From positions 1 to 64,000 of the forward strand of contig JAPKZA010000277.1 of the NCBI GenBank assembly GCA_026394015.1: a DNA stretch of 64,000 nucleotides, written 5' to 3'. Below the pieces are notes generated by a model. The model was not told where the DNA came from and made no database searches. It saw only the letters and a program-made list of their open reading frames with translations. The DNA is from Acidobacteriota bacterium (GTDB taxonomy: Bacteria; Acidobacteriota; Terriglobia; Bryobacterales; Bryobacteraceae). Shown here one piece after another: positions 1 through 64,000 of this stretch (positions are counted from its first letter, which is position 1; each line of letters begins with the position of its first letter). The translations under genes and the position numbers were made by a program.

Positions 1-1650
1 GCGGCCGAGGGTGGAGTACCCCGGGGTGGCCCAGCGGCCGAAGAAGGTAGGGCCGGGGAGCGCGCCGATCAGATTGGCGGGTAGGCCGAGGGAGGCGAGG
101 TCAAAGCCTTCATTCGAACGACCGAAACCTTTCTCGATGAAGCGATTGCTGGAGCCGCGGATGTTGAGCACCGTGGTGGGCGAGATGGTCCAGAGGTAGT
201 CAGCGACGTAGGCGTCGTTGATGCGCTGGAAGGGTTGCTGGCCGTCGGTGCCGGTTTTGTTATCGATGCCGTTGACGGCGCGATCTTCGGTGCGGTCGTT
301 CGACGCATGGCGGAAATAAGCGCGGTGCCGATCGCCGAAGTTCCAGTCAAATTTCAAGATCAGGTTGTAGAATTTGTCTTTGCTGAGGTAGTTCGGGAGA
401 CGGTAGTTCTGGGTGGCGTACTGCTGATTGGACGGGGTGGGAGCGTTCGGCAGCGGCATGAATTTGGTAACGGCAGCGGCCACAGGGCTGATGCGGTTCG
501 CTGGGATCACATTGCCGGGGAACGGGTTCCGAATCGGATCGCCGTTGGCGGCCGTCTGGCTGTTGAAGGGATCGTAGATGATGACCGGGGCACCGGCGGC
601 GTTGCGCAACTTCGAGAAGTCGCCGTTCCGCATTTCCGGCTCCGGGTAGGAGTTGGTGAGGGGGTTGGGGGTGTTTTCGCGATAGTTTTCGAAGCTGCCG
701 AGGTAGAAGAGCTTCACGGGCGAATTCTTCGTTAGGAGCTTCGGGAGATAGACGGGGCCATCGAGTTGGAAGCCGTACTGGTCGAGGGTGTGGTCGGCGC
801 GCTTGTTCTTCAGGCCATCGGTGCGGGGCACGGCGTTGCTCTGGAAGGTGTTGGCGTCGAGCCAGGGGCGGCGAGCGAACTCCCAGCCGACGGCGTGGAA
901 GGCGCTCGAGCCGGACTTGAGGACGACGTTGAAGACGCCGCCGCCGGTTTTGCCGTACTGGGCGTCGTAGGAGTTCTGTTGGACGTTGAATTCCTGCACC
1001 GCGTCGACGATGGGGACGTAGGCGACGTTATTGTTGCCGGCCTGGGCGTTGTTGGGAGCGCCGTCCATCATGAATTCGTTGGTGGATTCGCGTCCGCCGT
1101 TGATGGACCACTGGGCGATGGCGCCGTTGTCAAAGGGACGCTGCCAGATGGCCGCGCCACGGAAGACGACGCCGGACATCATGGTTCCGAGCATGAACGG
1201 GTTGCGCGCGTTGAGCGGCAGTTCCGAGACTTGCAGGGAGTTGACGACGCCGGAGCGGGAGGCGGTTTGGGTTTCGAGGAGGGCGGCTTCGCCGGTGACG
1301 TTGACGGTGTCGGTGAGGGCGCCCACTTCAAGGGTGACGTCGATACCGGCCATCTGGCCGACTTGGAGCAGCACGTTTTCGCGGCTGCTGACTTTGAAGC
1401 CCTGGGCGGTGACGGTCAACTTGTAGTTGCCGGGGCGCAGGAAGGGGATGGTGTAGACGCCGGACGAATCGGACGTGGCGTTGGAAACTTCGTTGTTGGC
1501 GAGGTTGGTGGATTGGATTTTGGCGTTTGGTACTGCGGCGCCGCTGGAATCGAAGACGTGGCCGGTGACGGTAGCGCGGAATTCTTGCGCAAACATGGCA
1601 CTGACCAGGAATCCGAGAAGGCAGACAGACGAGAGGAATCTGATCTTCAT
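1..1650 (-). CDS. TonB-dependent receptor, Oar-like, N-terminal part (cut by window edge)
   Basis: Outer-membrane receptor of the acidobacterial Oar/CarboxypepD_reg-like type, expected to import a ligand with TonB energy. The frame opens at ATG 1650-1648 and stays open for 550 codons to base 1. It begins with a signal peptide (hydrophobic run ending in AMFAQ), then a carboxypeptidase regulatory-like beta-sandwich (EFRATVTGHVFDSSGAAV), then a plug domain with LPLNARNPFMLG and IWQRPFDNGAIAQWSINGG. It is a close paralogue of the divergent gene at 1863-5459, with long identical stretches in the plug. The beta-barrel C-terminus lies outside the window. The ligand cannot be told from sequence. Confidence 0.9.
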   Translation of the reverse strand, partial: MKIRFLSSVCLLGFLVSAMFAQEFRATVTGHVFDSSGAAVPNAKIQSTNLANNEVSNATSDSSGVYTIPFLRPGNYKLTVTAQGFKVSSRENVLLQVGQMAGIDVTLEVGALTDTVNVTGEAALLETQTASRSGVVNSLQVSELPLNARNPFMLGTMMSGVVFRGAAIWQRPFDNGAIAQWSINGGRESTNEFMMDGAPNNAQAGNNNVAYVPIVDAVQEFNVQQNSYDAQYGKTGGGVFNVVLKSGSSAFHAVGWEFARRPWLDANTFQSNAVPRTDGLKNKRADHTLDQYGFQLDGPVYLPKLLTKNSPVKLFYLGSFENYRENTPNPLTNSYPEPEMRNGDFSKLRNAAGAPVIIYDPFNSQTAANGDPIRNPFPGNVIPANRISPVAAAVTKFMPLPNAPTPSNQQYATQNYRLPNYLSKDKFYNLILKFDWNFGDRHRAYFRHASNDRTEDRAVNGIDNKTGTDGQQPFQRINDAYVADYLWTISPTTVLNIRGSSNRFIEKGFGRSNEGFDLASLGLPANLIGALPGPTFFGRWATPGYSTLGR

Positions 1651-1673
1651 GGAAGCCCCTGGAGGGTGGATTT

Positions 1674-1697
1674 CTATGTAAACACGAGGTTACATAG
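1674..1697. promoter_or_regulatory. Inverted repeat in the leader of the left TonB receptor
   Basis: CTATGTAA (1674-1681) and TTACATAG (1690-1697) form a perfect 8-bp inverted repeat with an 8-bp spacer, 24 bases upstream of the minus-strand receptor start. The size and symmetry suit a dimeric repressor or activator site. No bound protein can be named. Confidence 0.4.
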
Positions 1698-1743
1698 GTG
1701 GGGGTACTCTATCACAGCGGGGGTAGGGTGACGTTGCGAGTTC

Positions 1744-1778
1744 TTAACAAAGCGGTTACGTTTGTGAAATTTTGTTAA
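1744..1778. promoter_or_regulatory. Second inverted repeat between the divergent receptor genes
   Basis: TTAACAAA (1744-1751) and TTTGTTAA (1771-1778) are perfect 8-bp inverted arms around a 19-bp spacer. The site lies in the unusually AT-rich middle of the 212-bp divergent intergenic region, so it could serve either promoter or both. Confidence 0.35.
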
Positions 1779-1862
1779 CTCCGGACGGCTTCTCTCGTGA
1801 TAAAGTTTCATCAAGTTCGGTGGGTCCCTCTCCAACCGCCAATTTATTGATGGGGTTTTTCT

Positions 1863-4800
1863 ATGAAGAAACGATCTACCAAGATCGCCTCTATGCTTGC
1901 GCTATGCTCTTTGGCCGGGTTTGCCCAGGAGTTTCGCGCGACGATGACAGGCCGTGTCCTGGATGGTTCCGGCGCAACGATCGCCGGGGCAAAGGTGAAG
2001 GCCGTAAACAACGCTTCGCAAGCGACGAGCAACGCGACGACGGACACGTCTGGTGTCTATTCGATTCCGTTTTTGACGCCGGGGCAATACACGTTGACCG
2101 TAACGCAGTCTGGCTTCAAGACGGCGGTGCGAAGCAACATTACACTAAACGTCAGCCAGGTGGCTGGTATTGACATTGCGATGGAAGTTGGTCAATTGAC
2201 TGACTCAATCACGGTGGAAGCGAACGCGGCGGTACTGGAAACGCAGACTGCTTCGCGTTCGGGCATTATCGACAACAAGACGATTGCGGACTTGCCGCTG
2301 AATGCACGTAACCCGTTTATGCTGGGTGCGACGCAGTCCGGGGTGACGTTCCGCGGCGCGGCGATTTGGCAGCGTCCGTTCGACAACGGGGCGATTGCGG
2401 AATGGTCGATCAACGGCGGGCAGCAGAGCCGGAATGAGTTCCTGATGGACGGCGCGCCGAACAACGCGCAGTTGGGCGGGAACAACATTGCGTATGTGCC
2501 GGTGGTGGACGCGGTACAAGAGTTTACAATTCAGACAAACTCTTACGACGCGGCCTATGGGCGTACAGGCGGCGGTGTGGTGAACGTGGTGTTGAAGGGC
2601 GGTGGTGCGAAGCATCATGGCGCGGCGTGGGAGTTCCTGCGGCGGGCCCCTTTGAACGCGAATTCGTTCCAGAACAATGCGCGTGGACGGAATGCGGCGG
2701 GGATTGAGAACGCTCCGCGGCCGAACGGAAACATGGACCAGTACGGTGTGCAGGTGGATGGACCGCTGCTGATCCCGAAGATTCTCAAGAAAGACGGCCC
2801 GGTGAAGTTGTTCTATATGGGCACCTACGAGGGATATCGGGAAGGGACGCCGAATCCGCTGCGGAACAGCTTTGCGCAGCCTGAGATGCGGACGGGTGAT
2901 TTCAGCCGGTTGACGCAGCCCAATGGCGCGGCGATTCGAATTTTTGATCCGTTGAACACGACCCTGGACGCGAGCGGCAACCCGGTGCGGATGCCGTTTG
3001 TGGGCAACATCATTCCGGCGAGCCGGATTGACCCGGTAGCGCGACGGGTGACTTCGTTCATGCCGACGCCGAACAACATTGAACCGGGACAGCGGTATTC
3101 GACCACCAACTTCATTCTGCCGACCTACGTGAACCAGGACGATTTTTACAGCCTGATTCTGAAGTTCGACTGGAACTTCGGGGACAAGCATCGGACGTTT
3201 TTCCGCCATGCTTCGAACGACCGGACGGAAGAGCGCTGCGTCAACGGCATCTGCGCCGGACCGGGAATGGACGGCCAGCAGCCGTTTCAGCGGATCAACG
3301 ATGCCTATGTGATGGACTGGGTTTCGACGATCAACCCGACGACGGTGGTGAACGTTCGCGCTTCCTACAACCGGTTCATCGAAAAGGGTTTTGGGCGGGA
3401 CAACGACAAGTTTGACCTGACAAGCCTGGGCTTGCCGGCCAACTTAGTGAACCAACTGCCTTCGCCGGCGTACTTTGGGCGGTGGAATTTTGCCGGTTAC
3501 AGCCCGCTGGGCCGTGACCAAGGCATCAACATCACGAACAACTACGGCATCATGGGCAGTGTGACGAAGAACTGGCGGAGCCACACCATCAAGGGTGGCG
3601 TGGACTTGCGCCGGATTCACTTCATCCAGCAGAACAGCGGCAACATTCTGGAGTTCCAGTTTAACGACCAATGGACACGCCGGAATTGGAACCAGGCCGA
3701 AGCGGATGCGGGCGACTCCTATGCCAGCTTCCTGCTGGGTATGCCGAGCAACTTTGGTGGCGATCGGACGGTAGGCGGCCAGCAGAACTTTCCGCTGTAT
3801 CCGTTCTACCAGAACTGGTACACGGCGCTTTACTTCCAGGACGACTGGAAGGTGAGCCGGAAGCTGACGATGAACCTGGGCTTGCGCTATGACATCAATG
3901 CGCCGGCGAGCGAGAAGTATAACCGGATCAATCGCGGCTTCGACCCGTCCGTAACGGGCGTGGCGGTGCCGGGGATGAATCTGCGCGGCGGCTTGCAGTT
4001 TGCCGGCGTGGGCAGCAATCCGGCGAACTCGGGCAACCTCTACACGAACACGTGGCAGCCTCGGATTGGCGCCGCGTACCAGGTGAACGACCGCATGGTT
4101 ATCCGTGGCGGGTTTGGCCGATACTACATGAACCCTAGCAACAACAATCTGCGCAGTCTGGGTTTCCAGACGAATACGCCGATCGTGGCGAGCTTGGACG
4201 ACGGCCGGACGCCGATCACCGGTTTGCTGAGCAATCCGCTACCGAACGGGTTCGCCCGGCCGGCGGGCGCGGGACTGGGCGCGGCGACGTTTGTGGGTCG
4301 CGACTTCCAGCAGTGGACCCCGAACTTCAAGTTGCCGGCCATTGACCAGTTCTCGCTGGGTTTCCAATACCAGGTGAACCCGAAGGCGGTGCTGGACGTA
4401 TCCTACATTGGCAGCATCACGCGCAACCATGAGACGGAGCGAGCGTTTAACATTCCGAGCGCCGCCTTCATGCGCCAATGCGATGCTTTGCAGGGCGGCT
4501 TGCCGAACTTCTGCAACGATCAGTTGCCGAACCCGTTCCGGGGCGTGGGGGCCTTTACCGGCACCCCGTTCTTTACGGCTACGACGCTGTCACGTTATCA
4601 ATTGAACCGGCCGTTTCCGCAGTTCAACGGCAACCTGACTCAGCAGGGGCTGAACAATGGACGGATCAACTACAACTCGCTTCAGGTGAACTACAACATC
4701 CGCATGAGCGGCTTGACGTTGATCACCAACTACACCTGGTCGCGGATGCTGGAGCGCTTCGGCTTCACGGACCCGTTCAATAATGTGGAGCAGCGCAGCT

Positions 4801-5459
4801 TGTACTTCAACGACCGGCCGCATGTGTTCAAGTTGACCGGCTCTTACGACCTGCCGTTTGGCAAGGGTAAGAAGTTCGGCAGCGGCGTGAGCGGCTTGGC
4901 CGACAAGTTCATTGGCGGCTGGCAGGTGACCAGCTTCTTCCAATGGGCGACGGGTGAACCGACTGATTATCCCGCGAACGTATTGCCGTTGCGGGATTCG
5001 TCGAACCGGAACATCGACTGGAACCAACATTCGGTGCGCGGCTGGGGCAACTGCGTAGTCCGTCAGAACAACGACGGGACGCGGACGCCGATGGCGTATT
5101 CGACGGCGGCGGGTTGCGGTACGGACCTGACGAAGTACGATTGGCTGTGGGTCGGCGACTACTCGCCGGGCCAGACGGCTCCGGGCCGGCAGACGCCGAA
5201 CCGGCAGCCGAACCTGCGGAAGCACCGGGTGCCGACGCTGGACGCCTCGCTGCTGAAGACGACGAAGTTCGGCGAGCGGTATCGGGCGCAGTTCGGCTTT
5301 GAAGCGTTCAATGCGATCAACAAGTACTACTTTGGCCGCAACGACAACTTCAATACGAACCCGAACGATCCGAACTTCGGTTTACTGTTCCCGTCCCTGA
5401 CCTCCAATCAGAACTTTAGCCCGCGCACGATGCAGGTGCGGTTGAAGTTCCTTTGGTAG
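1863..5459 (+). CDS. TonB-dependent receptor, Oar-like
   Basis: Complete 1198-residue outer-membrane receptor. A Sec signal peptide (MKKRSTKIASMLALCSLAGFAQ, cut near residue 21) precedes a carboxypeptidase regulatory-like domain (about residues 22-110). A plug domain follows (about 120-250, with LPLNARNPFMLG and VVNVVLKGGG), then a long beta-barrel rich in aromatic and Asn residues that ends in an aromatic residue (VRLKFLW), the usual outer-membrane insertion signal. The length fits Oar-like receptors, which are longer than siderophore receptors. It is divergent from and paralogous to the gene at 1-1650, so the pair probably arose by duplication. A strong terminator follows directly. The substrate is unknown; polysaccharide or peptide uptake is only inferred from the family. 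Confidence 0.92.
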   Translation: MKKRSTKIASMLALCSLAGFAQEFRATMTGRVLDGSGATIAGAKVKAVNNASQATSNATTDTSGVYSIPFLTPGQYTLTVTQSGFKTAVRSNITLNVSQVAGIDIAMEVGQLTDSITVEANAAVLETQTASRSGIIDNKTIADLPLNARNPFMLGATQSGVTFRGAAIWQRPFDNGAIAEWSINGGQQSRNEFLMDGAPNNAQLGGNNIAYVPVVDAVQEFTIQTNSYDAAYGRTGGGVVNVVLKGGGAKHHGAAWEFLRRAPLNANSFQNNARGRNAAGIENAPRPNGNMDQYGVQVDGPLLIPKILKKDGPVKLFYMGTYEGYREGTPNPLRNSFAQPEMRTGDFSRLTQPNGAAIRIFDPLNTTLDASGNPVRMPFVGNIIPASRIDPVARRVTSFMPTPNNIEPGQRYSTTNFILPTYVNQDDFYSLILKFDWNFGDKHRTFFRHASNDRTEERCVNGICAGPGMDGQQPFQRINDAYVMDWVSTINPTTVVNVRASYNRFIEKGFGRDNDKFDLTSLGLPANLVNQLPSPAYFGRWNFAGYSPLGRDQGINITNNYGIMGSVTKNWRSHTIKGGVDLRRIHFIQQNSGNILEFQFNDQWTRRNWNQAEADAGDSYASFLLGMPSNFGGDRTVGGQQNFPLYPFYQNWYTALYFQDDWKVSRKLTMNLGLRYDINAPASEKYNRINRGFDPSVTGVAVPGMNLRGGLQFAGVGSNPANSGNLYTNTWQPRIGAAYQVNDRMVIRGGFGRYYMNPSNNNLRSLGFQTNTPIVASLDDGRTPITGLLSNPLPNGFARPAGAGLGAATFVGRDFQQWTPNFKLPAIDQFSLGFQYQVNPKAVLDVSYIGSITRNHETERAFNIPSAAFMRQCDALQGGLPNFCNDQLPNPFRGVGAFTGTPFFTATTLSRYQLNRPFPQFNGNLTQQGLNNGRINYNSLQVNYNIRMSGLTLITNYTWSRMLERFGFTDPFNNVEQRSLYFNDRPHVFKLTGSYDLPFGKGKKFGSGVSGLADKFIGGWQVTSFFQWATGEPTDYPANVLPLRDSSNRNIDWNQHSVRGWGNCVVRQNNDGTRTPMAYSTAAGCGTDLTKYDWLWVGDYSPGQTAPGRQTPNRQPNLRKHRVPTLDASLLKTTKFGERYRAQFGFEAFNAINKYYFGRNDNFNTNPNDPNFGLLFPSLTSNQNFSPRTMQVRLKFLW

Positions 5460-5482
5460 TCGGTTAGAGCGCAGTAGAAGAG

Positions 5483-5513
5483 GGGGCATCCGGCAACGGA
5501 TGCCCCTTTTTTT
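5483..5513 (+). terminator. Rho-independent terminator after the TonB receptor
   Basis: GGGGCATCCG (5483-5492), a GCAA loop, and CGGATGCCCC (5497-5506) make a perfect 10-bp stem, followed by seven T (5507-5513). It stops plus-strand transcription 24 bases after the receptor gene. The T run overlaps the stop codon of the convergent minus-strand gene. The other strand has no T run after the stem, so it is probably one-way. Confidence 0.9.
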
Positions 5514-5883
5514 ATGCCTCAGAGGGATCGAGGAGGCCGGCTCGTTGGAGGTCCTTCCAAAGTTCGCCGCGGACGTTGCGGGGGTAGCCGAAGTCCCACC
5601 AGGGGTCTTCGGCGGAGCTTTCCCAGACGCGGGTTTGGGTGGAGGTGAGGAGTTCGGAGAAGCGGGCGTCGGAGTCCGAGACTTGCGCGTCGAGGCCGGC
5701 GAGTTGGATGACGCCGCGGAGGTCGAGGTCGTGGCGGTAGTCGTCGAGGCGGTAGCGATAGCCGGCTTCGACTTCGTCGACGAAGGCGTGCCAACGTTTG
5801 ATCACGCCGGGGGCGCCGGCTTCGACGATGTGGGCGGGGTAGCCGTTGTCGTCGAGGTAGGCTTGGATTTCTTCGTGGGTCAT
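5512..5883 (-). CDS. Conserved-looking small protein of unknown function
   Basis: A 123-residue soluble acidic protein starting MTHEEIQAYLDDNGYPAHIV at ATG 5883-5881; I do not recognise a family. It has no signal peptide or membrane segment. The C-terminal half is rich in Trp and acidic residues (SSAEDPWWDFGYPRNVRGEL). The frame is open well upstream of this ATG, but that part is a shadow of the aldo/keto reductase gene, whose stop is only 8 bases away, so this start is preferred. A GGCTAAAAT box lies just upstream. It is probably co-transcribed with the genes at 5892-9482. Confidence 0.7.
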   Translation of the reverse strand: MTHEEIQAYLDDNGYPAHIVEAGAPGVIKRWHAFVDEVEAGYRYRLDDYRHDLDLRGVIQLAGLDAQVSDSDARFSELLTSTQTRVWESSAEDPWWDFGYPRNVRGELWKDLQRAGLLDPSEA

Positions 5884-5888
5884 GCGTG

Positions 5889-5894
5889 ATTTTA
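5889..5894 (-). promoter_or_regulatory. TANNNT -10-like box (TAAAAT) 5 nt before the start
   Basis: On the minus strand TAAAAT, preceded by GGC, ends 5 bases before the ATG of the small protein at 5883. It belongs to the recurring set of start-proximal -10-like boxes in this window. No -35 is evident. Confidence 0.35.
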
Positions 5895-6896
5895 GCCTTC
5901 GGTGGAGAAGCCGTGCTGCTTGCGGTGGTGGGGCCCGTCGTACATCTTCGAGCTTTTGAAGAGTTCGTGGCGGCCGTCGCCGGCTTGGTCCTTGACGCGG
6001 GCGCGGAGGGCGTCCATTTCGGCGGGGGACATGGGTTTGAAGTTGCGGGCGAGGGCGACGTCGGCCTTGAGCTGAGCCATCGAGGTGATGCCCATGACCT
6101 GTGCGGTGATGGGGAGGCTGAGGCAGTAGCGGTAGCACTCGTCGGCGGTGAGGCCGAGCATTTCGAGCAGGCGGCCCTGGGTGTTGCCACCGCCGAGGCC
6201 CTTCATGCCGATGATGCCGACGTTCTTCTGCAGGCAGACGGGGACGACGGATTTCTGGAAGCTACGGTAGAAGGCGTCGCAGACGTTGATGGGCATTTGG
6301 GCGGTGTCCCAGGCGTGGGGCTTACCGAGCATTTTGAGATGGATCTGCGGGTCCTTGTGGCCGGTGAAGCCGATGAAGCGGACCTTGCCGGCTTTCTTGG
6401 CTTCGAGCGCGGCTTTAAGGCCGCCCTTTTCGAAGACCCAGTCGGGGTCGTTGTCGTAGACCATTTCGTGGAACTGCCAGAGGTCGAGGTGGTCGGTTTG
6501 GAGGCGGCGGAGGGACTCGTCGAGATTGCGCAGGGAGCCGGCGTAGTCGCGTTCGCAGTTCTTGGTCATGAGGAAGACCTTCGAGCGGCGGTTATCCATT
6601 TTGAGAGCTTTGCCCATGACCTCTTCGGAGTGGCCGTTGTGATAGTCCCAGGCGTTATCGAAGAAGGTGAGGCCTTCGTCGATGGCGGCGTGCATGATGC
6701 GGATGGCTTCGGCGTCGTCCTTGACGCTGCCGATGTGCCAGCCGCCGAGGCAGGCCATAGAGACCTTGACTCCGGTGCGGCCGAGGGTCCGTTGGGGGAG
6801 GCCGGTGCCGGAGGTCTGCGCCATGGCCTGGTCGGCGAGGACGGCGAGCGAGGCGGCCTGGAGGAAATGTCGGCGGGAATTCGCGGTGGGCTGCAT
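5892..6896 (-). CDS. Aldo/keto reductase with Tat signal
   Basis: A 334-residue NAD(P)H-dependent oxidoreductase of the aldo/keto reductase superfamily. The N-terminus has a twin-arginine signal (SRRHFLQAASLAVLADQAMA), so the protein is probably exported folded with its cofactor. The barrel starts at about residue 35 (LPQRTLGRTGVKVSMACLGG). The catalytic tetrad is visible as Asp80, Tyr85, Lys112 and His143 (FFDNAWDY, FLMTKN, WQFHEM). It sits between an unknown small protein and a Gfo/Idh/MocA oxidoreductase on the same strand, which suggests carbohydrate or cyclitol chemistry. The substrate is unknown. Confidence 0.88.
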   Translation of the reverse strand: MQPTANSRRHFLQAASLAVLADQAMAQTSGTGLPQRTLGRTGVKVSMACLGGWHIGSVKDDAEAIRIMHAAIDEGLTFFDNAWDYHNGHSEEVMGKALKMDNRRSKVFLMTKNCERDYAGSLRNLDESLRRLQTDHLDLWQFHEMVYDNDPDWVFEKGGLKAALEAKKAGKVRFIGFTGHKDPQIHLKMLGKPHAWDTAQMPINVCDAFYRSFQKSVVPVCLQKNVGIIGMKGLGGGNTQGRLLEMLGLTADECYRYCLSLPITAQVMGITSMAQLKADVALARNFKPMSPAEMDALRARVKDQAGDGRHELFKSSKMYDGPHHRKQHGFSTEG

Positions 6897-6903
6897 GGCG
6901 CCG

Positions 6904-6909
6904 AGTTTA
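6904..6909 (-). promoter_or_regulatory. TANNNT -10-like box (TAAACT) 7 nt before the start
   Basis: On the minus strand TAAACT ends 7 bases before the ATG of the aldo/keto reductase. There is no Shine-Dalgarno between it and the start. It could give a leaderless transcript even though the gene lies inside a co-directional cluster. Confidence 0.35.
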
Positions 6910-6915
6910 TCCCAA

Positions 6916-8130
6916 TTAGAGGGCTACGGTGTGGGTGTCGTAGTCGATCGTCGCTTCGCGGCCTTGGTTGAGGATGGAGAGACGACCGGCTTCGACGACG
7001 AGTTCGTTGTACCGGGAGTTGGAGGGGGTGGCGAGGATGCCCTTGGCGTCGATGGCTTGGAGGGCGGCTTGACGGGCCCCGAGGTCGAGGCCTTGGAGTG
7101 AGTCGATTGTGTCGAGGATGTAGTCGACGCTGCGGACCCCGTAGCCGACGGGGACGAGGCCGGGGCCGCCGAGGTCGTTGTACTGGAAGTAGTCGGGGCT
7201 GGGCTCGGTGTAAAACGTTGCTCCGGGGGAGGAGGACTTGGTGGTTAGAGAGTAAGACAGGCCTCGGTACTGGTCGGAGTGGTCGAGCATGGCACCGGTG
7301 GGGCCGGAACAGTAGAGGGTCATGCCCTGGGTGTTGGGGCCGGCGGCTTCGTTGGGGTAACAGAGGGAGGTCTGGACGTTGAGGACGGCGCCGTTGGACC
7401 AGCGGACGCGGGTGTCGCACCAGAGGTAGCCTTCGCGGCCGTTGGGATAGGTGTCGATGATGCCGTAGTTGGAGACGGCGACGGGGAGGAGGCCGGTGAT
7501 GAAATGGACGAGGTCGACGTAGTGGCAGCCGATGTAGGTGAACGTATCGGTGTGCTCGGTGGTGCACCAGTTTTGGAAGTTGGATTCGCGGTAGTACCAC
7601 TTTTCCATGAGGCGGGCGGTGCCGAGCTTGAAGTCGCCGAGGCGGCCGTCGCGGTAGAGGGAGCGGGCTTTGTGGGCGCGGTCGTCGAAGCGCTTGTGAT
7701 ACTCGACCGCGACGAGGAGGCCGCGGGCTTGGGCGGTTTGGGCGATGGTTTCGGCTTCCTTCGCCGTCAGGACCAAGGGCTTGACGCAGAGGACGTGCTG
7801 GTTGGCTTCGAGGGCGGCCATGACGGCTTCGAAGTGGACTTGGTCGGGGAGGGCGACGAGGACGGTGGAGTACGGGGGGAGGGTTTGGAGGAGGTCCTTA
7901 TAGAGATGGGGCTGGGGGCCTTCGGTTTTGGGGTAGGCGTCGAAGGATTGGCCGGGGAAGGCCTGGAGGATGGCGGGGGCTTTCGCTAGCGACTGGACGG
8001 TGCGCTGGTGCTGGGCGCAGATCGTGATGGGCCCGAGGCGGCCTTGGCGCTGGCGGTGATAGAGGGCGGGGAGGAGCTGATCGTGGGTGATCATGCCTCC
8101 TCCGATGACGAGGACCGGGGTTAGAGGCAT
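6916..8130 (-). CDS. Gfo/Idh/MocA family oxidoreductase
   Basis: A 404-residue NAD(P)-dependent sugar or cyclitol dehydrogenase family member. The N-terminal Rossmann fold shows VLVIGGGMITHDQLLPAL at about residues 6-23. The family KP motif is seen in HVLCVKPLVLT, followed by AVEYHKRFDDRAHKA, and the C-terminal alpha/beta domain carries the substrate site (CHYVDLVHFITG). The start at ATG 8130-8128 overlaps the aminotransferase stop by 10 bases. The frame is also open upstream, but only as a shadow of the aminotransferase. Pairing with a class III aminotransferase suggests oxidation and amination of a polyol or sugar. There is no export signal. Confidence 0.88.
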   Translation of the reverse strand: MPLTPVLVIGGGMITHDQLLPALYHRQRQGRLGPITICAQHQRTVQSLAKAPAILQAFPGQSFDAYPKTEGPQPHLYKDLLQTLPPYSTVLVALPDQVHFEAVMAALEANQHVLCVKPLVLTAKEAETIAQTAQARGLLVAVEYHKRFDDRAHKARSLYRDGRLGDFKLGTARLMEKWYYRESNFQNWCTTEHTDTFTYIGCHYVDLVHFITGLLPVAVSNYGIIDTYPNGREGYLWCDTRVRWSNGAVLNVQTSLCYPNEAAGPNTQGMTLYCSGPTGAMLDHSDQYRGLSYSLTTKSSSPGATFYTEPSPDYFQYNDLGGPGLVPVGYGVRSVDYILDTIDSLQGLDLGARQAALQAIDAKGILATPSNSRYNELVVEAGRLSILNQGREATIDYDTHTVAL

Positions 8131-9482
8131 GAGACGAACGCTTCCTCGAATACGGCCAGAGACTCGTCGACGGCTTCCTGGGTGATGTTGAGCGGGGGGC
8201 AGACTTTGATGGTGGCTCCGCCGAAGCCGACGGGGGAGAACATGAGGACGCCGCGTTCGATGGAGGCGCGGATAGCGTCCCAGGCGAGGTCGGGGTCGGG
8301 GTCTTTGGTGCCGGGTTTGACGCAGGCGATGCCGGCGACGAGGCCTTTGCCATCGACCCAGCCGATTTGCGGGTATTTGGCTTGCATGGCGCGGAAATGG
8401 GCCAACATGCGGTCGCCCATGACGCGGGCGTTTTCGGTGAGATTTTCGTTGAGGATGAGGTCCAGCGAGGCGAGGGCGGCGGCGGCGCAGACGGGGTTGC
8501 CGGAGTGGGTGGAGGTCATCGAGCCGGGGGGGAACATGTCCATGACTTCCCGGGAGCCAATGATGCAGGCGATGGGGAGGGAGCTGGAAATGCCTTTGCC
8601 CCAGGTGGAGAGATCGGGGACGATGCCGTAATGTTCGAAGCCGGAGAACTTGCCGGTACGGCCGAAGCCGGCTTGGACTTCGTCGCAGGTAAGGAGGATT
8701 TGATGCTCGTCGCACCACTGGCGCATGCGCTGCATGTAGGCGACGGGGGCGAAGGAGGCGGAGCCGCCCTGGTAGGTTTCCATAAGGACGCCGGCGACTT
8801 GGGCGGGGGTGACGCCTTTATCGGCGAGACATTTTTCGAAAAATTCGAAAGAGGTGTCCTCGGTGCGGAAGCCGTCGGGGAACGGGACTTGGACAAAGCC
8901 GGGGTCGAGGTTGACGATCCATTCTTTAAGCACGGGGATGCCGCCGGCTTGCTGGGAGCCGAGGGTACGGCCGTGGAAGGCTTTTTCGTAGGAGACGATG
9001 ACGTTCTTCGAGGGGCCACCAACCTTGACGCCGTGGCCGCGGGAGAGTTTAATGGCGCATTCGACGGTTTCCGAGCCGACGGTGAGCAGGAAGACCTTCT
9101 TATGGGGTTCCGGCATGAGGTCGGAGAGGCGTTTGACGAAGTTGGCGCGGATTTCGTTGGGGAAGCAGTAGTTGGTGAGGAGGCCGTGCTGGGCCTGTTT
9201 GACGATGGCGTCGACGATTTCGGGGCGGCCGTGGCCGGCGTTGGTGATGAGGACGCCGGAGGACCAATCGATCCACTGGTTGCCCCATTTGTCTTTGACG
9301 GTCGTGTTGAGGGCGGAATCCCAGACGACGGGGGGTTGGCCCTGCATGGCGGCGGGCTCGAAGGCGGCGAGTTGTTCGAGGATGGGGATGGATTCGGGGA
9401 CGGGGAAATCGGTGACGATGCGGCGGAGGGCGGTTTCGACACGGGGTACGGGGCGGGGGATGAGGTCGTAGGATCTAGCCAT
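8121..9482 (-). CDS. Class III PLP-dependent aminotransferase
   Basis: A 453-residue fold-type I aminotransferase of the ornithine/GABA/acetylornithine group. Motifs in order: VGSETVECAIKLSRG (cofactor phosphate binding), CDEVQAGFGRTG with Asp267 contacting the pyridine nitrogen, and WGKGISSSLP with Lys296 as the probable Schiff-base lysine. ATG 9482-9480 is preceded by TAGAAT 8 bases upstream and no Shine-Dalgarno. It is probably the first gene of the minus-strand unit reaching 5512. Its substrate, perhaps a keto-sugar or amino acid made with the adjacent oxidoreductase, is inferred only. Confidence 0.9.
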   Translation of the reverse strand: MARSYDLIPRPVPRVETALRRIVTDFPVPESIPILEQLAAFEPAAMQGQPPVVWDSALNTTVKDKWGNQWIDWSSGVLITNAGHGRPEIVDAIVKQAQHGLLTNYCFPNEIRANFVKRLSDLMPEPHKKVFLLTVGSETVECAIKLSRGHGVKVGGPSKNVIVSYEKAFHGRTLGSQQAGGIPVLKEWIVNLDPGFVQVPFPDGFRTEDTSFEFFEKCLADKGVTPAQVAGVLMETYQGGSASFAPVAYMQRMRQWCDEHQILLTCDEVQAGFGRTGKFSGFEHYGIVPDLSTWGKGISSSLPIACIIGSREVMDMFPPGSMTSTHSGNPVCAAAALASLDLILNENLTENARVMGDRMLAHFRAMQAKYPQIGWVDGKGLVAGIACVKPGTKDPDPDLAWDAIRASIERGVLMFSPVGFGGATIKVCPPLNITQEAVDESLAVFEEAFVSCL

Positions 9483-9490
9483 AATTAACT

Positions 9491-9496
9491 ATTCTA
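9491..9496 (-). promoter_or_regulatory. TANNNT -10-like box (TAGAAT) for the aminotransferase
   Basis: On the minus strand TAGAAT ends 8 bases before ATG 9482. It lies back to back with the plus-strand box at 9503-9508, so the 35-bp gap seems to hold two divergent, nearly leaderless promoters. Confidence 0.45.
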
Positions 9497-9502
9497 AACG
9501 GC

Positions 9503-9508
9503 TACACT
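9503..9508 (+). promoter_or_regulatory. TANNNT -10-like box (GGC-TACACT) for the GtrA gene
   Basis: TACACT ends 9 bases before GTG 9518, the same spacing as at rpoN, the first VWFA gene and purQ. No Shine-Dalgarno is seen, so the mRNA may start at or next to the GTG. Confidence 0.4.
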
Positions 9509-9517
9509 GGGATTGCT

Positions 9518-9907
9518 GTGTATAAACTTTGGCTGCGATTTTGTGCGGTGGGCTGTATGGGGTCGGTCGTGCAGACGGGGATGATGTACTTGGGGCGGGA
9601 CGTGCTGGGTTGGCATTATTTATGGGCGACGGTGGTGGCGGTGGAGGTGACATTGGCGCACAATTTTACGTGGCATGAGCGGTGGACTTGGGGGATGGCG
9701 GGGCAGCCGGGGTGGGGGGCCCGGGCGTTGAAATATCAGTTGGGGACGGGGACGGTGGCGATGATGGCGAATCTGTTTGCGGCGGGGTTGTTCGTGGGGA
9801 AGATGGGGTTGCCGACGTTGGTGGCGACGCCGCTGGCGATTGTGAGTTCGGGTGTGGTGAATTTTCTGATTGGGCAGTTTTTGGTGTTTAAGAGGGTGGA
9901 GGGGTGA
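9518..9907 (+). CDS. GtrA-like integral membrane protein
   Basis: A 129-residue protein of the GtrA family, with four predicted membrane segments. Members are thought to help translocate undecaprenyl-linked sugars or to act in cell-surface polysaccharide synthesis. The family motif of an Asn-Phe with aromatic residues between helices 2 and 3 is visible (HNFTWHERWTW), and the C-terminus shows NFLIGQFLVFK. GTG start at 9518. The coding strand is extremely G-rich. It overlaps or abuts the ATPase gene (TGATG). There is no glycosyltransferase partner next door, which is unusual for this family. Confidence 0.8.
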   Translation: MYKLWLRFCAVGCMGSVVQTGMMYLGRDVLGWHYLWATVVAVEVTLAHNFTWHERWTWGMAGQPGWGARALKYQLGTGTVAMMANLFAAGLFVGKMGLPTLVATPLAIVSSGVVNFLIGQFLVFKRVEG

Positions 9908-10917
9908 TGGGGAAGGATTTTATTGAGACGATTTCGGTGAGTGGGTTTAAGGGGATCAGGAAGATTAAGGATCTTGAGCTTCGGCGGATGAATGTGTTGA
10001 TTGGGGCGAATGGATCGGGGAAATCGAATTTTCTGGGGGTGTTTGAGCTGCTGAGGGCCCTGCGGGGGGAGCGACTGGAGGACTACGTGGCACGAGCAGG
10101 AGGGGCGGAAAGGCTACTGCATTTTGGTTCTAAAGTCACTCAGCGTATCGAAATCGAGTTGAAATTTACCGCCAACTCCCTTCGCGCTTTGTACCATCTA
10201 AGTTTCGCAGGGCCAGATCGTCTGCGGAGCGGGTATTTACGCATGAGGGCGCCGGAGAGCGTACTCGGATCGCTTCGGGTATATCACTTTGCCGATGCCG
10301 GGCGAACTTCGCGGATGAGGAAGACGGCCGCGATTAACGACAATTTAGAGCTCCAGCCGGAGGGTGCGAATCTGGCGGCGGTGCTGTATCTGTTGCAGGA
10401 GCGGTATCCTGCCTCGCTGCGACAGATTCGGGTCGCGGTCCAGCAGGTGGCCCCGTTTTTTGATGATTTCATTTTGCAGCCCCTCGCCTTGAATCCAGAG
10501 ACGATCCTGTTGCGATGGCGTCATCGCGGGTCGGACGACTATTTTGACGCGGACTCCTTTTCGGATGGGACGTTGCGGTTCATCGCGCTGGCTACGTTGC
10601 TGCTGTTGCCGGAGCAGTTTAAGCCTTCAGTGATCTTGTTGGATGAGCCCGAGTTGGGGCTGCACCCTGCGGCGGTTACGTTGTTGGCGGCGTTGTTGAG
10701 CAAAGCAGCAGTCGACTCGCAGGTGATCGTTTCAACGCAATCGCCGCAATTGCTCGACCACTTCGAGCCGGAGGATGTTTTAGTGCTGGGGCGGGTGTCC
10801 GGCGGCACAACGGTAACGCGACTGGATGCAGAGCGGTTGGCCGGGTGGCTCGAGGATTACAGCTTGGGCCAGCTCTGGGAGAAGAATGAATTCGAAGGAC
10901 AGCCGGTTGGCGAGTAG
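9907..10917 (+). CDS. ABC-type AAA ATPase (AAA_21-like), partner of a DUF4276 protein
   Basis: A 336-residue soluble ATPase of the SMC/OLD-like ABC class. Walker A is GANGSGKSN (residues 33-41), an ABC-signature-like FSDGTLRFIAL lies at about 220-230, Walker B is ILLDEPELGLHP (about 243-254), and a switch-like VSTQSPQLLDHF follows near 275. The short length leaves room only for the ATPase core; there is no nuclease domain. ATG 9907 follows GGAGGGG, and GTG at 9904 is an alternative. The gene is 2 bases from a DUF4276 gene, a pairing seen in mobile ATPase-TOPRIM-like defence pairs. Bases 10141-10200 hold only 28 G+C, lower than neighbouring genes, which may hint at transfer. Confidence 0.85.
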   Translation: MGKDFIETISVSGFKGIRKIKDLELRRMNVLIGANGSGKSNFLGVFELLRALRGERLEDYVARAGGAERLLHFGSKVTQRIEIELKFTANSLRALYHLSFAGPDRLRSGYLRMRAPESVLGSLRVYHFADAGRTSRMRKTAAINDNLELQPEGANLAAVLYLLQERYPASLRQIRVAVQQVAPFFDDFILQPLALNPETILLRWRHRGSDDYFDADSFSDGTLRFIALATLLLLPEQFKPSVILLDEPELGLHPAAVTLLAALLSKAAVDSQVIVSTQSPQLLDHFEPEDVLVLGRVSGGTTVTRLDAERLAGWLEDYSLGQLWEKNEFEGQPVGE

Positions 10918-10919
10918 CT

Positions 10920-11564
10920 ATGTCAAGACTGCTGATTCACGTTGAGGGACAGACGGAGAAGAATTTCGTCGACCAGCTATTGCGCGAGTTCCTGATTGGA
11001 CACGGGTATTTCAGCGTGGCTGCTCGGCTGCAAGGTCATGCACAACTTAAGAGCCATCGCGGGGGCGGTCGGGCTTGGTCCGGGGTCAAGAAAGAGATTC
11101 TTCGACATCTTTCCGAAGATGAGGGGGTCGTCGTGACAACATTCGTCGATTTCTATGGGCTTCCCCCAAGCTGGCCGAAACGGCTGGGGGCAACGGGTCC
11201 GACTCAGATTGAAGCGGAGATGGCGAAGGAGATTGGCTCGGGCCGTTTCCTGCCATTCGTCATGATGCACGAGTTTGAGGCATTGCTGTTTAGTGATAGC
11301 GCGGCATTCTGTGGGTCGGTCGAGCGGGTGGATTTGGAGCCGCGTTTTGCGCAGATTCGGACTGGATTCGCTAGTCCCGAGGAGATTAACGACTCCCCGC
11401 AGTCAGCGCCGTCTAAGCGGATCCTTCAGTTGATGCCGGGCTATCAAAAGCCTTTTGATGGGGTAAACGCGGCGCGGGCGATTGGTCTTGAGCGGATGCG
11501 GGCCGAGTGTCCTCATTTCAACGACTGGTTGGGGCGGCTGGTGGCGTTGCGGGCGCAGTTGTGA
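10920..11564 (+). CDS. DUF4276 family protein (TOPRIM-like), likely effector of the ATPase pair
   Basis: A 214-residue protein with the DUF4276 pattern: HVEGQTEKNFV at residues 7-17, TFVDFYGLP around Asp77, HEFEALLF at 117-124, INDSPQSAPSKR near 160, and GYQKPFDG. An early Glu after a beta strand, then an acidic residue after a second strand, resembles a TOPRIM metal site, as in the nuclease half of OLD-like systems; this is inference. It is translationally linked to the ATPase (2-base gap). The closest architectural analogy is two-gene ATPase plus TOPRIM defence systems such as PARIS, but family identity with those is not claimed. Confidence 0.8.
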   Translation: MSRLLIHVEGQTEKNFVDQLLREFLIGHGYFSVAARLQGHAQLKSHRGGGRAWSGVKKEILRHLSEDEGVVVTTFVDFYGLPPSWPKRLGATGPTQIEAEMAKEIGSGRFLPFVMMHEFEALLFSDSAAFCGSVERVDLEPRFAQIRTGFASPEEINDSPQSAPSKRILQLMPGYQKPFDGVNAARAIGLERMRAECPHFNDWLGRLVALRAQL

Positions 11565-11578
11565 TGGAGTAGCTGGTC

Positions 11579-12778
11579 ATGTTGCTTTCTCGTCGCCAAC
11601 TTTTCGCCTCCCTTGCTTTGAAGCAGCCGGTGCCCATGCGGGCGATCACTAAAGGGCCGAAGTTCCACTGGTTCGGGTACTACGACAAACTCGAGTTCGA
11701 CCCGACGGGGCGGTACGTCCTGGGGAACGAGGTCGATTTTGAAGGGCGGTCGCCGCGGGCGGAAGATACGATTCGCGTCGGGATGGTCGATCTGCAAGAC
11801 AACGATCGATGGATCGAACTGGGCGAGTCGCGGGCTTGGAACTGGCAGCAGGGATGCATGTTGCAGTTCGTGCCCGGGAGCAAGACCGACGTCATCTGGA
11901 ACGACCGGGTGGACGGGGAGTTCGTTTCGCATATCGTCAACGTCAAAACGGGCCGGAAGCGGACGATTCCTTCGCCGGTCTATACCCTGGCGGCGAGCGG
12001 GCGCTGGGGGATCGTTTGCGATTTTCGACGGCTCAACGATGTACGCCCAGGGTACGGCTATGCCGGGGTGGCGGATCCGAATCGAGAGAAGCTGATTCCG
12101 GAAGACGTGGGCATTTGGAAAGTGGATTTGGAATCGGGGAAGCGGGAGTTGTTAATTTCGGTGGCGGACGCGGCGGCGATTCCGTATCCGGGTGGGTACT
12201 CCGAAAACGCTAAACACTGGTTCAACCACCTTCTGATTGCGCCCGACGATCGGCGGTTTATCTTTCTCCATCGCTGGCGGGGGAAGAAAGAAGGCACGAG
12301 CTTTTCGACGCGGATGTTTACGGCCAATTCCAGCGGGAAAGATCTGCATGTGCTCGATCCCTACGGGAAGACGTCGCACTTTGTGTGGCGGGACGCGACG
12401 AGCGTGCTGGCCTGGGCGTGGCACCCATCGAAGGGCGATCGCTTTTATTTGTATCAAGATAGGACGGCGCAGGTGGAGGTGGTAGGCGAAGGGGTGATGA
12501 CCGTCAACGGGCATTGCACGTACCTGCCGAAGCGCGGGAACCGGTGGGTTTTGAACGATACGTACCCGGATAAGGAGCGGAAGCAGAACGTCTACGTGTT
12601 CGATACGAAGACGGGGGAACGGAAGCCGTTGGGGAGTTTGGTGGCGCCGAAGGAGTACACGGGCGAATGGCGGGCCGATACGCATCCGCGGTCGAGCCCG
12701 GACGGGCGGAGCGTGGTGGTGGATTCGGCGCACGCGGGGGGGCGGCAGATGTACCTTTTCGACGTGAATGGCTTGTGA
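11579..12778 (+). CDS. Beta-propeller (PD40/TolB-like) protein of unknown function
   Basis: A 399-residue protein. The N-terminus MLLSRRQLFASLALKQP has a twin-arginine-like SRRQLF motif but a poor hydrophobic core, so export is possible, not certain. The body is a series of short blades with aspartate-rich turns of the WD40-like PD40 type (HPRSSPDGRSVVVDS near the C-terminus, PDDRRFIFLHRW mid-protein). It starts 15 bases after the DUF4276 gene. The G-rich codon use matches chromosomal neighbours rather than the ATPase, so it is probably not part of that pair. The molecular role is unknown. Confidence 0.7.
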   Translation: MLLSRRQLFASLALKQPVPMRAITKGPKFHWFGYYDKLEFDPTGRYVLGNEVDFEGRSPRAEDTIRVGMVDLQDNDRWIELGESRAWNWQQGCMLQFVPGSKTDVIWNDRVDGEFVSHIVNVKTGRKRTIPSPVYTLAASGRWGIVCDFRRLNDVRPGYGYAGVADPNREKLIPEDVGIWKVDLESGKRELLISVADAAAIPYPGGYSENAKHWFNHLLIAPDDRRFIFLHRWRGKKEGTSFSTRMFTANSSGKDLHVLDPYGKTSHFVWRDATSVLAWAWHPSKGDRFYLYQDRTAQVEVVGEGVMTVNGHCTYLPKRGNRWVLNDTYPDKERKQNVYVFDTKTGERKPLGSLVAPKEYTGEWRADTHPRSSPDGRSVVVDSAHAGGRQMYLFDVNGL

Positions 12779-12812
12779 CATACTGAGGACAACTCGCAGG
12801 AGAGAGCTTTTT

Positions 12813-14096
12813 ATGTCCCGTTTTCGAATTTCTCTGGCGGCACTTACCTTGGCCGGCGTATTGCAGGCGCAGGAGCCGGCCCCGGCACCCGCACCGACTG
12901 GTGGTGGCGGAGGAGGAGCAGCGGGAGGCGGGGGCGGTTCGACGCAACAGCCTACGTCACCAGGCGGAATCGGCCAAGGGACATCGACACAGCCGGGGAA
13001 CACGGGTCGCAATCCGTTTCCGCAGGGGCAGGATCCGAATCAACGGCAGCAGATGCCCGAGATGCAGCGGTCCATTTTCCTGTCGGGGAAAGTGATGCTC
13101 GACGACGGGACGCCGCCGCCGGAGCCCGTGACGATTGAGCGCGTTTGTAACGGCAATCCGCGACCGGAAGGGTACACGGACACCAAGGGCCGGTTCAGTT
13201 TTGAGCTGGGGCGGAACTCGGCGATGATGGCGGACGCGAGTACGAATTCGGGTTCGTTTGATGGGATCGGGAATAACTCGCCGGGGATGCCGCAGGCGCG
13301 GGGCGCCGGGAACTTTCCGGGGCAAGGGATTGAGCAGGCGTTAATGGGCTGTGAAATCCGGGCTTCGTTTCCGGGGTTTCGGTCGGATGTGGTGAATTTA
13401 GCCGGGCGCCGGTTGATGGACAATCCGGACGTCGGGACGATCGTGCTGCACCGGATGGCGAACGTGGAAGGGTTCACGTTCAGCGCGACTTCGGGGTTGG
13501 CGCCGAAGGACGCGCGGAAGGCGTTTGAGAAGGGCCGGGAGCTGATCAAGAAGAAGAAGTTTGTCGAGGCGCAGAAGGAGTTCGAGAAGGCGACGGGGAT
13601 GTACGAGAAGTACGCGGCGGCGTGGTACGACCTGGGGCGGATTCACGAATCGAACCAGCAGACCGAGCCGGCGCGGAAGGCGTATGAGGCTTCGATCGCG
13701 GCGGATAAGAAGTACGTGAATCCGTATCTGAACTTGTCGGGGATCTACGCGAAGGAAGCCAATTGGGAGAAGACGGCGGAGTTTACGGCGATCGCCTTGA
13801 AGCTGAACCCGTTTGAATATCCGACGATGTACTTCTACAACGCGGTGGCGAACTTGAACCTGAACAAGCTCGACGAGGCGGAGAAGTCGGCGCGGGAGGC
13901 GCGGAAGTTGGACGCCAAGAACCGGATGCCGAAGATCGACCATGTTTTAGGGATCATTCTGGCGCAGAAGCGGGATTTGCCGGGGGCGAAAGAGAGCTTG
14001 ACGGCGTACCTGAAGGCGAGCCCCAAGGCGACGGACGCGGACGCGGTGAAGAAGCAGCTGGAGCAGTTAGATAAGCTGATAGCTGAGGGCCAGTAG
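12813..14096 (+). CDS. Secreted TPR-repeat protein with a low-complexity N-terminus
   Basis: A 427-residue protein. A signal peptide (MSRFRISLAALTLAGVLQAQ) is followed by a Pro/Ala/Gly-rich linker with a run of Gly to about residue 90, then a carboxypeptidase regulatory-like beta domain (SGKVMLDDGTPPPEPVTIE). The C-terminal half holds about four TPRs (KGRELIKKKKFVEAQKEFEK, AWYDLGRIHESNQQ, YLNLSGIYAKEANWEKTAEF, LNLNKLDEAEKSAREARKL). ATG 12813 follows AGGAGAG, a clear Shine-Dalgarno; the frame is open further upstream without support. It probably scaffolds periplasmic protein contacts. It is 6 bases upstream of rsmG. Confidence 0.85.
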   Translation: MSRFRISLAALTLAGVLQAQEPAPAPAPTGGGGGGAAGGGGGSTQQPTSPGGIGQGTSTQPGNTGRNPFPQGQDPNQRQQMPEMQRSIFLSGKVMLDDGTPPPEPVTIERVCNGNPRPEGYTDTKGRFSFELGRNSAMMADASTNSGSFDGIGNNSPGMPQARGAGNFPGQGIEQALMGCEIRASFPGFRSDVVNLAGRRLMDNPDVGTIVLHRMANVEGFTFSATSGLAPKDARKAFEKGRELIKKKKFVEAQKEFEKATGMYEKYAAAWYDLGRIHESNQQTEPARKAYEASIAADKKYVNPYLNLSGIYAKEANWEKTAEFTAIALKLNPFEYPTMYFYNAVANLNLNKLDEAEKSAREARKLDAKNRMPKIDHVLGIILAQKRDLPGAKESLTAYLKASPKATDADAVKKQLEQLDKLIAEGQ

Positions 14097-14102
14097 CGCC
14101 GA

Positions 14103-14753
14103 ATGAATTTTGTAGAAGAGTTGGAGCTGGTTCTGCCAGCCGATTTGCCAAACCGTGTCCGGGTGATCGAGAAGTCGGGCGAGCATTTGGCGCTGATTGT
14201 GGCGGCGAATGAGCATTTGAACTTGACGCGGATCACGTCGCCACGGGATGCGGCGGTGAAGCACGTGCTGGATTCCGTGTTGCCTTGGCGGCTGTTCGCG
14301 GGGGCGAAGAAGGTGGTGGACGCGGGTTCGGGGCCGGGGTTTCCGGGGGTGCCGCTGTCGCTCGTGTTGCCGGACGTGCGGTTTGTGCTGGCCGAAAGCG
14401 TGCAGAAGAAGGCTCGCTTTTTGAGCGCGGCGGTGGAGGCGTTGGGGCTGGAGAACGTAAACGTGCTGCCACAGCGGGCTGAAGAGGTGGTGAAGATTTT
14501 GAAGGCCGACATGTTGACGGCCCGGGCGATGGCCCCGTTGCTGCGGGCGGTGGGGCTGTTTGCGCCGGCGGTGAAGTCGGGGACACGGACGTTCTTTTAT
14601 AAGGGGCCGGACGTGGAAGCCGAGATTGTGGCGGCGGCGGAGGAGACCAAGCGCCACCGGATGCATGTGCAGGTGGTGGATCGGTACGAGTTGCCCGAAG
14701 GATTCGGGACGCGGACGGTGGTGGAGATGACTCGCTATGCCCGTCCTGCTTGA
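14103..14753 (+). CDS. rsmG: 16S rRNA (guanine527-N7)-methyltransferase RsmG
   Basis: A 216-residue SAM-dependent methyltransferase for G527 of 16S rRNA. Family hallmarks: NLTRITSPRDAAVKHVLDS (about residues 40-58) and the SAM motif VVDAGSGPGFPGVPL (about 70-84). The length is typical. In many bacteria it sits beside mnmG near the origin; here it stands alone at the head of an overlapping gene run, and its last 17 bases overlap the MFS gene. Confidence 0.95.
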   Translation: MNFVEELELVLPADLPNRVRVIEKSGEHLALIVAANEHLNLTRITSPRDAAVKHVLDSVLPWRLFAGAKKVVDAGSGPGFPGVPLSLVLPDVRFVLAESVQKKARFLSAAVEALGLENVNVLPQRAEEVVKILKADMLTARAMAPLLRAVGLFAPAVKSGTRTFFYKGPDVEAEIVAAAEETKRHRMHVQVVDRYELPEGFGTRTVVEMTRYARPA

Positions 14754-15927
14754 CGAGAAGGTGCAGCGGCGGACGTTGACGCTGATTTTTTTGACGGTAT
14801 TTTTGGATCTATTGGGTGTGGGGATTTTGATTCCGATTCTGCCGTTTCTCGTGCGGCAGTTTCAGAGCGATGCGACGACGGTGGGGCTGCTGAGTTTGTC
14901 GTACTCGGCGGCGCAGTTTGTGGCGACACCGATCCTCGGAGTTTTGTCGGATCGATACGGGCGACGGCCGGTGCTGGTGTTCAGCATCTTTGGGTCGGCG
15001 ATCGGGTACTTTCTGTTTGGGTGGGCGGGCAGTTTATGGTTGATGTTTTTCGCGCGCATTGTGGACGGGATCACGGGCGGGAACATTTCGACGGCGCAGG
15101 CTTGCATCGCCGACATTTCGTCGCCGGCGGACCGGGCGAAGAATTTTGGGATCATCGGGATGGCGTTTGGCTTGGGGTTCATCATCGGCCCGGCGCTGGG
15201 CGGGTTTTTGAGCAAAATCGACATTCACGCGCCGGCGTATGCGGCGGGGGGGATGGCGTTGATCACATCGTTGTTCGCGTACTTCCTGTTGCCGGAGACG
15301 TTGCCGGCGGAGCGGCGGAAGGCGGGGACGGCGCAGTGGAGCGATCTGAATTCGTTGCGGCCGGTGGTAGCGGCGTTTCGGAATCCGGCGTTGCGGGCGT
15401 TGCTGGCGAGCCTGTTTCTGTTGAACTTTGCGTTTGCGGCGTTGCAGACGAATTTTTCGCTGTTTACGCTGGCGCGGTTTTCCTGGGGGCCGGAGGACAA
15501 CGCCTGGGTGTTCGCCTTCATCGGGTTGATGGTGGCCTTTAATCAGGGCTTTCTGGTGCGGAAGTTGCTGCCAATTTGGAAGGAGCGACCGATGGCGCTG
15601 GCGGGATATGTCTTCTTCGCGTTGGGGTTTTTGTGGATCGCGGTGGCCCCGGTGGGTTGGATGATGTATCCGGCGAGCGGGTTGATCGCGCTGGGCAGCA
15701 GCTTTACGAACCCGACGTTGACGGCGTTTATTTCTCAACGGGTGAGCAACCGGGAGCAGGGGTCGATTCTGGGGACGACGCAGGCGGTGTTGAGTTTGAC
15801 GCGGGTGGTGGGGCCGTTGTGGGCGGGGTTGGTGTTTGATCACTTTGGTACGGGTTCGCCGTACTCGACCGGAGCGGTGTTTATCCTCGTTGCCGCGCTG
15901 TGCGCGTGGCCGGTGCTACGAAAATGA
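14737..15927 (+). CDS. MFS transporter (TCR/Tet-like)
   Basis: A 396-residue major facilitator with about 12 hydrophobic segments. The first helix carries LLGVGILIPILPFL, typical of tetracycline-resistance-like drug:proton antiporters. Motif A between helices 2 and 3 is LSDRYGRRPVL, and helix 5 has the antiporter-like pattern GMAFGLGFIIGPALGG. It overlaps rsmG by 17 bases and the next gene by 4, so it is translationally coupled. The exported substrate is unknown. Resistance should not be assumed; many such genes are housekeeping effluxers. Confidence 0.9.
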   Translation: MPVLLDEKVQRRTLTLIFLTVFLDLLGVGILIPILPFLVRQFQSDATTVGLLSLSYSAAQFVATPILGVLSDRYGRRPVLVFSIFGSAIGYFLFGWAGSLWLMFFARIVDGITGGNISTAQACIADISSPADRAKNFGIIGMAFGLGFIIGPALGGFLSKIDIHAPAYAAGGMALITSLFAYFLLPETLPAERRKAGTAQWSDLNSLRPVVAAFRNPALRALLASLFLLNFAFAALQTNFSLFTLARFSWGPEDNAWVFAFIGLMVAFNQGFLVRKLLPIWKERPMALAGYVFFALGFLWIAVAPVGWMMYPASGLIALGSSFTNPTLTAFISQRVSNREQGSILGTTQAVLSLTRVVGPLWAGLVFDHFGTGSPYSTGAVFILVAALCAWPVLRK

Positions 15928-17081
15928 TGCTTCTATTTGCAGCGACCTTGTTGGTGGTTTCCGTGGACGGGATGGATCAGCGGTATTTGGAAAACGCGGA
16001 TCAGTTGGGACTGAAGATTCCCCATCTGCGGAAGGTGACGCGGGAGGGGCAGTGGTCACGGGGGGTGAGAGGGGTGGTGCCGACGGTGACTTGGCCGTCG
16101 CATACGACGCTGATCACCGGGGCGACCGCGGAGGAGCATGGGATCCTATCGAACCGGCGGCCAGCGGAGGAGGGGGGCGACTACTACTGGGACGTGAACC
16201 TGCTGAAGCGGCCCACGCTGTTGGACGCGGCGACGAAGAAGGGGCTACGGACGGCGGTGATTACGTGGCCGGTGACGGTGAACGCGCCGGCGACGTTTAA
16301 CCTGCCGGAGTACTTCAAGAAGCGGCGGGGCGGGGCGATGGATACCCCATCGATTTGCGGGAAGGCGCGGCCGGCGGACCTTTGCGCGAAGATCGCGGCG
16401 CGGTACCCGAGTTTTCCGCAGGAGTGGATGGATGACCGGTCGCGGACGCTGGCGGTGCGGTATTTGCTGGAGGTGGAGAAACCGGACATCCTGCTTGTGC
16501 ACCTGGTGGATTTAGATAGTGAGGCGCATGAGACGGGACCGTTTTCGGTGGAGTCGAATGCGCAACTGGAGTATACGGACGAGTTGGTGGGGACGATGAT
16601 GGGCTCGCTGCCGCCGGGGGGGCGGGTGGTGTTGGTTTCCGACCACGGATTTGAGGCGGCGAAGGCGGAAGTACACCTGAAGGCGGAGGCTCCGGCGGGA
16701 GTGAAACCGATGGGGGGATATGTGTTGGGCGAAGATGCGGCGGGGGAATCGTGGTTGCGAAAGGTGAAAAGTGATGTGCGTTACGGAATTGGGCGGGAGA
16801 TTCCGGCGGCGGAAGTGAAGCGGTTGGCACCTCGGTTGGCGTCGGCGAAGGTAGTGTTTGAGTGTGCGGAGGGGGTGTGGTTCGGGTTCGGAAACGTGAA
16901 GTTATTGAATAACCCAAGGGAAATTGGCAATCACGGGCATTGGCCGACGCGGTACCGGGCGGTGTATGCGGTGTGGGGAGCGGGGCTTGCGGCGAGGCGA
17001 TTGCCGGAACTCGGCATGCAAGAGATTTATGAGAGGCTTAGCGTGCTGACTGGCCTATCTTCTACAATAGATACGAAATGA
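15924..17081 (+). CDS. Type I phosphodiesterase / nucleotide pyrophosphatase-like alkaline phosphatase superfamily protein
   Basis: A 385-residue metal-dependent phosphodiesterase or phosphatase. Early strand LLVVSVDGMD provides the first metal Asp (residue 15). PTVTWPSHTTLITG carries the probable Thr nucleophile (Thr56). HGILSNR, a central LVHLVDLDSEAHETG (Asp and His metal ligands), VLVSDHGFE and GNHGHWP complete the family pattern. ATG 15924 overlaps the MFS stop (ATGA). A start at 15900 would add eight residues and give a more signal-like N-terminus, so the location is uncertain. The substrate may be nucleotides or phospholipid headgroups. Confidence 0.85.
   Translation: MMLLFAATLLVVSVDGMDQRYLENADQLGLKIPHLRKVTREGQWSRGVRGVVPTVTWPSHTTLITGATAEEHGILSNRRPAEEGGDYYWDVNLLKRPTLLDAATKKGLRTAVITWPVTVNAPATFNLPEYFKKRRGGAMDTPSICGKARPADLCAKIAARYPSFPQEWMDDRSRTLAVRYLLEVEKPDILLVHLVDLDSEAHETGPFSVESNAQLEYTDELVGTMMGSLPPGGRVVLVSDHGFEAAKAEVHLKAEAPAGVKPMGGYVLGEDAAGESWLRKVKSDVRYGIGREIPAAEVKRLAPRLASAKVVFECAEGVWFGFGNVKLLNNPREIGNHGHWPTRYRAVYAVWGAGLAARRLPELGMQEIYERLSVLTGLSSTIDTK
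17063..17068 (+). promoter_or_regulatory. TANNNT -10-like box (TACAAT) upstream of rpoN
   Basis: TCTACAAT ends 9 bases before the rpoN ATG, inside the 3' end of the preceding gene. With no Shine-Dalgarno visible, it could give rpoN its own leaderless transcript. Confidence 0.4.
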
Positions 17082-18613
17082 GTATGCTTTCCCAGCGACT
17101 GCATGTCGGCATCGCGCAGAAGCAAATCCTAACTCCTGGCCTCGTCCAGTTAGTGACGGTTCTGCAGCTGAACCGCCTTGAATTGCGAGATATGATTGCG
17201 CAGGAAGTGGCGCAGAACCCGGTGTTGGAAGAGTCTTTGGACTCGTCGGAGGAGTTGACCCCGGCGGAGTTGCAGCAGGTATTGGAGCGCGAGCGGGAGA
17301 CGACTCCGGCGGACCATGAGCTGTTGGCGGCGTCGGGGACGGAGGCGGAGTATCACGCCGAAGCGGTGGCCGAAGCGGCGGCCGAGGGCAATCACGAAGA
17401 GATCGTGGCTCCGGCGGCGACGGACCCGTTTGATGAGATCGACTTCGATAACTACTTCAACGACTACCTGGAACCGGGGTTTAAGAGCCCGGCCGGGGAG
17501 AACACGGAGAAGCCGAGTTGGGAGACGTTTGCGTCGGCCCCGGTGACGCTGCCGGACCATCTGCGGAGCCAGTTGAGCCTGGTGGTGATGTCGGAGGATG
17601 TCCGGGACGCTTGCGAGAGCGTGATTGGGAACCTGGATAACAACGGCTATGTGACGGTGACGCTCGAAGAGATTGCGACTTACGGGACGCACACGCTGGA
17701 CGATGTGGAGAAGGCGCTGGAAGAGGTGCAGTCGCTGGATCCGGCGGGGGTGGGGGCGCGGGACGTGCGGGAGTGTTTGATGCTGCAGATGGAGAGTCGG
17801 CGCGCGGTGGGCAGCGTGGCTTGGCAGATTCTCGATCAGCACATGAAGCTGCTGGAGATGCGGCAGTATCGGGATCTGGCGAAGGCGTTGGGCCGGCCGC
17901 TCAACCATATTCAGACGGCGGTGGAGGTGATTAAGCACCTGGATCCGCGGCCGGGGCTGAAGTATTCGGGGCCGGGGGCGCAGACCGTGGAGCCGGACGT
18001 TTACATCTACAAAGATGGCGACGGGTACCATATCGAGTTGAACGACGATGATATGCCGCAACTGCGGCTGAATCGGCAGTACATCAAGATGCTCGATCGG
18101 GAGCAGGAGCCGAGCAAGGAAGTTCGGAACTATGTGAAGGATCGTTTTAACGCGGCGGCGATGCTGCTGAAGAACATCGAGCAGCGGAAGCAGACCATTT
18201 TGAAGGTTTGCCAGTGCATTATCGATCGGCAGCGGGAGTTTTTGGAGCATGGGATTAACCAGCTTCGGCCGATGATGATCAAAGACCTGGCGGAAGAGAT
18301 CGGCGTGCATGCGTCGACGGTAAGTCGAGCGGTATCGAGCAAGTACGCGCATACGCCGCAGGGTGTCTTTGAGCTGCGGTATTTCTTTTCGGAAGCGGTG
18401 CAGGGGCCGAGCGGAAGTTCGACGCCGTTGCTGCTGCTGAAGCGGATGGTGAAGAAGATGATCGACGACGAGGACACCTCGAAGCCTCTGACCGATGATC
18501 AGATCACCGCAAAATTACAGGCTGAAGGAATCAATGTTACGCGACGGACGGTGGCGAAGTATCGGGAGGATTTGAAGATCCCGTCGACCCATCAACGCCG
18601 CGTGAAGGACTAG
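17078..18613 (+). CDS. rpoN: RNA polymerase sigma-54 factor RpoN
   Basis: A 511-residue alternative sigma factor that needs an enhancer-binding ATPase. Region I is Gln/Leu-rich (GIAQKQILTPGLVQLVTVLQ), binding activator and fork DNA. An acidic region II follows (about residues 45-150), then the core-binding domain, a helix-turn-helix (LAEEIGVHASTVSRAVSSKY) and the C-terminal RpoN box TRRTVAKYRE at about 487-496, which reads the -24 element. ATG 17078 overlaps the previous stop (ATGA); an ATG at 17084 is an alternative. The order rpoN-hpf-rapZ is conserved in many bacteria. No clear -24/-12 promoter was found in the window. Confidence 0.96.
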   Translation: MSMLSQRLHVGIAQKQILTPGLVQLVTVLQLNRLELRDMIAQEVAQNPVLEESLDSSEELTPAELQQVLERERETTPADHELLAASGTEAEYHAEAVAEAAAEGNHEEIVAPAATDPFDEIDFDNYFNDYLEPGFKSPAGENTEKPSWETFASAPVTLPDHLRSQLSLVVMSEDVRDACESVIGNLDNNGYVTVTLEEIATYGTHTLDDVEKALEEVQSLDPAGVGARDVRECLMLQMESRRAVGSVAWQILDQHMKLLEMRQYRDLAKALGRPLNHIQTAVEVIKHLDPRPGLKYSGPGAQTVEPDVYIYKDGDGYHIELNDDDMPQLRLNRQYIKMLDREQEPSKEVRNYVKDRFNAAAMLLKNIEQRKQTILKVCQCIIDRQREFLEHGINQLRPMMIKDLAEEIGVHASTVSRAVSSKYAHTPQGVFELRYFFSEAVQGPSGSSTPLLLLKRMVKKMIDDEDTSKPLTDDQITAKLQAEGINVTRRTVAKYREDLKIPSTHQRRVKD

Positions 18614-18620
18614 GAACAAT

Positions 18621-19175
18621 ATGAATTTGCACTACACTGGCGCGAACGGAGAGCTGACCCCGGCTCAATTGACCAAGCTTGAGAAGCGATTTATAAAGCT
18701 CGGTAAGATGATCGACGGCAAGGGGGAGAAAGAAGCGCATGTCATTCTTAAGACGGACAAGCGCTTAGTGAAGCAGGCGGAGATCACGGTGAATTTCCAG
18801 AGCCATTCGCTGGTTTCGATTGCGAAAGGTCCGGCGTATTTGCCGGCGTTGTCGGAAGCGCTCGACAAGCTGGAAAAGCAGGTGATCAAGCTGCGGGAGA
18901 AGCGGCGGGATAAGGTTCGGGTGGGCGTGAAGTTGATCGAGACCGTGGCGAAGGAAGCGGCGAAGGAGACGGCGAAAACGGCTCCTCCGAAGGCCCCGGC
19001 CGCGCCGAAATTGAAGCCGGCGAAGGTGAGCAAGAAGCCGATGACGGTAGACGAGGCGGTATCGGTGGCGATTCGCAAGAACGTGGCCTACGTGGCGTTT
19101 CGCGATGCCGAGACGAACGGCATCAGCGCGGTGATCCGGCGGGAAGACGGCGACTTCGACTTCTTCCAGGCGTAG
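18621..19175 (+). CDS. hpf: Ribosome hibernation-promoting factor, long form (HPF/RaiA)
   Basis: A 184-residue ribosome-binding protein that dimerises 70S particles in stasis. The N-terminal S30AE domain is about residues 1-100 (YTGANGELTPAQLTKLEKR). An Ala/Lys/Pro-rich linker (about 112-140) leads to the C-terminal dimerisation domain with KPMTVDEAVSVAI and FRDAETNGISAVIRREDGDF. The C-terminal domain marks the long form, which makes 100S ribosomes without RMF. It lies 7 bases after rpoN. Confidence 0.92.
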   Translation: MNLHYTGANGELTPAQLTKLEKRFIKLGKMIDGKGEKEAHVILKTDKRLVKQAEITVNFQSHSLVSIAKGPAYLPALSEALDKLEKQVIKLREKRRDKVRVGVKLIETVAKEAAKETAKTAPPKAPAAPKLKPAKVSKKPMTVDEAVSVAIRKNVAYVAFRDAETNGISAVIRREDGDFDFFQA

Positions 19176-19197
19176 TCACTTTCAGGTTTAAACAAGC

Positions 19198-20082
19198 GTG
19201 GCGAAAAAGATTCCAGCGAAAAAGGTGGGCCGCTCCGAACTCGTGATCATCACGGGCATGAGCGGCTCGGGCAAGGGTACGGTGCTGAAGGCGCTGGAAG
19301 ATTTGGGTTACTACGCGGTGGATAATCTGCCGATTGAGTTGATTCCAAAGTTTGCGGAGTTGACCGGGAGCAGTGCGCAGATTGCTTCGGCGGCGCTCGT
19401 GGTGGATGTGCGGGAAGGGGAGGCGCTGCGGCGCTTCCCGGCCATGTACCAGCAGTTGCAGTCGGCGTTACCGACGCGGCTGGTTTACCTGGAAGCGGAC
19501 GACCCGGCGTTGCTGCGGCGGTTCAGCGAGACGCGGCGGCCGCATCCTTTGGGGGCGGACCGGTCGGTGGCGTCGAGTGTGAAGGAAGAGCGGCAACTGC
19601 TCGAGCCGATTCGGGCATTGGCGGATTTGGTGCTGAACACGTCGAAGTTCAACGTGCACGAGTTGCGCGAGTTGATCGGAGAGAAGTTTGGGGCGGGGCG
19701 GGACGAGTCGCAGATTTTGATCTACGTGACGAGTTTTGGATATCGGCACGGGATCCCGTCGGATTCGGATTTGGTTTTCGACGTGCGGTTTTTGCCGAAT
19801 CCAAACTACATTCCGCAGTATAAAGATTTGACGGGCAAGAACGCCGAGGTGGCGAAGTACATCCGGAGCTTTCCGCAGACGAATGAGTTCATGGAGCGGA
19901 TTTCGGATCTGCTCGCCTATCTGCTGCCGCACTACATCGAAGAGGGAAAGAGCTACCTGACGATTTCGTTCGGGTGCACGGGGGGCCATCATCGGAGTGT
20001 GATGATGGGAGAGGAGATCCGCAAGCGATTGACTAAATTGGGCTACCGGGTAAAAGGGTTGCACCGGGATATTCAGAAATAA
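19198..20082 (+). CDS. rapZ: RapZ/YvcJ family P-loop protein (RNase adapter)
   Basis: A 294-residue nucleotide-binding protein. Walker A is GMSGSGKGT at residues 20-28, followed by LGYYAVDNLPIELI. The C-terminal domain has FGYRHGIPSDSDLVFDVRFLPNP and SFGCTGGHHRSV, both diagnostic. In enterobacteria RapZ controls glucosamine-6-phosphate synthase through small RNAs; here the role may be broader, as for YvcJ. The GTG start at 19198 gives a Lys-rich N-terminus. It ends the rsmG-rapZ run. ptsN and hprK, common neighbours elsewhere, are absent. Confidence 0.93.
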   Translation: MAKKIPAKKVGRSELVIITGMSGSGKGTVLKALEDLGYYAVDNLPIELIPKFAELTGSSAQIASAALVVDVREGEALRRFPAMYQQLQSALPTRLVYLEADDPALLRRFSETRRPHPLGADRSVASSVKEERQLLEPIRALADLVLNTSKFNVHELRELIGEKFGAGRDESQILIYVTSFGYRHGIPSDSDLVFDVRFLPNPNYIPQYKDLTGKNAEVAKYIRSFPQTNEFMERISDLLAYLLPHYIEEGKSYLTISFGCTGGHHRSVMMGEEIRKRLTKLGYRVKGLHRDIQK

Positions 20083-20133
20083 TCTGGGGCCGGATGATCA
20101 ATTCCGGGTTACGGCCGCGCCTGAGTAGATAGA

Positions 20134-20514
20134 ATGTCGAATCTATCTACTCAAGCACTGGCCGAAAACGCGGCGGATATCTTCCTTTGTGACCTGTTTA
20201 CGCTGGATCCCACGATTGCTCGTCGGTTTGGCCGTCGGCTGCGGGAGGAGCGGGCGGGATTTGTCCGCGTGTGGGCGGCAATGTTGCGCACCGCCGATGA
20301 CGCCGAGCGGCTGCGCCCGCTGATTTCCGGGTTGCTCGACGGTTTTCGATTGCAAGGGGCGAACGTGGATGATCAGGCCATCTTCGGCCTGGCGTTGGTT
20401 CGGGTGCTCCGGTCGGCCGTCGGTCGGCAGGGTACGGGCGTGGCGGCGGGATGGGTGATCTCGTGGCAGGAGATGGTGGAGCAGTCGGTCATGATAGAGC
20501 CGGTGTGCGCCTAG
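20134..20514 (+). CDS. Globin-like protein lacking the proximal histidine
   Basis: A 126-residue all-helical protein. The spacing LFTLDPTIARRFG, then LRPLISGLL, then AAGWVISWQEMVEQSVMI resembles bacterial globins of the flavohaemoglobin/Vgb type in helices B-C, E-F and G-H. Where those have Lys-His before an xxxGV turn, this protein has GFRLQGA, so the haem-ligating His F8 appears to be Phe. The B10 Tyr is also missing. It may therefore be a haem-free globin-fold sensor. It begins 51 bases after rapZ and precedes the exopolysaccharide genes; its stop codon lies in a repeated 13-mer. The family call is a reading by eye. Confidence 0.45.
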   Translation: MSNLSTQALAENAADIFLCDLFTLDPTIARRFGRRLREERAGFVRVWAAMLRTADDAERLRPLISGLLDGFRLQGANVDDQAIFGLALVRVLRSAVGRQGTGVAAGWVISWQEMVEQSVMIEPVCA

Positions 20515-20533
20515 ACCCGATGTGCGCCTAGAC
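20504..20533. repeat. Tandem 13-bp direct repeat at the end of the globin-like gene
   Basis: TGTGCGCCTAGAC occurs at 20504-20516 and again at 20521-20533 (17-base period). The first copy contains the TAG stop codon of the globin-like gene. The second begins the regulatory region of the exopolysaccharide genes. Confidence 0.6.
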
Positions 20534-20574
20534 TAGGTATGGGACTAAAGCGTCTAGTACCAGGACAGGGTACT
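20527..20574. promoter_or_regulatory. Two inverted repeats upstream of the exopolysaccharide genes
   Basis: CCTAG-A-CTAGG (20527-20537) is a near-perfect palindrome rich in the normally rare CTAG tetramer. AGTACC (20556-20561) and GGTACT (20569-20574) form a second perfect inverted repeat with a 7-base spacer. Both lie in the 190-base region between the globin-like gene and the Wzz-like gene and are candidate operators. No -10/-35 pair could be assigned with confidence. Confidence 0.35.
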
Positions 20575-20704
20575 TGTACGAATTGCCCATGGATCCATAT
20601 CGACCTGGAGTCTACATTTGAATAACATCCGATTTCTCGGATGCTGCACCAAATGGCAACAACGAATCAAAACCACTACCGTGGGGCTACTGTCGGAGCG
20701 TGGC

Positions 20705-22141
20705 GTGAATAAGAGCTACGCCGAGATGCCGGGTTGGCACGAAATCGCCGATGCGATTTTTCGTCGGAAGGGCTTTATCCTGATCGCAACCGCGCTTCTG
20801 GTGCTGGTGGTGGGGCTGGCTTGGCGGAGCACGGGCGGAAACTATACGGCCCAGATGGTGCTGCTGGTTCGCAACAACCGGGCCGAAGTGGTGGTGGTGC
20901 CGGGCCAGACGACAGACTCCTCCCGCCCAGCGGGAATGAACGAAGGACAGATCGCGACCGAAGCCCAACTGCTGACCAGCCGTAACTCCCTCCGTCAGGT
21001 GGTACAGCGGTGCAAGCTGGGCGGGCCGGACTCGGCAGGCGGCTTGGATCTGGTGGTTGATGCCTTGGCCAGGGACATCAAGGTGACCCCTCTGCCGAAG
21101 GCGAGCATCCTCGAGGTCCGCTACACGAACCAGAACCCGGAGAAAGCGGCCGAGGTGCTACGGGAACTGCTGGCGGTGTACACCGACCAACACATTCGGG
21201 TGCACAAGGGCGGTGGAACGGAGTTCTTCCAGAACCAATCGGGAGATCAGGGTGCCCGTCTGCGCGACGCCCAGCAGCGGCTGGCGGCCTTTCAGCGCGA
21301 CTCGAAAATCGTGTTGCTGAGTGAGCAAAAAGACCTGAATCTACGGCGGCTGATGGACCTGGAGGCGAATGCCCGAGAGACCGAAGTGGCCGTGCAGGAA
21401 GGCAAGCAGCGGATCAGTTCGCTGCAGGAGATGGCCAAGTCTCTTGCTCCGCGCATCACGACCCAGGTCCGTACGATGCCGAATCAATTTCTAGTGGAAC
21501 GATTGAGTACGATGCTGGTTGAGCTCGAGAACAAGCGTACCGACCTGTTGACGAAGTTTCGGCCGGAGGATCGGCTGGTGAAGCAGGTGGAGCAGCAAGC
21601 CACGGAAACGCGAGCGACGCTGGAGCGGGCGATGAAGTCCAACGCAACCGAGCAGGCGACCGACAACAACCCCCTGCGCCAGAGCCTGGACGGCGATCTG
21701 GCTCGGGCGCGGATGACGCAGAAAGTGCTGACCGCCCGGCTGGTCGCCCTGCGCCCGCAAATCAAAGAGTTCAAGGCCGAGATCGCCCAGTTGGAACGTT
21801 CGACTTCTGCCTACACGGATTTGGTCCGCGAGGTGAAGACGCTCGAAGACAACTATCAGCTCTACTCCCGGAAGTGGGAGGAGGCTCGGATTGCTGACGC
21901 CCTGGACAGCCAGAAGATCGCCAACATCACCGTGGTGGAGCCGCCTGAGGTGCCGACATCTCCGGTGCATCGGTCCTCGATTCTACCGGTGGGCACCTTA
22001 CTCCTCGGCCTCTGCTGCATCTTCTTCACGGCCGCGGTGAAGGGCCTTCATGGCCAAGAGTTATACACCCCGCACGCCATTTTCCTGGCCAGCGGCATTC
22101 AAGTCCTAGCGACGGTTCCGGAAAAGAGGCGACTTCGATGA
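20705..22141 (+). CDS. Wzz/GNVR-type polysaccharide co-polymerase
   Basis: A 478-residue inner-membrane chain-length or export protein. A first membrane helix lies near residues 23-40 (ILIATALLVLVVGLAW). A long periplasmic coiled-coil domain follows (heptads across about 180-400), then a second helix near the C-terminus (LPVGTLLLGLCCIFF). GTG 20705 is chosen because family proteins begin close to the PGWHEIADAIFRRKG segment and GGAG lies 6 bases upstream. A TTG at 20618, also with GGAG, would add 29 residues, but that stretch is AT-rich and looks untranslated. It overlaps the next gene by 4 bases. No kinase domain is fused. Confidence 0.85.
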   Translation: MNKSYAEMPGWHEIADAIFRRKGFILIATALLVLVVGLAWRSTGGNYTAQMVLLVRNNRAEVVVVPGQTTDSSRPAGMNEGQIATEAQLLTSRNSLRQVVQRCKLGGPDSAGGLDLVVDALARDIKVTPLPKASILEVRYTNQNPEKAAEVLRELLAVYTDQHIRVHKGGGTEFFQNQSGDQGARLRDAQQRLAAFQRDSKIVLLSEQKDLNLRRLMDLEANARETEVAVQEGKQRISSLQEMAKSLAPRITTQVRTMPNQFLVERLSTMLVELENKRTDLLTKFRPEDRLVKQVEQQATETRATLERAMKSNATEQATDNNPLRQSLDGDLARARMTQKVLTARLVALRPQIKEFKAEIAQLERSTSAYTDLVREVKTLEDNYQLYSRKWEEARIADALDSQKIANITVVEPPEVPTSPVHRSSILPVGTLLLGLCCIFFTAAVKGLHGQELYTPHAIFLASGIQVLATVPEKRRLR

Positions 22142-22785
22142 TCGGACATTCGAGCGAGAGTGAGTTTGGGACGCCACGTCCGGTGGACGTCAAGAGCGGC
22201 GCGCTGAAGGCGCCTTCCTCCGACTCTGGTTTCTACTTTCCGCTGGTGCGGACCCTGGTCGCCGAGTACCAAAAGGCGATTTCCGGGGCGACGTTCGTGT
22301 TCACTTCATCGTCGCCGCGGGAGGGCGTTTCGGTGGTCGTGGAGACGATTGCTCAGGAACTGGCCGCCGTTACGGGGGAAAAAGTGCTGATTGCCATGAC
22401 GGACGCGATCGGTAATTTCGCTCCGTTGCCGGGGCCGGAACCGCAGGACCCGGTGATCCGCGAAGCGAATGGCGTGTTTCGGCTTCGGCCGCCCCAGTCG
22501 GCCAACAGCGCTTCCCGCGTGGAGCGGTTCGAGTTGCTGCGTCAGTTGACGGAGCTGTTTCCGTTTGTGCTGGTGGACGCTCCGGCGCTGTCGGTTTCGG
22601 CGGAGGCGCTCGAGTTTGGAGCTTGTTCGCAGGGGATCGTGCTGGTGGCGGCGGCGGGCAAGGTTCGACGGAATCGGCTCTTGCAGACCAAACGCATGAT
22701 CGAAGTTGCGGGTACCCCGTTGTTGGGTTGCGCGCTCAATCGGCGCACTTACCCGATTCCAGATTTTCTCTACAAAAGGCTCTAA
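22138..22785 (+). CDS. BY-kinase/CpsD-like protein with degenerate P-loop
   Basis: A 215-residue protein in the position of the tyrosine autokinase partner of Wzz. The fold pattern of CpsD/Wzc kinases is kept: FTSSSPREGVSVVVETIAQE aligns with Walker A, VLIAMTD with Walker A', and FPFVLVDAPAL with Walker B. However, Walker A lacks the Gly-Lys-Ser/Thr, and Walker A' lacks its usual Asp pair. The C-terminal tyrosine cluster is reduced to two Tyr (RRTYPIPDFLYKRL). It is thus probably a non-catalytic regulator of polysaccharide export. It overlaps the Wzz-like gene by 4 bases. Confidence 0.75.
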   Translation: MIGHSSESEFGTPRPVDVKSGALKAPSSDSGFYFPLVRTLVAEYQKAISGATFVFTSSSPREGVSVVVETIAQELAAVTGEKVLIAMTDAIGNFAPLPGPEPQDPVIREANGVFRLRPPQSANSASRVERFELLRQLTELFPFVLVDAPALSVSAEALEFGACSQGIVLVAAAGKVRRNRLLQTKRMIEVAGTPLLGCALNRRTYPIPDFLYKRL

Positions 22786-22789
22786 CTCG

Positions 22790-23437
22790 ATGCGACAACT
22801 TCTCTCCTTCGGCGCGCTTCTGCTGGCGGCCCATTTTGTATTTCCGGCTTCGCTGGCGGCGTTTCAAGGCCGCGAGCAAGCCTATCGCTTACAGTCCGGG
22901 GATGCGCTCGAAGTGCAGTATCGCTACACGCCAGAGTTCAACGCCAAGGCGGTGGTACAGCCCGATGGGCAAATCACGCTTCCTATTGCCGGGGCCCTTC
23001 GCGTAGGCGGGCTGACGGTGGAAGAAGCGCGGGCGTCGATTGCGGCCAAGGCGGGGGAACGACTCCGGGAGCCGGAGGTTGTCCTGCTCTTGACGGACTT
23101 CGTGAAGCCGTCGTTCACGGTGGCGGGCGAAGTGGGTCGACCGGGCCGCTACGACCTGCGGGGGAACATGTCGGCGATCGACGCGGTGGCGATCAGCGGC
23201 GGCATCAAGGACAGCTCGAAGCATTCCCAAGTGCTGATTGTTCGTCGGCACAATGACGAATTTGCCGATGTCCGCGTCTTCAATCTGAAGCACGCGATGA
23301 CCGGCGAGGGCATACAGGAAGACATCAAAATCCAGAACGGAGACTTGCTCATCGTTCCGCAGAATTTCGTCAGCAAGCTGGAACGCTACATTCGTTGGGG
23401 CCAGCTTTACGCGGGCTTCAGCCTGTTCCGCCGCTAG
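22790..23437 (+). CDS. Wza-like polysaccharide export protein
   Basis: A 215-residue periplasmic or outer-membrane export protein. The signal peptide MRQLLSFGALLLAAHFVFPAS starts at ATG 22790. A Poly_export domain follows (YRLQSGDALEVQYRYTPEF, VVQPDGQITLPIAGALRVGG), then an SLBB domain (FTVAGEVGRPGRYDLRGN). It lacks the lipobox of classic Wza and is shorter than Wza (about 380), so it has a single SLBB and may pair with another outer-membrane component. Its TAG stop overlaps the stop of the convergent minus-strand operon in a CTAG. Confidence 0.88.
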   Translation: MRQLLSFGALLLAAHFVFPASLAAFQGREQAYRLQSGDALEVQYRYTPEFNAKAVVQPDGQITLPIAGALRVGGLTVEEARASIAAKAGERLREPEVVLLLTDFVKPSFTVAGEVGRPGRYDLRGNMSAIDAVAISGGIKDSSKHSQVLIVRRHNDEFADVRVFNLKHAMTGEGIQEDIKIQNGDLLIVPQNFVSKLERYIRWGQLYAGFSLFRR

Positions 23438-24528
23438 CTGACGGCGGGGTTGAAGCGGTAAGAAGGGAAGTAGCTGATCTGATCCGGTTGGATGCCCGCG
23501 ACGGCGAGCCGGGCATGGTTCCGGGCTTCGAGTTCGCGATAGATGGGTTCGTTCAGAATCCAACTGCCAGTACGAAACGAGCGGGTGAGCGGAGAGAACT
23601 TCCGTTTGAACTCAAAGAGCGCATCCTGGCGCCCGCCTAAGCCACCGCCGAGATGCATGGACTGCCGCCCGTTCCTGGTGCCCCAACTCCGGACGTCGTC
23701 CAGCAGCACTTTGGACGGCGAAACAGCGGCGTGTTCGGGAGCGGTGCCGATCAGGTGGCAGTGGAGGACGTGGTTGTAGTCGATGACGATCATGGCGGCC
23801 GCCACCGAATCGCCGAGCTTGGTGACGAAAAGGCGGACGGTCGCCCCGAGAGTGGCTCGAAAACGGTCTACCCACGGCCGGTCGACGATGTATTCTGGCC
23901 GGCTTCCGCAGCGGGCCATCGTGTCCTGATAGGCCGCGACGAAAGCGTCGGCATCGGTCCAATCGTGGTCTTCGACGGTCACCACGCCGGCCTCGCGGGC
24001 CTTGCGAATGTCATAACGGAGGTTCTTGTGGTACCGCTGCAGGTGGACTTCCTCAGAGAGCGTGAGGTCGATCGCCACCGTGTTTCCAAACTCGCGCACG
24101 CCCGCGGCCGCGGTGGGCAACTCGGCGAGCAGATTGAAATTCCCGAGGAGTGGGTTAAAGCGGGTGAACGCGGACACGATCCGCTGCGAGCCCCAATGAT
24201 CCTGCAACGCGCCCCACGCCCGGGTCAGGAATTCGGGGTCGGCGGATCCGACCGGGCCGGGGTATCCGTACACGGAGGTCGCGTCGGAGTAGCCGGGGGC
24301 GTCGGCAATCGGCGTCAACAGGTAGGGCCATAGAAAATCGCGATCCCCTTCCTGATAGTGGAACGCCCGCGGTTGGCCCTCCTGTCCGAAGCCGGGCAGG
24401 CTGTGGTACTCCGGGGTGTGATAAACGTCGTGCGGAACCCGATCGAGCACCGCTTGCCAAGCGGTATCCGTCGGGAGCAGAACGTCGGCCCTGGCCAGTG
24501 TTAGCACCGTTCGCGCTCCGTATTCCAC
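23434..24528 (-). CDS. FemAB/GNAT-like (Acetyltransf_6) transferase
   Basis: A 364-residue protein with two GNAT-like halves, as in FemABX aminoacyl or acyl transferases. Recognisable parts are QRYHKNLRYDIRKAREAGV mid-protein, RLFVTKLGDSVAAAMIVIDY, and the GGGLGGRQDALFEFKRKFS segment typical of this family. It is the last gene of the exopolysaccharide operon and overlaps the PhyH gene by 28 bases. It may attach an amino acid or acyl group to a sugar or lipid-linked intermediate; the substrate is unknown. Confidence 0.78.
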   Translation of the reverse strand: MEYGARTVLTLARADVLLPTDTAWQAVLDRVPHDVYHTPEYHSLPGFGQEGQPRAFHYQEGDRDFLWPYLLTPIADAPGYSDATSVYGYPGPVGSADPEFLTRAWGALQDHWGSQRIVSAFTRFNPLLGNFNLLAELPTAAAGVREFGNTVAIDLTLSEEVHLQRYHKNLRYDIRKAREAGVVTVEDHDWTDADAFVAAYQDTMARCGSRPEYIVDRPWVDRFRATLGATVRLFVTKLGDSVAAAMIVIDYNHVLHCHLIGTAPEHAAVSPSKVLLDDVRSWGTRNGRQSMHLGGGLGGRQDALFEFKRKFSPLTRSFRTGSWILNEPIYRELEARNHARLAVAGIQPDQISYFPSYRFNPAVS

Positions 24529-25382
24529 AAGGTTGGGAAGACCGAGGCGTCGCTATAGTTGGGCTCGCCAGCCGCGTTCTTGGCGCAGATCATGTCGTTG
24601 TAAAGCTGCACGGGGCGTCCGTCGGGTTTGGTGGCGGGCTGGTATTGATTGGCACCATCCTGCAGATGGACCGCCAGCGCGACCCTCGAACGGTCGCTGC
24701 GGTTGGCGTAACTGCCGTGAATGGCCAGGCAGTGGTGCAGACTGAACTGACCCCGCTCGAGCGAGATCGTCACGGGCTTGAACTCCAAGCCGAGCCCCTC
24801 CACGTGGCGCCGCAGCAGATCCATATCGGCGCTGTGGAACGAGAGGATCGACCGATCCACCTTGTGCGACCACTTATGGCTGCCGTCCAGGACGACGAGC
24901 GGCCCCATCTCTTCCGGGCAATCGTGCAGCGGGATCCACGCGGTCAACATGTTTTTCGAAGAGCACGTTCCCCAATAATCGCCATCGACATGCCACCCGA
25001 CGACGGCGTTGGTCTGGCCGCCGGGCTTGTTGACGATCTGGTCGTCGAACAAGCGGATTTCGGACGTGCCAGCCGCGGCCGCGGCGATCGAACCAACGGT
25101 CGGACTCCAAGCCAACCGACTCACTTTGCGATTCTGGAGAGAGAGATACTCGTTGTTCCGCGTGCCTTCGCCATCGCCCGGCATCCAATCGGCGAAGTGC
25201 TTGCCCGCTCCAGGCAGAACCCGGTCGCGATGGCCGGTCCAATGCTGATCCAAACCAGCCAGCGCTTCGTCGATCCAGGCGTCATCCAATACGGTCGGCG
25301 TGGTGACCCAGCCGTGCTCCTGATAAAAGGCTGCGTCCTGGGCGGAGAGGGCGAATGGTTCTTGTAAGGTGCTCGCGAGCAT
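24501..25382 (-). CDS. Phytanoyl-CoA dioxygenase (PhyH) family oxygenase
   Basis: A 293-residue Fe(II)/2-oxoglutarate oxygenase. The facial triad is visible as His131 and Asp133 (GWHVDGDYW) and His222 (LAIHGSYANRS), followed by the 2-oxoglutarate Arg region RSRVALAVH. ATG 25382 is preceded by an AAGGAT Shine-Dalgarno-like stretch; the frame is open upstream as a shadow of the previous gene. It lies 28 bases after the dehydratase gene inside the sugar operon, so it may hydroxylate a sugar, lipid carrier or amino substituent. Confidence 0.88.
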   Translation of the reverse strand: MLASTLQEPFALSAQDAAFYQEHGWVTTPTVLDDAWIDEALAGLDQHWTGHRDRVLPGAGKHFADWMPGDGEGTRNNEYLSLQNRKVSRLAWSPTVGSIAAAAAGTSEIRLFDDQIVNKPGGQTNAVVGWHVDGDYWGTCSSKNMLTAWIPLHDCPEEMGPLVVLDGSHKWSHKVDRSILSFHSADMDLLRRHVEGLGLEFKPVTISLERGQFSLHHCLAIHGSYANRSDRSRVALAVHLQDGANQYQPATKPDGRPVQLYNDMICAKNAAGEPNYSDASVFPTLWNTERERC

Positions 25383-25410
25383 AAAAATGGAAATCCTTAT
25401 CGAAATGACG

Positions 25411-27360
25411 CTATCCGACGTTGCCGACGGTCTTGGCTCTGGCGGCTGGACGCATCGTAACAACCTGGGCTCGCTTACGCGGAGGCTCCGCGGCAGCAAG
25501 CCTCAGAACATGCTCGCTGGCGACATACTCGGGCACGAGTTCCTGAATCAACGGCACGATCTCGCCGAGCCGCCGATTGTCACAAAGGTGCCGCATATGG
25601 TTCAACTGCGAAAGGACCTGGGAGGTGGATGCCCCGCCTCCCGTAAACATTTTAATCTTGCGGTGAGAAGTGGGGATCGTCTCCTCATCGTTCAAATTCA
25701 GCTCTTCGTAGAGTTTTTCGCCGGGACGAATGCCGGAGAATTCGATCTTGATATCGGTGTCCGGAACCAGGCCGGAGAGCAGAATCAGCTTCCGGGCGAT
25801 ATCGACGATCTTCACCTGGCCGCCCATTTCGAGCACGAAGATCTCGCCGCCCTGGCCCATTACGGAGGCCTGGAGAACGAGTTGCGACGCCTCGGGAATC
25901 GTCATGAAGTAACGCCGCATGTCCGGATGGGTGACCGTTACCGGACCGCCCTTGGCGATCTGCTGCTTGAACAACGGGATCACGCTGCCGTTGCTGCCGA
26001 GGACGTTGCCGAAGCGGACGGCGACGAATCGGGTGGGGCCGGCGGGTAGAGAGCGAATCAGCAACTCGCACAGGCGCTTGGTGGCACCCATGACGCTGGT
26101 CGGGTGGACGGCCTTGTCCGAGGAGATCAGCACGAACTCCTCGGCGCCGTATTCGGCCGCGGCCTGGGCCACGTTCCACGTTCCAAATACGTTGTTGGTG
26201 ACAGCTTCAATCACGCTCGATTCCATGATCGGGACGTGCTTATAGGCGGCGGCGTGATAGACCATCGCCGGGCGGTGCCCCTTCATGACGGAGGACACCC
26301 GCTGCGCATCGCGGATATTCCCGATTTCGAGCACCAGGTTCAGCTCCGGAAAGGCGGCCCGCAATTCGCGCTCCAAATGGAACAGCGGCGTTTCGGCCAC
26401 TTCAAATGCGACCAAACGGGACGGGCGGAAGCGGGCGATTTGTCGGCACAACTCCGAGCCGATCGAACCAGCGGCACCGGTGACCATCACGACCTTCCCC
26501 TCGATCCGGCTGCGGAGGAGTTCGCGATCCAGCTCCACCGGATCGCGGGAGAGCAGATCCTGTACATCGACATCCCGGATTTGGGTGGCGATCGCCTTGC
26601 TTTCCATCATCTCGCCCAAGGTGGCCACGGTGCGGAACCGGACGCGGGCCTGTTGGCAATACTGCAGAAGTTCGACCATCTCCTCCGCCGTAGCCGAAGG
26701 CAGCGCAATGAGCACTTCGCGGACTCCCGTGCGACTGGCGATCCACTTCAAGTCCGCTCCCCGTCCCAGCACACTCGTGCCGTAGACGATGAAGTCGGTG
26801 AGGTTGGGATCATCGTCGATGAACCCAAGCACGTTGTAGCCGAGCGAAGGATTGGCGCGGGTTTCGGCGAGAAGGGCGACGCCGGCGCGTCCGGCCCCGT
26901 AGATGAGCACGTTCATACCGGGGGTCGCGGCCTTTGGCTGGCGGGCTTCAATCACCAGCCGGGCGGTCAGATAGCGGGTGCCGATGAAGAGGGAGCAAAG
27001 CATCAGATCCATGATCGGAATCGAGCGCGGGAAGCCAGCCGGGGCGAGCCAAAGCACGAGCGGCACACTGAGCAACGAGCCGATCAGGTTGGCCTTGCAG
27101 ACCTGGAGCATGTCATCGATCGAGAAGAACCTCCAGGCGCGGCGATCCAGTTGGTGCCACTGGAAGGCCGTCAGTTTGACGAGGATCCAGATCGCGAGAG
27201 CGACCTTCAGGTGCGGCACATACAGCGCGGGAATCTCGAACTCGAAGCGCAGCAGGAAGGCGCCGAATCCGGCCAGGGCGATCAGTGCCGCCTCAATGGC
27301 CGCGTGTAATAGTTGCGGCGCCCGCTGGGTGCTGGATGATGGATGGTGGTGCAGGAGCAT
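25411..27360 (-). CDS. FlaA1/CapD/PglF-like nucleotide-sugar 4,6-dehydratase (membrane-anchored, long form)
   Basis: A 649-residue protein of the WbpM/PglF type. The N-terminal part has about four membrane helices (to about residue 135), then a first Rossmann domain (VLIYGAGRAG, 151-160). The catalytic short-chain dehydrogenase domain starts at GAAGSIGSE (295-303). The active-site region LISSDKAVHPTSVMGATKR is intact. Members convert UDP-GlcNAc to the 4-keto-6-deoxy sugar, or epimerise it. The gene stands directly before an aminotransferase, a sugar-1-P transferase and an acetyltransferase in operon order, matching the bacillosamine pathway. Confidence 0.93.
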   Translation of the reverse strand: MLLHHHPSSSTQRAPQLLHAAIEAALIALAGFGAFLLRFEFEIPALYVPHLKVALAIWILVKLTAFQWHQLDRRAWRFFSIDDMLQVCKANLIGSLLSVPLVLWLAPAGFPRSIPIMDLMLCSLFIGTRYLTARLVIEARQPKAATPGMNVLIYGAGRAGVALLAETRANPSLGYNVLGFIDDDPNLTDFIVYGTSVLGRGADLKWIASRTGVREVLIALPSATAEEMVELLQYCQQARVRFRTVATLGEMMESKAIATQIRDVDVQDLLSRDPVELDRELLRSRIEGKVVMVTGAAGSIGSELCRQIARFRPSRLVAFEVAETPLFHLERELRAAFPELNLVLEIGNIRDAQRVSSVMKGHRPAMVYHAAAYKHVPIMESSVIEAVTNNVFGTWNVAQAAAEYGAEEFVLISSDKAVHPTSVMGATKRLCELLIRSLPAGPTRFVAVRFGNVLGSNGSVIPLFKQQIAKGGPVTVTHPDMRRYFMTIPEASQLVLQASVMGQGGEIFVLEMGGQVKIVDIARKLILLSGLVPDTDIKIEFSGIRPGEKLYEELNLNDEETIPTSHRKIKMFTGGGASTSQVLSQLNHMRHLCDNRRLGEIVPLIQELVPEYVASEHVLRLAAAEPPRKRAQVVTMRPAARAKTVGNVG

Positions 27361-27377
27361 GACGATGGGCCCTCCAG

Positions 27378-28574
27378 TTAGGCGTGGGAATTCGCACGGA
27401 GTGCGGGAGCGGCGACGGCAGGTGCGAGTTGATTCAGGGCCCGTGACAAGGCACCGGCAACCTCGTACACTTGCTGTTCGCTGAGATGGTTAAAGAACGG
27501 CAGGGCGATGGTCCGGTCAGCGACGTGTTCGGTGATGGGGAAATCGCCGCGCCGATAGCCGAACTGCTCGCGGTAGAAGTCCTGCAGGTGGATCGGCGCG
27601 AAGTAGTTGTTGCAGGCCACGCCTTCCTGGCGGAGCAGTTGCAGAACGCGGTCCCGGTCTTCCCGGCTGAACTCGTCGGCGAGGCGAATCACGTAGACGA
27701 ACCAGCTCATCTCCACTGCTCCGCTCGGTTGCGGAGGCAGAATCACCCCGGGCACGCCGGACAACACATGGTTGTAGGTTTCGGCCACGTTCTTGCGCAA
27801 GCGGAGGATCTCCTGGAGCCTCGTCAACTGCCCGAGGCCGAGGGCGCAGTTGATATCGGCGAGCCGATAGTTGTAGCCCAAGCGCTGGTGTTGCAGCCAC
27901 GCGCCGCCATCGCCGCGCCCTTGGTTGCGCCAACTGCGCGACAGTCGCGCGACGTTTTCGTCGTTGGTGACGACGGCGCCGCCCTCACCGGTCGTGATCT
28001 GCTTGTTCGGATAAAATGCGAACGCCCCGCTATCGCCAAAGCTGCCGGCCTTGCGTCCGCCGATGGTGGCGCCGATCGCTTCGCAGGCGTCTTCGATGAC
28101 GGACAGGCCGCGCCGGGCGGCGATCTGGTTGATGGCTGGCATATCCGACGGGTGCCCGAAGACGTGCACCGGGAGAATGCCGCGGGTCTTCGAGTTCACC
28201 GCCGCCGGGATCAACGCGGTATCGATGTTGTAGGTGTTGATGTCGATGTCGACGAAACGCGGGATGGCCCGTTCATAGAGCATGCAGTTGGCCGAGGCAA
28301 CGAAGCTGAACGGGGTGGTGATGACCTCGTCCCCATCGGCAATGCCCGCCGCCTTCACGCAGAGATGAAGGGCACTGGTGCCCGAGTTGACGGCGACGGC
28401 AAAGCGGGTGCCGGCGGCGGCGGCCATGGCCTCCTCAAAGGCCGGGAGTAGCGGGCCCAGGCTGAGAGTGGGGCCGCTGAGCACGTCCATGACGCGCTGG
28501 CGATCTTCGGCGGTAACGTCGGGCGAGGACAGGGGAATCGGTTGGGAGACGCGCGTGGCGGCGAGATTCGACAT
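27378..28574 (-). CDS. DegT/DnrJ/EryC1/StrS sugar aminotransferase (PglE-like)
   Basis: A 398-residue PLP enzyme that aminates keto-sugars. NSGTSALHL (63-71) binds the cofactor phosphate, EDACEAIGA carries the Asp to the ring nitrogen, and FYPNKQITTGEGG holds the Schiff-base Lys191. ATG 28574 is chosen because the open frame upstream is only a shadow of the phosphoglycosyltransferase gene. Position next to the 4,6-dehydratase suggests a UDP-4-amino-4,6-dideoxy sugar as product. Confidence 0.93.
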   Translation of the reverse strand: MSNLAATRVSQPIPLSSPDVTAEDRQRVMDVLSGPTLSLGPLLPAFEEAMAAAAGTRFAVAVNSGTSALHLCVKAAGIADGDEVITTPFSFVASANCMLYERAIPRFVDIDINTYNIDTALIPAAVNSKTRGILPVHVFGHPSDMPAINQIAARRGLSVIEDACEAIGATIGGRKAGSFGDSGAFAFYPNKQITTGEGGAVVTNDENVARLSRSWRNQGRGDGGAWLQHQRLGYNYRLADINCALGLGQLTRLQEILRLRKNVAETYNHVLSGVPGVILPPQPSGAVEMSWFVYVIRLADEFSREDRDRVLQLLRQEGVACNNYFAPIHLQDFYREQFGYRRGDFPITEHVADRTIALPFFNHLSEQQVYEVAGALSRALNQLAPAVAAPALRANSHA

Positions 28575-28588
28575 GAGTTGTGTTTTCC

Positions 28589-29245
28589 TTAAAAGATCGA
28601 TTTGATGGGTTCCGAGGTAGGCAGACCATGGTCCGCGGGGGTACCGAAAAACTCTTCCATGGAGGCGTGACCTTCCTTGGCGATTCCCGCCGCGGTCACT
28701 ACCGTCCAGAACGTGAGCACCAGGATTTTGAGGTCCAGGCCGAGGCTGCGGTGGTCGACATACCAAACGTCGAGCGACAGCTTCCGAGCCCAGGAGATTT
28801 CGTTGCGACCATTCACCTGCGCCCAGCCCGTAATCCCCGGGGGGACGGTCTGGCGCCGGCGCTGTTCGGCCGAGTAGCGGGGCAGGTACCGAACCTCTAA
28901 GGGCCGCGGGCCCACCAGACTCATGTCGCCCTTCAGGACGCTCCACAACTGCGGAAGCTCGTCGAGGCTTGCGGCGCGGAGCAACTTGCCGAAGGCGGTC
29001 AGCCGTATTTCCTCTTTCAAAAGCTGTCCCTGCGCGTCGCGCGCATTGGTCATGGTGCGGAACTTGATGCAGTCGAAGGTTTTCTCTTGATAGCCGGGCC
29101 GCGGGTGTCGAAAGATCACGGGGCTGCCGAGTTTCCAGCGAACCAGCACCGCGACGACGGCCATCACCGGAGCCAAAACGAGCATGGCGGTGGCCGAGAT
29201 CACGATGTCGAGGGCGCGTTTCGAGTAAGGGTAAAGTGTACGCAT
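28589..29245 (-). CDS. Phosphoglycosyltransferase (PglC/WcaJ family, initiating sugar transferase)
   Basis: A 218-residue monotopic enzyme that moves a sugar-1-phosphate from UDP-sugar to undecaprenyl phosphate. It has one re-entrant N-terminal helix (ALDIVISATAMLVLAPVMAV), then FDCIKFRTM, the catalytic-region motif SLDELPQLWSVLKGDMSLVG, and GITGWAQVNGRNEI. The small size matches PglC-type enzymes rather than long WbaP/WcaJ forms. It should start assembly of the repeat unit, with the amino sugar made by neighbouring enzymes as the likely substrate. Confidence 0.93.
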   Translation of the reverse strand: MRTLYPYSKRALDIVISATAMLVLAPVMAVVAVLVRWKLGSPVIFRHPRPGYQEKTFDCIKFRTMTNARDAQGQLLKEEIRLTAFGKLLRAASLDELPQLWSVLKGDMSLVGPRPLEVRYLPRYSAEQRRRQTVPPGITGWAQVNGRNEISWARKLSLDVWYVDHRSLGLDLKILVLTFWTVVTAAGIAKEGHASMEEFFGTPADHGLPTSEPIKSIF

Positions 29246-29249
29246 TGGC

Positions 29250-29963
29250 TTATCTCCGCCCCGCGGCGGTGGCGTCGCCCAGGTAGCGCTCGCCGATCCG
29301 TCGTTCGTGGATCGCCCGCGCCGGCACCCCGTAGGCCACTACCGAGTCACGGATGTCGCGGACAACCACCGCCCCTGCCCCCACCACCACGTGTTCGCCG
29401 ATCGTGATTTCCTGAATGACCGAAGCGCCGATCCCGACGCTGGTGTACGCGCCGATCCGGACCCCGCCCCCGACCGCCGCCGCCGGGGCCAGGCTCGAAA
29501 AGTGCCCCATGACGGAATCGTGATCGAGCGACGAGCCCGTATTCAAAAGGCACCCGCCGCCTACCTTCGCCGACGGGCTGATGATCGCTCCTGCGGCGAC
29601 GACGGTACCAGCTCCGATCGTGACATCGGCACCAATCTGGGCCGAGGGATGGATGACCAGGCCGAACCGAATCGCGGGACAAAGCTGCAGCATTTCGAGG
29701 GTGATTCTCGCCCGGGCCCAGTTATCGCCGATCGCCACCACCGCTTCCAGATCCGGGCAGCGGTGCAGCATCTCGGGAAGTTCCTCCATGGTGCCCGACA
29801 CAACCAAAGAGCCGCACGGCGTGCCGATCGGCTTGTACCGGTCGAGCACACTGACGATTTGATAAACGCCTTGCCGCCGTACGATGTCGAAGACGACTTT
29901 CGCATGCCCAGCCGCGCCGTAAACGACGAGGGGCTTGGGGGCGGGTGGGAGGATGAAAAGCAT
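29250..29963 (-). CDS. PglD/NeuD-like sugar N- or O-acetyltransferase
   Basis: A 237-residue enzyme with an N-terminal Rossmann-like sugar-binding domain (LVVYGAAGHAKVVFDIVRR) and a left-handed beta-helix made of hexapeptide repeats (IGADVTIGAGTVVAAGAIIS and following). A probable catalytic His is in LDHDSVMG. ATG 29963 follows AGGA-type bases on the minus strand. Placed beside PglF-, PglE- and PglC-like genes, the most likely job is acetylation of the 4-amino group of a UDP-dideoxy sugar. NeuD-type O-acetylation is the alternative. Confidence 0.88.
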   Translation of the reverse strand: MLFILPPAPKPLVVYGAAGHAKVVFDIVRRQGVYQIVSVLDRYKPIGTPCGSLVVSGTMEELPEMLHRCPDLEAVVAIGDNWARARITLEMLQLCPAIRFGLVIHPSAQIGADVTIGAGTVVAAGAIISPSAKVGGGCLLNTGSSLDHDSVMGHFSSLAPAAAVGGGVRIGAYTSVGIGASVIQEITIGEHVVVGAGAVVVRDIRDSVVAYGVPARAIHERRIGERYLGDATAAGRR

Positions 29964-29977
29964 AGGAAGTATGGGTT

Positions 29978-31168
29978 TTAGACGATCGAACGGGCGGCCA
30001 CCGGATCGAGCGCGAGGCTCGACGCCAAGCTCTGGTACTCGGCCATCCACAGGCTGTTGAGGCGCTGGTCAGAAAAGTTTGTGCGAACGTGTGCCATGCC
30101 GGCTTGCCCCATTTCGCGGCGCCGCGCGGGGTCGGCGGCGAGCTGCAAAATAGCGGCGGCCAGCAGACCCGGTTCGCGCGGGGCAACCAGAATCCCGGTC
30201 ACTCCGTTGACTACGGAATCGACCAGTCCGGGCACCAGGCTCGAAACGATCGGCACCCCCATGGCCCCAGCCTCAAGCGCTACCTGCGACAGGCCTTCGC
30301 GAAACGTTGGCAAAACACAGATATCGGTTGCGCTGTAGAGCGCGGGGATCTGCGCCGTAGGGACGCCGCCCGTCAGGTGGACCGAGGGGTCCTGACGAAG
30401 CCGCGCCAGCGCTGCTGGAGCTACAGGGTCGGTCGAATCGTCTTCGCCGGCGAGTAACAGGTGCATGTTCGGATGGCGGGCCGTCACCTCCGGCCAAGCG
30501 TCGGCCAGCACGTCGATGCCCTTGTCTTTGGCCAGCCGCCCGATGAAGGTGACGAGAGTGGCCTCTTGCGGAATGCGCAGCGCCTTACGCGCTGCCACTC
30601 GCTCGTTGGTCGGCTGAAAGCGGTCGAGATCGATACCGGAGCAGGATCCGGATCCTAACGTAAATACCTTCTCCGCCGCACAGAGCTTGAGCGCAACGAC
30701 CTCGCGCTGCAAGGAAGGACTAACACAATAGGTCCGCGTGGAAAGCGCCGCGCTGGTCCGCTCGGCGGCTTCCAGCACCTGCCGCCAGAGGCCGGTCCGC
30801 GTCAACAAGGGCAAGCCATGAACCGTGTAGAGGCGGACCGGGACCCGCGCGATGGTCGCCGCGATCATCCCCAGCAAGCCGGCCTTCGGCGTATGGGCAT
30901 GAACCACCTGAGGCCGCAGCCGGCGCATCAACCGCACGAGGCGCCCAAGGGAAACCGCATCTTGGCGCGGGCGCACCTGACGTTCCATCGGCACGCCGTG
31001 CGTCGAAATTCCGCACTCCCGGCCCAACCGGTCCAACTCCTCGCCCGGCGAAGAAACCGCGTGCACGTCAAAGCCTGCTTCGGCCAGCGAACGCAATTGG
31101 CGCGGAAAAAACGCGACCATGGTCTGCGGCACGGTGGTCAGCACGAGGATCCGAGGTAAGGCGCTCAT
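29978..31168 (-). CDS. Glycosyltransferase family 4
   Basis: A 396-residue GT-B enzyme. The N-terminal acceptor domain has HAHTPKAGLLGMIAA, close to WbpU/PglA-like enzymes that act on diNAcBac carriers. The donor domain has FIGRLAKDKGIDVLADAW and the retaining-GT E-x7-E region FREGLSQVALEAGAMGVP. ATG 31168 overlaps the previous stop by 4 bases. It may add the second sugar of the repeat unit. No membrane segment is present. Confidence 0.9.
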   Translation of the reverse strand: MSALPRILVLTTVPQTMVAFFPRQLRSLAEAGFDVHAVSSPGEELDRLGRECGISTHGVPMERQVRPRQDAVSLGRLVRLMRRLRPQVVHAHTPKAGLLGMIAATIARVPVRLYTVHGLPLLTRTGLWRQVLEAAERTSAALSTRTYCVSPSLQREVVALKLCAAEKVFTLGSGSCSGIDLDRFQPTNERVAARKALRIPQEATLVTFIGRLAKDKGIDVLADAWPEVTARHPNMHLLLAGEDDSTDPVAPAALARLRQDPSVHLTGGVPTAQIPALYSATDICVLPTFREGLSQVALEAGAMGVPIVSSLVPGLVDSVVNGVTGILVAPREPGLLAAAILQLAADPARRREMGQAGMAHVRTNFSDQRLNSLWMAEYQSLASSLALDPVAARSIV

Positions 31169-32019
31169 GCCAGCACCGCCACCAGAGATTGCCACTCCTC
31201 GGCCTCCACCGTCGTTAGCTGCTCTTCCCGAATTCGCAGCCATTGGTAGCGGGCGGAGATGGTGACCAGCCCCGCATCCATCACTGTCTTGAACCCTTCC
31301 GCCGTCGCCGCGCGAAGGAACAGCCCCGTGCCCAACTCTTGATGGCGAGCCCGCAGATAGCGGATCCGGCCAAGCCGGGTCTTGAGCCGCTTGCTGAACC
31401 CGCCCCGCATCTCGCGGTAGCCGTAGAGCACGCCCGGCAAGTTCGCAAACTGGCTTCGCTCGTAAGCCCGATAGAGCAGTTCAATGTCTTCAAAACGCAA
31501 CGCCGTGGGGTCGTACAGATGCTGCCGATACCACTCCGCGCGGGCCATCCACGTCGGATGCGCCAAGCCGAAGCCGAGCGCGGGATTGGCCACCACCCCG
31601 GCATGCTCCGGCGGTGCCAAGCGCTTGCCAATCGGGCTGCCGTCCTCTTCGCAGATCAACATGCCGCAACCGACGACGTCGACGGCGGAGTGACTCCGCA
31701 GATACTCCACCTGCAACCGCAGCCGGTCCGGGTAGCTGATATCGTCCGCGTCCATCCGCGCAATCAGAGTGCCCCGCGCCCGTCCGATGCACTCGTTCAA
31801 ACGTCCGGCCAAGCCCTTCGTCTTCCCGTCCGACCACACGACCAAGCGGGGGTCGTCGATCGAACGCGCCAGTTCCAGGCTGCCGTCGGTCGAACCGTCG
31901 TCGCACAGTAGCAGCTCCCAATTGGTGTACGTCTGCCGCTCGATCGAACGCAGCGCCGCGGTGAAGGCCGGGCCGGGGTTGAGGAACGGTAGGATGACGC
32001 TAACGAGAGGCGTTTCCAT
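31165..32019 (-). CDS. Glycosyltransferase family 2
   Basis: A 284-residue GT-A enzyme. VSVILPFLNPGPAF begins the nucleotide-binding fold, LLCDDGSTDGS follows, and ARMDADDISYPDR carries the metal-binding Asp-x-Asp (residues 90-92). The order of motifs and the length fit inverting GT2 enzymes of capsule and O-antigen loci. It overlaps the genes on both sides by 1-4 bases, so translation is coupled. Confidence 0.9.
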   Translation of the reverse strand: METPLVSVILPFLNPGPAFTAALRSIERQTYTNWELLLCDDGSTDGSLELARSIDDPRLVVWSDGKTKGLAGRLNECIGRARGTLIARMDADDISYPDRLRLQVEYLRSHSAVDVVGCGMLICEEDGSPIGKRLAPPEHAGVVANPALGFGLAHPTWMARAEWYRQHLYDPTALRFEDIELLYRAYERSQFANLPGVLYGYREMRGGFSKRLKTRLGRIRYLRARHQELGTGLFLRAATAEGFKTVMDAGLVTISARYQWLRIREEQLTTVEAEEWQSLVAVLA

Positions 32020-33152
32020 TAGTGTCGCGGCTCCGCCCGATACACATCGCCCAACTCTTTCGTGATGCTTTCCCAAGCGAACCGGCGCGCGTTGGTGACC
32101 GCCGCCTCGCTGAACTGTTGACGCATCGAGGAGTTGTCCATCAGCACCCGAAGCTGCTGCGTCAAGTCCTCCCGGTCGCCGGAGCGGAACAGCAGCCCGC
32201 TGGACCGATCGACCACCTCGGGAAGCCCACCGTGATTGCTGCAGACCACCGGCCGACCGCAGGCCTGCGCCTCAATCGCCGCCATCCCGAACATCTCGTT
32301 GTCGCGCGTCGGCAACACGAAAACATCCGCCATGTTGTAGACCGAAGGCAGCACCGCTTCGTCCACCGGGCCCAGGTACAAGCCCTCGTTCGCCTTCAAC
32401 TTGTTGGTGATTTCGTCGGAGCCTTCATGGCCAAACTGGCCGATCGGCCCGGCAATCACCAGCCGGATCTTGCGCCCTTCGGCGCGCAGCTTGGCGTAAG
32501 CATCAACGAGCAGATCAGTGCCCTTCTGCTGGCAAACCCGGCCAACGTAAACCAGTACAAACTCATCGCCAATCCCCAACGCGGCGCGGCGGCCAGCGGC
32601 GGCCGCGGCATCCGGATGGAACTGCTGCAGGCTGACGCCGTTGTACAGAACCTGCATCCGGTCTTCCGGGATCGACCAATAAGCCGCCGACTCCCGCCGA
32701 CAGTAGTCCGAGACCGGTAGCAGCGACGAGAACGACCGCAGTGCCCGCTGGTACCAAGGGAAGAACGGATTCTCTTTCCCCCGCCGAAAAATGAAGTAGT
32801 CGAACGACAAAAACGTCTTCGCGTTGATGCCTCGCGCGAAGAGGTTTGCAAACGCCGCCCCCTCGGCGAGGCCATGGAAATGGATCACTTCCGGAGCCAC
32901 GCGCTTGACGTCGCGCAGGCTCTTGGTCAAAAATTCGGCCGCGCGCAGAATCCCCTGTCGGCGGCATTCGACGCCACGGATCTCGGCGCCAAAGTATTCG
33001 GTGGACCGGTTCTGGTCTTCAGCAGAATAGACGATCACGCGCGAACCCTGCTGGGCCTGCCGTGCGGCTACCTCCCGCATGCGGCGTTCGGTGGCACCGC
33101 CCAGGTTATAGAGAATCGGCAGATGCGGTGGGCCGATGTGGACGATGGTCAT
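32019..33152 (-). CDS. Glycosyltransferase family 4
   Basis: A 377-residue GT-B enzyme. It starts MTIVHIGPPHLPILYNLGGA, a sugar-acceptor-side loop common in GT4. The donor domain has LVYVGRVCQQKGTDLLVDAY and the E-x7-E-type segment EMFGMAAIEAQACGRPVV. TAATG overlap with the GT2 gene and ATGA overlap with the upstream GT4 gene show tight coupling. Donor and acceptor sugars cannot be told from sequence. Confidence 0.9.
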   Translation of the reverse strand: MTIVHIGPPHLPILYNLGGATERRMREVAARQAQQGSRVIVYSAEDQNRSTEYFGAEIRGVECRRQGILRAAEFLTKSLRDVKRVAPEVIHFHGLAEGAAFANLFARGINAKTFLSFDYFIFRRGKENPFFPWYQRALRSFSSLLPVSDYCRRESAAYWSIPEDRMQVLYNGVSLQQFHPDAAAAAGRRAALGIGDEFVLVYVGRVCQQKGTDLLVDAYAKLRAEGRKIRLVIAGPIGQFGHEGSDEITNKLKANEGLYLGPVDEAVLPSVYNMADVFVLPTRDNEMFGMAAIEAQACGRPVVCSNHGGLPEVVDRSSGLLFRSGDREDLTQQLRVLMDNSSMRQQFSEAAVTNARRFAWESITKELGDVYRAEPRH

Positions 33153-34270
33153 AGCGCCGCCGCCACCTTGTTCGCAGGGGCGCTCGGCGGACCGGCCGTT
33201 CCCATCCAGCGCGCGGCCGCCCGCGCCAACGTCCGCGACGCCGAAAACTTAGCGGCATGCCGACGCGGGCTGACGCCGATCATCTTCTCGTACAGTTCCA
33301 AGTGACGGCTGATCATCGTCGGGATCGCGAACGTATCTCTGGCGTACTGGCTCATCGCTTCGCCATCGGCCTGATACCGGGCGTAGTTATCGAAAACGTT
33401 GGCGATCGCCTCGGCGATCTTTTCCATCGACCGGTCTTCCAGCACGACGCCAAACCGGTCGGCCTGCTCCGGAATGCCGCCCACGGCGCTGGCGACGAAG
33501 GGCAACCCGCACAGCATCGCCTCGGTAATCACGGACGGTAACGCCTCGGTTTCGCTCGGCAGCACGAGCAGATCGCTCTTTTGATACAGCGCCGCCAACT
33601 CCTGCGGATCCACCTTGCCACGGAAGTGCACCCGTTTCGCCAGGCCGATGGAGGCCGCGTACGCCATCAGCTCTTTTTCGATTTGCGGGTTCTGATAAAC
33701 CAGCGTCAGTTCGCAGTCGTGCGCCAGGCTCGCCATCGCGCGCATCAACACGTCGCAGCGCTTAATCGGAATCAACTGCGCGCTGAAAAGGATCTGCCAC
33801 GGCGCGCCCTGGCCGGCTCGATTGTCCCGCCGGTAGTTGTACTTAGTTACATCGATGCCATTCGGAATCGCGGTCAGCACCGCGCCATCGAACGAGTACG
33901 CCTGTCGGGCCCCCTCGGCTTCCATATTCGAGAGGCTCACCACGGCGTCGACGCAAGAAAACACATATCGCATGGCGACGCGCCGCGTGCGGCTCAACGA
34001 TCCTGCCGCCATGTGGCTCGTCGCGTGGGGCGTGAAGAGAAACGGAGTGGACGAAGGATCCCCCGCCATCCGCAGCGCTCCGTAGCTGAGGTGGTGCACG
34101 TGGACGATATCGAACTTACTGAAGTCCGCTTCGTCGTAGTGGCTCAGCGTCGTCACTTCGTGGCCCGCCTCCCGGAACCCGGTTTCGAGTGTCGTCTCCG
34201 GCGTAATCTTCAGGTAGTTCGAACGAGCGCCACCTTTGTTATAAATACCGCCGACCAAACAAATCTTCAT
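33149..34270 (-). CDS. Glycosyltransferase family 4
   Basis: A 373-residue GT-B enzyme. ATG 34270 (MKICLVGGIYNKGGARS) overlaps the upstream stop by one base. The longer open frame upstream is a shadow of the polymerase gene. Donor domain: ILFSAQLIPIKRCDVLMRAM and ETEALPSVITEAMLCGLPFV, the latter carrying the E-x7-E pattern of retaining GT4. The C-terminus has an extra basic, Ala-rich tail of about 40 residues not needed for the fold. Confidence 0.9.
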   Translation of the reverse strand: MKICLVGGIYNKGGARSNYLKITPETTLETGFREAGHEVTTLSHYDEADFSKFDIVHVHHLSYGALRMAGDPSSTPFLFTPHATSHMAAGSLSRTRRVAMRYVFSCVDAVVSLSNMEAEGARQAYSFDGAVLTAIPNGIDVTKYNYRRDNRAGQGAPWQILFSAQLIPIKRCDVLMRAMASLAHDCELTLVYQNPQIEKELMAYAASIGLAKRVHFRGKVDPQELAALYQKSDLLVLPSETEALPSVITEAMLCGLPFVASAVGGIPEQADRFGVVLEDRSMEKIAEAIANVFDNYARYQADGEAMSQYARDTFAIPTMISRHLELYEKMIGVSPRRHAAKFSASRTLARAAARWMGTAGPPSAPANKVAAAL

Positions 34271-35724
34271 TACGTTGCGACTCCCTTGTAAGTAAGAACT
34301 TCTGGCGCGGGCGCTCTTCGCAGCCACGCGCGGATCTGCATAACGGCCAGGTATAAATACACCGGCCCGAGAAAATAGAACAGGATTTGGGCGTATACGC
34401 TTAAGCTCCACACCGAGAGCATGGCCCCCCAAACGGCGAGATACTGCAGCACGAATGCCCCAAAAGTCGAGCCCACCACACTCGTCCACGATTCGAGCGT
34501 CGCCAGCAGAAAGGCCAGGCCCAGGAATCCCGCCACCACCCCGGCAATGTGAAAGTTCCCAAACAGCTCGGACGCAAACGGCGGAATCTGGTCGTCAATT
34601 CCCGACATTCCATAGATCGCCTTGTTGTAGACAATCGGTCCACCATCTTCGCGAAACGCCTTTCCAAGAATCGGGATCGGGCTCATCAGGGAGGACACGA
34701 GCGTCACCCCGCCAAACAGCCGGTCGCCCCAGTCGAGGCTCTCGTAAAACACTCCCGTCAGCTGCGGACCGCCGCAATAAACCACGACATTTTCCGCCAG
34801 ATCGGTCATAAAGTCCTCGGACTCCCGCGTCGCCGTCGGCGCAACTTTCGCCAGTTGCGAGTTACTGCGAAACGAAGCCACAGCCAACAACATCGGCACG
34901 CAAGCGGCGACCGCGGCGAACGTCAACACGAGTGGGATCCGGCGAATTCGCGTGCTGTAGACGGCTACCAGCGACAGCACCGGGAACACGAACGCACCAC
35001 GGTTGAAGCTAAATGTCATGTTCGCGATCGTGATCCCAATCGCCGCCGCGACCCCCACCAGCGCCGGGCGCCAACGGTTACCCGACTCGCGACTCTCGTC
35101 CGCCACCCCGGCCCACCAAGTCACGAGCGCAAACGCCAGGAAAGGCCGGAGAACGGTCCCTAAAAAGTCGCCGACACTCGCGCTCCCCTGCTGGTCAACC
35201 ACCGCGGCGGGGTCAGAGAAGTACTCAAGAAAGCGGCCGACGCTGCCAAAGGTCAGAAACAAACCAACCAGCCCGAGCAGCGCGAAGGCAACGACGAATC
35301 CACGGCCCGGCGTCCCGCTCAGGGGCGGCAACAAGGAGTATCGCCCCGGATTCACCGGTCGCTCGGAAAAAAACTGAAGTCCGATGCAAAACCCAACAAA
35401 GGCTACCGTGTCGATCAGGATGGCCTTCTCCATCGAGCCGAGCGATGGCGTAAGCGCCGATATCTTGTTCTGGTAGCCGAAGTTCATCAGACAGATCGGC
35501 ACCGCGATGAGCTTCAAGTGCAGGAGCGCCAAAGCTACGTTCACCGGCGAAAAATAGGCCTCGGTGCGGAACCGCGCCTGCGGCAACAACCACGGCACCA
35601 GCGCGCAGACACTCGCCGACAGGAGTACCGACAGCAGTCTTTGTTCGGGTTGGCTCCAGAGCAGTCCGGCCAGCGCCAACAACGGCAACGAAGCAAGCCA
35701 CACGGGATGCAGTCGTCCGGTCAT
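34270..35724 (-). CDS. Putative O-antigen/exopolysaccharide polymerase (Wzy-like membrane protein)
   Basis: A 484-residue protein with about 10-12 hydrophobic helices and a large soluble loop between about residues 320 and 400 (FMTDLAENVVVYCGGPQLTG and on), as in oligosaccharide repeat-unit polymerases. Wzy proteins share topology rather than sequence, so the call rests on topology and on position between a glycosyltransferase and the Wzx-like flippase. ATG 35724 overlaps the flippase stop by 4 bases. A ligase or another membrane role is possible. Confidence 0.75.
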   Translation of the reverse strand: MTGRLHPVWLASLPLLALAGLLWSQPEQRLLSVLLSASVCALVPWLLPQARFRTEAYFSPVNVALALLHLKLIAVPICLMNFGYQNKISALTPSLGSMEKAILIDTVAFVGFCIGLQFFSERPVNPGRYSLLPPLSGTPGRGFVVAFALLGLVGLFLTFGSVGRFLEYFSDPAAVVDQQGSASVGDFLGTVLRPFLAFALVTWWAGVADESRESGNRWRPALVGVAAAIGITIANMTFSFNRGAFVFPVLSLVAVYSTRIRRIPLVLTFAAVAACVPMLLAVASFRSNSQLAKVAPTATRESEDFMTDLAENVVVYCGGPQLTGVFYESLDWGDRLFGGVTLVSSLMSPIPILGKAFREDGGPIVYNKAIYGMSGIDDQIPPFASELFGNFHIAGVVAGFLGLAFLLATLESWTSVVGSTFGAFVLQYLAVWGAMLSVWSLSVYAQILFYFLGPVYLYLAVMQIRAWLRRAPAPEVLTYKGVAT

Positions 35725-37073
35725 CCTTCCGCCTCCCCTTTGAAGTTGCTGTGGCTCTCCCGCAGCAGCACCCAGAGAACGATGGAAGCGATCGTGTACG
35801 AGAACAGGAATGCCCCCGCCAGGCCCATCGCGCTCCAGCGCGGAACGGCAAACCAAGCGGCCGCCAGGAACGTGGCCGCCAGAAGAACATCGACACTCGT
35901 CCGGGCCCACGCCCGTCCGTTACTGAGCAAGGCCGCGCCCAACTGCGTATTCAACACAGTCGGCACCGCCGAAATCGCCAGCAGCGCCAGCACCGGCCAG
36001 CCCTGCGTAAACCCTTCCCCAAACAACCCCATCAAGCGCGGAGAAACCAGCGCGCAAATCACAACCGCCGGAACCGTCGCCAACAGGCTGAAACCCAGAT
36101 TCCATTGAAAAGCGCTGCGGTAAGCCCCATGGTTTTGCTCGGCGCGAAAGCGCGACAAGGCCGGCATCGCAATCCGCGAAACCGCCAACGGAATGAAAAT
36201 CAAAACGTAGCGGAACCGATCCGCCGCTGAGAATAGCGCCATCTCGGCAAATCCGTTCGCCTGGTGTACTAACATCACCGTGCTCAACCAACCCACCGGA
36301 GCCACGATGATCCCCGAGACATACGCGGGCAAGCTAAACGACCACAGGATGCCCTTTTCCGAAGCACATCCGGCGAGTGTCATCCGGATCCCCCGCCCCT
36401 TCCACTCGGCCTGCAAAACCCAAGCGTTCAGCACACAGGAGATCGCCAGCGACGCCGTGAGCCCCGCGATCGCTCCAGACGTGCCGTATTGGTAAGCCAG
36501 CAGCACCGTCAACGGAATCGAAACCAATCCGCCCCACGCGCTCAACTTCGCCATCCGAGAGTACGCTTCCAGGCCCGTCAGCGCCCCGCTCTGCACCGCT
36601 TCAATCACGCCCAAAAACAACAGCCCCGACGACTCGACCAGCTGCTTTCTCAATTCTGGATTCGCGAATCCGCTCGCGGCCATCATCGGTGCCAGCGCAA
36701 TCAAGGCAACCGTCATCAGCAGCCCCGCCACCGCACCCGCACACAGCGAAAGAGCGATGATCCGACCCGCCCGCTCCGGGCTTCGATCCCGATATTCCGC
36801 CACAAATTTCGTCGTCGTCAGCGCCAGCCCCAGGCTCGCGAGCGGCGCAAACATACCAACGGTGCTCTGGATCACCGCGACCTGCCCAAACTCCACCTGG
36901 CCCAAAACCCGCGCGCAAATTGCCAGCGCCGCCAAGTTCGATCCGCGAGCCACCACCGCCGCCAGAAACGACCAGCCAGCCACGGTTGCCATGCCCCGTT
37001 GCTCGCCCCAAATCCGGCGTAACATCGGCGCGAGTGCCGTCAAGCTGCGTTCTCTCTGTTCCAATTGTTCCAT
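35721..37073 (-). CDS. Wzx-like polysaccharide flippase (MOP superfamily)
   Basis: A 450-residue integral membrane protein with about 12-14 helices. It starts with a soluble tail and then AGWSFLAAVVARGSNLAALA, and carries LGQVEFGQVAVIQSTVGMFA, a typical Wzx helix 1-2 region. It should flip undecaprenyl-PP-linked repeat units to the periplasm for the Wzy-like protein encoded next. It is probably the first gene of the 14-kb minus-strand operon ending at 23434. The 156 bases upstream hold no clear terminator, so read-through from the hydrolase gene is possible only if that gene shares the unit. Confidence 0.88.
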   Translation of the reverse strand: MEQLEQRERSLTALAPMLRRIWGEQRGMATVAGWSFLAAVVARGSNLAALAICARVLGQVEFGQVAVIQSTVGMFAPLASLGLALTTTKFVAEYRDRSPERAGRIIALSLCAGAVAGLLMTVALIALAPMMAASGFANPELRKQLVESSGLLFLGVIEAVQSGALTGLEAYSRMAKLSAWGGLVSIPLTVLLAYQYGTSGAIAGLTASLAISCVLNAWVLQAEWKGRGIRMTLAGCASEKGILWSFSLPAYVSGIIVAPVGWLSTVMLVHQANGFAEMALFSAADRFRYVLIFIPLAVSRIAMPALSRFRAEQNHGAYRSAFQWNLGFSLLATVPAVVICALVSPRLMGLFGEGFTQGWPVLALLAISAVPTVLNTQLGAALLSNGRAWARTSVDVLLAATFLAAAWFAVPRWSAMGLAGAFLFSYTIASIVLWVLLRESHSNFKGEAEG

Positions 37074-37229
37074 TTGGAGATAGGCTCCCGCCCCTTCAGT
37101 TCAGGGACGGACCAAGCAAAATCTAAAGGTGTAAGAGTAGTTTTGCGTTCGAGACGAGTTCCATCAATGGCCCAAATCACCCAAAACAGTTAGAACTCGT
37201 GTACCCCGAACGTACCAGGACCCTAGGCC
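37074..37229. other. Intergenic region upstream of the exopolysaccharide operon
   Basis: 156 bases between the Wzx-like gene and the secreted hydrolase gene, both on the minus strand. It is less G+C-rich than the genes. I see no hairpin followed by a T run on the minus strand and no confident -10/-35 pair. Confidence 0.5.
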
Positions 37230-39209
37230 CTACCGGTCGGCAGGGCCAACCTCTACGGCGTAAACTCGTACGTCGTAGGCGGGCACCTGGCCCATCACCG
37301 TCACCCGGCTCCGCACCCGTGACCAACGCGCGTCCACGTCGGCGGTGTACTCCCGCACCGCCCGCACATCCCCCACCACCGGCACCACCACCGTCCCCGC
37401 CCACTCGCTGCCCGAGTTGTTCACCACCGTCACGATCACTCGCCCCGGCGCTTCGTTCACGATGTATTCCACCGGAGCCCCCGTCACCGTCGCCACCGTG
37501 TTCTGCCCCGCCAGCCAATCGAACAGCAAAGTGCCGATCGTTAGGATCTGATCGCCGGTCGCCCCCTGCAGGTAGTGACCCGCCGAAAGAATCACCTGCC
37601 CCTTCCCCACCGCATTCGAAGTCAGGAGTGGCTGAGCGCCCTCCGCCGTCCCGAAAACGGTCGCCGTCGTCACCGTCACCGGGCTGAACCAGAATGGCGC
37701 CTCCCGATACGAACTGCCATCGAGCAACCAGCGGGAGGACGTTCCCGTTCTCCGGGTGTTCTCCACCCGCGCCCCCAGAAACTTCTCGTCGAACGCGACC
37801 GTCTGCGGCGCCGTCAACACCAGCGTTCCCCCCTCCTGCACCCACGCCGTTAAAACGCCCCGCAGCCGACCGTCGATCGGCGCGTCGCCCAGCAGAACGA
37901 TCACCTTATACTGCCGCAAAGCCTCCAGCGACGCCCGGTCGGTCAGCACGTCAAGACTATGCCCATAGCGAGTTACGCTCATCGGCTCGTACGGTCGCGG
38001 GTCGCCTCCCCCTGCCAAATAGGCCTGAAATCCCTTGGCGTCCGGCTTTCCGGTCGAGTCGTTGAACGGAGCCCCCGGCGTCTGCCCATGCAGCCAGTGG
38101 TTCGCATAAGCCAGCCGCAGAAAACTGTTGATCATGCGGTCCCCGTCGGTATACGGGATGTCCTGATACCACACGGCATCGGCCTGATTGAAATACCAAT
38201 GCTTGGTGTCAAAACCGGAGTGATGGTCCAGCAGCAGCGCCGTCGTCACCACCGGCCGTCCTACATCCGTATGTCGATTCAGGGCGAAGTCAGCGAACTC
38301 CTGATTCATCCGACCGAACGGGTCCAGGTTCGCGCCACTCCCGTAATAACCGGTGGCCTGATTTCGCAGCACGTGCGCGCCCGCCATGTACGCAATGTAA
38401 TAGTGCCGTTTGAGATAGCTGGGCGACCATCCGCCCAGTAAATTCTCCCGGCTGTCGAACTTTGTCGCCATGCCGTTCGACGTCCGATAGGTGGCCACGT
38501 CAATGCCCCACTGCCGGTCGTACTGCCGCCCCGCTCCGCGAACGAAGGGTATCCCCGTCGAGATGTCGCCCAGTTCGTCGATGCCTCGTTCCAGCAAGCA
38601 GACGTCCGCCCCCATCTCATACGAGTAAAAGGTGTTCGACGGGTGGTCCGTAATCGCCGTCATCCAATACTTCCTCGCCGCCACGGGCTGTTCCAGGAAC
38701 GAGAACAGCGACGGATAAGCGGAATAGTAGTACTCCAAAAACCGCCCGTAAGCCTGGGTCTTGGTTAACCCCCGGTACCGCGGCCGTCCGTCCGGCACCC
38801 AATTGCCGCCGGACTGGTCCCACTCCGGCATCACGTTCCACATCAACCTTGCAATGACGCCCGTCCCTGCCAAATCTTCCACTGCCTTTTGCCGGGTGTT
38901 GAAAACAAATGGGGTTAGGTCCGCCCTCGACTGAATCGGCAGGTCTACCATCAAGTTGATGCCCCGGCTCGTCACAAAATCAACCAGCCCGGAATTCAGC
39001 GGCGGCTGCAGACTGACGCCGTTAGCCATCCGATTCCGGAAGTTGGCCGAAGCCTCCGGATTCAGAAACGCTTCCGGCCCGTAGAACTCATGGTAAAACT
39101 CGAAAGTTCGATCCCGAAACGAGCCGCCGGATGGAAGCCGGTTCTGCCCCCAACCGAGCAAGGCCATCGCCAGTCCAAGCGAAATCGCTGTTTTGACCGC
39201 AGCATACAT
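37230..39209 (-). CDS. Secreted hydrolase-like protein with a glutamine-amidotransferase-like domain
   Basis: A 659-residue exported protein. A signal peptide (AISLGLAMALLGWGQ) is followed by a large N-terminal region with barrel-like segments (RGINLMVDLPIQ, GVIARLMWNVMPEWDQSGG). A Rossmann-like module near residues 425-480 (YKVIVLLGDAPIDGRLRGVL, WVQEGGTLVLTAPQ) resembles the trimerisation/ThuA-like domain of beta-galactosidase-type glycoside hydrolases. A beta-sandwich tail follows. Its place at the head of the exopolysaccharide locus suggests trimming or release of the polymer. The catalytic residues could not be assigned; the family is not certain. Confidence 0.6.
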   Translation of the reverse strand: MYAAVKTAISLGLAMALLGWGQNRLPSGGSFRDRTFEFYHEFYGPEAFLNPEASANFRNRMANGVSLQPPLNSGLVDFVTSRGINLMVDLPIQSRADLTPFVFNTRQKAVEDLAGTGVIARLMWNVMPEWDQSGGNWVPDGRPRYRGLTKTQAYGRFLEYYYSAYPSLFSFLEQPVAARKYWMTAITDHPSNTFYSYEMGADVCLLERGIDELGDISTGIPFVRGAGRQYDRQWGIDVATYRTSNGMATKFDSRENLLGGWSPSYLKRHYYIAYMAGAHVLRNQATGYYGSGANLDPFGRMNQEFADFALNRHTDVGRPVVTTALLLDHHSGFDTKHWYFNQADAVWYQDIPYTDGDRMINSFLRLAYANHWLHGQTPGAPFNDSTGKPDAKGFQAYLAGGGDPRPYEPMSVTRYGHSLDVLTDRASLEALRQYKVIVLLGDAPIDGRLRGVLTAWVQEGGTLVLTAPQTVAFDEKFLGARVENTRRTGTSSRWLLDGSSYREAPFWFSPVTVTTATVFGTAEGAQPLLTSNAVGKGQVILSAGHYLQGATGDQILTIGTLLFDWLAGQNTVATVTGAPVEYIVNEAPGRVIVTVVNNSGSEWAGTVVVPVVGDVRAVREYTADVDARWSRVRSRVTVMGQVPAYDVRVYAVEVGPADR

Positions 39210-39444
39210 AATGCAAACCTTCGGCTCGGTCGGATTTCGCGAGGGTCGACCTAACTGAGCCGATCATAAAGGTCGCCGCGTTCTATTGCAATAGGATTTG
39301 CCACGGATTAGTACCAGGGAAGCTCCGAACCACCCGCCAAAATTGCTGACAAACCGCCTGCCGTCTTGATAGGGTGGAGTCAGGTCGGAAATCACCAGGA
39401 AAACTTTTGTTTACAAGCAACTCTTTTACATTGTGTCGCTTAGC
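39210..39444. promoter_or_regulatory. Divergent intergenic region with a 12-bp palindrome
   Basis: 235 bases between the secreted hydrolase gene (minus) and apbE (plus). CTATTGCAATAG at 39283-39294 is a perfect 12-bp palindrome about 75 bases upstream of the hydrolase start, a possible operator. On the plus side, TTTACA at 39411-39416 and TACATT at 39427-39432 lie upstream of apbE but are too close to form a standard -35/-10 pair. No terminator or RNA gene is seen. Confidence 0.35.
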
Positions 39445-40458
39445 ATGAATCAGGGAAGCGCCCCCAAAATTTTCGGTTGCTTTTGGTACGCTGTGATACC
39501 TTTATTGATAGCTCCAGCGTTGGCCCTCGCGGCGGATCCAATTCGCTACGAATCCAGCGTGGATGCGATGGGCTCGACGTTTTCCATTGCTGCCTACGGT
39601 CCGGATCGCGAGTCAATCGCCGCCACCGTGGAGCAGGCCCTGGAAGAGGCCCGGCGGTTGGATCTCATGCTCTCGAACTATCGGCCAGAGAGCGAGTGGA
39701 GCCAAGTAAATCGTTTCGCCGGTCAACGTGAGGTCACCGTCAGCCAGGAGTTGTTCGACCTGCTTGCCGCCTGCTACGCCTACAGCCAGAAAAGTAACGG
39801 ATCCTTCGACATCACGGTCGGCCCCCTCATGAAAGTTTGGGGCTTCTATAAAGGAAGCGGCCAAATGCCGCATCGGTCGGAAGTCCGGGTCGCTCTGGCG
39901 CGGATTGGATATCAGAACTTGATCTTGAACCCGACCACCCGCACAGTTCGTTTTGCCAAAAATGGCCTCGAAATCGATCCCGGCGGGATCGGGAAAGGCT
40001 ATGCCGTCGATCGGATGGCCGAAATCCTGCGCCGGGGCGGCATCAAATCCGCACTCATCAACGCCGGCGGATCCTCCCTGTTCGCCATCGGCACCCCCCC
40101 CGGAGAATCCGGCTGGGAAGTCAAAATCCGGGATCCGCGCGACAGCCGGAAAACCGTGCACGAGCTGCGATTGAAAGATCAAAGCATGTCCACCTCGGGC
40201 AGCTACGAAAAGTTCTTTACCGTGCGAGGTCGTACCTACTCGCACATTATGGACCCGCGGACCGGCGATCCGGCCCAGGGTATGTTTTCTGTTTCGGTGA
40301 TCGCCCCGCGCTGTATCGACAGCGAGGCTTGGACGAAACCGGTCTATATCAATGGCCGCTCTTGGGCGGCCCAAAACATTCCAAAGGGATTTCGCGCCTA
40401 TCTTTGCGAAGGGCGTTCGGAATCCCCGGGGGAGGCCAAATGCGCGTGGCTCCAATGA
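39445..40458 (+). CDS. apbE: FAD:protein FMN transferase ApbE
   Basis: A 337-residue exported flavinyltransferase that links FMN to a Thr in target proteins such as NqrB/NqrC- or RnfG-like subunits. A hydrophobic N-terminus (WYAVIPLLIAPALALA) looks like a Sec signal. The family signatures are SYEKFFTVRGRTYSHIMDP with the Mg-binding His/Asp region, TGDPAQ, and GIGKGYAVDRM. ATG 39445 is chosen; GTG 39433 is possible but sits directly on an AT-rich box. The hemE start overlaps its stop by 4 bases. No flavinylated target is seen in the window. Confidence 0.93.
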   Translation: MNQGSAPKIFGCFWYAVIPLLIAPALALAADPIRYESSVDAMGSTFSIAAYGPDRESIAATVEQALEEARRLDLMLSNYRPESEWSQVNRFAGQREVTVSQELFDLLAACYAYSQKSNGSFDITVGPLMKVWGFYKGSGQMPHRSEVRVALARIGYQNLILNPTTRTVRFAKNGLEIDPGGIGKGYAVDRMAEILRRGGIKSALINAGGSSLFAIGTPPGESGWEVKIRDPRDSRKTVHELRLKDQSMSTSGSYEKFFTVRGRTYSHIMDPRTGDPAQGMFSVSVIAPRCIDSEAWTKPVYINGRSWAAQNIPKGFRAYLCEGRSESPGEAKCAWLQ

Positions 40459-41477
40459 GCAGCCGTTTCCTCGATGCATGCCGTCGCCGGCCCACGGACG
40501 TACGTCCCGTGTGGTTTATGCGACAGGCTGGTCGTTATATGAAGCAGTACCGGGACATCCGGGCTAAGCACACCATTCTCGAGATGTGTAAGCGGCCAGA
40601 TCTCGCCGCTGAAATCACTCTCCAGCCCATCGAAGTCCTCGACGTCGATGCCGCCATCATCTTTGCGGACCTCCTCCTGCCCGTCGAACCCATGGGTTTG
40701 AAGCTCGACTACCGCACCGGAGAAGGCCCCCACATCGATAATCCCATCCGGACTTCGGCCGATGTCGATTCCCTCTCGATCTCCAATACCGACGACCTCG
40801 GCTATGTCGGCGAGTCCATTCAGATGGTCCACAAAGCGCTCGCCAACAAGATTCCGATCATCGGTTTCGTCGGCGCGCCCTTCACCCTCGCCAGCTACAT
40901 GATCGAAGGCGGCCCCTCCAAAAGCTTCCTCCACACGAAGCGTCTCATGTACTCGGACGAGACCCTGTGGCGCCGCTTGATGGGCAAAATCGTCGACGTC
41001 CTCGGGCCGTTCGCCCTCATGCAGGTCGCCAACGGCGCCCGCGCTATTCAGGTCTTTGACTCCTGGGTCGGCGCTCTCTCGCCCGATGACTACGTCCGCT
41101 ACGTCGCCCCCTACTCCCGCGCCCTCATCGAGCGCATTCGTTCGAGCGGCGTACCCGTCATCCACTTCGGCACCGGCGCCAGCGGCTTCTTCAAAGAACT
41201 GCACGCCGCAGGCGGCGATGTCATGGGCGTCGATTGGCGCGTCAACATCGACCAAGCCTGGATGGACATCTCCTACCGCAGCGCCGTTCAGGGCAACCTG
41301 GACCCCGCCGCCCTCTTCGCCCCCCTGCCCGAGCTCAAAGCGAAAGTCCACGAACTGCTCAAACGCACCGGCACCCGGCCGGGCCATATCTTCAACCTCG
41401 GCCACGGCATCCTGCCCGAAACCCCGGTCGAAAACGTGAAAGCGGTGGTGCAGATTGTCCGCGACTTCCGACCCTAA
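40455..41477 (+). CDS. hemE: Uroporphyrinogen decarboxylase HemE
   Basis: A 340-residue enzyme that converts uroporphyrinogen III to coproporphyrinogen III in haem synthesis. The signature RPVWFMRQAGRYM is present near residue 16, with FADLLLPVEPMG, IGFVGAPFTLASYMIEGG and HFGTGASGFF. The length is standard. ATG 40455 overlaps the apbE stop (ATGA). It forms an operon with hemY; ferrochelatase is not in the window. Confidence 0.96.
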   Translation: MSSRFLDACRRRPTDVRPVWFMRQAGRYMKQYRDIRAKHTILEMCKRPDLAAEITLQPIEVLDVDAAIIFADLLLPVEPMGLKLDYRTGEGPHIDNPIRTSADVDSLSISNTDDLGYVGESIQMVHKALANKIPIIGFVGAPFTLASYMIEGGPSKSFLHTKRLMYSDETLWRRLMGKIVDVLGPFALMQVANGARAIQVFDSWVGALSPDDYVRYVAPYSRALIERIRSSGVPVIHFGTGASGFFKELHAAGGDVMGVDWRVNIDQAWMDISYRSAVQGNLDPAALFAPLPELKAKVHELLKRTGTRPGHIFNLGHGILPETPVENVKAVVQIVRDFRP

Positions 41478-42822
41478 CCAAACCGCGATCATCGGCGGCG
41501 GCATCACCGGATTAGCCGCCGCCTGGGAACTCGCCAAAGCCGGGCAACCGGCTGTGCTCATTGAAAAGGACTCCGCCCTCGGCGGAGTCATCCGCACGGA
41601 TCACCTCCACGGGTGCGTCATCGAAGCCGGCCCCGATTCCTTCCTCGCCGCCAAACCGGCCGCCCTCGAACTCATAAACGAGATGGGCCTCGCCGACCAG
41701 GTCATCGGCTCGAACGATCACCTCCGCGTCACCTACATTCTCAAAGGTGGCCGCCTCATCCCCATGCCCGACGGGCTCATGATGATGATCCCCACCAAGC
41801 TGCTCCCCGTCGCCATGAGCCCTCTGCTCGGCTGGGGAACCAAGCTCAAAATGGGCCTCGAGTATTTCTCCAAGTCCAACCCCGACGCCCCCGAACGCTC
41901 CGTCGCCCAACTCGTCCGCGAACACTACGGCCAGGAAGCCGTCGACTACCTCGCCGAACCCCTCCTCTCCGGCGTCTACGGCGGAGACCCCGAAACCCTC
42001 AGCGCCAACGCCGTCCTCGGCCAGTTCATCGAACTCGAAAAGACATACGGCTCGCTCACCAAAGGCACCCTCGCCATACGCGCCCAACGCAAAGGCCCCG
42101 CCGGGTCGCTCTTCAAAACCCTCAAAGGCGGCCTCGGCCAGCTCATCGACGCCCTCTCGCAACACCTCGAAGGCAAAGTCGAACGCGTCACCGGCACCGC
42201 CCAATCTCTCGCCAAAACCCCCACCGGCTGGCGCATCACCCTCGCCGACCACACCACCCTCGACGCGGCCAAAGTCCTCCTCGCCGCCCCCGCCGGACCC
42301 ACCTCCAAAATCCTCGCCGAACTCGACCCCGAACTCTCCGCCCAACTCGCGGCCATCCCCTACAACAGCTCGATGACCATCGCCCTGGGCTACGACCGGA
42401 AAACCCTCGGCCACCCCCTAAACGGCTTCGGCTTCCTCGTCCCCAAGGTCGAACGCCGCAAACTCGTCGCCTGCACCTGGGTCGGCACCAAGTTCAACCA
42501 CCGCGTCCCCGACGATAAAGCCATCCTTCGCTGCTTCCTCGGCGGCGCCCATCTCGACGAAGCCGACGACTCGCTCGTCGCCGCCGTCAAAGCCGAACTG
42601 GCCGACCTCATGGGCGTCACCGCCGAACCCGCCTTCGTCTCCATCCAACGCTGGCGCAACGCCATGGCGCAGTACACCCTCGGCCACCAACAGCGCGTCA
42701 AAACCATCCGCCAACTCGCCGCCCGCCACCCCGGCCTCGCCCTCGCCGGCAACGCCTACGAAGGAATTGGCATTCCGGACTGCATCCGCGGCGCCCGCGA
42801 AGCCGTCAAACAGCTACAATAG
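41455..42822 (+). CDS. hemY: Protoporphyrinogen/coproporphyrinogen oxidase HemY type
   Basis: A 455-residue FAD enzyme for the porphyrinogen-to-porphyrin oxidation step. The N-terminal dinucleotide fold is IIGGGITGLAAAWELAK with the following Glu in LIEKDSALGGVIRT. The C-terminal FAD motif is ALAGNAYEGIGIPDCI. The only start upstream of the FAD motif is TTG 41455, which overlaps hemE by 23 bases, so translation probably depends on hemE. Whether the substrate is proto- or coproporphyrinogen cannot be told here. Confidence 0.93.
   Translation: MSATSDPNQTAIIGGGITGLAAAWELAKAGQPAVLIEKDSALGGVIRTDHLHGCVIEAGPDSFLAAKPAALELINEMGLADQVIGSNDHLRVTYILKGGRLIPMPDGLMMMIPTKLLPVAMSPLLGWGTKLKMGLEYFSKSNPDAPERSVAQLVREHYGQEAVDYLAEPLLSGVYGGDPETLSANAVLGQFIELEKTYGSLTKGTLAIRAQRKGPAGSLFKTLKGGLGQLIDALSQHLEGKVERVTGTAQSLAKTPTGWRITLADHTTLDAAKVLLAAPAGPTSKILAELDPELSAQLAAIPYNSSMTIALGYDRKTLGHPLNGFGFLVPKVERRKLVACTWVGTKFNHRVPDDKAILRCFLGGAHLDEADDSLVAAVKAELADLMGVTAEPAFVSIQRWRNAMAQYTLGHQQRVKTIRQLAARHPGLALAGNAYEGIGIPDCIRGAREAVKQLQ
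42815..42820 (+). promoter_or_regulatory. TANNNT -10-like box (GC-TACAAT) before the first VWFA gene
   Basis: TACAAT ends 9 bases before ATG 42830, inside the end of hemY. The same GCTACAAT with the same 9-base gap stands before purQ. Confidence 0.4.
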
Positions 42823-43052
42823 CGCCCATATGCGCGGTCTCGGCCTCCTCCTCCTCCCCGCCCTCCTCCTCGCCCAAGACCCCTCCACCATCCGCGTCAA
42901 CGTCAACCTCATCCAGATCGACGCCACCGTCACCGACAAGAAGGGTCGCCACCTCCCCGGCCTCACCGCTGCCGATTTCGAAGTCTTCCAAAACGGCAAA
43001 CGCCAAAAGATCACGAGCGCTCTCTGGGTCCCCGGCCGACCGCCGATCCCTA

Positions 43053-43144
<92 letters not shown>

Positions 43145-43325
43145 CGAATTCGTCGCCTCCAGTCTCGAACCCGGCGACCTCGTCGCCATCTATAAAACCT
43201 CCGCCGGCCTCGGCATCCTCCAACAGTTCACGACCGACAAACGCCTCCTTCTTGCCAACATCGACCGCATCACCCTCCGAACCAACAACCCCACCGACCC
43301 CCTCGCCGCCCTCCAACCCAACGCC

Positions 43326-44813
43326 ATGGAAGATTCCGGCGACCCCGCCCTCTCCGCCCTCGCCCTCCGCATGCGCTTCTCCGAAGAACAAGCCAACCGC
43401 AGCCGACAAGACATCTCGACCGCCGGCAGCCTCTCCACCGCCCGCTTCATCGCCCAGGGCCTCGCCGAACTCCCCGGCCGCAAATCCATCATCTATTTCT
43501 CCGAAAGCCTCCAGCTCTACGACAACGAAGACGGCCCCCGCCAACGCACCGCCGACGCCCTCCGCGATCTCGCCGACCTCGCCAACCGCGCCGCCGTCGT
43601 CTTCTACACCATCGACCCCCGCGGCCTCGTCTCCACCGCGTTCACCGCCGCCGACTCCCCCTCCTCCAACCCCGCCCGAGCCAACGAGCAAAGCCAGCAA
43701 CGCCAAGAAAACGTCAACCTTTCAAAGGACGGCCTCTCCCTCCTCGCCGAAGAAACCGGCGGCATTTTCTATCACAATCGCAACGATATCGGCGTCGCCC
43801 TGAAAGAGGCCGTCCTCGACCAGGACGGCTACTATCTCCTCGCCTTCACCCCCGACGACGACACGTTCCAGAAGACCAAGGCCGGCCCCCGCTATCACCA
43901 GCTCAAAGTCAAAGTCACCCGCCCCGGTGCCCAGGTCCGCTACCGCCACGGCTTCGTTGGCACTTCCGACGCCGAGCGCCTCCCCGTTCAAACCAATCCC
44001 GTCCTCGCCGCTCTGCTCTCGCCGTTCCGCGCCGTCGACGTCCCCGTCAAACTCACCCCCATGTTCCTCCACGTCAACGGAACCGGCTCGTTCCTGCGCA
44101 ATTTCGCCCACGTCGACGTCCGGCCCTTCACTTATAAAGACGTCCCCGCCGACCCCGCCGACCCCGACCAAACCCCCTGGAAGGAAGCCAGCCTAGTCGT
44201 CGCCGCCTTCCTGTTTGACGCAAACGGAGCCATCGTCGAACGAGCCAGCCAAAGCCAAACCCTCCGCGCCCGCGGCGATACGTTCAGCCGCCTCCAAGCC
44301 CGCGGCATCGAACAACAAATCATCCTGCTCGCCAAAAAGCCCGGCCCCTATCAAGTCCGCGTCGCCGTCCTGGATTCAACCAACAAGAAGACCGGCTCCG
44401 CCAGCCAGTTCGTCGAAATCCCCGACATGGCCAAGAAGCGCCTCGTCCTCTCCGACCTCACCCTGAACGGCGAAGACCACAATAAAGACCGGACCGCCTT
44501 CAGCTCCCCCGCCCTCCGCCAAATGCGCCCCGGCGAACGCTTCTTCATCGGCGCTTTCGTTTACAACGCCGGCCCCGATCTGCTCATGCAGATCAGTCTC
44601 TACCGCGAAGGCAAGCTCGTCTACCGTTCGAAAAAGGAACCCATCCTCGTCAAGGCCGACCCCGCCTCCGGCGCCCGTCCCATCGACTACTCCCTCCCCC
44701 TCTCCCTCAAAGCCGCCCCCGGCGAATACGCCGTCGAACTCGCCGTGCAAGACCCCGCCGCCCCCAAGCGAAACCAGTTCGCCGTCCGCGCCCTCGACTT
44801 CACCGTCCGCTAA
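43326..44813 (+). CDS. C-terminal part of the VWFA protein (intact frame after the poly-C tract)
   Basis: The part of the broken VWFA gene that still has an ATG: 495 residues beginning MEDSGDPALSALALRMRF. It holds the second half of the VWFA domain (LSTARFIAQGLAELPGRKSI, VVFYTIDPRGLVSTAF, LSLLAEETGGIFYHNRND) and the long beta-rich tail shared with the paralogue (YYLLAFTPDDDTFQKTKAGP). The ATG has no Shine-Dalgarno and is not at a natural domain boundary, so independent translation is doubtful. Homology extends upstream in this frame to 43143. Confidence 0.6.
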   Translation: MEDSGDPALSALALRMRFSEEQANRSRQDISTAGSLSTARFIAQGLAELPGRKSIIYFSESLQLYDNEDGPRQRTADALRDLADLANRAAVVFYTIDPRGLVSTAFTAADSPSSNPARANEQSQQRQENVNLSKDGLSLLAEETGGIFYHNRNDIGVALKEAVLDQDGYYLLAFTPDDDTFQKTKAGPRYHQLKVKVTRPGAQVRYRHGFVGTSDAERLPVQTNPVLAALLSPFRAVDVPVKLTPMFLHVNGTGSFLRNFAHVDVRPFTYKDVPADPADPDQTPWKEASLVVAAFLFDANGAIVERASQSQTLRARGDTFSRLQARGIEQQIILLAKKPGPYQVRVAVLDSTNKKTGSASQFVEIPDMAKKRLVLSDLTLNGEDHNKDRTAFSSPALRQMRPGERFFIGAFVYNAGPDLLMQISLYREGKLVYRSKKEPILVKADPASGARPIDYSLPLSLKAAPGEYAVELAVQDPAAPKRNQFAVRALDFTVR

Positions 44814-45254
44814 TCATTCCCCTGCCCGGCTCACCGGAAACTTCGAGAACGCTTTCTCCATCATCTTCCCGATGTTCTTCTCGCTCTCCACGTCAATCGC
44901 CGAACTCCCGCTGTCGGTCCCGATCATCCGCCACAACACGCTCTTCGTCGTCCGTATCCCGCCGCCGCCCCATCGGCCGCCTCCGCCCGACGTCATCCGC
45001 GTCGTCCGCGGCTTCTCCCGCATCCGGTACGGAATCACCACGTCCGGCTGATCCTTCGTCTCCTGCCAGCCCTTCGTCGCCAACTGCTTATCCACCGCTT
45101 GATGCACCCGCGCATCCAGCAAGCTCGGCGACTCCGTACCACTTCTCCAGGCGTAGGTTCGATACTTCGCCAAGTTCACCCCCGGCGCCGCGTCCGTCTT
45201 CACATCCATCGCCCAGGCACCCGCCAATGCGAAAAGTCCAATCCAGAGTTTCAT
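44814..45254 (-). CDS. DUF4136-like exported protein
   Basis: A 146-residue exported protein. Signal peptide MKLWIGLFALAGAWA, then the DUF4136 pattern MDVKTDAAPGVNLAKYRTYAW, VHQAVDKQLATKGW and PDVVIPYRMREK, then a Gly/Arg-rich loop (GGGGRWGGGGIRTT) and KNIGKMMEKAFSKFP. ATG 45254 is preferred over 45281 because it directly starts the signal peptide. It is convergent with the first VWFA gene (stops adjacent) and divergent from the second. It lacks a lipobox Cys, unlike many DUF4136 lipoproteins. Confidence 0.78.
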   Translation of the reverse strand: MKLWIGLFALAGAWAMDVKTDAAPGVNLAKYRTYAWRSGTESPSLLDARVHQAVDKQLATKGWQETKDQPDVVIPYRMREKPRTTRMTSGGGGRWGGGGIRTTKSVLWRMIGTDSGSSAIDVESEKNIGKMMEKAFSKFPVSRAGE

Positions 45255-45288
45255 CACACTCACCGTCCCTAACTCTACCAACCCCGAC

Positions 45289-45294
45289 TACCCT
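45289..45294 (+). promoter_or_regulatory. TANNNT -10-like box (C-TACCCT) before the second VWFA gene
   Basis: TACCCT ends 6 bases before ATG 45301, with no Shine-Dalgarno. Part of the recurring start-proximal set. Confidence 0.3.
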
Positions 45295-45300
45295 GGGATT

Positions 45301-47202
45301 ATGCGCCTTTTCGCCTCACTCTGTACCGCCACGCTCCTCCTCGCGCAAGAGTCCGCCGCGCCCACCATTCGCATCAACGTCAACCTGATTCAAATCGACG
45401 CCACTGTCACCGACAAACAAGGCAAGCACGTCCCGAATCTCACCGCCGCCGATTTCGAACTCCTCCAGGACGGAAAGCGCCAAACGATCACCGACGTTCT
45501 CTGGGTGCATCCCGGCACCCTCGCCGCGCCCCGCCGAACCTTGGCCATCCTCGTCGACGATCTCAGCCTCTCCGCCCGCAGTCTCGCCGATACCCGCGAC
45601 GCCCTTCGCAACCTCATCAATACCAAGCTCGGCCCCCAGGACGTCGTCTCCGTCGGTCAAGTCTCCAACGGCGATGCCCTCCTCCAGCGCTTTACCTCCG
45701 ATAAGCGGCAACTTCTCGCCATGGTCGACCGTCTCTCCCTCCGCGGTCGCCACGGAGCCGCTTCGATCGCCCCGCTCGAAGGGGGCGGAGAGCAGGCTGG
45801 CGATCCCACCCTCGCTGGACTCGCCCGCGCCCAATTCGCTCGCGAAGAAAGCGCCATGAATACGCGCAAGGAAATCAACGCCCGCGTCTTCCTCGCCACG
45901 GCCCAGCACCTCGTGCGCGGCTTGCGCGAACTCCCCGGGCGAAAATCGCTCATTCTCTTCGCCGAGCAACTGGCCCTCTCCGCCGCCTCCGACGCGCCGA
46001 GTGCTTTATCCACCGACCGAACGCTCACCACCATTCGCGAACTCGCCGACTGGGCCAATCGTTCCTCCGTCGTGCTCTACCCCATTGACCCCCGCGGCAC
46101 CGCCAACGCCATGCTCTCTGCCGCCGACGACATGCCAGCCGTCGTCGGCCGCCGCGGCATGGGCCGCATCGCGCCACGCGAGCAATCCTACCTCGACTCC
46201 CAATACGGCCACTCCCTCCTGGCCGAACAAACCGGCGGCCTCGCCTCCCTCAATCGCAACGATCTCCCCGAAGCCCTCGCCACCGCCGTCTCCGACCAGG
46301 AAGGATACTACATCCTCAGTTATCGTCCCGACGACCAAACCTTCGTGCAGTCCAAGCAGGGCCCCAAGTTCCATCGCACCGAAGTCAAGCTCCGCCCCGC
46401 CGGTCTCCGCGTCCGCTACCGGCATGGCATCGTCGGCGCCGACGATGCCCAACGCATCCCCCCTCCGGCCAGCCCGCTGGAAGCGGCTCTGCTCTCTCCC
46501 CTCCGCGCCACCGCCCTTCCCTTTCGCCTTACCCCCCTTCTCCTCCGCCAACCCGATGGCACCGCCTTCGTTCGGGCCCTGCTGCACTTGAACGTCCAAC
46601 CCTTAGATTTTCGCGAAGCTCCCGCCGCCAAAGATGACCCCGACCAATCCCCTTGGTACGAAGCCAATGTCGTCATGGCCGTCTTCCTCTATGACGACAA
46701 CGGCGACGCTGTCCAAAAGGTCAGCCGTTCGCAACGCATCCGCGCCCGCGGCCCCGCTCTCGATTCCATCCAGTCCCACGGCCTCATGCAGCAACTCGAA
46801 CTCCCCATCCCCCGCCCTGGCCCCTATCAGCTCCGCGCCGCTCTCGTCGATACCAGCACGCAAAAGGCCGGCTCCGCCAGCCGCTTTCTCGAAGCGCCGG
46901 ACTGGGCCAGCGGCCATCTCGCCCTCTCCGATATCGTCCTCTCCGGGCAATCCGGCCCCGCTCTCCGCCAACTCAACGCCGGCGAACAGTTCTCCTATTC
47001 CGCTGCCGTCTATAACGGGGGCCCCGCCCTCGTCTCCCAAATCAGTATCTATCGCCAGGGAAAACTCATCCATCGGGGCGAACCGACCAACCGCTCGAAA
47101 CCTCAAATCGAAGGCGCCCTCGCCCTCGACCCCGGTGCCGCCATAGGCGCTCCCAAATCCCGGCAATTCGCGCTCCGGCAGATCGACTTCACCATCCGCT
47201 AG
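45301..47202 (+). CDS. Acidobacteria-type secreted VWFA-domain protein
   Basis: A 633-residue exported protein. Signal peptide MRLFASLCTATLLLAQ, a short N-terminal beta domain (IRINVNLIQIDATVTDKQG), then a VWFA domain with an intact metal-ion site DLSLS (Asp87, Ser89, Ser91) and the later TTIRELADWANRSSV. The C-terminal half is beta-rich and probably binds another envelope component. It is the intact paralogue of the broken gene at 42830-44813 and serves as the template for judging that gene. An HtrA-like protease follows. Confidence 0.88.
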   Translation: MRLFASLCTATLLLAQESAAPTIRINVNLIQIDATVTDKQGKHVPNLTAADFELLQDGKRQTITDVLWVHPGTLAAPRRTLAILVDDLSLSARSLADTRDALRNLINTKLGPQDVVSVGQVSNGDALLQRFTSDKRQLLAMVDRLSLRGRHGAASIAPLEGGGEQAGDPTLAGLARAQFAREESAMNTRKEINARVFLATAQHLVRGLRELPGRKSLILFAEQLALSAASDAPSALSTDRTLTTIRELADWANRSSVVLYPIDPRGTANAMLSAADDMPAVVGRRGMGRIAPREQSYLDSQYGHSLLAEQTGGLASLNRNDLPEALATAVSDQEGYYILSYRPDDQTFVQSKQGPKFHRTEVKLRPAGLRVRYRHGIVGADDAQRIPPPASPLEAALLSPLRATALPFRLTPLLLRQPDGTAFVRALLHLNVQPLDFREAPAAKDDPDQSPWYEANVVMAVFLYDDNGDAVQKVSRSQRIRARGPALDSIQSHGLMQQLELPIPRPGPYQLRAALVDTSTQKAGSASRFLEAPDWASGHLALSDIVLSGQSGPALRQLNAGEQFSYSAAVYNGGPALVSQISIYRQGKLIHRGEPTNRSKPQIEGALALDPGAAIGAPKSRQFALRQIDFTIR

Positions 47203-47267
47203 CGTCCCCTACCCACCGGTTCCGCGCTCGCCTCCACAGGCGATTCTCAATCTCTCTCCAAAGGAAC

Positions 47268-47273
47268 TACTGT
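47268..47273 (+). promoter_or_regulatory. TANNNT -10-like box (C-TACTGT) before the HtrA-like gene
   Basis: TACTGT ends 6 bases before ATG 47280. Here GGAAGG also lies directly before the ATG, so a normal leader with the promoter further upstream is equally possible. Confidence 0.25.
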
Positions 47274-47279
47274 GGAAGG

Positions 47280-48623
47280 ATGACAAGCCGTGCCCTGTTC
47301 CTTCTCCTCCCTGCCCTCCTCGCCGCCCAACCTCCCCCCACCAAGTCCTCCCTCGCCACCCTCAGCGGCGAAATCCGCGCCCTCACCGCCCGCGCCTCCC
47401 GCGCCGTCGTCGAAATTCAAGTCTCTTCCTATTCCGCCGACGAAAACGCCCCCGGTGCCGCCTTCTCCCGCCGCCAAGGCCTCGGCTCTGGCGTCATCAT
47501 CGATTCCCACGGCTACATCGTCACCAACGCCCACGTCGTCGCCGGCTCCGTCGAAGTCAAAGTCCTCCTCTCCAACCAACGGACTCTTGACGCCCGCATC
47601 CTCGGCATCGACCGCGAAACCGATCTCGCTGTCCTCAAAGTCGCCGCCAACAACCTCCCCGTTCTGACCTTCGCCCCCCCCTCCAGCCTCCGCCAAGGCG
47701 ACCTCGTCCTCGCCATCGGCAATCCCCTTGGTCTTCGCAACTCCGTCTCCCTCGGCGTCGTCAGCGCCATCGCCCGCACCATCAGCGACTCGAATCCCCT
47801 CAGCTACATCCAAACCGACGCCTCCATCAACCCCGGCAACAGCGGCGGCGCCCTCGTCGATACCGAAGGCCGCCTCGTCGGCATCAATACGTTCATCTTT
47901 TCGCAATCCGGCGGCAACGAAGGCCTCGGCTTCGCCATCCCCGCCCCCCTCGTTCGCGATATCGTCCAACAACTCCGCACCAAAGGCTACGTCGACCGCG
48001 GCGAAATTGGCGTCGTCCTCCAGGACCTTAACCCCACCCTCATCTCCGCCCTCTCGCTCCCCGTTGCCTCCGGCGCCATCGTCGCCGACGTCGAACCCGA
48101 TAGCCCCGCCGACCGCGCCGGCCTCCAGATCGGCGACCTCCTCCTTGCTGTCAATGGACAACCCACTAACTCCGTCCGCCGCTTCTCCAGCGTCGTTTAC
48201 GCCAAACCGCATGGCGAAAAACTCACCCTCCAAATCCAGCGCGGCGATAAACCCCTCTCGATCCAAGTCACCACCCGCGCCCGCCGCGCCCGCTTCGACC
48301 CCCTCGGCTCCCTCGCCGACCCCGCCAAACACCTCCTCCCCCGCCTCGGCGTCCTCGGCATCGAAGTCGATCAGGCAATCGCCAAAATGGTCCCCGGACT
48401 CCGCCACCAGTACGGCGTCATCGTCGCCGCCCGCTCCGCCGAAGGCCTCCCCCAGCCCATCGACCTCCAGCCCGGCGACGTCATCTATAGCATCAACGGC
48501 ATCTCCGTCGCCTCCCTCGATTTCCTCCAAACCCAACTCCGCGAAAGGAAGGCCGGCGCCCCCGTCGCTCTGCAAATAGAACGCGAAGGTCACCTCCACT
48601 TCGTCACCCTCGACCTGGTTTAA
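47280..48623 (+). CDS. HtrA/DegP-like trypsin-type serine protease with two PDZ domains
   Basis: A 447-residue periplasmic protease. Signal peptide [17 protein letters not shown]. The catalytic triad is His85 (VTNAHVV), Asp115 ([10 protein letters not shown]) and Ser188 ([10 protein letters not shown]). A first PDZ domain at about 240-325 carries [21 protein letters not shown] second, less typical PDZ at about 345-440 carries [20 protein letters not shown]. The layout is that of DegP/DegQ quality-control proteases. It follows the VWFA gene by 77 bases and precedes purQ by 19. Confidence 0.93.
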
Positions 48624-48627
48624 TTGC

Positions 48628-48633
48628 TACAAT
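48628..48633 (+). promoter_or_regulatory. TANNNT -10-like box (GC-TACAAT) before purQ
   Basis: TGCTACAAT ends 9 bases before ATG 48643 and lies in the 19-base gap after the protease gene. It is the best example of the repeated GCTACAAT-9-ATG layout. Confidence 0.45.
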
Positions 48634-48642
48634 TGGAATTCG

Positions 48643-49314
48643 ATGAAATTTGGCGTTGTCGTCTTCCCTGGAAGTAATTGCGATCACGATGCACACTACG
48701 CCGTGACGCAGAACGTAGGCGCCCAAGCCTCGTTCCTCTGGCATCAGGAATCCACCGTTCCTTCGGATATTGATGCCATCATCCTCCCCGGTGGCTTCAG
48801 CTACGGAGACTATCTCCGCTGCGGTGCCATCGCGAAATTCTCCCCCATCATCGGTGCCGTGAAGAAATTCGCTCACGCCGGCGGCCTTGTCATGGGCTTC
48901 TGCAATGGCTTCCAGATTCTCACCGAATCCGGCCTCCTCCCCGGCGCGCTCATCCGCAACAACGAGCTGAAATTCATCTGCCGCCCCATCGACCTCCGGG
49001 TCGAAACCACCAACACCCCCTTCACAAACACTGCCTCCCAAGGGCAAATCCTGAGTCTCCCCATCGCTCACGGCGAAGGCTGCTACACCGCCGAACCCCA
49101 CGTCCTCGACGAGCTCGAAGCCGAAGACCGCGTGGTCTTTCGCTATGTCAAAAATCCCAATGGCTCCCTCCGCGACATCGCTGGAATCTGCAACGCCCAG
49201 CGTAATGTTCTCGGCATGATGCCTCACCCGGAACGCGCGGCCGACCCCCTCATGGGGTCCACCGACGGCCTCGTCCTGTTCCACTCCCTCATCGCCTCCC
49301 TAGCCTCTAAATAA
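48643..49314 (+). CDS. purQ: Phosphoribosylformylglycinamidine synthase subunit PurQ
   Basis: A 223-residue glutaminase subunit that feeds ammonia to PurL in purine synthesis. The class I amidotransferase triad is visible: nucleophile Cys in GFCNGFQIL and the His-x-Glu of [25 protein letters not shown] is diagnostic for PurQ. It lies 3 bases before purL. The small PurS subunit normally needed with this PurQ/PurL form is not next to it. Confidence 0.97.
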
Positions 49315-49317
49315 TCA

Positions 49318-51511
<2,194 letters not shown>

Positions 51512-51519
<8 letters not shown>

Positions 51520-52942
51520 GACAGAAATCGACGATGACAAGCTCCACGAAGAATGCGGCGTTTTCGCCATTTATGGCCACGAAGAAGCCGCGAATCTCGC
51601 CTATTTAGGCCTCTACGCCCTCCAGCATCGGGGCCAGGAGTCCGCCGGCATCGCCTCCAGCGACGGCCGTCAACTTCTCTGCCACAAGAGCATGGGCCAT
51701 GTTGCCGATATCTTCACGCCCGAAGTGCTCGCCGGCCTCCCCGGCCATATGGCGATCGGTCATACCCGCTACTCCACCACCGGTGATTCGAAGGCGCTCA
51801 ACGCCCAACCCTTCAGCGTCGCCTGCAACAAAGGGCTCATCGCGGTCGCCCACAACGGCAACATCACCAACGCCGCCGAACTCCGCCGCGAACTGGAAGC
51901 CGAAGGTTCTATCTTCCAAGCTTCTAGCGATACCGAAGTAATCCTCCATCTCGTCGCCAAGTCCCGTGAGCGGACCCTCGCCGGAGCCCTCCGCGAGGCC
52001 CTCCTCCAGCTCGAAGGCGCGTTTTCCCTCGTCTTTCTCGCCAAAGATCGCATCATCGTCGCCCGCGACCCCCACGGCTTCCGGCCCCTCGCCATGGGCA
52101 AGATGGAGATCTCCAAGCACAAAATCGGCTACGTCTTTGCTTCGGAAACCTGCGCCTTCGACCTCGTCGACGCCGTCTATCAGAGCGAAATCGAACCCGG
52201 CGAAATGGTCATCGTCGGCCCCGAAGGCGTCTCCCGCGAACAGTGGGCCCCCCGCCGCAACAAAGCCCATTGCGTCTTTGAGCACGTCTATTTTGCCCGT
52301 CCGGATTCGCTTGTCTTCGGTCGACCGGTCCAGCAGTCCCGCGAACGCATGGGCCGCCTCCTCGCTAAGGAACATCCGGCCGACGGCGATATCGTCGTCC
52401 CGGTGCCGGACTCCGGCGTCGCCGCCGCCCTCGGCTATGCCGACGAAATCGGCATCCCTTTCCGTTTGGGTTTGATCCGTAATCACTACGTCGGCCGGAC
52501 GTTCATCGAGCCTTCGCAGGCCATCCGCGATTTCGGCGTGAAGCTCAAGCTCAACCCGGTCCGGCATCTCCTCGAAGGCAAACGCGTCATCCTCGTCGAC
52601 GATTCCATCGTCCGCGGCACCACCTCCCGGAAGATCGTCCGCATGGTCCGCCAAGCCGGAGCCCGCGAGGTCCATCTTCGGATCTCCTGCCCGCCGACCA
52701 TTAGCCCGTGTTTCTACGGCGTCGATACCCCGAATAAGCAGCAACTTATCGCCGCTAACTCTACTAACGAAGAGATCCGTAAGTTCGTCGAGGCCGACTC
52801 ACTCGGCTATCTTCCGATGGCTAAACTTACGGAGGCCGTCGGCGACCACAACCGCGATTTCTGTTACGCCTGTTACAGCGGTGATTACCCGACCCTCATC
52901 AACATCGAGGAGATGTCCCGGGACACGCCGCCCCTGGGCTAG
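51512..52942 (+). CDS. purF: Amidophosphoribosyltransferase PurF
   Basis: A 476-residue enzyme catalysing the first committed step of purine synthesis (PRPP to phosphoribosylamine). The N-terminal nucleophile is Cys15 after a short propeptide ([11 protein letters not shown]), which must be cut off. The N-terminal glutaminase domain shows [13 protein letters not shown]. The phosphoribosyltransferase domain shows [17 protein letters not shown], the PRPP loop. ATG 51512 has GGAG 10 bases upstream; earlier in-frame starts lie within purL and are less likely. The gene order purQ-purL-purF is common. Confidence 0.97.
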
Positions 52943-52945
52943 AAT
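52940..52945 (+). promoter_or_regulatory. TANNNT -10-like box (GGC-TAGAAT) before the first Uma2 gene
   Basis: TAGAAT ends 6 bases before ATG 52952. Its first bases contain the TAG stop codon of purF. Confidence 0.35.
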
Positions 52946-52951
52946 ATCGTC

Positions 52952-53488
52952 ATGGCCTCCGCCGCTCTAAAAATTTCGGTCGCTGAATTCGTTGCACTGC
53001 CAGAGGTCGACGGAATTAAGCGCGAATTGGTCAACGGTGAAATCTGGGAGGAACCCCTGTCGAACGCCCACCAGTCTCACGAGATCCTGAAAGGCCGTAT
53101 CCTCCAATGTTTGGCCTATTTCGCTGGGCGCCCCGCCCGCTACTTGGTCTTTTCCGAGTCCGCTTACCAATTCGCCGAAGACGATTTGATGAGCCCGGAT
53201 GTCTCGGTCGTGATCGAAGCCCGCCCGGATCTGCGCGCCGAGGGATTTCTCACCTGCATCCCGGAGATAGCCGTAGAGGTCGTTTCCGCGGAATCCGCCA
53301 AGCGCCTGTTTCACAAAGTGAAGACCTATCAGGCACATGGCATCAAAGAGGTGTGGATCGTGCTCCCCCAGGAAGCCGAGATCCTCATCTATGCCCCCAC
53401 CGGCATCTCCGAACTCCGCCGCAAAGACACCCTCACCTCCCCCCTCCTCCCCGGCTTCTCCTACCCTCTCGAAGAGCTTTTTTCCTAA
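52952..53488 (+). CDS. Uma2 family (DUF820) restriction-endonuclease-like protein
   Basis: A 178-residue protein with the PD-(D/E)xK-like fold of Uma2. The motif order is KRELVNGEIWEEP, MSPDVSVVIEARP with the first Asp, IPEIAVEVVSAES with the Glu pair region, and a Lys in RLFHKVKTYQAHGIKEVW. The C-terminus LLPGFSYPLEELFS is typical. Uma2 families are expanded in cyanobacteria and acidobacteria; their role is unproven. It is followed at 53517 by a same-length paralogue with the same first residues, indicating tandem duplication. Confidence 0.88.
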   Translation: MASAALKISVAEFVALPEVDGIKRELVNGEIWEEPLSNAHQSHEILKGRILQCLAYFAGRPARYLVFSESAYQFAEDDLMSPDVSVVIEARPDLRAEGFLTCIPEIAVEVVSAESAKRLFHKVKTYQAHGIKEVWIVLPQEAEILIYAPTGISELRRKDTLTSPLLPGFSYPLEELFS

Positions 53489-53504
53489 ACGCCCGCCGCT
53501 CGGC

Positions 53505-53510
53505 TAAGCT
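53505..53510 (+). promoter_or_regulatory. TANNNT -10-like box (GGC-TAAGCT) before the second Uma2 gene
   Basis: TAAGCT ends 6 bases before ATG 53517, the same spacing as at the first Uma2 gene, though the hexamers differ. The gap between the genes is only 28 bases. Confidence 0.3.
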
Positions 53511-53516
53511 AGGTAG

Positions 53517-54053
53517 ATGGCCTCCGCAGCAGTCAAGATTACCGTCGACGAATTCTTGGCCCTACCGGAAATCGAAGACCTGCACCGGGAATTGGTCCAC
53601 GGTGAAATCTGGGAGGAGCCTTTGGGGAACGCGGGAGAAACTCATGAGATCGTCAAGAGCAACCTATTACAAGCTCTATCCGTTGCCGCCGGTTGGCCTC
53701 GCCGCTTCCGCGTTTTGGTCGAATCTTCCTTCCGTTTCCGCGAAGCAGTGCTAATCCCAGACGTCAGCCTGCTCATCCAGTCCGATCCCACGCACTTCGG
53801 TCGGCAAACAGTACTCACCAGCATCCCCGACATCGCCATCGAAATCGTCTCCTCCGATTCCGCCACGCGCCTTATGGAAAAAATCGCCCTCTACCGCGAA
53901 TCCGCCGTCTCCGAAATCTGGGTCCTCTACCCCCGCCTCGGAACCATCGCCATCTATACAAAAAATGCCGTCCGCGAAGTCCGCCCAGCCGACACCCTAA
54001 CCTCCGCCCTCCTCCCCGGCTTCGCCCTCCCCCTCTCGGAACTCTTCTCCTAA
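53517..54053 (+). CDS. Uma2 family (DUF820) restriction-endonuclease-like protein, tandem paralogue
   Basis: A 178-residue paralogue of the previous gene (MASAAVKITVDEFLALPEIE against MASAALKISVAEFVALPEVD). Probable active-site elements are kept: LIPDVSLLIQSDP, IPDIAIEIVSSDSA and a Lys in MEKIALYRES. Its stop is directly followed by the ATG of the aminotransferase. Divergence between the copies is high outside the core, so the duplication is not recent. Confidence 0.87.
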   Translation: MASAAVKITVDEFLALPEIEDLHRELVHGEIWEEPLGNAGETHEIVKSNLLQALSVAAGWPRRFRVLVESSFRFREAVLIPDVSLLIQSDPTHFGRQTVLTSIPDIAIEIVSSDSATRLMEKIALYRESAVSEIWVLYPRLGTIAIYTKNAVREVRPADTLTSALLPGFALPLSELFS

Positions 54054-55226
54054 ATGCCAGCGCTCGTATCCTCCTCCGCCCAATCCGTCGCGCGTTCCCG
54101 TATCCGCGAACTCGCCGAAATCGCCCTCACCATGGACGGCGTCCATAAACTCTTCTTCGGCGAGTCCAACCTCCCCACCCCCGCCTTCCTGAAGGAAGCC
54201 GCCGCCCGCGCCATGGCCGACGGCTTCACCACCTACTGCCCCAACGCAGGCCTGCTCTCGACGCGCCAAGCCCTCGCCGACTACTACCAACTCCACCACG
54301 CCGTCACCCTCGACCCCACCCGCGAAATCATCGTCACCAGCGGCGGCGTCCAAGCCCTCAACCTCTCCATCCGCTGCCTCCTCAACCCTGGCGACGAAGC
54401 CCTCATCCTCACCCCCGCCTGGCCCAACGCCTGCTCCATCGTCGGCATGAACTCCGCCCACCCCATCGAAATGGCCCAGCCCCTCTCCGGCGACCGCTAC
54501 GTCATCGATTTCGACGCCCTCGAAGCCGCCGTCACCCCCCGCACTCGCTTCCTCATGTATACCTCGCCCTCCAACCCCCTCGGTTGGGTCGCGACCCTCG
54601 AAGACCAACAGCGCCTCCTCGATTTCACCCGCCGCCACGGCCTCTGGCTCCTCGCCGACGAGGTCTACGAACGCCTCACCTACGGCCCCGCCAACATCGA
54701 ACCCTCCATCCTCCGCCTCGCCACCCGCGACGACGCTGTCCTCGTCGCCCAGTCGTTCTCGAAGTCGTATTGCATGACTGGCTGGCGCCTCGGCTGGCTC
54801 ATCGGCCGCGCCGACCTCATCGCCAAGGCCACCCAGCTCAACGAGTTCATCGTCTCCTGCACCCCGCCCTTCGTCCAGAAAACCGGGGAAATCGCTCTCC
54901 GCGACGGCGAACCCTTCATCGCCGAACTTCTCACCATGCTCCGCGCCAACCGCGACTTCTGCGCCGCCGAACTCCGCTCCATGCCCGGCGTCACCGTCCC
55001 CGAACCAGACGGAGCCTTCTACCTCTTCCCTCAAATCCAAGGCCTCACCGACTCCTTCGATTTCTGCAAACGCCTCCTGCTCCAAACCAAGGTCGGCCTC
55101 GCCCCCGGCGTCGCCTTTGGCAACGGCGGCGAGGGCTCCGTCCGCCTCTGCTACGCCGTCGAAAAGCCCATCCTGGCCTCAGCTCTTGACCTCCTCCGGG
55201 AGTTCCTCAAGAACAACAAAAGCTGA
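54054..55226 (+). CDS. Class I/II PLP-dependent aminotransferase
   Basis: A 390-residue fold-type I aminotransferase of the AspC/DapC-like group. GVHKLFFGESNLPTPAFL begins the small domain, YTSPSNPLGW and LADEVYERL follow, and SFSKSYCMTGWRLGW carries the Schiff-base Lys237. A C-terminal Arg in GSVRLCYAV would bind the substrate carboxylate. The substrate amino acid cannot be told. It abuts the Uma2 gene and overlaps the helicase gene by one base (TGATG). Confidence 0.92.
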   Translation: MPALVSSSAQSVARSRIRELAEIALTMDGVHKLFFGESNLPTPAFLKEAAARAMADGFTTYCPNAGLLSTRQALADYYQLHHAVTLDPTREIIVTSGGVQALNLSIRCLLNPGDEALILTPAWPNACSIVGMNSAHPIEMAQPLSGDRYVIDFDALEAAVTPRTRFLMYTSPSNPLGWVATLEDQQRLLDFTRRHGLWLLADEVYERLTYGPANIEPSILRLATRDDAVLVAQSFSKSYCMTGWRLGWLIGRADLIAKATQLNEFIVSCTPPFVQKTGEIALRDGEPFIAELLTMLRANRDFCAAELRSMPGVTVPEPDGAFYLFPQIQGLTDSFDFCKRLLLQTKVGLAPGVAFGNGGEGSVRLCYAVEKPILASALDLLREFLKNNKS

Positions 55227-58200
55227 TGGCCATAAAAAGTCTCATCGATAAACTCGCGCCTTTTTTTGACGCCGACGCCCGGACCAAAGGCTGGGAGTAC
55301 GTCCGCAATCACCGCATCACCATCCGCCAAGGCAGCAAGTTCGCCGTCAAAGCCATCGCCCTCGGCACCCAGGAATATCGCGTCACCATCCGCATCGATG
55401 GCACCGACCTCTACTTCTACTGCGGCTGCGAAGCCTTCCGCAAAGACGGTCCCTGCAAACACCTCTGGGCCACCGCCGTCGACGCCGAACGCCTCGGCTA
55501 CCTCACCGACATCCGCTGGACCAACCTCGATTTAAGCCTCATCGAAGCCCAGGGCCCCGACGATCTCCCCGGTGAAGCCGTCCTCCCCAACTGGCGCCTC
55601 TACCTCCGCGACATCGACGCCAAAGCCAGCGTCACCCCCCAGCGCCGCGTCGAACCCCGCCCCGAAGACGAGCAAATCCTCTACTTCGTCGACCCCCTCG
55701 ATACCCTCCGCAACGGCCGCGCCATCTCGCTGCAAATCCTCGCCCGCACCCCCAATCAAAAGGGTGGCGGCTGGAATCGGACCTACCCCCTCCGCCTCTC
55801 TCTCGAACAGCTTCAGGAGATGGCCGACCCCTCCGACGACCGCGAAATCCTCCTCTCCCTCGCCGGCTCCCGCGGCGTCCTTTCCACCTACGCCACCTAC
55901 CCCGCCGAAGAGATCTATACCAACTACGAGCTCTCCCCCGCCCTCGGCCTCCGCCTCCTCCCCCTCCTCTGCGCCTCCGGCCGCTGCTTCCTCAAAAGCC
56001 CCAACTCCGAAGAACGCTCGCTCACCCAACCCCTCACCTGGGACCCCGACCCCTTCGGCTTCCGCCTCCTCTGGCAGCAAGGCGGCGACGGCAGCTGGCA
56101 GATCTCCTCCGAGTTCTTCCGCGAAGACGAAATGCTCGCCCTCGATGGCTCCACCCTCATCGTTGCCGGTTCGTTCCTTCTCCGCCGCCGCGCCATCGGC
56201 CCCCTTCGCGCCGTCAACTCCATCCCCTGGATCCAGTTCTTCCGCTCCCAAGGCCAGATCTCCGTCAGCGCAAACGAAATCGACGATTTCCTCCGCGAGT
56301 CGATCAAACGCCTTCCCGAAGAGGTCCTCCACCTTCCGTTAGCCCTCCGCTACGAACGCGTCGACGGTACCCCCCATCCCGCCATCAAGCTCCGCCAAGC
56401 CCAACGCCGCGCCGATCAGGACCCCTTCACCGGTCGCCCCGAATTCACGTACGCCCCCGGCCTCGTCGCCTCCGCCGAAGCCAAATCCGACGCCCTTTTC
56501 CACCCCTCGGAACGCAAAATCGTCCGCCGCGATCTCGCCGCCGAAGCCGCCGCCCTGGCGCTTCTCCCCGAAGCCGGCTTCCGCCCCGTCCAGTACGTCG
56601 GCGTGGAAGGTCAGTCCCGCAAGCTCTTCCAGGCCGGCTGGTACATCGAACTCCAAGGCCTCCCCATGCGCTCGGCCACCCGCATGAACGCCACCGTCTC
56701 CACCGGCATCGATTGGTTCGAACTCACCGGTGAAGTCCACTTCGACGACTTCTCCGTCCCCCTCCCCGAGCTTCTAAAAGCCATGAGCCAGGGCGAGACC
56801 ATGTTCAAGCTCGAAGATGGCAGCATCGCCATCCTCGACGAAGCCCAGCTCAATCGCCTCCGCGGTCTGCTCCACCTCGCCGAACTCGAAAAGGGCCAGG
56901 TCCGCTTCAAGCGCAACCAGGTCGCCCTCCTCGACGCTCTCCTCCTCGCCCAACCCGACATCAAAGCCGACGAGACCCTCGAACACGCCCGTCGCGAACT
57001 CCAAAACTTCCGCGGCGTGGGCCCCGCCCCCCAGCCTCCCGGCTTTATCGGCACCCTCCGCGATTACCAGCTCGAAGGTCTCGGCTGGCTGCTCTTTCTC
57101 AATAAATTCCACTTCGGCGGCTGCCTCGCCGACGACATGGGCGTCGGCAAAACTGCCCAAGTTCTGGCTCTCCTCGAAATGCGCCGTACCGCCCGTGCCG
57201 CCGGAGAAGCCATCCCCCCCTCGCTCGTCGTCGCCCCCCGCTCGCTCATCTTCAACTGGCAGCGCGAAGCCGCCCGCTTCACCCCCGAACTCCGAACGCT
57301 CGACTTCACCGGCCTCGCCCGCTCCCTCGATGATATCGAGCAGTACGACGTCATCTTCACGACCTACGGCACCCTCCGCCGAGACATCCCGACCCTCCAA
57401 GAGATCACCTTCGACTACGCCATCCTCGACGAAGCCCAGGCCATCAAAAACTTCGGCTCCTCCTCCGCCAAAGCCGCCCGGCTCATCAAGGCCAACCACC
57501 GCCTTACCATGACCGGCACCCCGGTCGAAAACCACCTCGGCGAACTCTGGAGCCTGTTCGAATTCCTCAACCCCGGCATGCTCGGCCACGCCTCGGTGCT
57601 CAAGCTGTCCGGAGCCGGTTCCCGCACCGTCGCGCCAGAAACCCGCGACCTCCTCGCCGCCGGTCTCCGGCCGTTCCTCCTCCGCCGCACGAAGGAGCAG
57701 GTCGCCAAAGAGCTCCCCGCCAAGATCGAGCAGACCCTCTTCTGCGAGCTCGACGCCGACGAACGCAAACTCTACAACGAGCTCCGCGACCACTACCGCG
57801 CTTCCCTTCTCTCCGGCACCTCCCGCACCTGGAACAAGAGCAAGCTCCAGGTCCTCGAAGCCCTGCTCCGTCTCCGTCAGGCGTCCTGCCATCCGGGCCT
57901 CATCGACAAGAAGCGGGCCGCCGGCTCCAGCGCCAAACTCGATACGTTGCTCAGCCAACTCGACGAAGTCCTCCAGGAAGGCCATAAGGCGCTGATCTTC
58001 TCCCAGTTCACCTCCCTACTCGCCCTCGTCCGCACCCAGCTCGATGCACAAGGCCTGACCTACGAATATCTGGACGGTAAGACGAAGGACCGCCAAGCCC
58101 CCGTCGAGCGCTTCCAGACCGACCCCGACTGCAAGCTTTTCCTGATCAGCCTGAAGGCCGGCGGCGTCGGCTTAAACCTCACAGCGGCCGACTATGTCTT

Positions 58201-58435
58201 CCTGCTAGACCCCTGGTGGAACCCGGCCGTCGAGGCGCAGGCCATCGACCGAACCCATCGGATTGGCCAGGACAAGCCCGTCTTCGCTTACCGTCTCATC
58301 GCCAAGGACACGGTGGAGGAGCGAGTCCTCGAACTCCAAAACTCCAAGCGCGAACTCGCCACCGCCATCCTCAGCGAAGACAACGCCCTCGTCTCCAAGC
58401 TCCAGCCCGAAGACCTTGCCCTACTGCTCTCGTAG
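55226..58435 (+). CDS. SNF2-family helicase with N-terminal SWIM zinc finger
   Basis: A 1069-residue DNA-dependent ATPase. A SWIM zinc finger lies at residues 66-79 (Cys66, Cys68, Cys77, His79). A long middle region of unknown fold runs to about 600. The SNF2 motor follows: DDMGVGKTAQ Walker A near 636, the DEAQ box near 735 (AILDEAQAIKN), MTGTPVENHLGELWSLFEF, then the C-terminal helicase half with LISLKAGGVGLNLTAADYVF and the motif VI IDRTHRIGQ near 1010. This SWIM-SNF2 layout is that of the bacterial HepA/RapA-like group, which may remodel RNA polymerase or DNA complexes. Confidence 0.92.
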   Translation: MAIKSLIDKLAPFFDADARTKGWEYVRNHRITIRQGSKFAVKAIALGTQEYRVTIRIDGTDLYFYCGCEAFRKDGPCKHLWATAVDAERLGYLTDIRWTNLDLSLIEAQGPDDLPGEAVLPNWRLYLRDIDAKASVTPQRRVEPRPEDEQILYFVDPLDTLRNGRAISLQILARTPNQKGGGWNRTYPLRLSLEQLQEMADPSDDREILLSLAGSRGVLSTYATYPAEEIYTNYELSPALGLRLLPLLCASGRCFLKSPNSEERSLTQPLTWDPDPFGFRLLWQQGGDGSWQISSEFFREDEMLALDGSTLIVAGSFLLRRRAIGPLRAVNSIPWIQFFRSQGQISVSANEIDDFLRESIKRLPEEVLHLPLALRYERVDGTPHPAIKLRQAQRRADQDPFTGRPEFTYAPGLVASAEAKSDALFHPSERKIVRRDLAAEAAALALLPEAGFRPVQYVGVEGQSRKLFQAGWYIELQGLPMRSATRMNATVSTGIDWFELTGEVHFDDFSVPLPELLKAMSQGETMFKLEDGSIAILDEAQLNRLRGLLHLAELEKGQVRFKRNQVALLDALLLAQPDIKADETLEHARRELQNFRGVGPAPQPPGFIGTLRDYQLEGLGWLLFLNKFHFGGCLADDMGVGKTAQVLALLEMRRTARAAGEAIPPSLVVAPRSLIFNWQREAARFTPELRTLDFTGLARSLDDIEQYDVIFTTYGTLRRDIPTLQEITFDYAILDEAQAIKNFGSSSAKAARLIKANHRLTMTGTPVENHLGELWSLFEFLNPGMLGHASVLKLSGAGSRTVAPETRDLLAAGLRPFLLRRTKEQVAKELPAKIEQTLFCELDADERKLYNELRDHYRASLLSGTSRTWNKSKLQVLEALLRLRQASCHPGLIDKKRAAGSSAKLDTLLSQLDEVLQEGHKALIFSQFTSLLALVRTQLDAQGLTYEYLDGKTKDRQAPVERFQTDPDCKLFLISLKAGGVGLNLTAADYVFLLDPWWNPAVEAQAIDRTHRIGQDKPVFAYRLIAKDTVEERVLELQNSKRELATAILSEDNALVSKLQPEDLALLLS

Positions 58436-58450
58436 CCACGCTATCGCGGG

Positions 58451-59158
58451 TTACGGCTTGTGCCGCTGCGATGCGTAGTATTTCTCGTCCTGCCTCGCCC
58501 AGCCAGCCTGCAGACCCGCTGGTGCATCTTTGTTGTAGCGGACTTGATGAGTTTCCCCTTGCATCTGCGAAGGGGCCATTTCAAGATACTCATCAGGAAT
58601 CTGAAACAGTCACCATCCGGGTCACCCATTCGAATTGCTACAGGTACTTTTTCTGTCCGAGCGATAACTTCGCGGTTCTGGTTTAACTTTTCCGCCACGA
58701 TGCGAACCTCTGCGCACCGCAAATCCGGGGCCAGCCATTGCGTGAGTTTCAACAGTTGTGATCCCAGTTTACTCTTGGACTCGTAGACCAAGGCGCGAAC
58801 CCCCAGAACGATCTCTTCTCGAACCGGTTTCTCATTCGGGTTTGAGGCGCAATCGGCCCGCTTCGTGTTTCGCTGAATCTCTAGGCGTTCACTCTCGGCG
58901 AAGTATCGAGTTGACTTCGTCTTGTCAGGATCAGAAATCACTACGTTCTTTCCGGACGAGATATCAACGACCTGCCGCGACATTACTTCACCACCGAAAG
59001 CCCTGGAATGCGCAGTCGACCCATCGCTCTGACAATTCAACGGTAAACGATGATCGCTGAGTGCTAGGCACCTGAGCAGACGCCACCAAGCCGGACTTTG
59101 CGACGACAAAGCCTGCCACTGAAAGTACTAACGCGCCGAACCACTGTGAGTTTTTCAT
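58451..59158 (-). pseudogene. Frameshifted relic of an exported protein
   Basis: Minus strand. ATG 59158 follows AAGGAG and opens a signal peptide (NSQWFGALVLSVAGFVVA) and a mature start, but this frame stops after 56 codons. A second frame then encodes a continuous protein-like stretch (QSDGSTAHSRAFGGEVMSRQ, VVDISSGKNVVISDPDKTKS, REEIVLGVRALVYESKSKLG). Just after GDPDGD the sense moves to a third frame (LFQIPDEYLEMAPSQMQGE, ending in RQDEKYYASQRHKP and TAA at 58453-58451). Two frameshifts in one gene indicate decay or sequence errors. It would be an exported soluble protein; I do not recognise the family. Confidence 0.65.
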
Positions 59159-59189
59159 AGCTAACCAACTCCTTACTTAATAGTTAAGG

Positions 59190-59525
59190 CTACATGCACG
59201 AACCGGAAGTACATGGGCAGTTATTGAAATTGCATGCCTAGATGAAGCTGACGCAACTGATTAAATTGATTGCCTCAGGGCCGTAACGCGGACATGACTC
59301 ACTGATTCCGCCACATCGCCCTACTGGGCAAATGATTTCCGGTGGCCCAACCGGGTCACCGGTGCATCCATGGCTATCGCAAGTGCAATCCTCGAAAGAG
59401 TTACAACCAGTTCTGCACGCTCCAGCACTGAACGCCGGGCACGTAGATTAAGCACTTACTATGTCGACTTAGCATGATACGACCCCGACGAGAAGCGCCA
59501 TAGCATAGGTTACGAATTTGTTCAT
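59190..59525 (-). pseudogene. Cys-rich exported peptide gene interrupted by in-frame stops
   Basis: Minus strand, a single frame of 112 codons from ATG 59525 (AGGAG 7 bases upstream) to TAG 59192-59190. It reads as a signal peptide (MNKFVTYAMALLVGVVSC), then TAA, six codons, TAA, then a Cys-dense stretch (CPAFSAGACRTGCNSFEDC, CDSHGCTGDPVGPPEIICP, CGGISESCPRYGPE), TAG, and ACNFNNCPCTSGSCM before the last stop. The frame encodes 15 Cys in all, 14 of them after the signal peptide and spread on both sides of the third internal stop, so the frame itself looks ancestral. Each internal stop is one C-to-T change from a Gln codon. It lies 31 bases upstream of the other relic. Confidence 0.55.
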
Positions 59526-59694
59526 TGAGTGACTCCTATCTTTGAACTAACAGCCCGAGTATGCCCTTGGGGCCTGCCGAAGTCGCGATATTTGCCGACT
59601 TAGCGCTTTTGTTTACGTGGGAGTCGAAACCTCAGCGCGCCAAGCAAACCCGCCTCCAGGGTATACCTACCTCTACTGCTTTCTTAAAATTCGG

Positions 59695-59700
59695 TAAACT
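59695..59700 (+). promoter_or_regulatory. TANNNT -10-like box (TAAACT) before the 59707 gene
   Basis: TAAACT ends 6 bases before ATG 59707, with no Shine-Dalgarno. The 181-base region 59526-59706 otherwise shows no hairpin terminator or RNA gene. Confidence 0.35.
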
Positions 59701-59706
59701 TGCGGG

Positions 59707-60948
59707 ATGCAGCTTTCCCGCCGCGAACTCCTCTCCGCCGCCGCCCTGCCCTGGGCTCCCAGCCGTCCCAAAATCGCCGCCATCATCACCGAGTACCGCA
59801 AACACTCCCACGGCCAACACATCGTGGACCGCTTCCTCGAAGGCTACGGCTGGGACGGCGAACACCACCATCCCAATATGGACCTCGTCTCCCTCTACGT
59901 TGACCAGCGTCCCAACGGCGACCTCACCCCCGACCGCGCCGCTCGCTTCCCCGGTATGAAGGTCTATCCCACCATCGCCGAAGCCCTCACCGCCGGCACC
60001 TCCAAGCTCGCCGTCGACGGCGTCATGCTCGTCGGCGAACATGGCCGCTACGCCCGCAACGAAAAAGGCCAAACCAAGTACCCCCGCTACGAGTTCTTCA
60101 AGGAAATCGTCAAGGTCTTCGAAGCCAGTAATCGCGTCGTCCCCGTCTTCAACGACAAGCACCTATCCTGGAACTGGGACTGGGCAAAGGAGATGTACGA
60201 CACCTCCCGCCGCATGAAGTTCCCCCTCATGGCCGGCTCCAGCCTCCCCGTCACCTGGCGCACCCCGTCGCTCGAATTCCCCACCGGGGCCCGCGTCGAA
60301 GAAGCCATGTGCGTCTGCTACGGCGGCGTCGATAGCTACGACTTCCACGGCCTCGAAACCATCCAGGGCATGGTCGAACGCCGCAAGGGTGGCGAGTCCG
60401 GCGTCGAATGGGTGCAAGCTTATCGGGGCGCCGAGTTCTGGGCCGCCTACAAAGACAAAGTCTGGCCCACCGAACTCGTCGAAGCCGCCCTCTGCCGCAG
60501 CCATACGCTCGTCCCCGCCCGCGAAGGTTTCAACGATATCTTCCCCACCGTCGACGACATGAAGCGCCTCGTGAAGGACCCCGTCGCCTATCGCTACAAG
60601 CACTCCGACGGCCTCATGTCCACCATGATCCTGATGAGCGGACTCATCCGCGACTTCAACTTCTCCGCTCGCCTCACTGGCCAGAAGGACCTGTTCTCCA
60701 CGCAGATGTACCTCCCCATGCCCGATGGCCGGACGACGCTCGCCAACTTCTTCAGCCCCCTCGTCTACAACTCTGAGCTGATGTACCTCACCGGCAAAGA
60801 GACCTACCCGCTCGAACGGACGCTGCTCACGACCGGCCTCACCGCCGCCGGGGTTGAAAGCCTGCACATCGGCCAAAAGCGCTTCGCGACGCCCCATCTC
60901 AATATCCGCTACCAAGCCACGAAAGAGTCCACGTTCTGGAGGTCCTAA
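59707..60948 (+). CDS. Conserved-looking Tat-exported protein of unknown function, paralogue A
   Basis: A 413-residue protein. The N-terminus MQLSRRELLSAAALPWAPS has a twin-arginine-like SRRELL motif. The body starts IAAIITEYRKHSHGQHIVDR and contains VDGVMLVGEHGRYARNEKGQ, VPVFNDKHLSWNWDWAKEMY, MAGSSLPVTWRTPSLEFP and a final RFATPHLNIRY. The neighbouring gene at 60948 shares all of these blocks in order, so the two are paralogues of one family I cannot name. The conserved Glu-His-Gly and Asn-Asp-Lys-His sites look catalytic or metal-binding. It overlaps the next gene by one base (TAATG). Confidence 0.75.
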   Translation: MQLSRRELLSAAALPWAPSRPKIAAIITEYRKHSHGQHIVDRFLEGYGWDGEHHHPNMDLVSLYVDQRPNGDLTPDRAARFPGMKVYPTIAEALTAGTSKLAVDGVMLVGEHGRYARNEKGQTKYPRYEFFKEIVKVFEASNRVVPVFNDKHLSWNWDWAKEMYDTSRRMKFPLMAGSSLPVTWRTPSLEFPTGARVEEAMCVCYGGVDSYDFHGLETIQGMVERRKGGESGVEWVQAYRGAEFWAAYKDKVWPTELVEAALCRSHTLVPAREGFNDIFPTVDDMKRLVKDPVAYRYKHSDGLMSTMILMSGLIRDFNFSARLTGQKDLFSTQMYLPMPDGRTTLANFFSPLVYNSELMYLTGKETYPLERTLLTTGLTAAGVESLHIGQKRFATPHLNIRYQATKESTFWRS

Positions 60949-62108
60949 TGAAGCGCATCGCCGTCGTCACCACCATCTATAAGTACCTTTCCCACGCCCA
61001 GCACATGGCGGACCGCTTCCTCGTCGGCTACCCGCACGAAGGCCGCTGGCACAAGCCGGACATGCAAATCGTCTCGCTCTACGTCGACCAAAAACCCACC
61101 GGCGACCAGAGCCAGGCCCGCGCCACCGAGTTCGGCTTTAAGGTCTATCCCACCATCGCCGAAGCGCTCCGCTGCGGGACTGACAAGCTCGCCGTCGATG
61201 CCGTCCTGATCATCGGCGAACACGGCGACTACCCGAAAAACGAGCTCGGCCAGGTCCTCTACCCGCGCCACGAATTCTTCAAGCAGTGCGTCGAGGTCTT
61301 CGATAAGGACGGCCGCGCCGTTCCTGTCTACAACGACAAACACCTCTCCTACAGCTTCGAAAAAGCCAAGTGGATGCTCGACCAAGGCAAGCGCCTGAAG
61401 TTCCCCATCCTCGCCGGCTCCAGCCTCCCCGTCACCTGGCGCCTCCCCGATATTGAGATTCCCCTCGGCAGCCAGATCGACGAAGCGCTGATGGTCGGCG
61501 TCGGCGGTTCCGACCCGATGGACTACCATGCCCTCGAAGCCATGCAGTGCATGATCGAACGTCGCAAGGGCGGCGAGACCGGCGTCAAGTCCGTCCAACT
61601 GCTCGAAGGCGAAGCCGCCTGGAACGCGCCCTATTCGAAGGAGCTTCTCATCGCCGCCCTCTCCCGCAGCGATACGCCCAAGGGCCTCACCGAGAAGGAT
61701 GGCCGCACCCAGAACCTGGTCGCCAGCGGCGAACTGCGCAAGCTCGTCCCGAAGCCAGCGGCCTATCTCATTGAGCGCAACGACGGCTTGAAGACTACCC
61801 TGCTCATGCTCAATGGAGCCGTCCAGGATTACACGTTCGCAGCCAGGGTCCGCGGTAAAGGAATCCTATCCACGCAGTTCTTCCTCACCCCGGTCCCGAA
61901 CGTCACCTACTCGGCCTGCCTGGTTAGTAAGATCGAGGAGATGTTTGCCACCGGCCGCGCGCCCTACCCCGCGGCCCGCACGCTCATCGTCTCCGGCATG
62001 CTCGAAAGCTGTCTGCAGTCGAAGGCCAAAGGCAGCCAACTGCTCTCGACGCCGCACCTCAGCGTTCGCTACAACGCCCCCACCAAAAGCCAGCACGCCC
62101 AGCGCTAA
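60948..62108 (+). CDS. Protein of unknown function, paralogue B (no export signal)
   Basis: A 386-residue paralogue of the preceding protein without the twin-arginine leader: it starts MKRIAVVTTIYKYLSHAQHM. Conserved blocks in the same order: GFKVYPTIAEALRCGTDKLA, VDAVLIIGEHGDYPKNELGQ, VPVYNDKHLSYSFEKAKWML, LAGSSLPVTWRLPDIEIPLG, MIERRKGGETGVKSVQLLEG and LLSTPHLSVRY. A cytoplasmic and an exported form thus appear to be made from one operon. The overall pattern resembles an oxidoreductase or hydrolase, but no known cofactor motif is certain. Confidence 0.75.
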   Translation: MKRIAVVTTIYKYLSHAQHMADRFLVGYPHEGRWHKPDMQIVSLYVDQKPTGDQSQARATEFGFKVYPTIAEALRCGTDKLAVDAVLIIGEHGDYPKNELGQVLYPRHEFFKQCVEVFDKDGRAVPVYNDKHLSYSFEKAKWMLDQGKRLKFPILAGSSLPVTWRLPDIEIPLGSQIDEALMVGVGGSDPMDYHALEAMQCMIERRKGGETGVKSVQLLEGEAAWNAPYSKELLIAALSRSDTPKGLTEKDGRTQNLVASGELRKLVPKPAAYLIERNDGLKTTLLMLNGAVQDYTFAARVRGKGILSTQFFLTPVPNVTYSACLVSKIEEMFATGRAPYPAARTLIVSGMLESCLQSKAKGSQLLSTPHLSVRYNAPTKSQHAQR

Positions 62109-62119
62109 GCTAGAGAGCG

Positions 62120-63676
62120 ATGAAGCTCTTTTCCGCTGTACTCCTCTCAAGCGCCCTGTTCGCGCAAACCCCGAACCTGGAGCAATTGAAGAAGGAAGCC
62201 ATTGCCGGCGTCGACGCCCGGTCGAAGATGGTCCAGGAGATCGTCGACATGGTCTTCAGTTTCGGCGAACTCGGCTTCCAGGAAGTCGAGACGTCGAAGT
62301 ACCTCACGGGCGTCCTCGAAAAGAACGGCTTCCAAGTGCAGCGCGGCGTGGCGGGCATCCCCACCGCCTGGGTCGCGACGTATGGCCAAGGCAAGCCGGT
62401 CATCGGCTTCATCACCGACATCGACGGCATCCCCCGCGCCTCGCAGAAGCCCGGCGTCGCCTATCACGATCCGATCATCGAAGGAGCCCCCGGCCACGGC
62501 GAAGGCCACAACTCCGGCAACGCCGTCAACCTCGTCGCGGCCATCGTCCTGAAGGAGCTGATGATCAAGTACGGCATCAAGGGGACGCTGAAGATCTATC
62601 CCGGAGTCGCCGAGGAGTTGGTCGCGACCAAGGCTTACTACATCCGCGCCGGGCTGATGAAGGATCTCGACATCATGCTCGGCTGCCACGTCGGCGCTGA
62701 GCTCGCCACCTCTTTCGGCCAGCCCGCCATTAACAGCGGCCTCGTCTCGATTCAGTTCACCTTCAAGGGCGAAGCCGCCCACGCCGCCGGGGCCCCGTGG
62801 AAAGGGCGCAGCGCTCTCGATGGCGTCGAGCTCATGAACACCATGTGGAACTACAAGCGCGAGCACCTACGGCCGGAGCAGCGGTCCCACTACGTCATCA
62901 CGAATGGCGGTGACCAGCCCAACGTCGTCCCCGAAGAGTCCACCGTCTGGTACTACTTCCGCGAGCAGGACTTTCCCCGCATCAAGGAACTGGCCGAGTT
63001 CGGGGCGACCATGGCGAAGGCGGCCAGTTTGGCTTCCAGCACCACGGTCTCGCAGCGCGTCGTCGGCTCGGCGTGGCCCGGCCACTTCAGCAAGCCGGTC
63101 GCCGAGGTGCAGCAGAAGAACATCGAGCTGATCGGCATGCCCAAGTGGAGCGAGGCCGACCAGACGCTGGCCCGCGAGCTCCAGCGCGAAGTCCGTTCGC
63201 CGAAGGTCGAGCCCCTTGCGGATAAGCCCAAAGCCCTCAAAGCGCCGCAGCCCTGGAAAGGAGGCGGCTCGGACGACGTCGGCGATATCTCCTGGATCAT
63301 GCCGATGGCCTACATGCGCTACCCGGCCAACATCCCGAACCTGCCGGGTCACCACTGGGCTAACGCCATCGCCGAGGCTACCCCGATCGCCCACAAGGGC
63401 TCGGCCGTCGGGGCCAAAGTCCAAGCCGCCACGGCCCTCGACTACCTGCTCCGCCCCGAACTTCTGGCCGAAGCTTGGAAGTACTTCAAGGAGGTGCAGA
63501 CCAAGGACCTGCAGTACAAGCCGCTGATGGCCGATACCGATCAACCGGCCATTGAGCTGAACCGCGAGAAGATGGACCGCTACCGGGAGCAGATGCGGAA
63601 GTTCTACTACGACCCGGCGAAGTATGGCACTTACCTGGAACAACTCGGCATCACCTACCCGACGCTGAAGAAGTAG
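62120..63676 (+). CDS. M20-family amidohydrolase (AbgB-like), exported
   Basis: A 518-residue metallohydrolase of the amidohydrolase/AbgB (p-aminobenzoyl-glutamate utilisation B) branch. Signal peptide MKLFSAVLLSSALFAQ. Metal and catalytic elements: GFITDIDGIP, GHGEGHNSGNAVNLVAA, a Glu pair in PGVAEELVATKAYYI, and the late His in LPGHHWANAIAE. The dimerisation insert is at about 210-320 (GEAAHAAGAPWKGRSALDGV). TAAGCT lies 8 bases before the ATG. It follows paralogue B by 11 bases, so the three genes may act on one amide substrate; this is inferred only from context. Confidence 0.88.
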   Translation: MKLFSAVLLSSALFAQTPNLEQLKKEAIAGVDARSKMVQEIVDMVFSFGELGFQEVETSKYLTGVLEKNGFQVQRGVAGIPTAWVATYGQGKPVIGFITDIDGIPRASQKPGVAYHDPIIEGAPGHGEGHNSGNAVNLVAAIVLKELMIKYGIKGTLKIYPGVAEELVATKAYYIRAGLMKDLDIMLGCHVGAELATSFGQPAINSGLVSIQFTFKGEAAHAAGAPWKGRSALDGVELMNTMWNYKREHLRPEQRSHYVITNGGDQPNVVPEESTVWYYFREQDFPRIKELAEFGATMAKAASLASSTTVSQRVVGSAWPGHFSKPVAEVQQKNIELIGMPKWSEADQTLARELQREVRSPKVEPLADKPKALKAPQPWKGGGSDDVGDISWIMPMAYMRYPANIPNLPGHHWANAIAEATPIAHKGSAVGAKVQAATALDYLLRPELLAEAWKYFKEVQTKDLQYKPLMADTDQPAIELNREKMDRYREQMRKFYYDPAKYGTYLEQLGITYPTLKK

Positions 63677-64000
63677 TTACTCGGCCCGCAGAGCCGACAT
63701 CGGCTCCACGTTCGAAGCTCGCCGCGCCGGCAGATAGGCAGCCAGCGCGGCAGCCCCCACCAGCGTCGCGGCGACAGCGGCGTACGTCGTTGGGTCGGCC
63801 GGGCTGACCTCGAAAAGCAAACTGCTCATCAACCGGCTCAAGGGCATCGCCGCCGCGAGGCCGCAGACCACCCCGACCGCCGCCAGCGTCAAGGCGTAGC
63901 GCAGGAACATGGCCCGCACGCTGCCCTGCTGCGCGCCCAGTGCGAGGCGGATGCCGATCTCCCGGGTCCGCTGGGTGACCGCGTACGAGATGACGCCATA
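63677..64000 (-). CDS. FtsX-like permease, ADOP type, C-terminal part (cut by window edge)
   Basis: The last 107 codons of a MacB/FtsX-type ABC permease. The visible part starts YGVISYAVTQRTREIGIRLA, then LGAQQGSVRAMFLRYALTL, two membrane helices (LAAVGVVCGLAAAMPLSRLM and AAVAATLVGAAALAAYLPA), and the family C-terminus PARRASNVEPMSALRAE. This ending is characteristic of acidobacterial duplicated orphan permeases (ADOP). The N-terminal half and any ATPase partner lie outside the window. Confidence 0.85.
   Translation of the reverse strand, partial: YGVISYAVTQRTREIGIRLALGAQQGSVRAMFLRYALTLAAVGVVCGLAAAMPLSRLMSSLLFEVSPADPTTYAAVAATLVGAAALAAYLPARRASNVEPMSALRAE

What the first reader, a model, noticed from the sequence alone, without database searches (positions are those of the whole stretch)
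59190..59525. Cys-rich exported peptide frame with three in-frame stops but no frameshift
One minus-strand frame of 112 codons keeps a good Shine-Dalgarno, a signal peptide and 15 encoded Cys (14 after the signal peptide), yet contains TAA, TAA and TAG. Cys-rich sequence lies on both sides of the TAG. All three stops are one C-to-T step from Gln codons. The relic may represent a family of secreted disulfide-rich peptides not usually annotated because of size. Recoding at the stops is possible but less likely than decay.
Basis: partly seen in the sequence, partly recalled or inferred. Interest (0 to 1): 0.55.

Follow-up and report, generated by a model that had tools for sequence, protein, structure and literature searches.

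The report
Broken copy of a cysteine-rich peptide pair
The frame with three stop codons is the decayed remnant of a small exported, cysteine-rich peptide gene that, in related soil bacteria, sits intact just before a second exported protein; this two-gene unit matches no family in the libraries searched and may be a toxin-and-protection type pair.

Summary
In detail: 59190-59525 (-) is a 112-codon frame with Shine-Dalgarno, signal-peptide-like start, 15 Cys and three in-frame stops, and it is not chance. Just downstream lies a second broken gene (59158-58451, -), split by two frameshifts; its pieces match a profile of 26 intact proteins (3e-22 and 6e-11 in a three-frame search). Those proteins have a predicted LolA/RseB-type fold. 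In 32 sampled genomes I read an intact, Cys-rich, exported-looking peptide upstream of such a partner. One (G651) is a clear homologue of the relic, another (G444) a likely one. The finding is a decayed two-gene cassette, inserted between genes that abut in four same-genus genomes. Recoding is unlikely: both genes are broken, and other broken peptide genes carry TAA, TAG and TGA at scattered places. By my reading peptide genes are broken in 11 of 47 cassettes, partners in 0 of 46. I infer a toxin/immunity-like pair (about 0.4). The main rival is a carrier/cargo pair.

The parts
59190..59525 (-). relic of the Cys-rich exported peptide gene; in-frame stops at 59471-59469, 59450-59448 and 59240-59238
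   Evidence: homologues
59533..59537 (-). Shine-Dalgarno AGGAG of the peptide gene
   Evidence: read by eye
58451..59158 (-). relic of the partner gene (LolA/RseB-fold family): N-terminal piece 58994-59158, middle piece about 58588-59037, C-terminal piece about 58451-58609; two frameshifts
   Evidence: the N-terminal piece alone matches only weakly (2.6 bits)
59169..59174 (-). Shine-Dalgarno AAGGAG of the partner gene
   Evidence: read by eye
58436..59672 (.). inserted stretch that carries both relics; absent between the flanking genes in G008, G009, G015 and G017
58421..58435 (.). left copy of an imperfect 15-bp direct repeat (12 of 15 identical) at the insert ends, in the 3' end of the SNF2-type gene
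   Evidence: compared by eye
59673..59687 (.). right copy of that repeat
   Evidence: compared by eye

Best explanation
The locus is a decayed copy of a two-gene cassette. Gene 1 encodes an exported Cys-rich peptide of about 90-125 aa, gene 2 an exported protein of about 250-280 aa with a predicted LolA/RseB-like fold. Shown: the relic peptide has an intact homologue in its frame; the second gene is a relic of the partner family with two frameshifts; the stretch is absent between the same flanking genes in four relatives; intact cassettes have the same gene order. Inferred, at about 0.4: the peptide is a secreted disulfide-rich toxin against other bacteria and the partner is its periplasmic protector, which binds it in the half-barrel that LolA-type proteins use for hydrophobic ligands. 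That would explain why peptide genes die while partners stay sound, why partners without a peptide gene are common, and why the peptides are so diverse. In this genome both genes have since decayed, so the stops are ordinary nonsense mutations.
For: Partner relic: E 3e-22 and 6e-11 to 26 intact partners without the window (search space of three frames), 2.8e-16 to another 22 in the genome search. Peptide homologue in G651: 0 of 1000 Cys-fixed shuffles. Order peptide-partner: 35 intact cassettes with both genes seen; by a crude script, 23 of 39 partner entries (at least two duplicates) against 10 of 185 control genes have a frame with 7 or more Cys upstream. Five of six peptide places found anew by the peptide profile lie just upstream of a listed partner match. 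Insert absent in four relatives. Peptide genes broken 11 of 47, partners 0 of 46 (Fisher p 0.0003). dN/dS of two partner pairs with one broken peptide each 0.17 and 0.22; mature peptide of the G498/G499 pair 0.02. G235 keeps the partner while the stretch holding the peptide in its relative G274 is missing. Cys number even in 26 of 35 peptides, p 0.003. Fold.
Against: The general peptide profile does not recognise the relic (-5.9 bits; mature part -8.7, reached by 588 of 2000 full and 1221 of 2000 Cys-fixed shuffles), and 8 of 10 peptides compared with it singly are clearly within shuffles (G481 is borderline, 16 of 1000). G651's partner is not the closest partner to the relic's. No toxicity or binding was tested. 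The search went by partner hits, which favours sound partners; peptide status was read by eye; some partner matches end early, so a late break could be missed. Pair dN/dS averages over both lineages. TM-scores to LolA are modest (0.32-0.46 by query). Many distant partners have no Cys-rich frame upstream, so the partner also works, or once worked, without a peptide.
Confidence: 0.8

Rival explanations
1. Same decayed cassette, but the partner is a dedicated LolA-like periplasmic carrier or folding helper of the peptide, which is a secreted effector or structural peptide and not a toxin against other bacteria.
For: LolA, LolB and RseB/MucB lead the fold matches; strict gene order; strong constraint on the mature peptide in the one pair measured.
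Against: A carrier should decay once its cargo is gone, yet partners stay sound beside 11 broken peptide genes and many partners have no Cys-rich frame upstream.
Confidence: 0.3
2. Recoding: the stops are read through, giving a functional peptide.
For: The frame stays Cys-rich across the stops; SD and start are kept. Three other stops or relic stops follow a Cys codon (window first stop, L101, L204).
Against: The partner gene is broken by two frameshifts; stop codons in the family's broken peptide genes are TGA, TAG, TAG, TAA and TAA at different places; 36 peptide genes need no recoding; six others are broken by frame changes.
Confidence: 0.03
3. Assembly or sequencing errors in a metagenome-type assembly made the stops and frameshifts.
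For: The genome is in 574 contigs and was given no name.
Against: Three stops and two frameshifts lie within about 1.1 kb, while the flanking 1069-aa and 413-aa genes are open, the latter 95-97% identical to the two nearest relatives.
Confidence: 0.04
4. The partner is a sensor of the RseB/MucB kind and the peptide its exported signal.
For: RseB and MucB are among the fold matches; AraC-like or sigma-like genes lie upstream in some loci (names recalled).
Against: No regulator or anti-sigma gene recurs in more than two of 20 neighbourhoods by BLAST.
Confidence: 0.1

Closest known systems
LolA/LolB carriers and RseB/MucB (LolA-fold superfamily); Pfam DUF4412 (PF14371)
   Same: Predicted fold of the partner: best Foldseek E 9.9e-9 to LolA, VIA Z 12.0 to LolA and 10.7 to RseB and MucB. 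DUF4412 touches the C-terminal part of one of 22 partners at E 0.021, below its cut-off.
   Different: No sequence-level membership; two nearly invariant Cys and a W-x-AP-x-L-x-C motif; lies behind a Cys-rich peptide gene.
Bacterial cis-defensins (PMC11561630; passages seen)
   Same: Small, exported, Cys-rich bacterial peptides; the paper lists one from Acidobacteria.
   Different: Only 1 of 35 peptides fits the paper's Cys pattern, the relic does not; no partner gene is mentioned in the passages seen.
Polymorphic toxin/immunity and bacteriocin/immunity pairs (recalled)
   Same: Effector gene first, second gene behind it; diverse and patchy; effector lost while second gene is kept.
   Different: No toxicity shown; no known toxin or immunity family matched.

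Membership tests
Bacterial cis-defensins | Cys pattern CX(2,18)CX(3)CX(2,12)CX(4,17)CXC | tested here: not met
   1 of 35 intact peptides fits; the relic does not
LolA-fold superfamily (partner) | unclosed beta-barrel fold | tested here: met
   AlphaFold2 model of the G008 partner, pLDDT 78.7 from 6 sequences; LolA E 9.9e-9, Z 12.0; query TM-scores modest, 0.32-0.46 for the LolA rows
LolA proper (lipoprotein carrier) | carries lipoproteins from LolCDE to LolB | not testable with these tools
   no functional data; no sequence family match
Pfam DUF4412 | score above the curated cut-off | tested here: not met
   15.1 against 21.6 bits in one of 22 partners
Toxin/immunity pair | first gene harms cells and second protects | not testable with these tools
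   only the decay pattern speaks to it
Toxin/immunity pair | fixed adjacent gene order, peptide gene first | tested here: met
   35 intact cassettes with both genes seen, all in this order, selected by looking upstream of partners; control
Recoded gene | same stop codon at a conserved place in homologues | tested here: not met
   homologues G651 and G444 have no stop there; other broken genes have different stops at different places

The most novel reading that the evidence does not exclude
An uncatalogued arms-race system of Acidobacteriota: hypervariable disulfide-rich exported peptide toxins, each with a LolA-fold periplasmic immunity protein, spreading as two-gene cassettes into variable sites and decaying toxin first.
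Probability: 0.35. Interest if true: 0.8.

Novelty: new variant of a known kind. Interest (0 to 1): 0.6.

Why it matters
The partner family is found in 51 of 237 sampled genomes of the window's family at E 1e-15, with or without a peptide gene, yet neither gene matches a curated family above its cut-off. If the pair works as inferred, it is a source of disulfide-rich bacterial peptides too short and variable for family libraries, and a direct test of whether a LolA-type fold can serve as a protector. At the least, it shows that the three-stop frame is an ordinary pseudogene of a real family.

Tried and rejected
Searching with the relic itself gave only weak hits (best E 0.012 outside the genome) in 60 relatives. 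The profile of intact peptides gave no signal for the relic. The thought that stops after Cys might be selenocysteine was dropped when the codons proved to be TAA, TGA and TAA. The peptide model has low confidence, pLDDT 56, and was not searched. Plasmid and phage collections: no match to the G008 partner at 0.01. PADLOC: none of 22 partners. PDB by sequence: no match to the peptide profile at E 1. More relatives of the G651 peptide: three weak hits besides itself in 247 genomes, not followed. The partner tree is star-like, 4 of 35 inner branches well supported, so no line of descent is claimed.

Literature: three searches listed no paper that I recognised, from titles and abstract starts, as describing this pair; only passages of PMC11561630 were seen. 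Subscription papers and preprints were not searched.

Counts: the Fisher test printed used a guessed broken partner; replace it. Seven loci of unclear peptide status (L055, L060, the third copy in L172, L173, L175, L176, L195) were left out of the 47. G008 is counted as intact though no ATG stands at the expected start. The G121:C32 peptide has no partner on its contig, hence 46 partners. A1, used, contained the joined window partner; A9 and the 26-row profile did not. Two of the 14 training peptides (G073:C95, G128) were not recovered by their own profile, and only the best candidates of each genome were scored, so the counts of genomes are lower bounds.

Full report
Observation. The frame is real: minus strand, ATG at 59525, 111 residues and stops plus a final TAG, 15 Cys, TAA at codons 19 and 26, TAG at codon 96, and AGGAG 7 bases before the start. 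It is the only one of 1540 ATG frames in the window with at least 14 Cys per 111 codons and at most 3 stops; 0 of 3000 dinucleotide shuffles match it; 9 of 7497 frames in 20 comparison neighbourhoods do, part of them real Cys-rich proteins.

The neighbour. Just downstream, an ORF from 59158 begins with a signal-peptide-like stretch and soon loses its frame. Joined across frames by eye, it found distant relatives in 5 of 60 relatives at E 0.1. In G008, of the same genus, the relative is intact (255 aa) and lies behind a Cys-rich exported-looking peptide frame. The same order was then seen in G105 and G121 and in many loci found with a partner profile in 53 of 399 genomes of the class, own genome included. 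A profile of the first 14 peptides found 18 places in 14 of 399 genomes: 12 are training peptides, and of six new ones five lie just upstream of a listed partner match; the sixth, G121:C32, lies near a contig end. In 20 neighbourhoods only these two families recur in more than two loci: partner in 17, peptide in 9 by BLAST. As a crude control, 23 of 39 partner entries (at least two duplicates) and 10 of 185 other genes have an upstream frame with 7 or more Cys; the script missed some known peptides.

The partner relic. A profile of 26 intact partners, without the window, matches the relic in two frames: positions 68-209 (E 3e-22) and 193-256 (E 6e-11), plus a weak N-terminal piece in the second of these frames (three frames searched). 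So the partner gene runs 59158-58451 and has two frameshifts, near 59.0 kb and 58.6 kb. Another profile of 22 intact partners gives 2.8e-16 in the genome search.

The peptide relic. It is not recognised by the general peptide profile; the peptides are extremely diverse. The intact peptide before the partner of G651, from another class of the phylum, is a clear homologue: score 108, Cys-fixed shuffles 42.8 +/- 9.1, 0 of 1000; BLAST E 1.6e-7 without and 0.002 with composition correction. G444's peptide aligns over the whole length: score 86, 13 of 2000 Cys-fixed shuffles reach it, BLAST 5e-5 without correction and not listed with it. Of ten peptides compared, eight are within shuffles and G481 is borderline. 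The second stop sits, by eye, where Gln often follows the signal peptide (17 of 35 by script; the two scripts count slightly different rules), but computed alignments do not place a Gln there, and G444 has Gln at none of the three. Decay of assorted codons is therefore the simpler reading.

Insertion. In G008, G009, G015 and G017 the SNF2-type gene and the 413-aa gene abut with no cassette: window 58434 joins about 59673. G001 has about 790 bases of other sequence there. In the other 13 genomes of the genus the SNF2-type gene was not found in the fetched flank. In G011 and G012 the sequence upstream of the 413-aa gene encodes an ATPase-like frame (motif recalled), in G016 another gene. The window insert is flanked by an imperfect 15-bp repeat and has GC 52% against 62% for the rest; 15 of 20 other cassettes are also lower than their flanks. 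In the genus only G000 and G008 of 19 genomes match the 22-row profile at 1e-15; G005 and G011 hold weak relatives without a Cys-rich peptide seen upstream.

Decay pattern. Reading by eye, 36 peptide frames are intact and 11 broken: five by a stop (L083 TAG, L088 second copy TAG, L101 TGA, L146 TAA, L204 TAA) and six by frame changes (L064, L066, L093 first copy, L105, L107, L149). Seven unclear loci were set aside. None of the 46 partners checked shows an internal stop or frame change within the matched part, apart from stops in the last two matched residues of four; Fisher p 0.0003. The search by partner favours sound partners. Two partner pairs in which one peptide is broken have dN/dS 0.17 (G184) and 0.22 (G275), averages over both lineages. 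G235 keeps a partner 88% identical in DNA to that of G274, but lacks the stretch that holds the peptide in G274. In G498/G499 the intact mature peptide has dN/dS 0.02, its signal peptide 0.37, the partner 0.15: one pair only. Cys number is even in 26 of 35 peptides (p 0.003), as expected for disulfides.

Fold and families. The G008 partner is modelled at pLDDT 78.7 from six sequences as an all-beta protein; Foldseek and VIA put it with LolA, LolB, RseB/MucB and ependymin-related proteins, with modest query TM-scores. Scans: 23 peptides against Pfam (best 0.057) and NCBIfam (one at 0.0048 to a hypothetical protein), 22 partners against Pfam (best DUF4412 0.021, below cut-off), five partners against NCBIfam (none).

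Spread. Class draw: 53 of 399 at 1e-6; family: 51 of 237 at 1e-15; phylum draw: four of 395 genomes besides the window's own, all from other classes. Named records with cassettes: JAIXQP010000053.1, JADLBD010000282.1, JAPKYZ010000048.1 and QHZK01000071.1.

Reading. The window holds a dead copy of an accessory two-gene cassette. A diverse, disulfide-rich exported peptide whose gene dies first, and a partner that outlives it, is what a toxin and its protector would leave behind. That step is inference; a carrier role is the main rival.

Noticed in passing
window 58421-58435 and 59673-59687: Imperfect 15-bp direct repeat at the two ends of the insert; the right copy resembles the 3' end of the SNF2-type gene in relatives with the empty site.
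   Followed up: partly
L114, L116, L117, L118 upstream of the 413-aa gene: The spot before the 413-aa gene differs between genomes of the genus: ATPase-like frames, other genes or nothing; it may be a small insertion hot spot.
   Followed up: partly
L098 2895-3257, L103 10377-10799; upstream frames of L099 and L145: AraC-like DNA-binding frames (name recalled) just upstream of some cassettes; a sigma-factor-like gene lies upstream in L024.
   Followed up: no
L106 from 2581 (+); L104 (-) upstream of the cassette: Other Cys-rich proteins near cassettes: an exported-looking one with 15 or more Cys in L106, and a 176-aa one with 36 Cys in repeats in L104/L061.
   Followed up: no
window 59707-60948 and 60948-62108 (+): Two tandem paralogues (about 48% identical) of a family with several copies in most genomes of the genus.
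   Followed up: no
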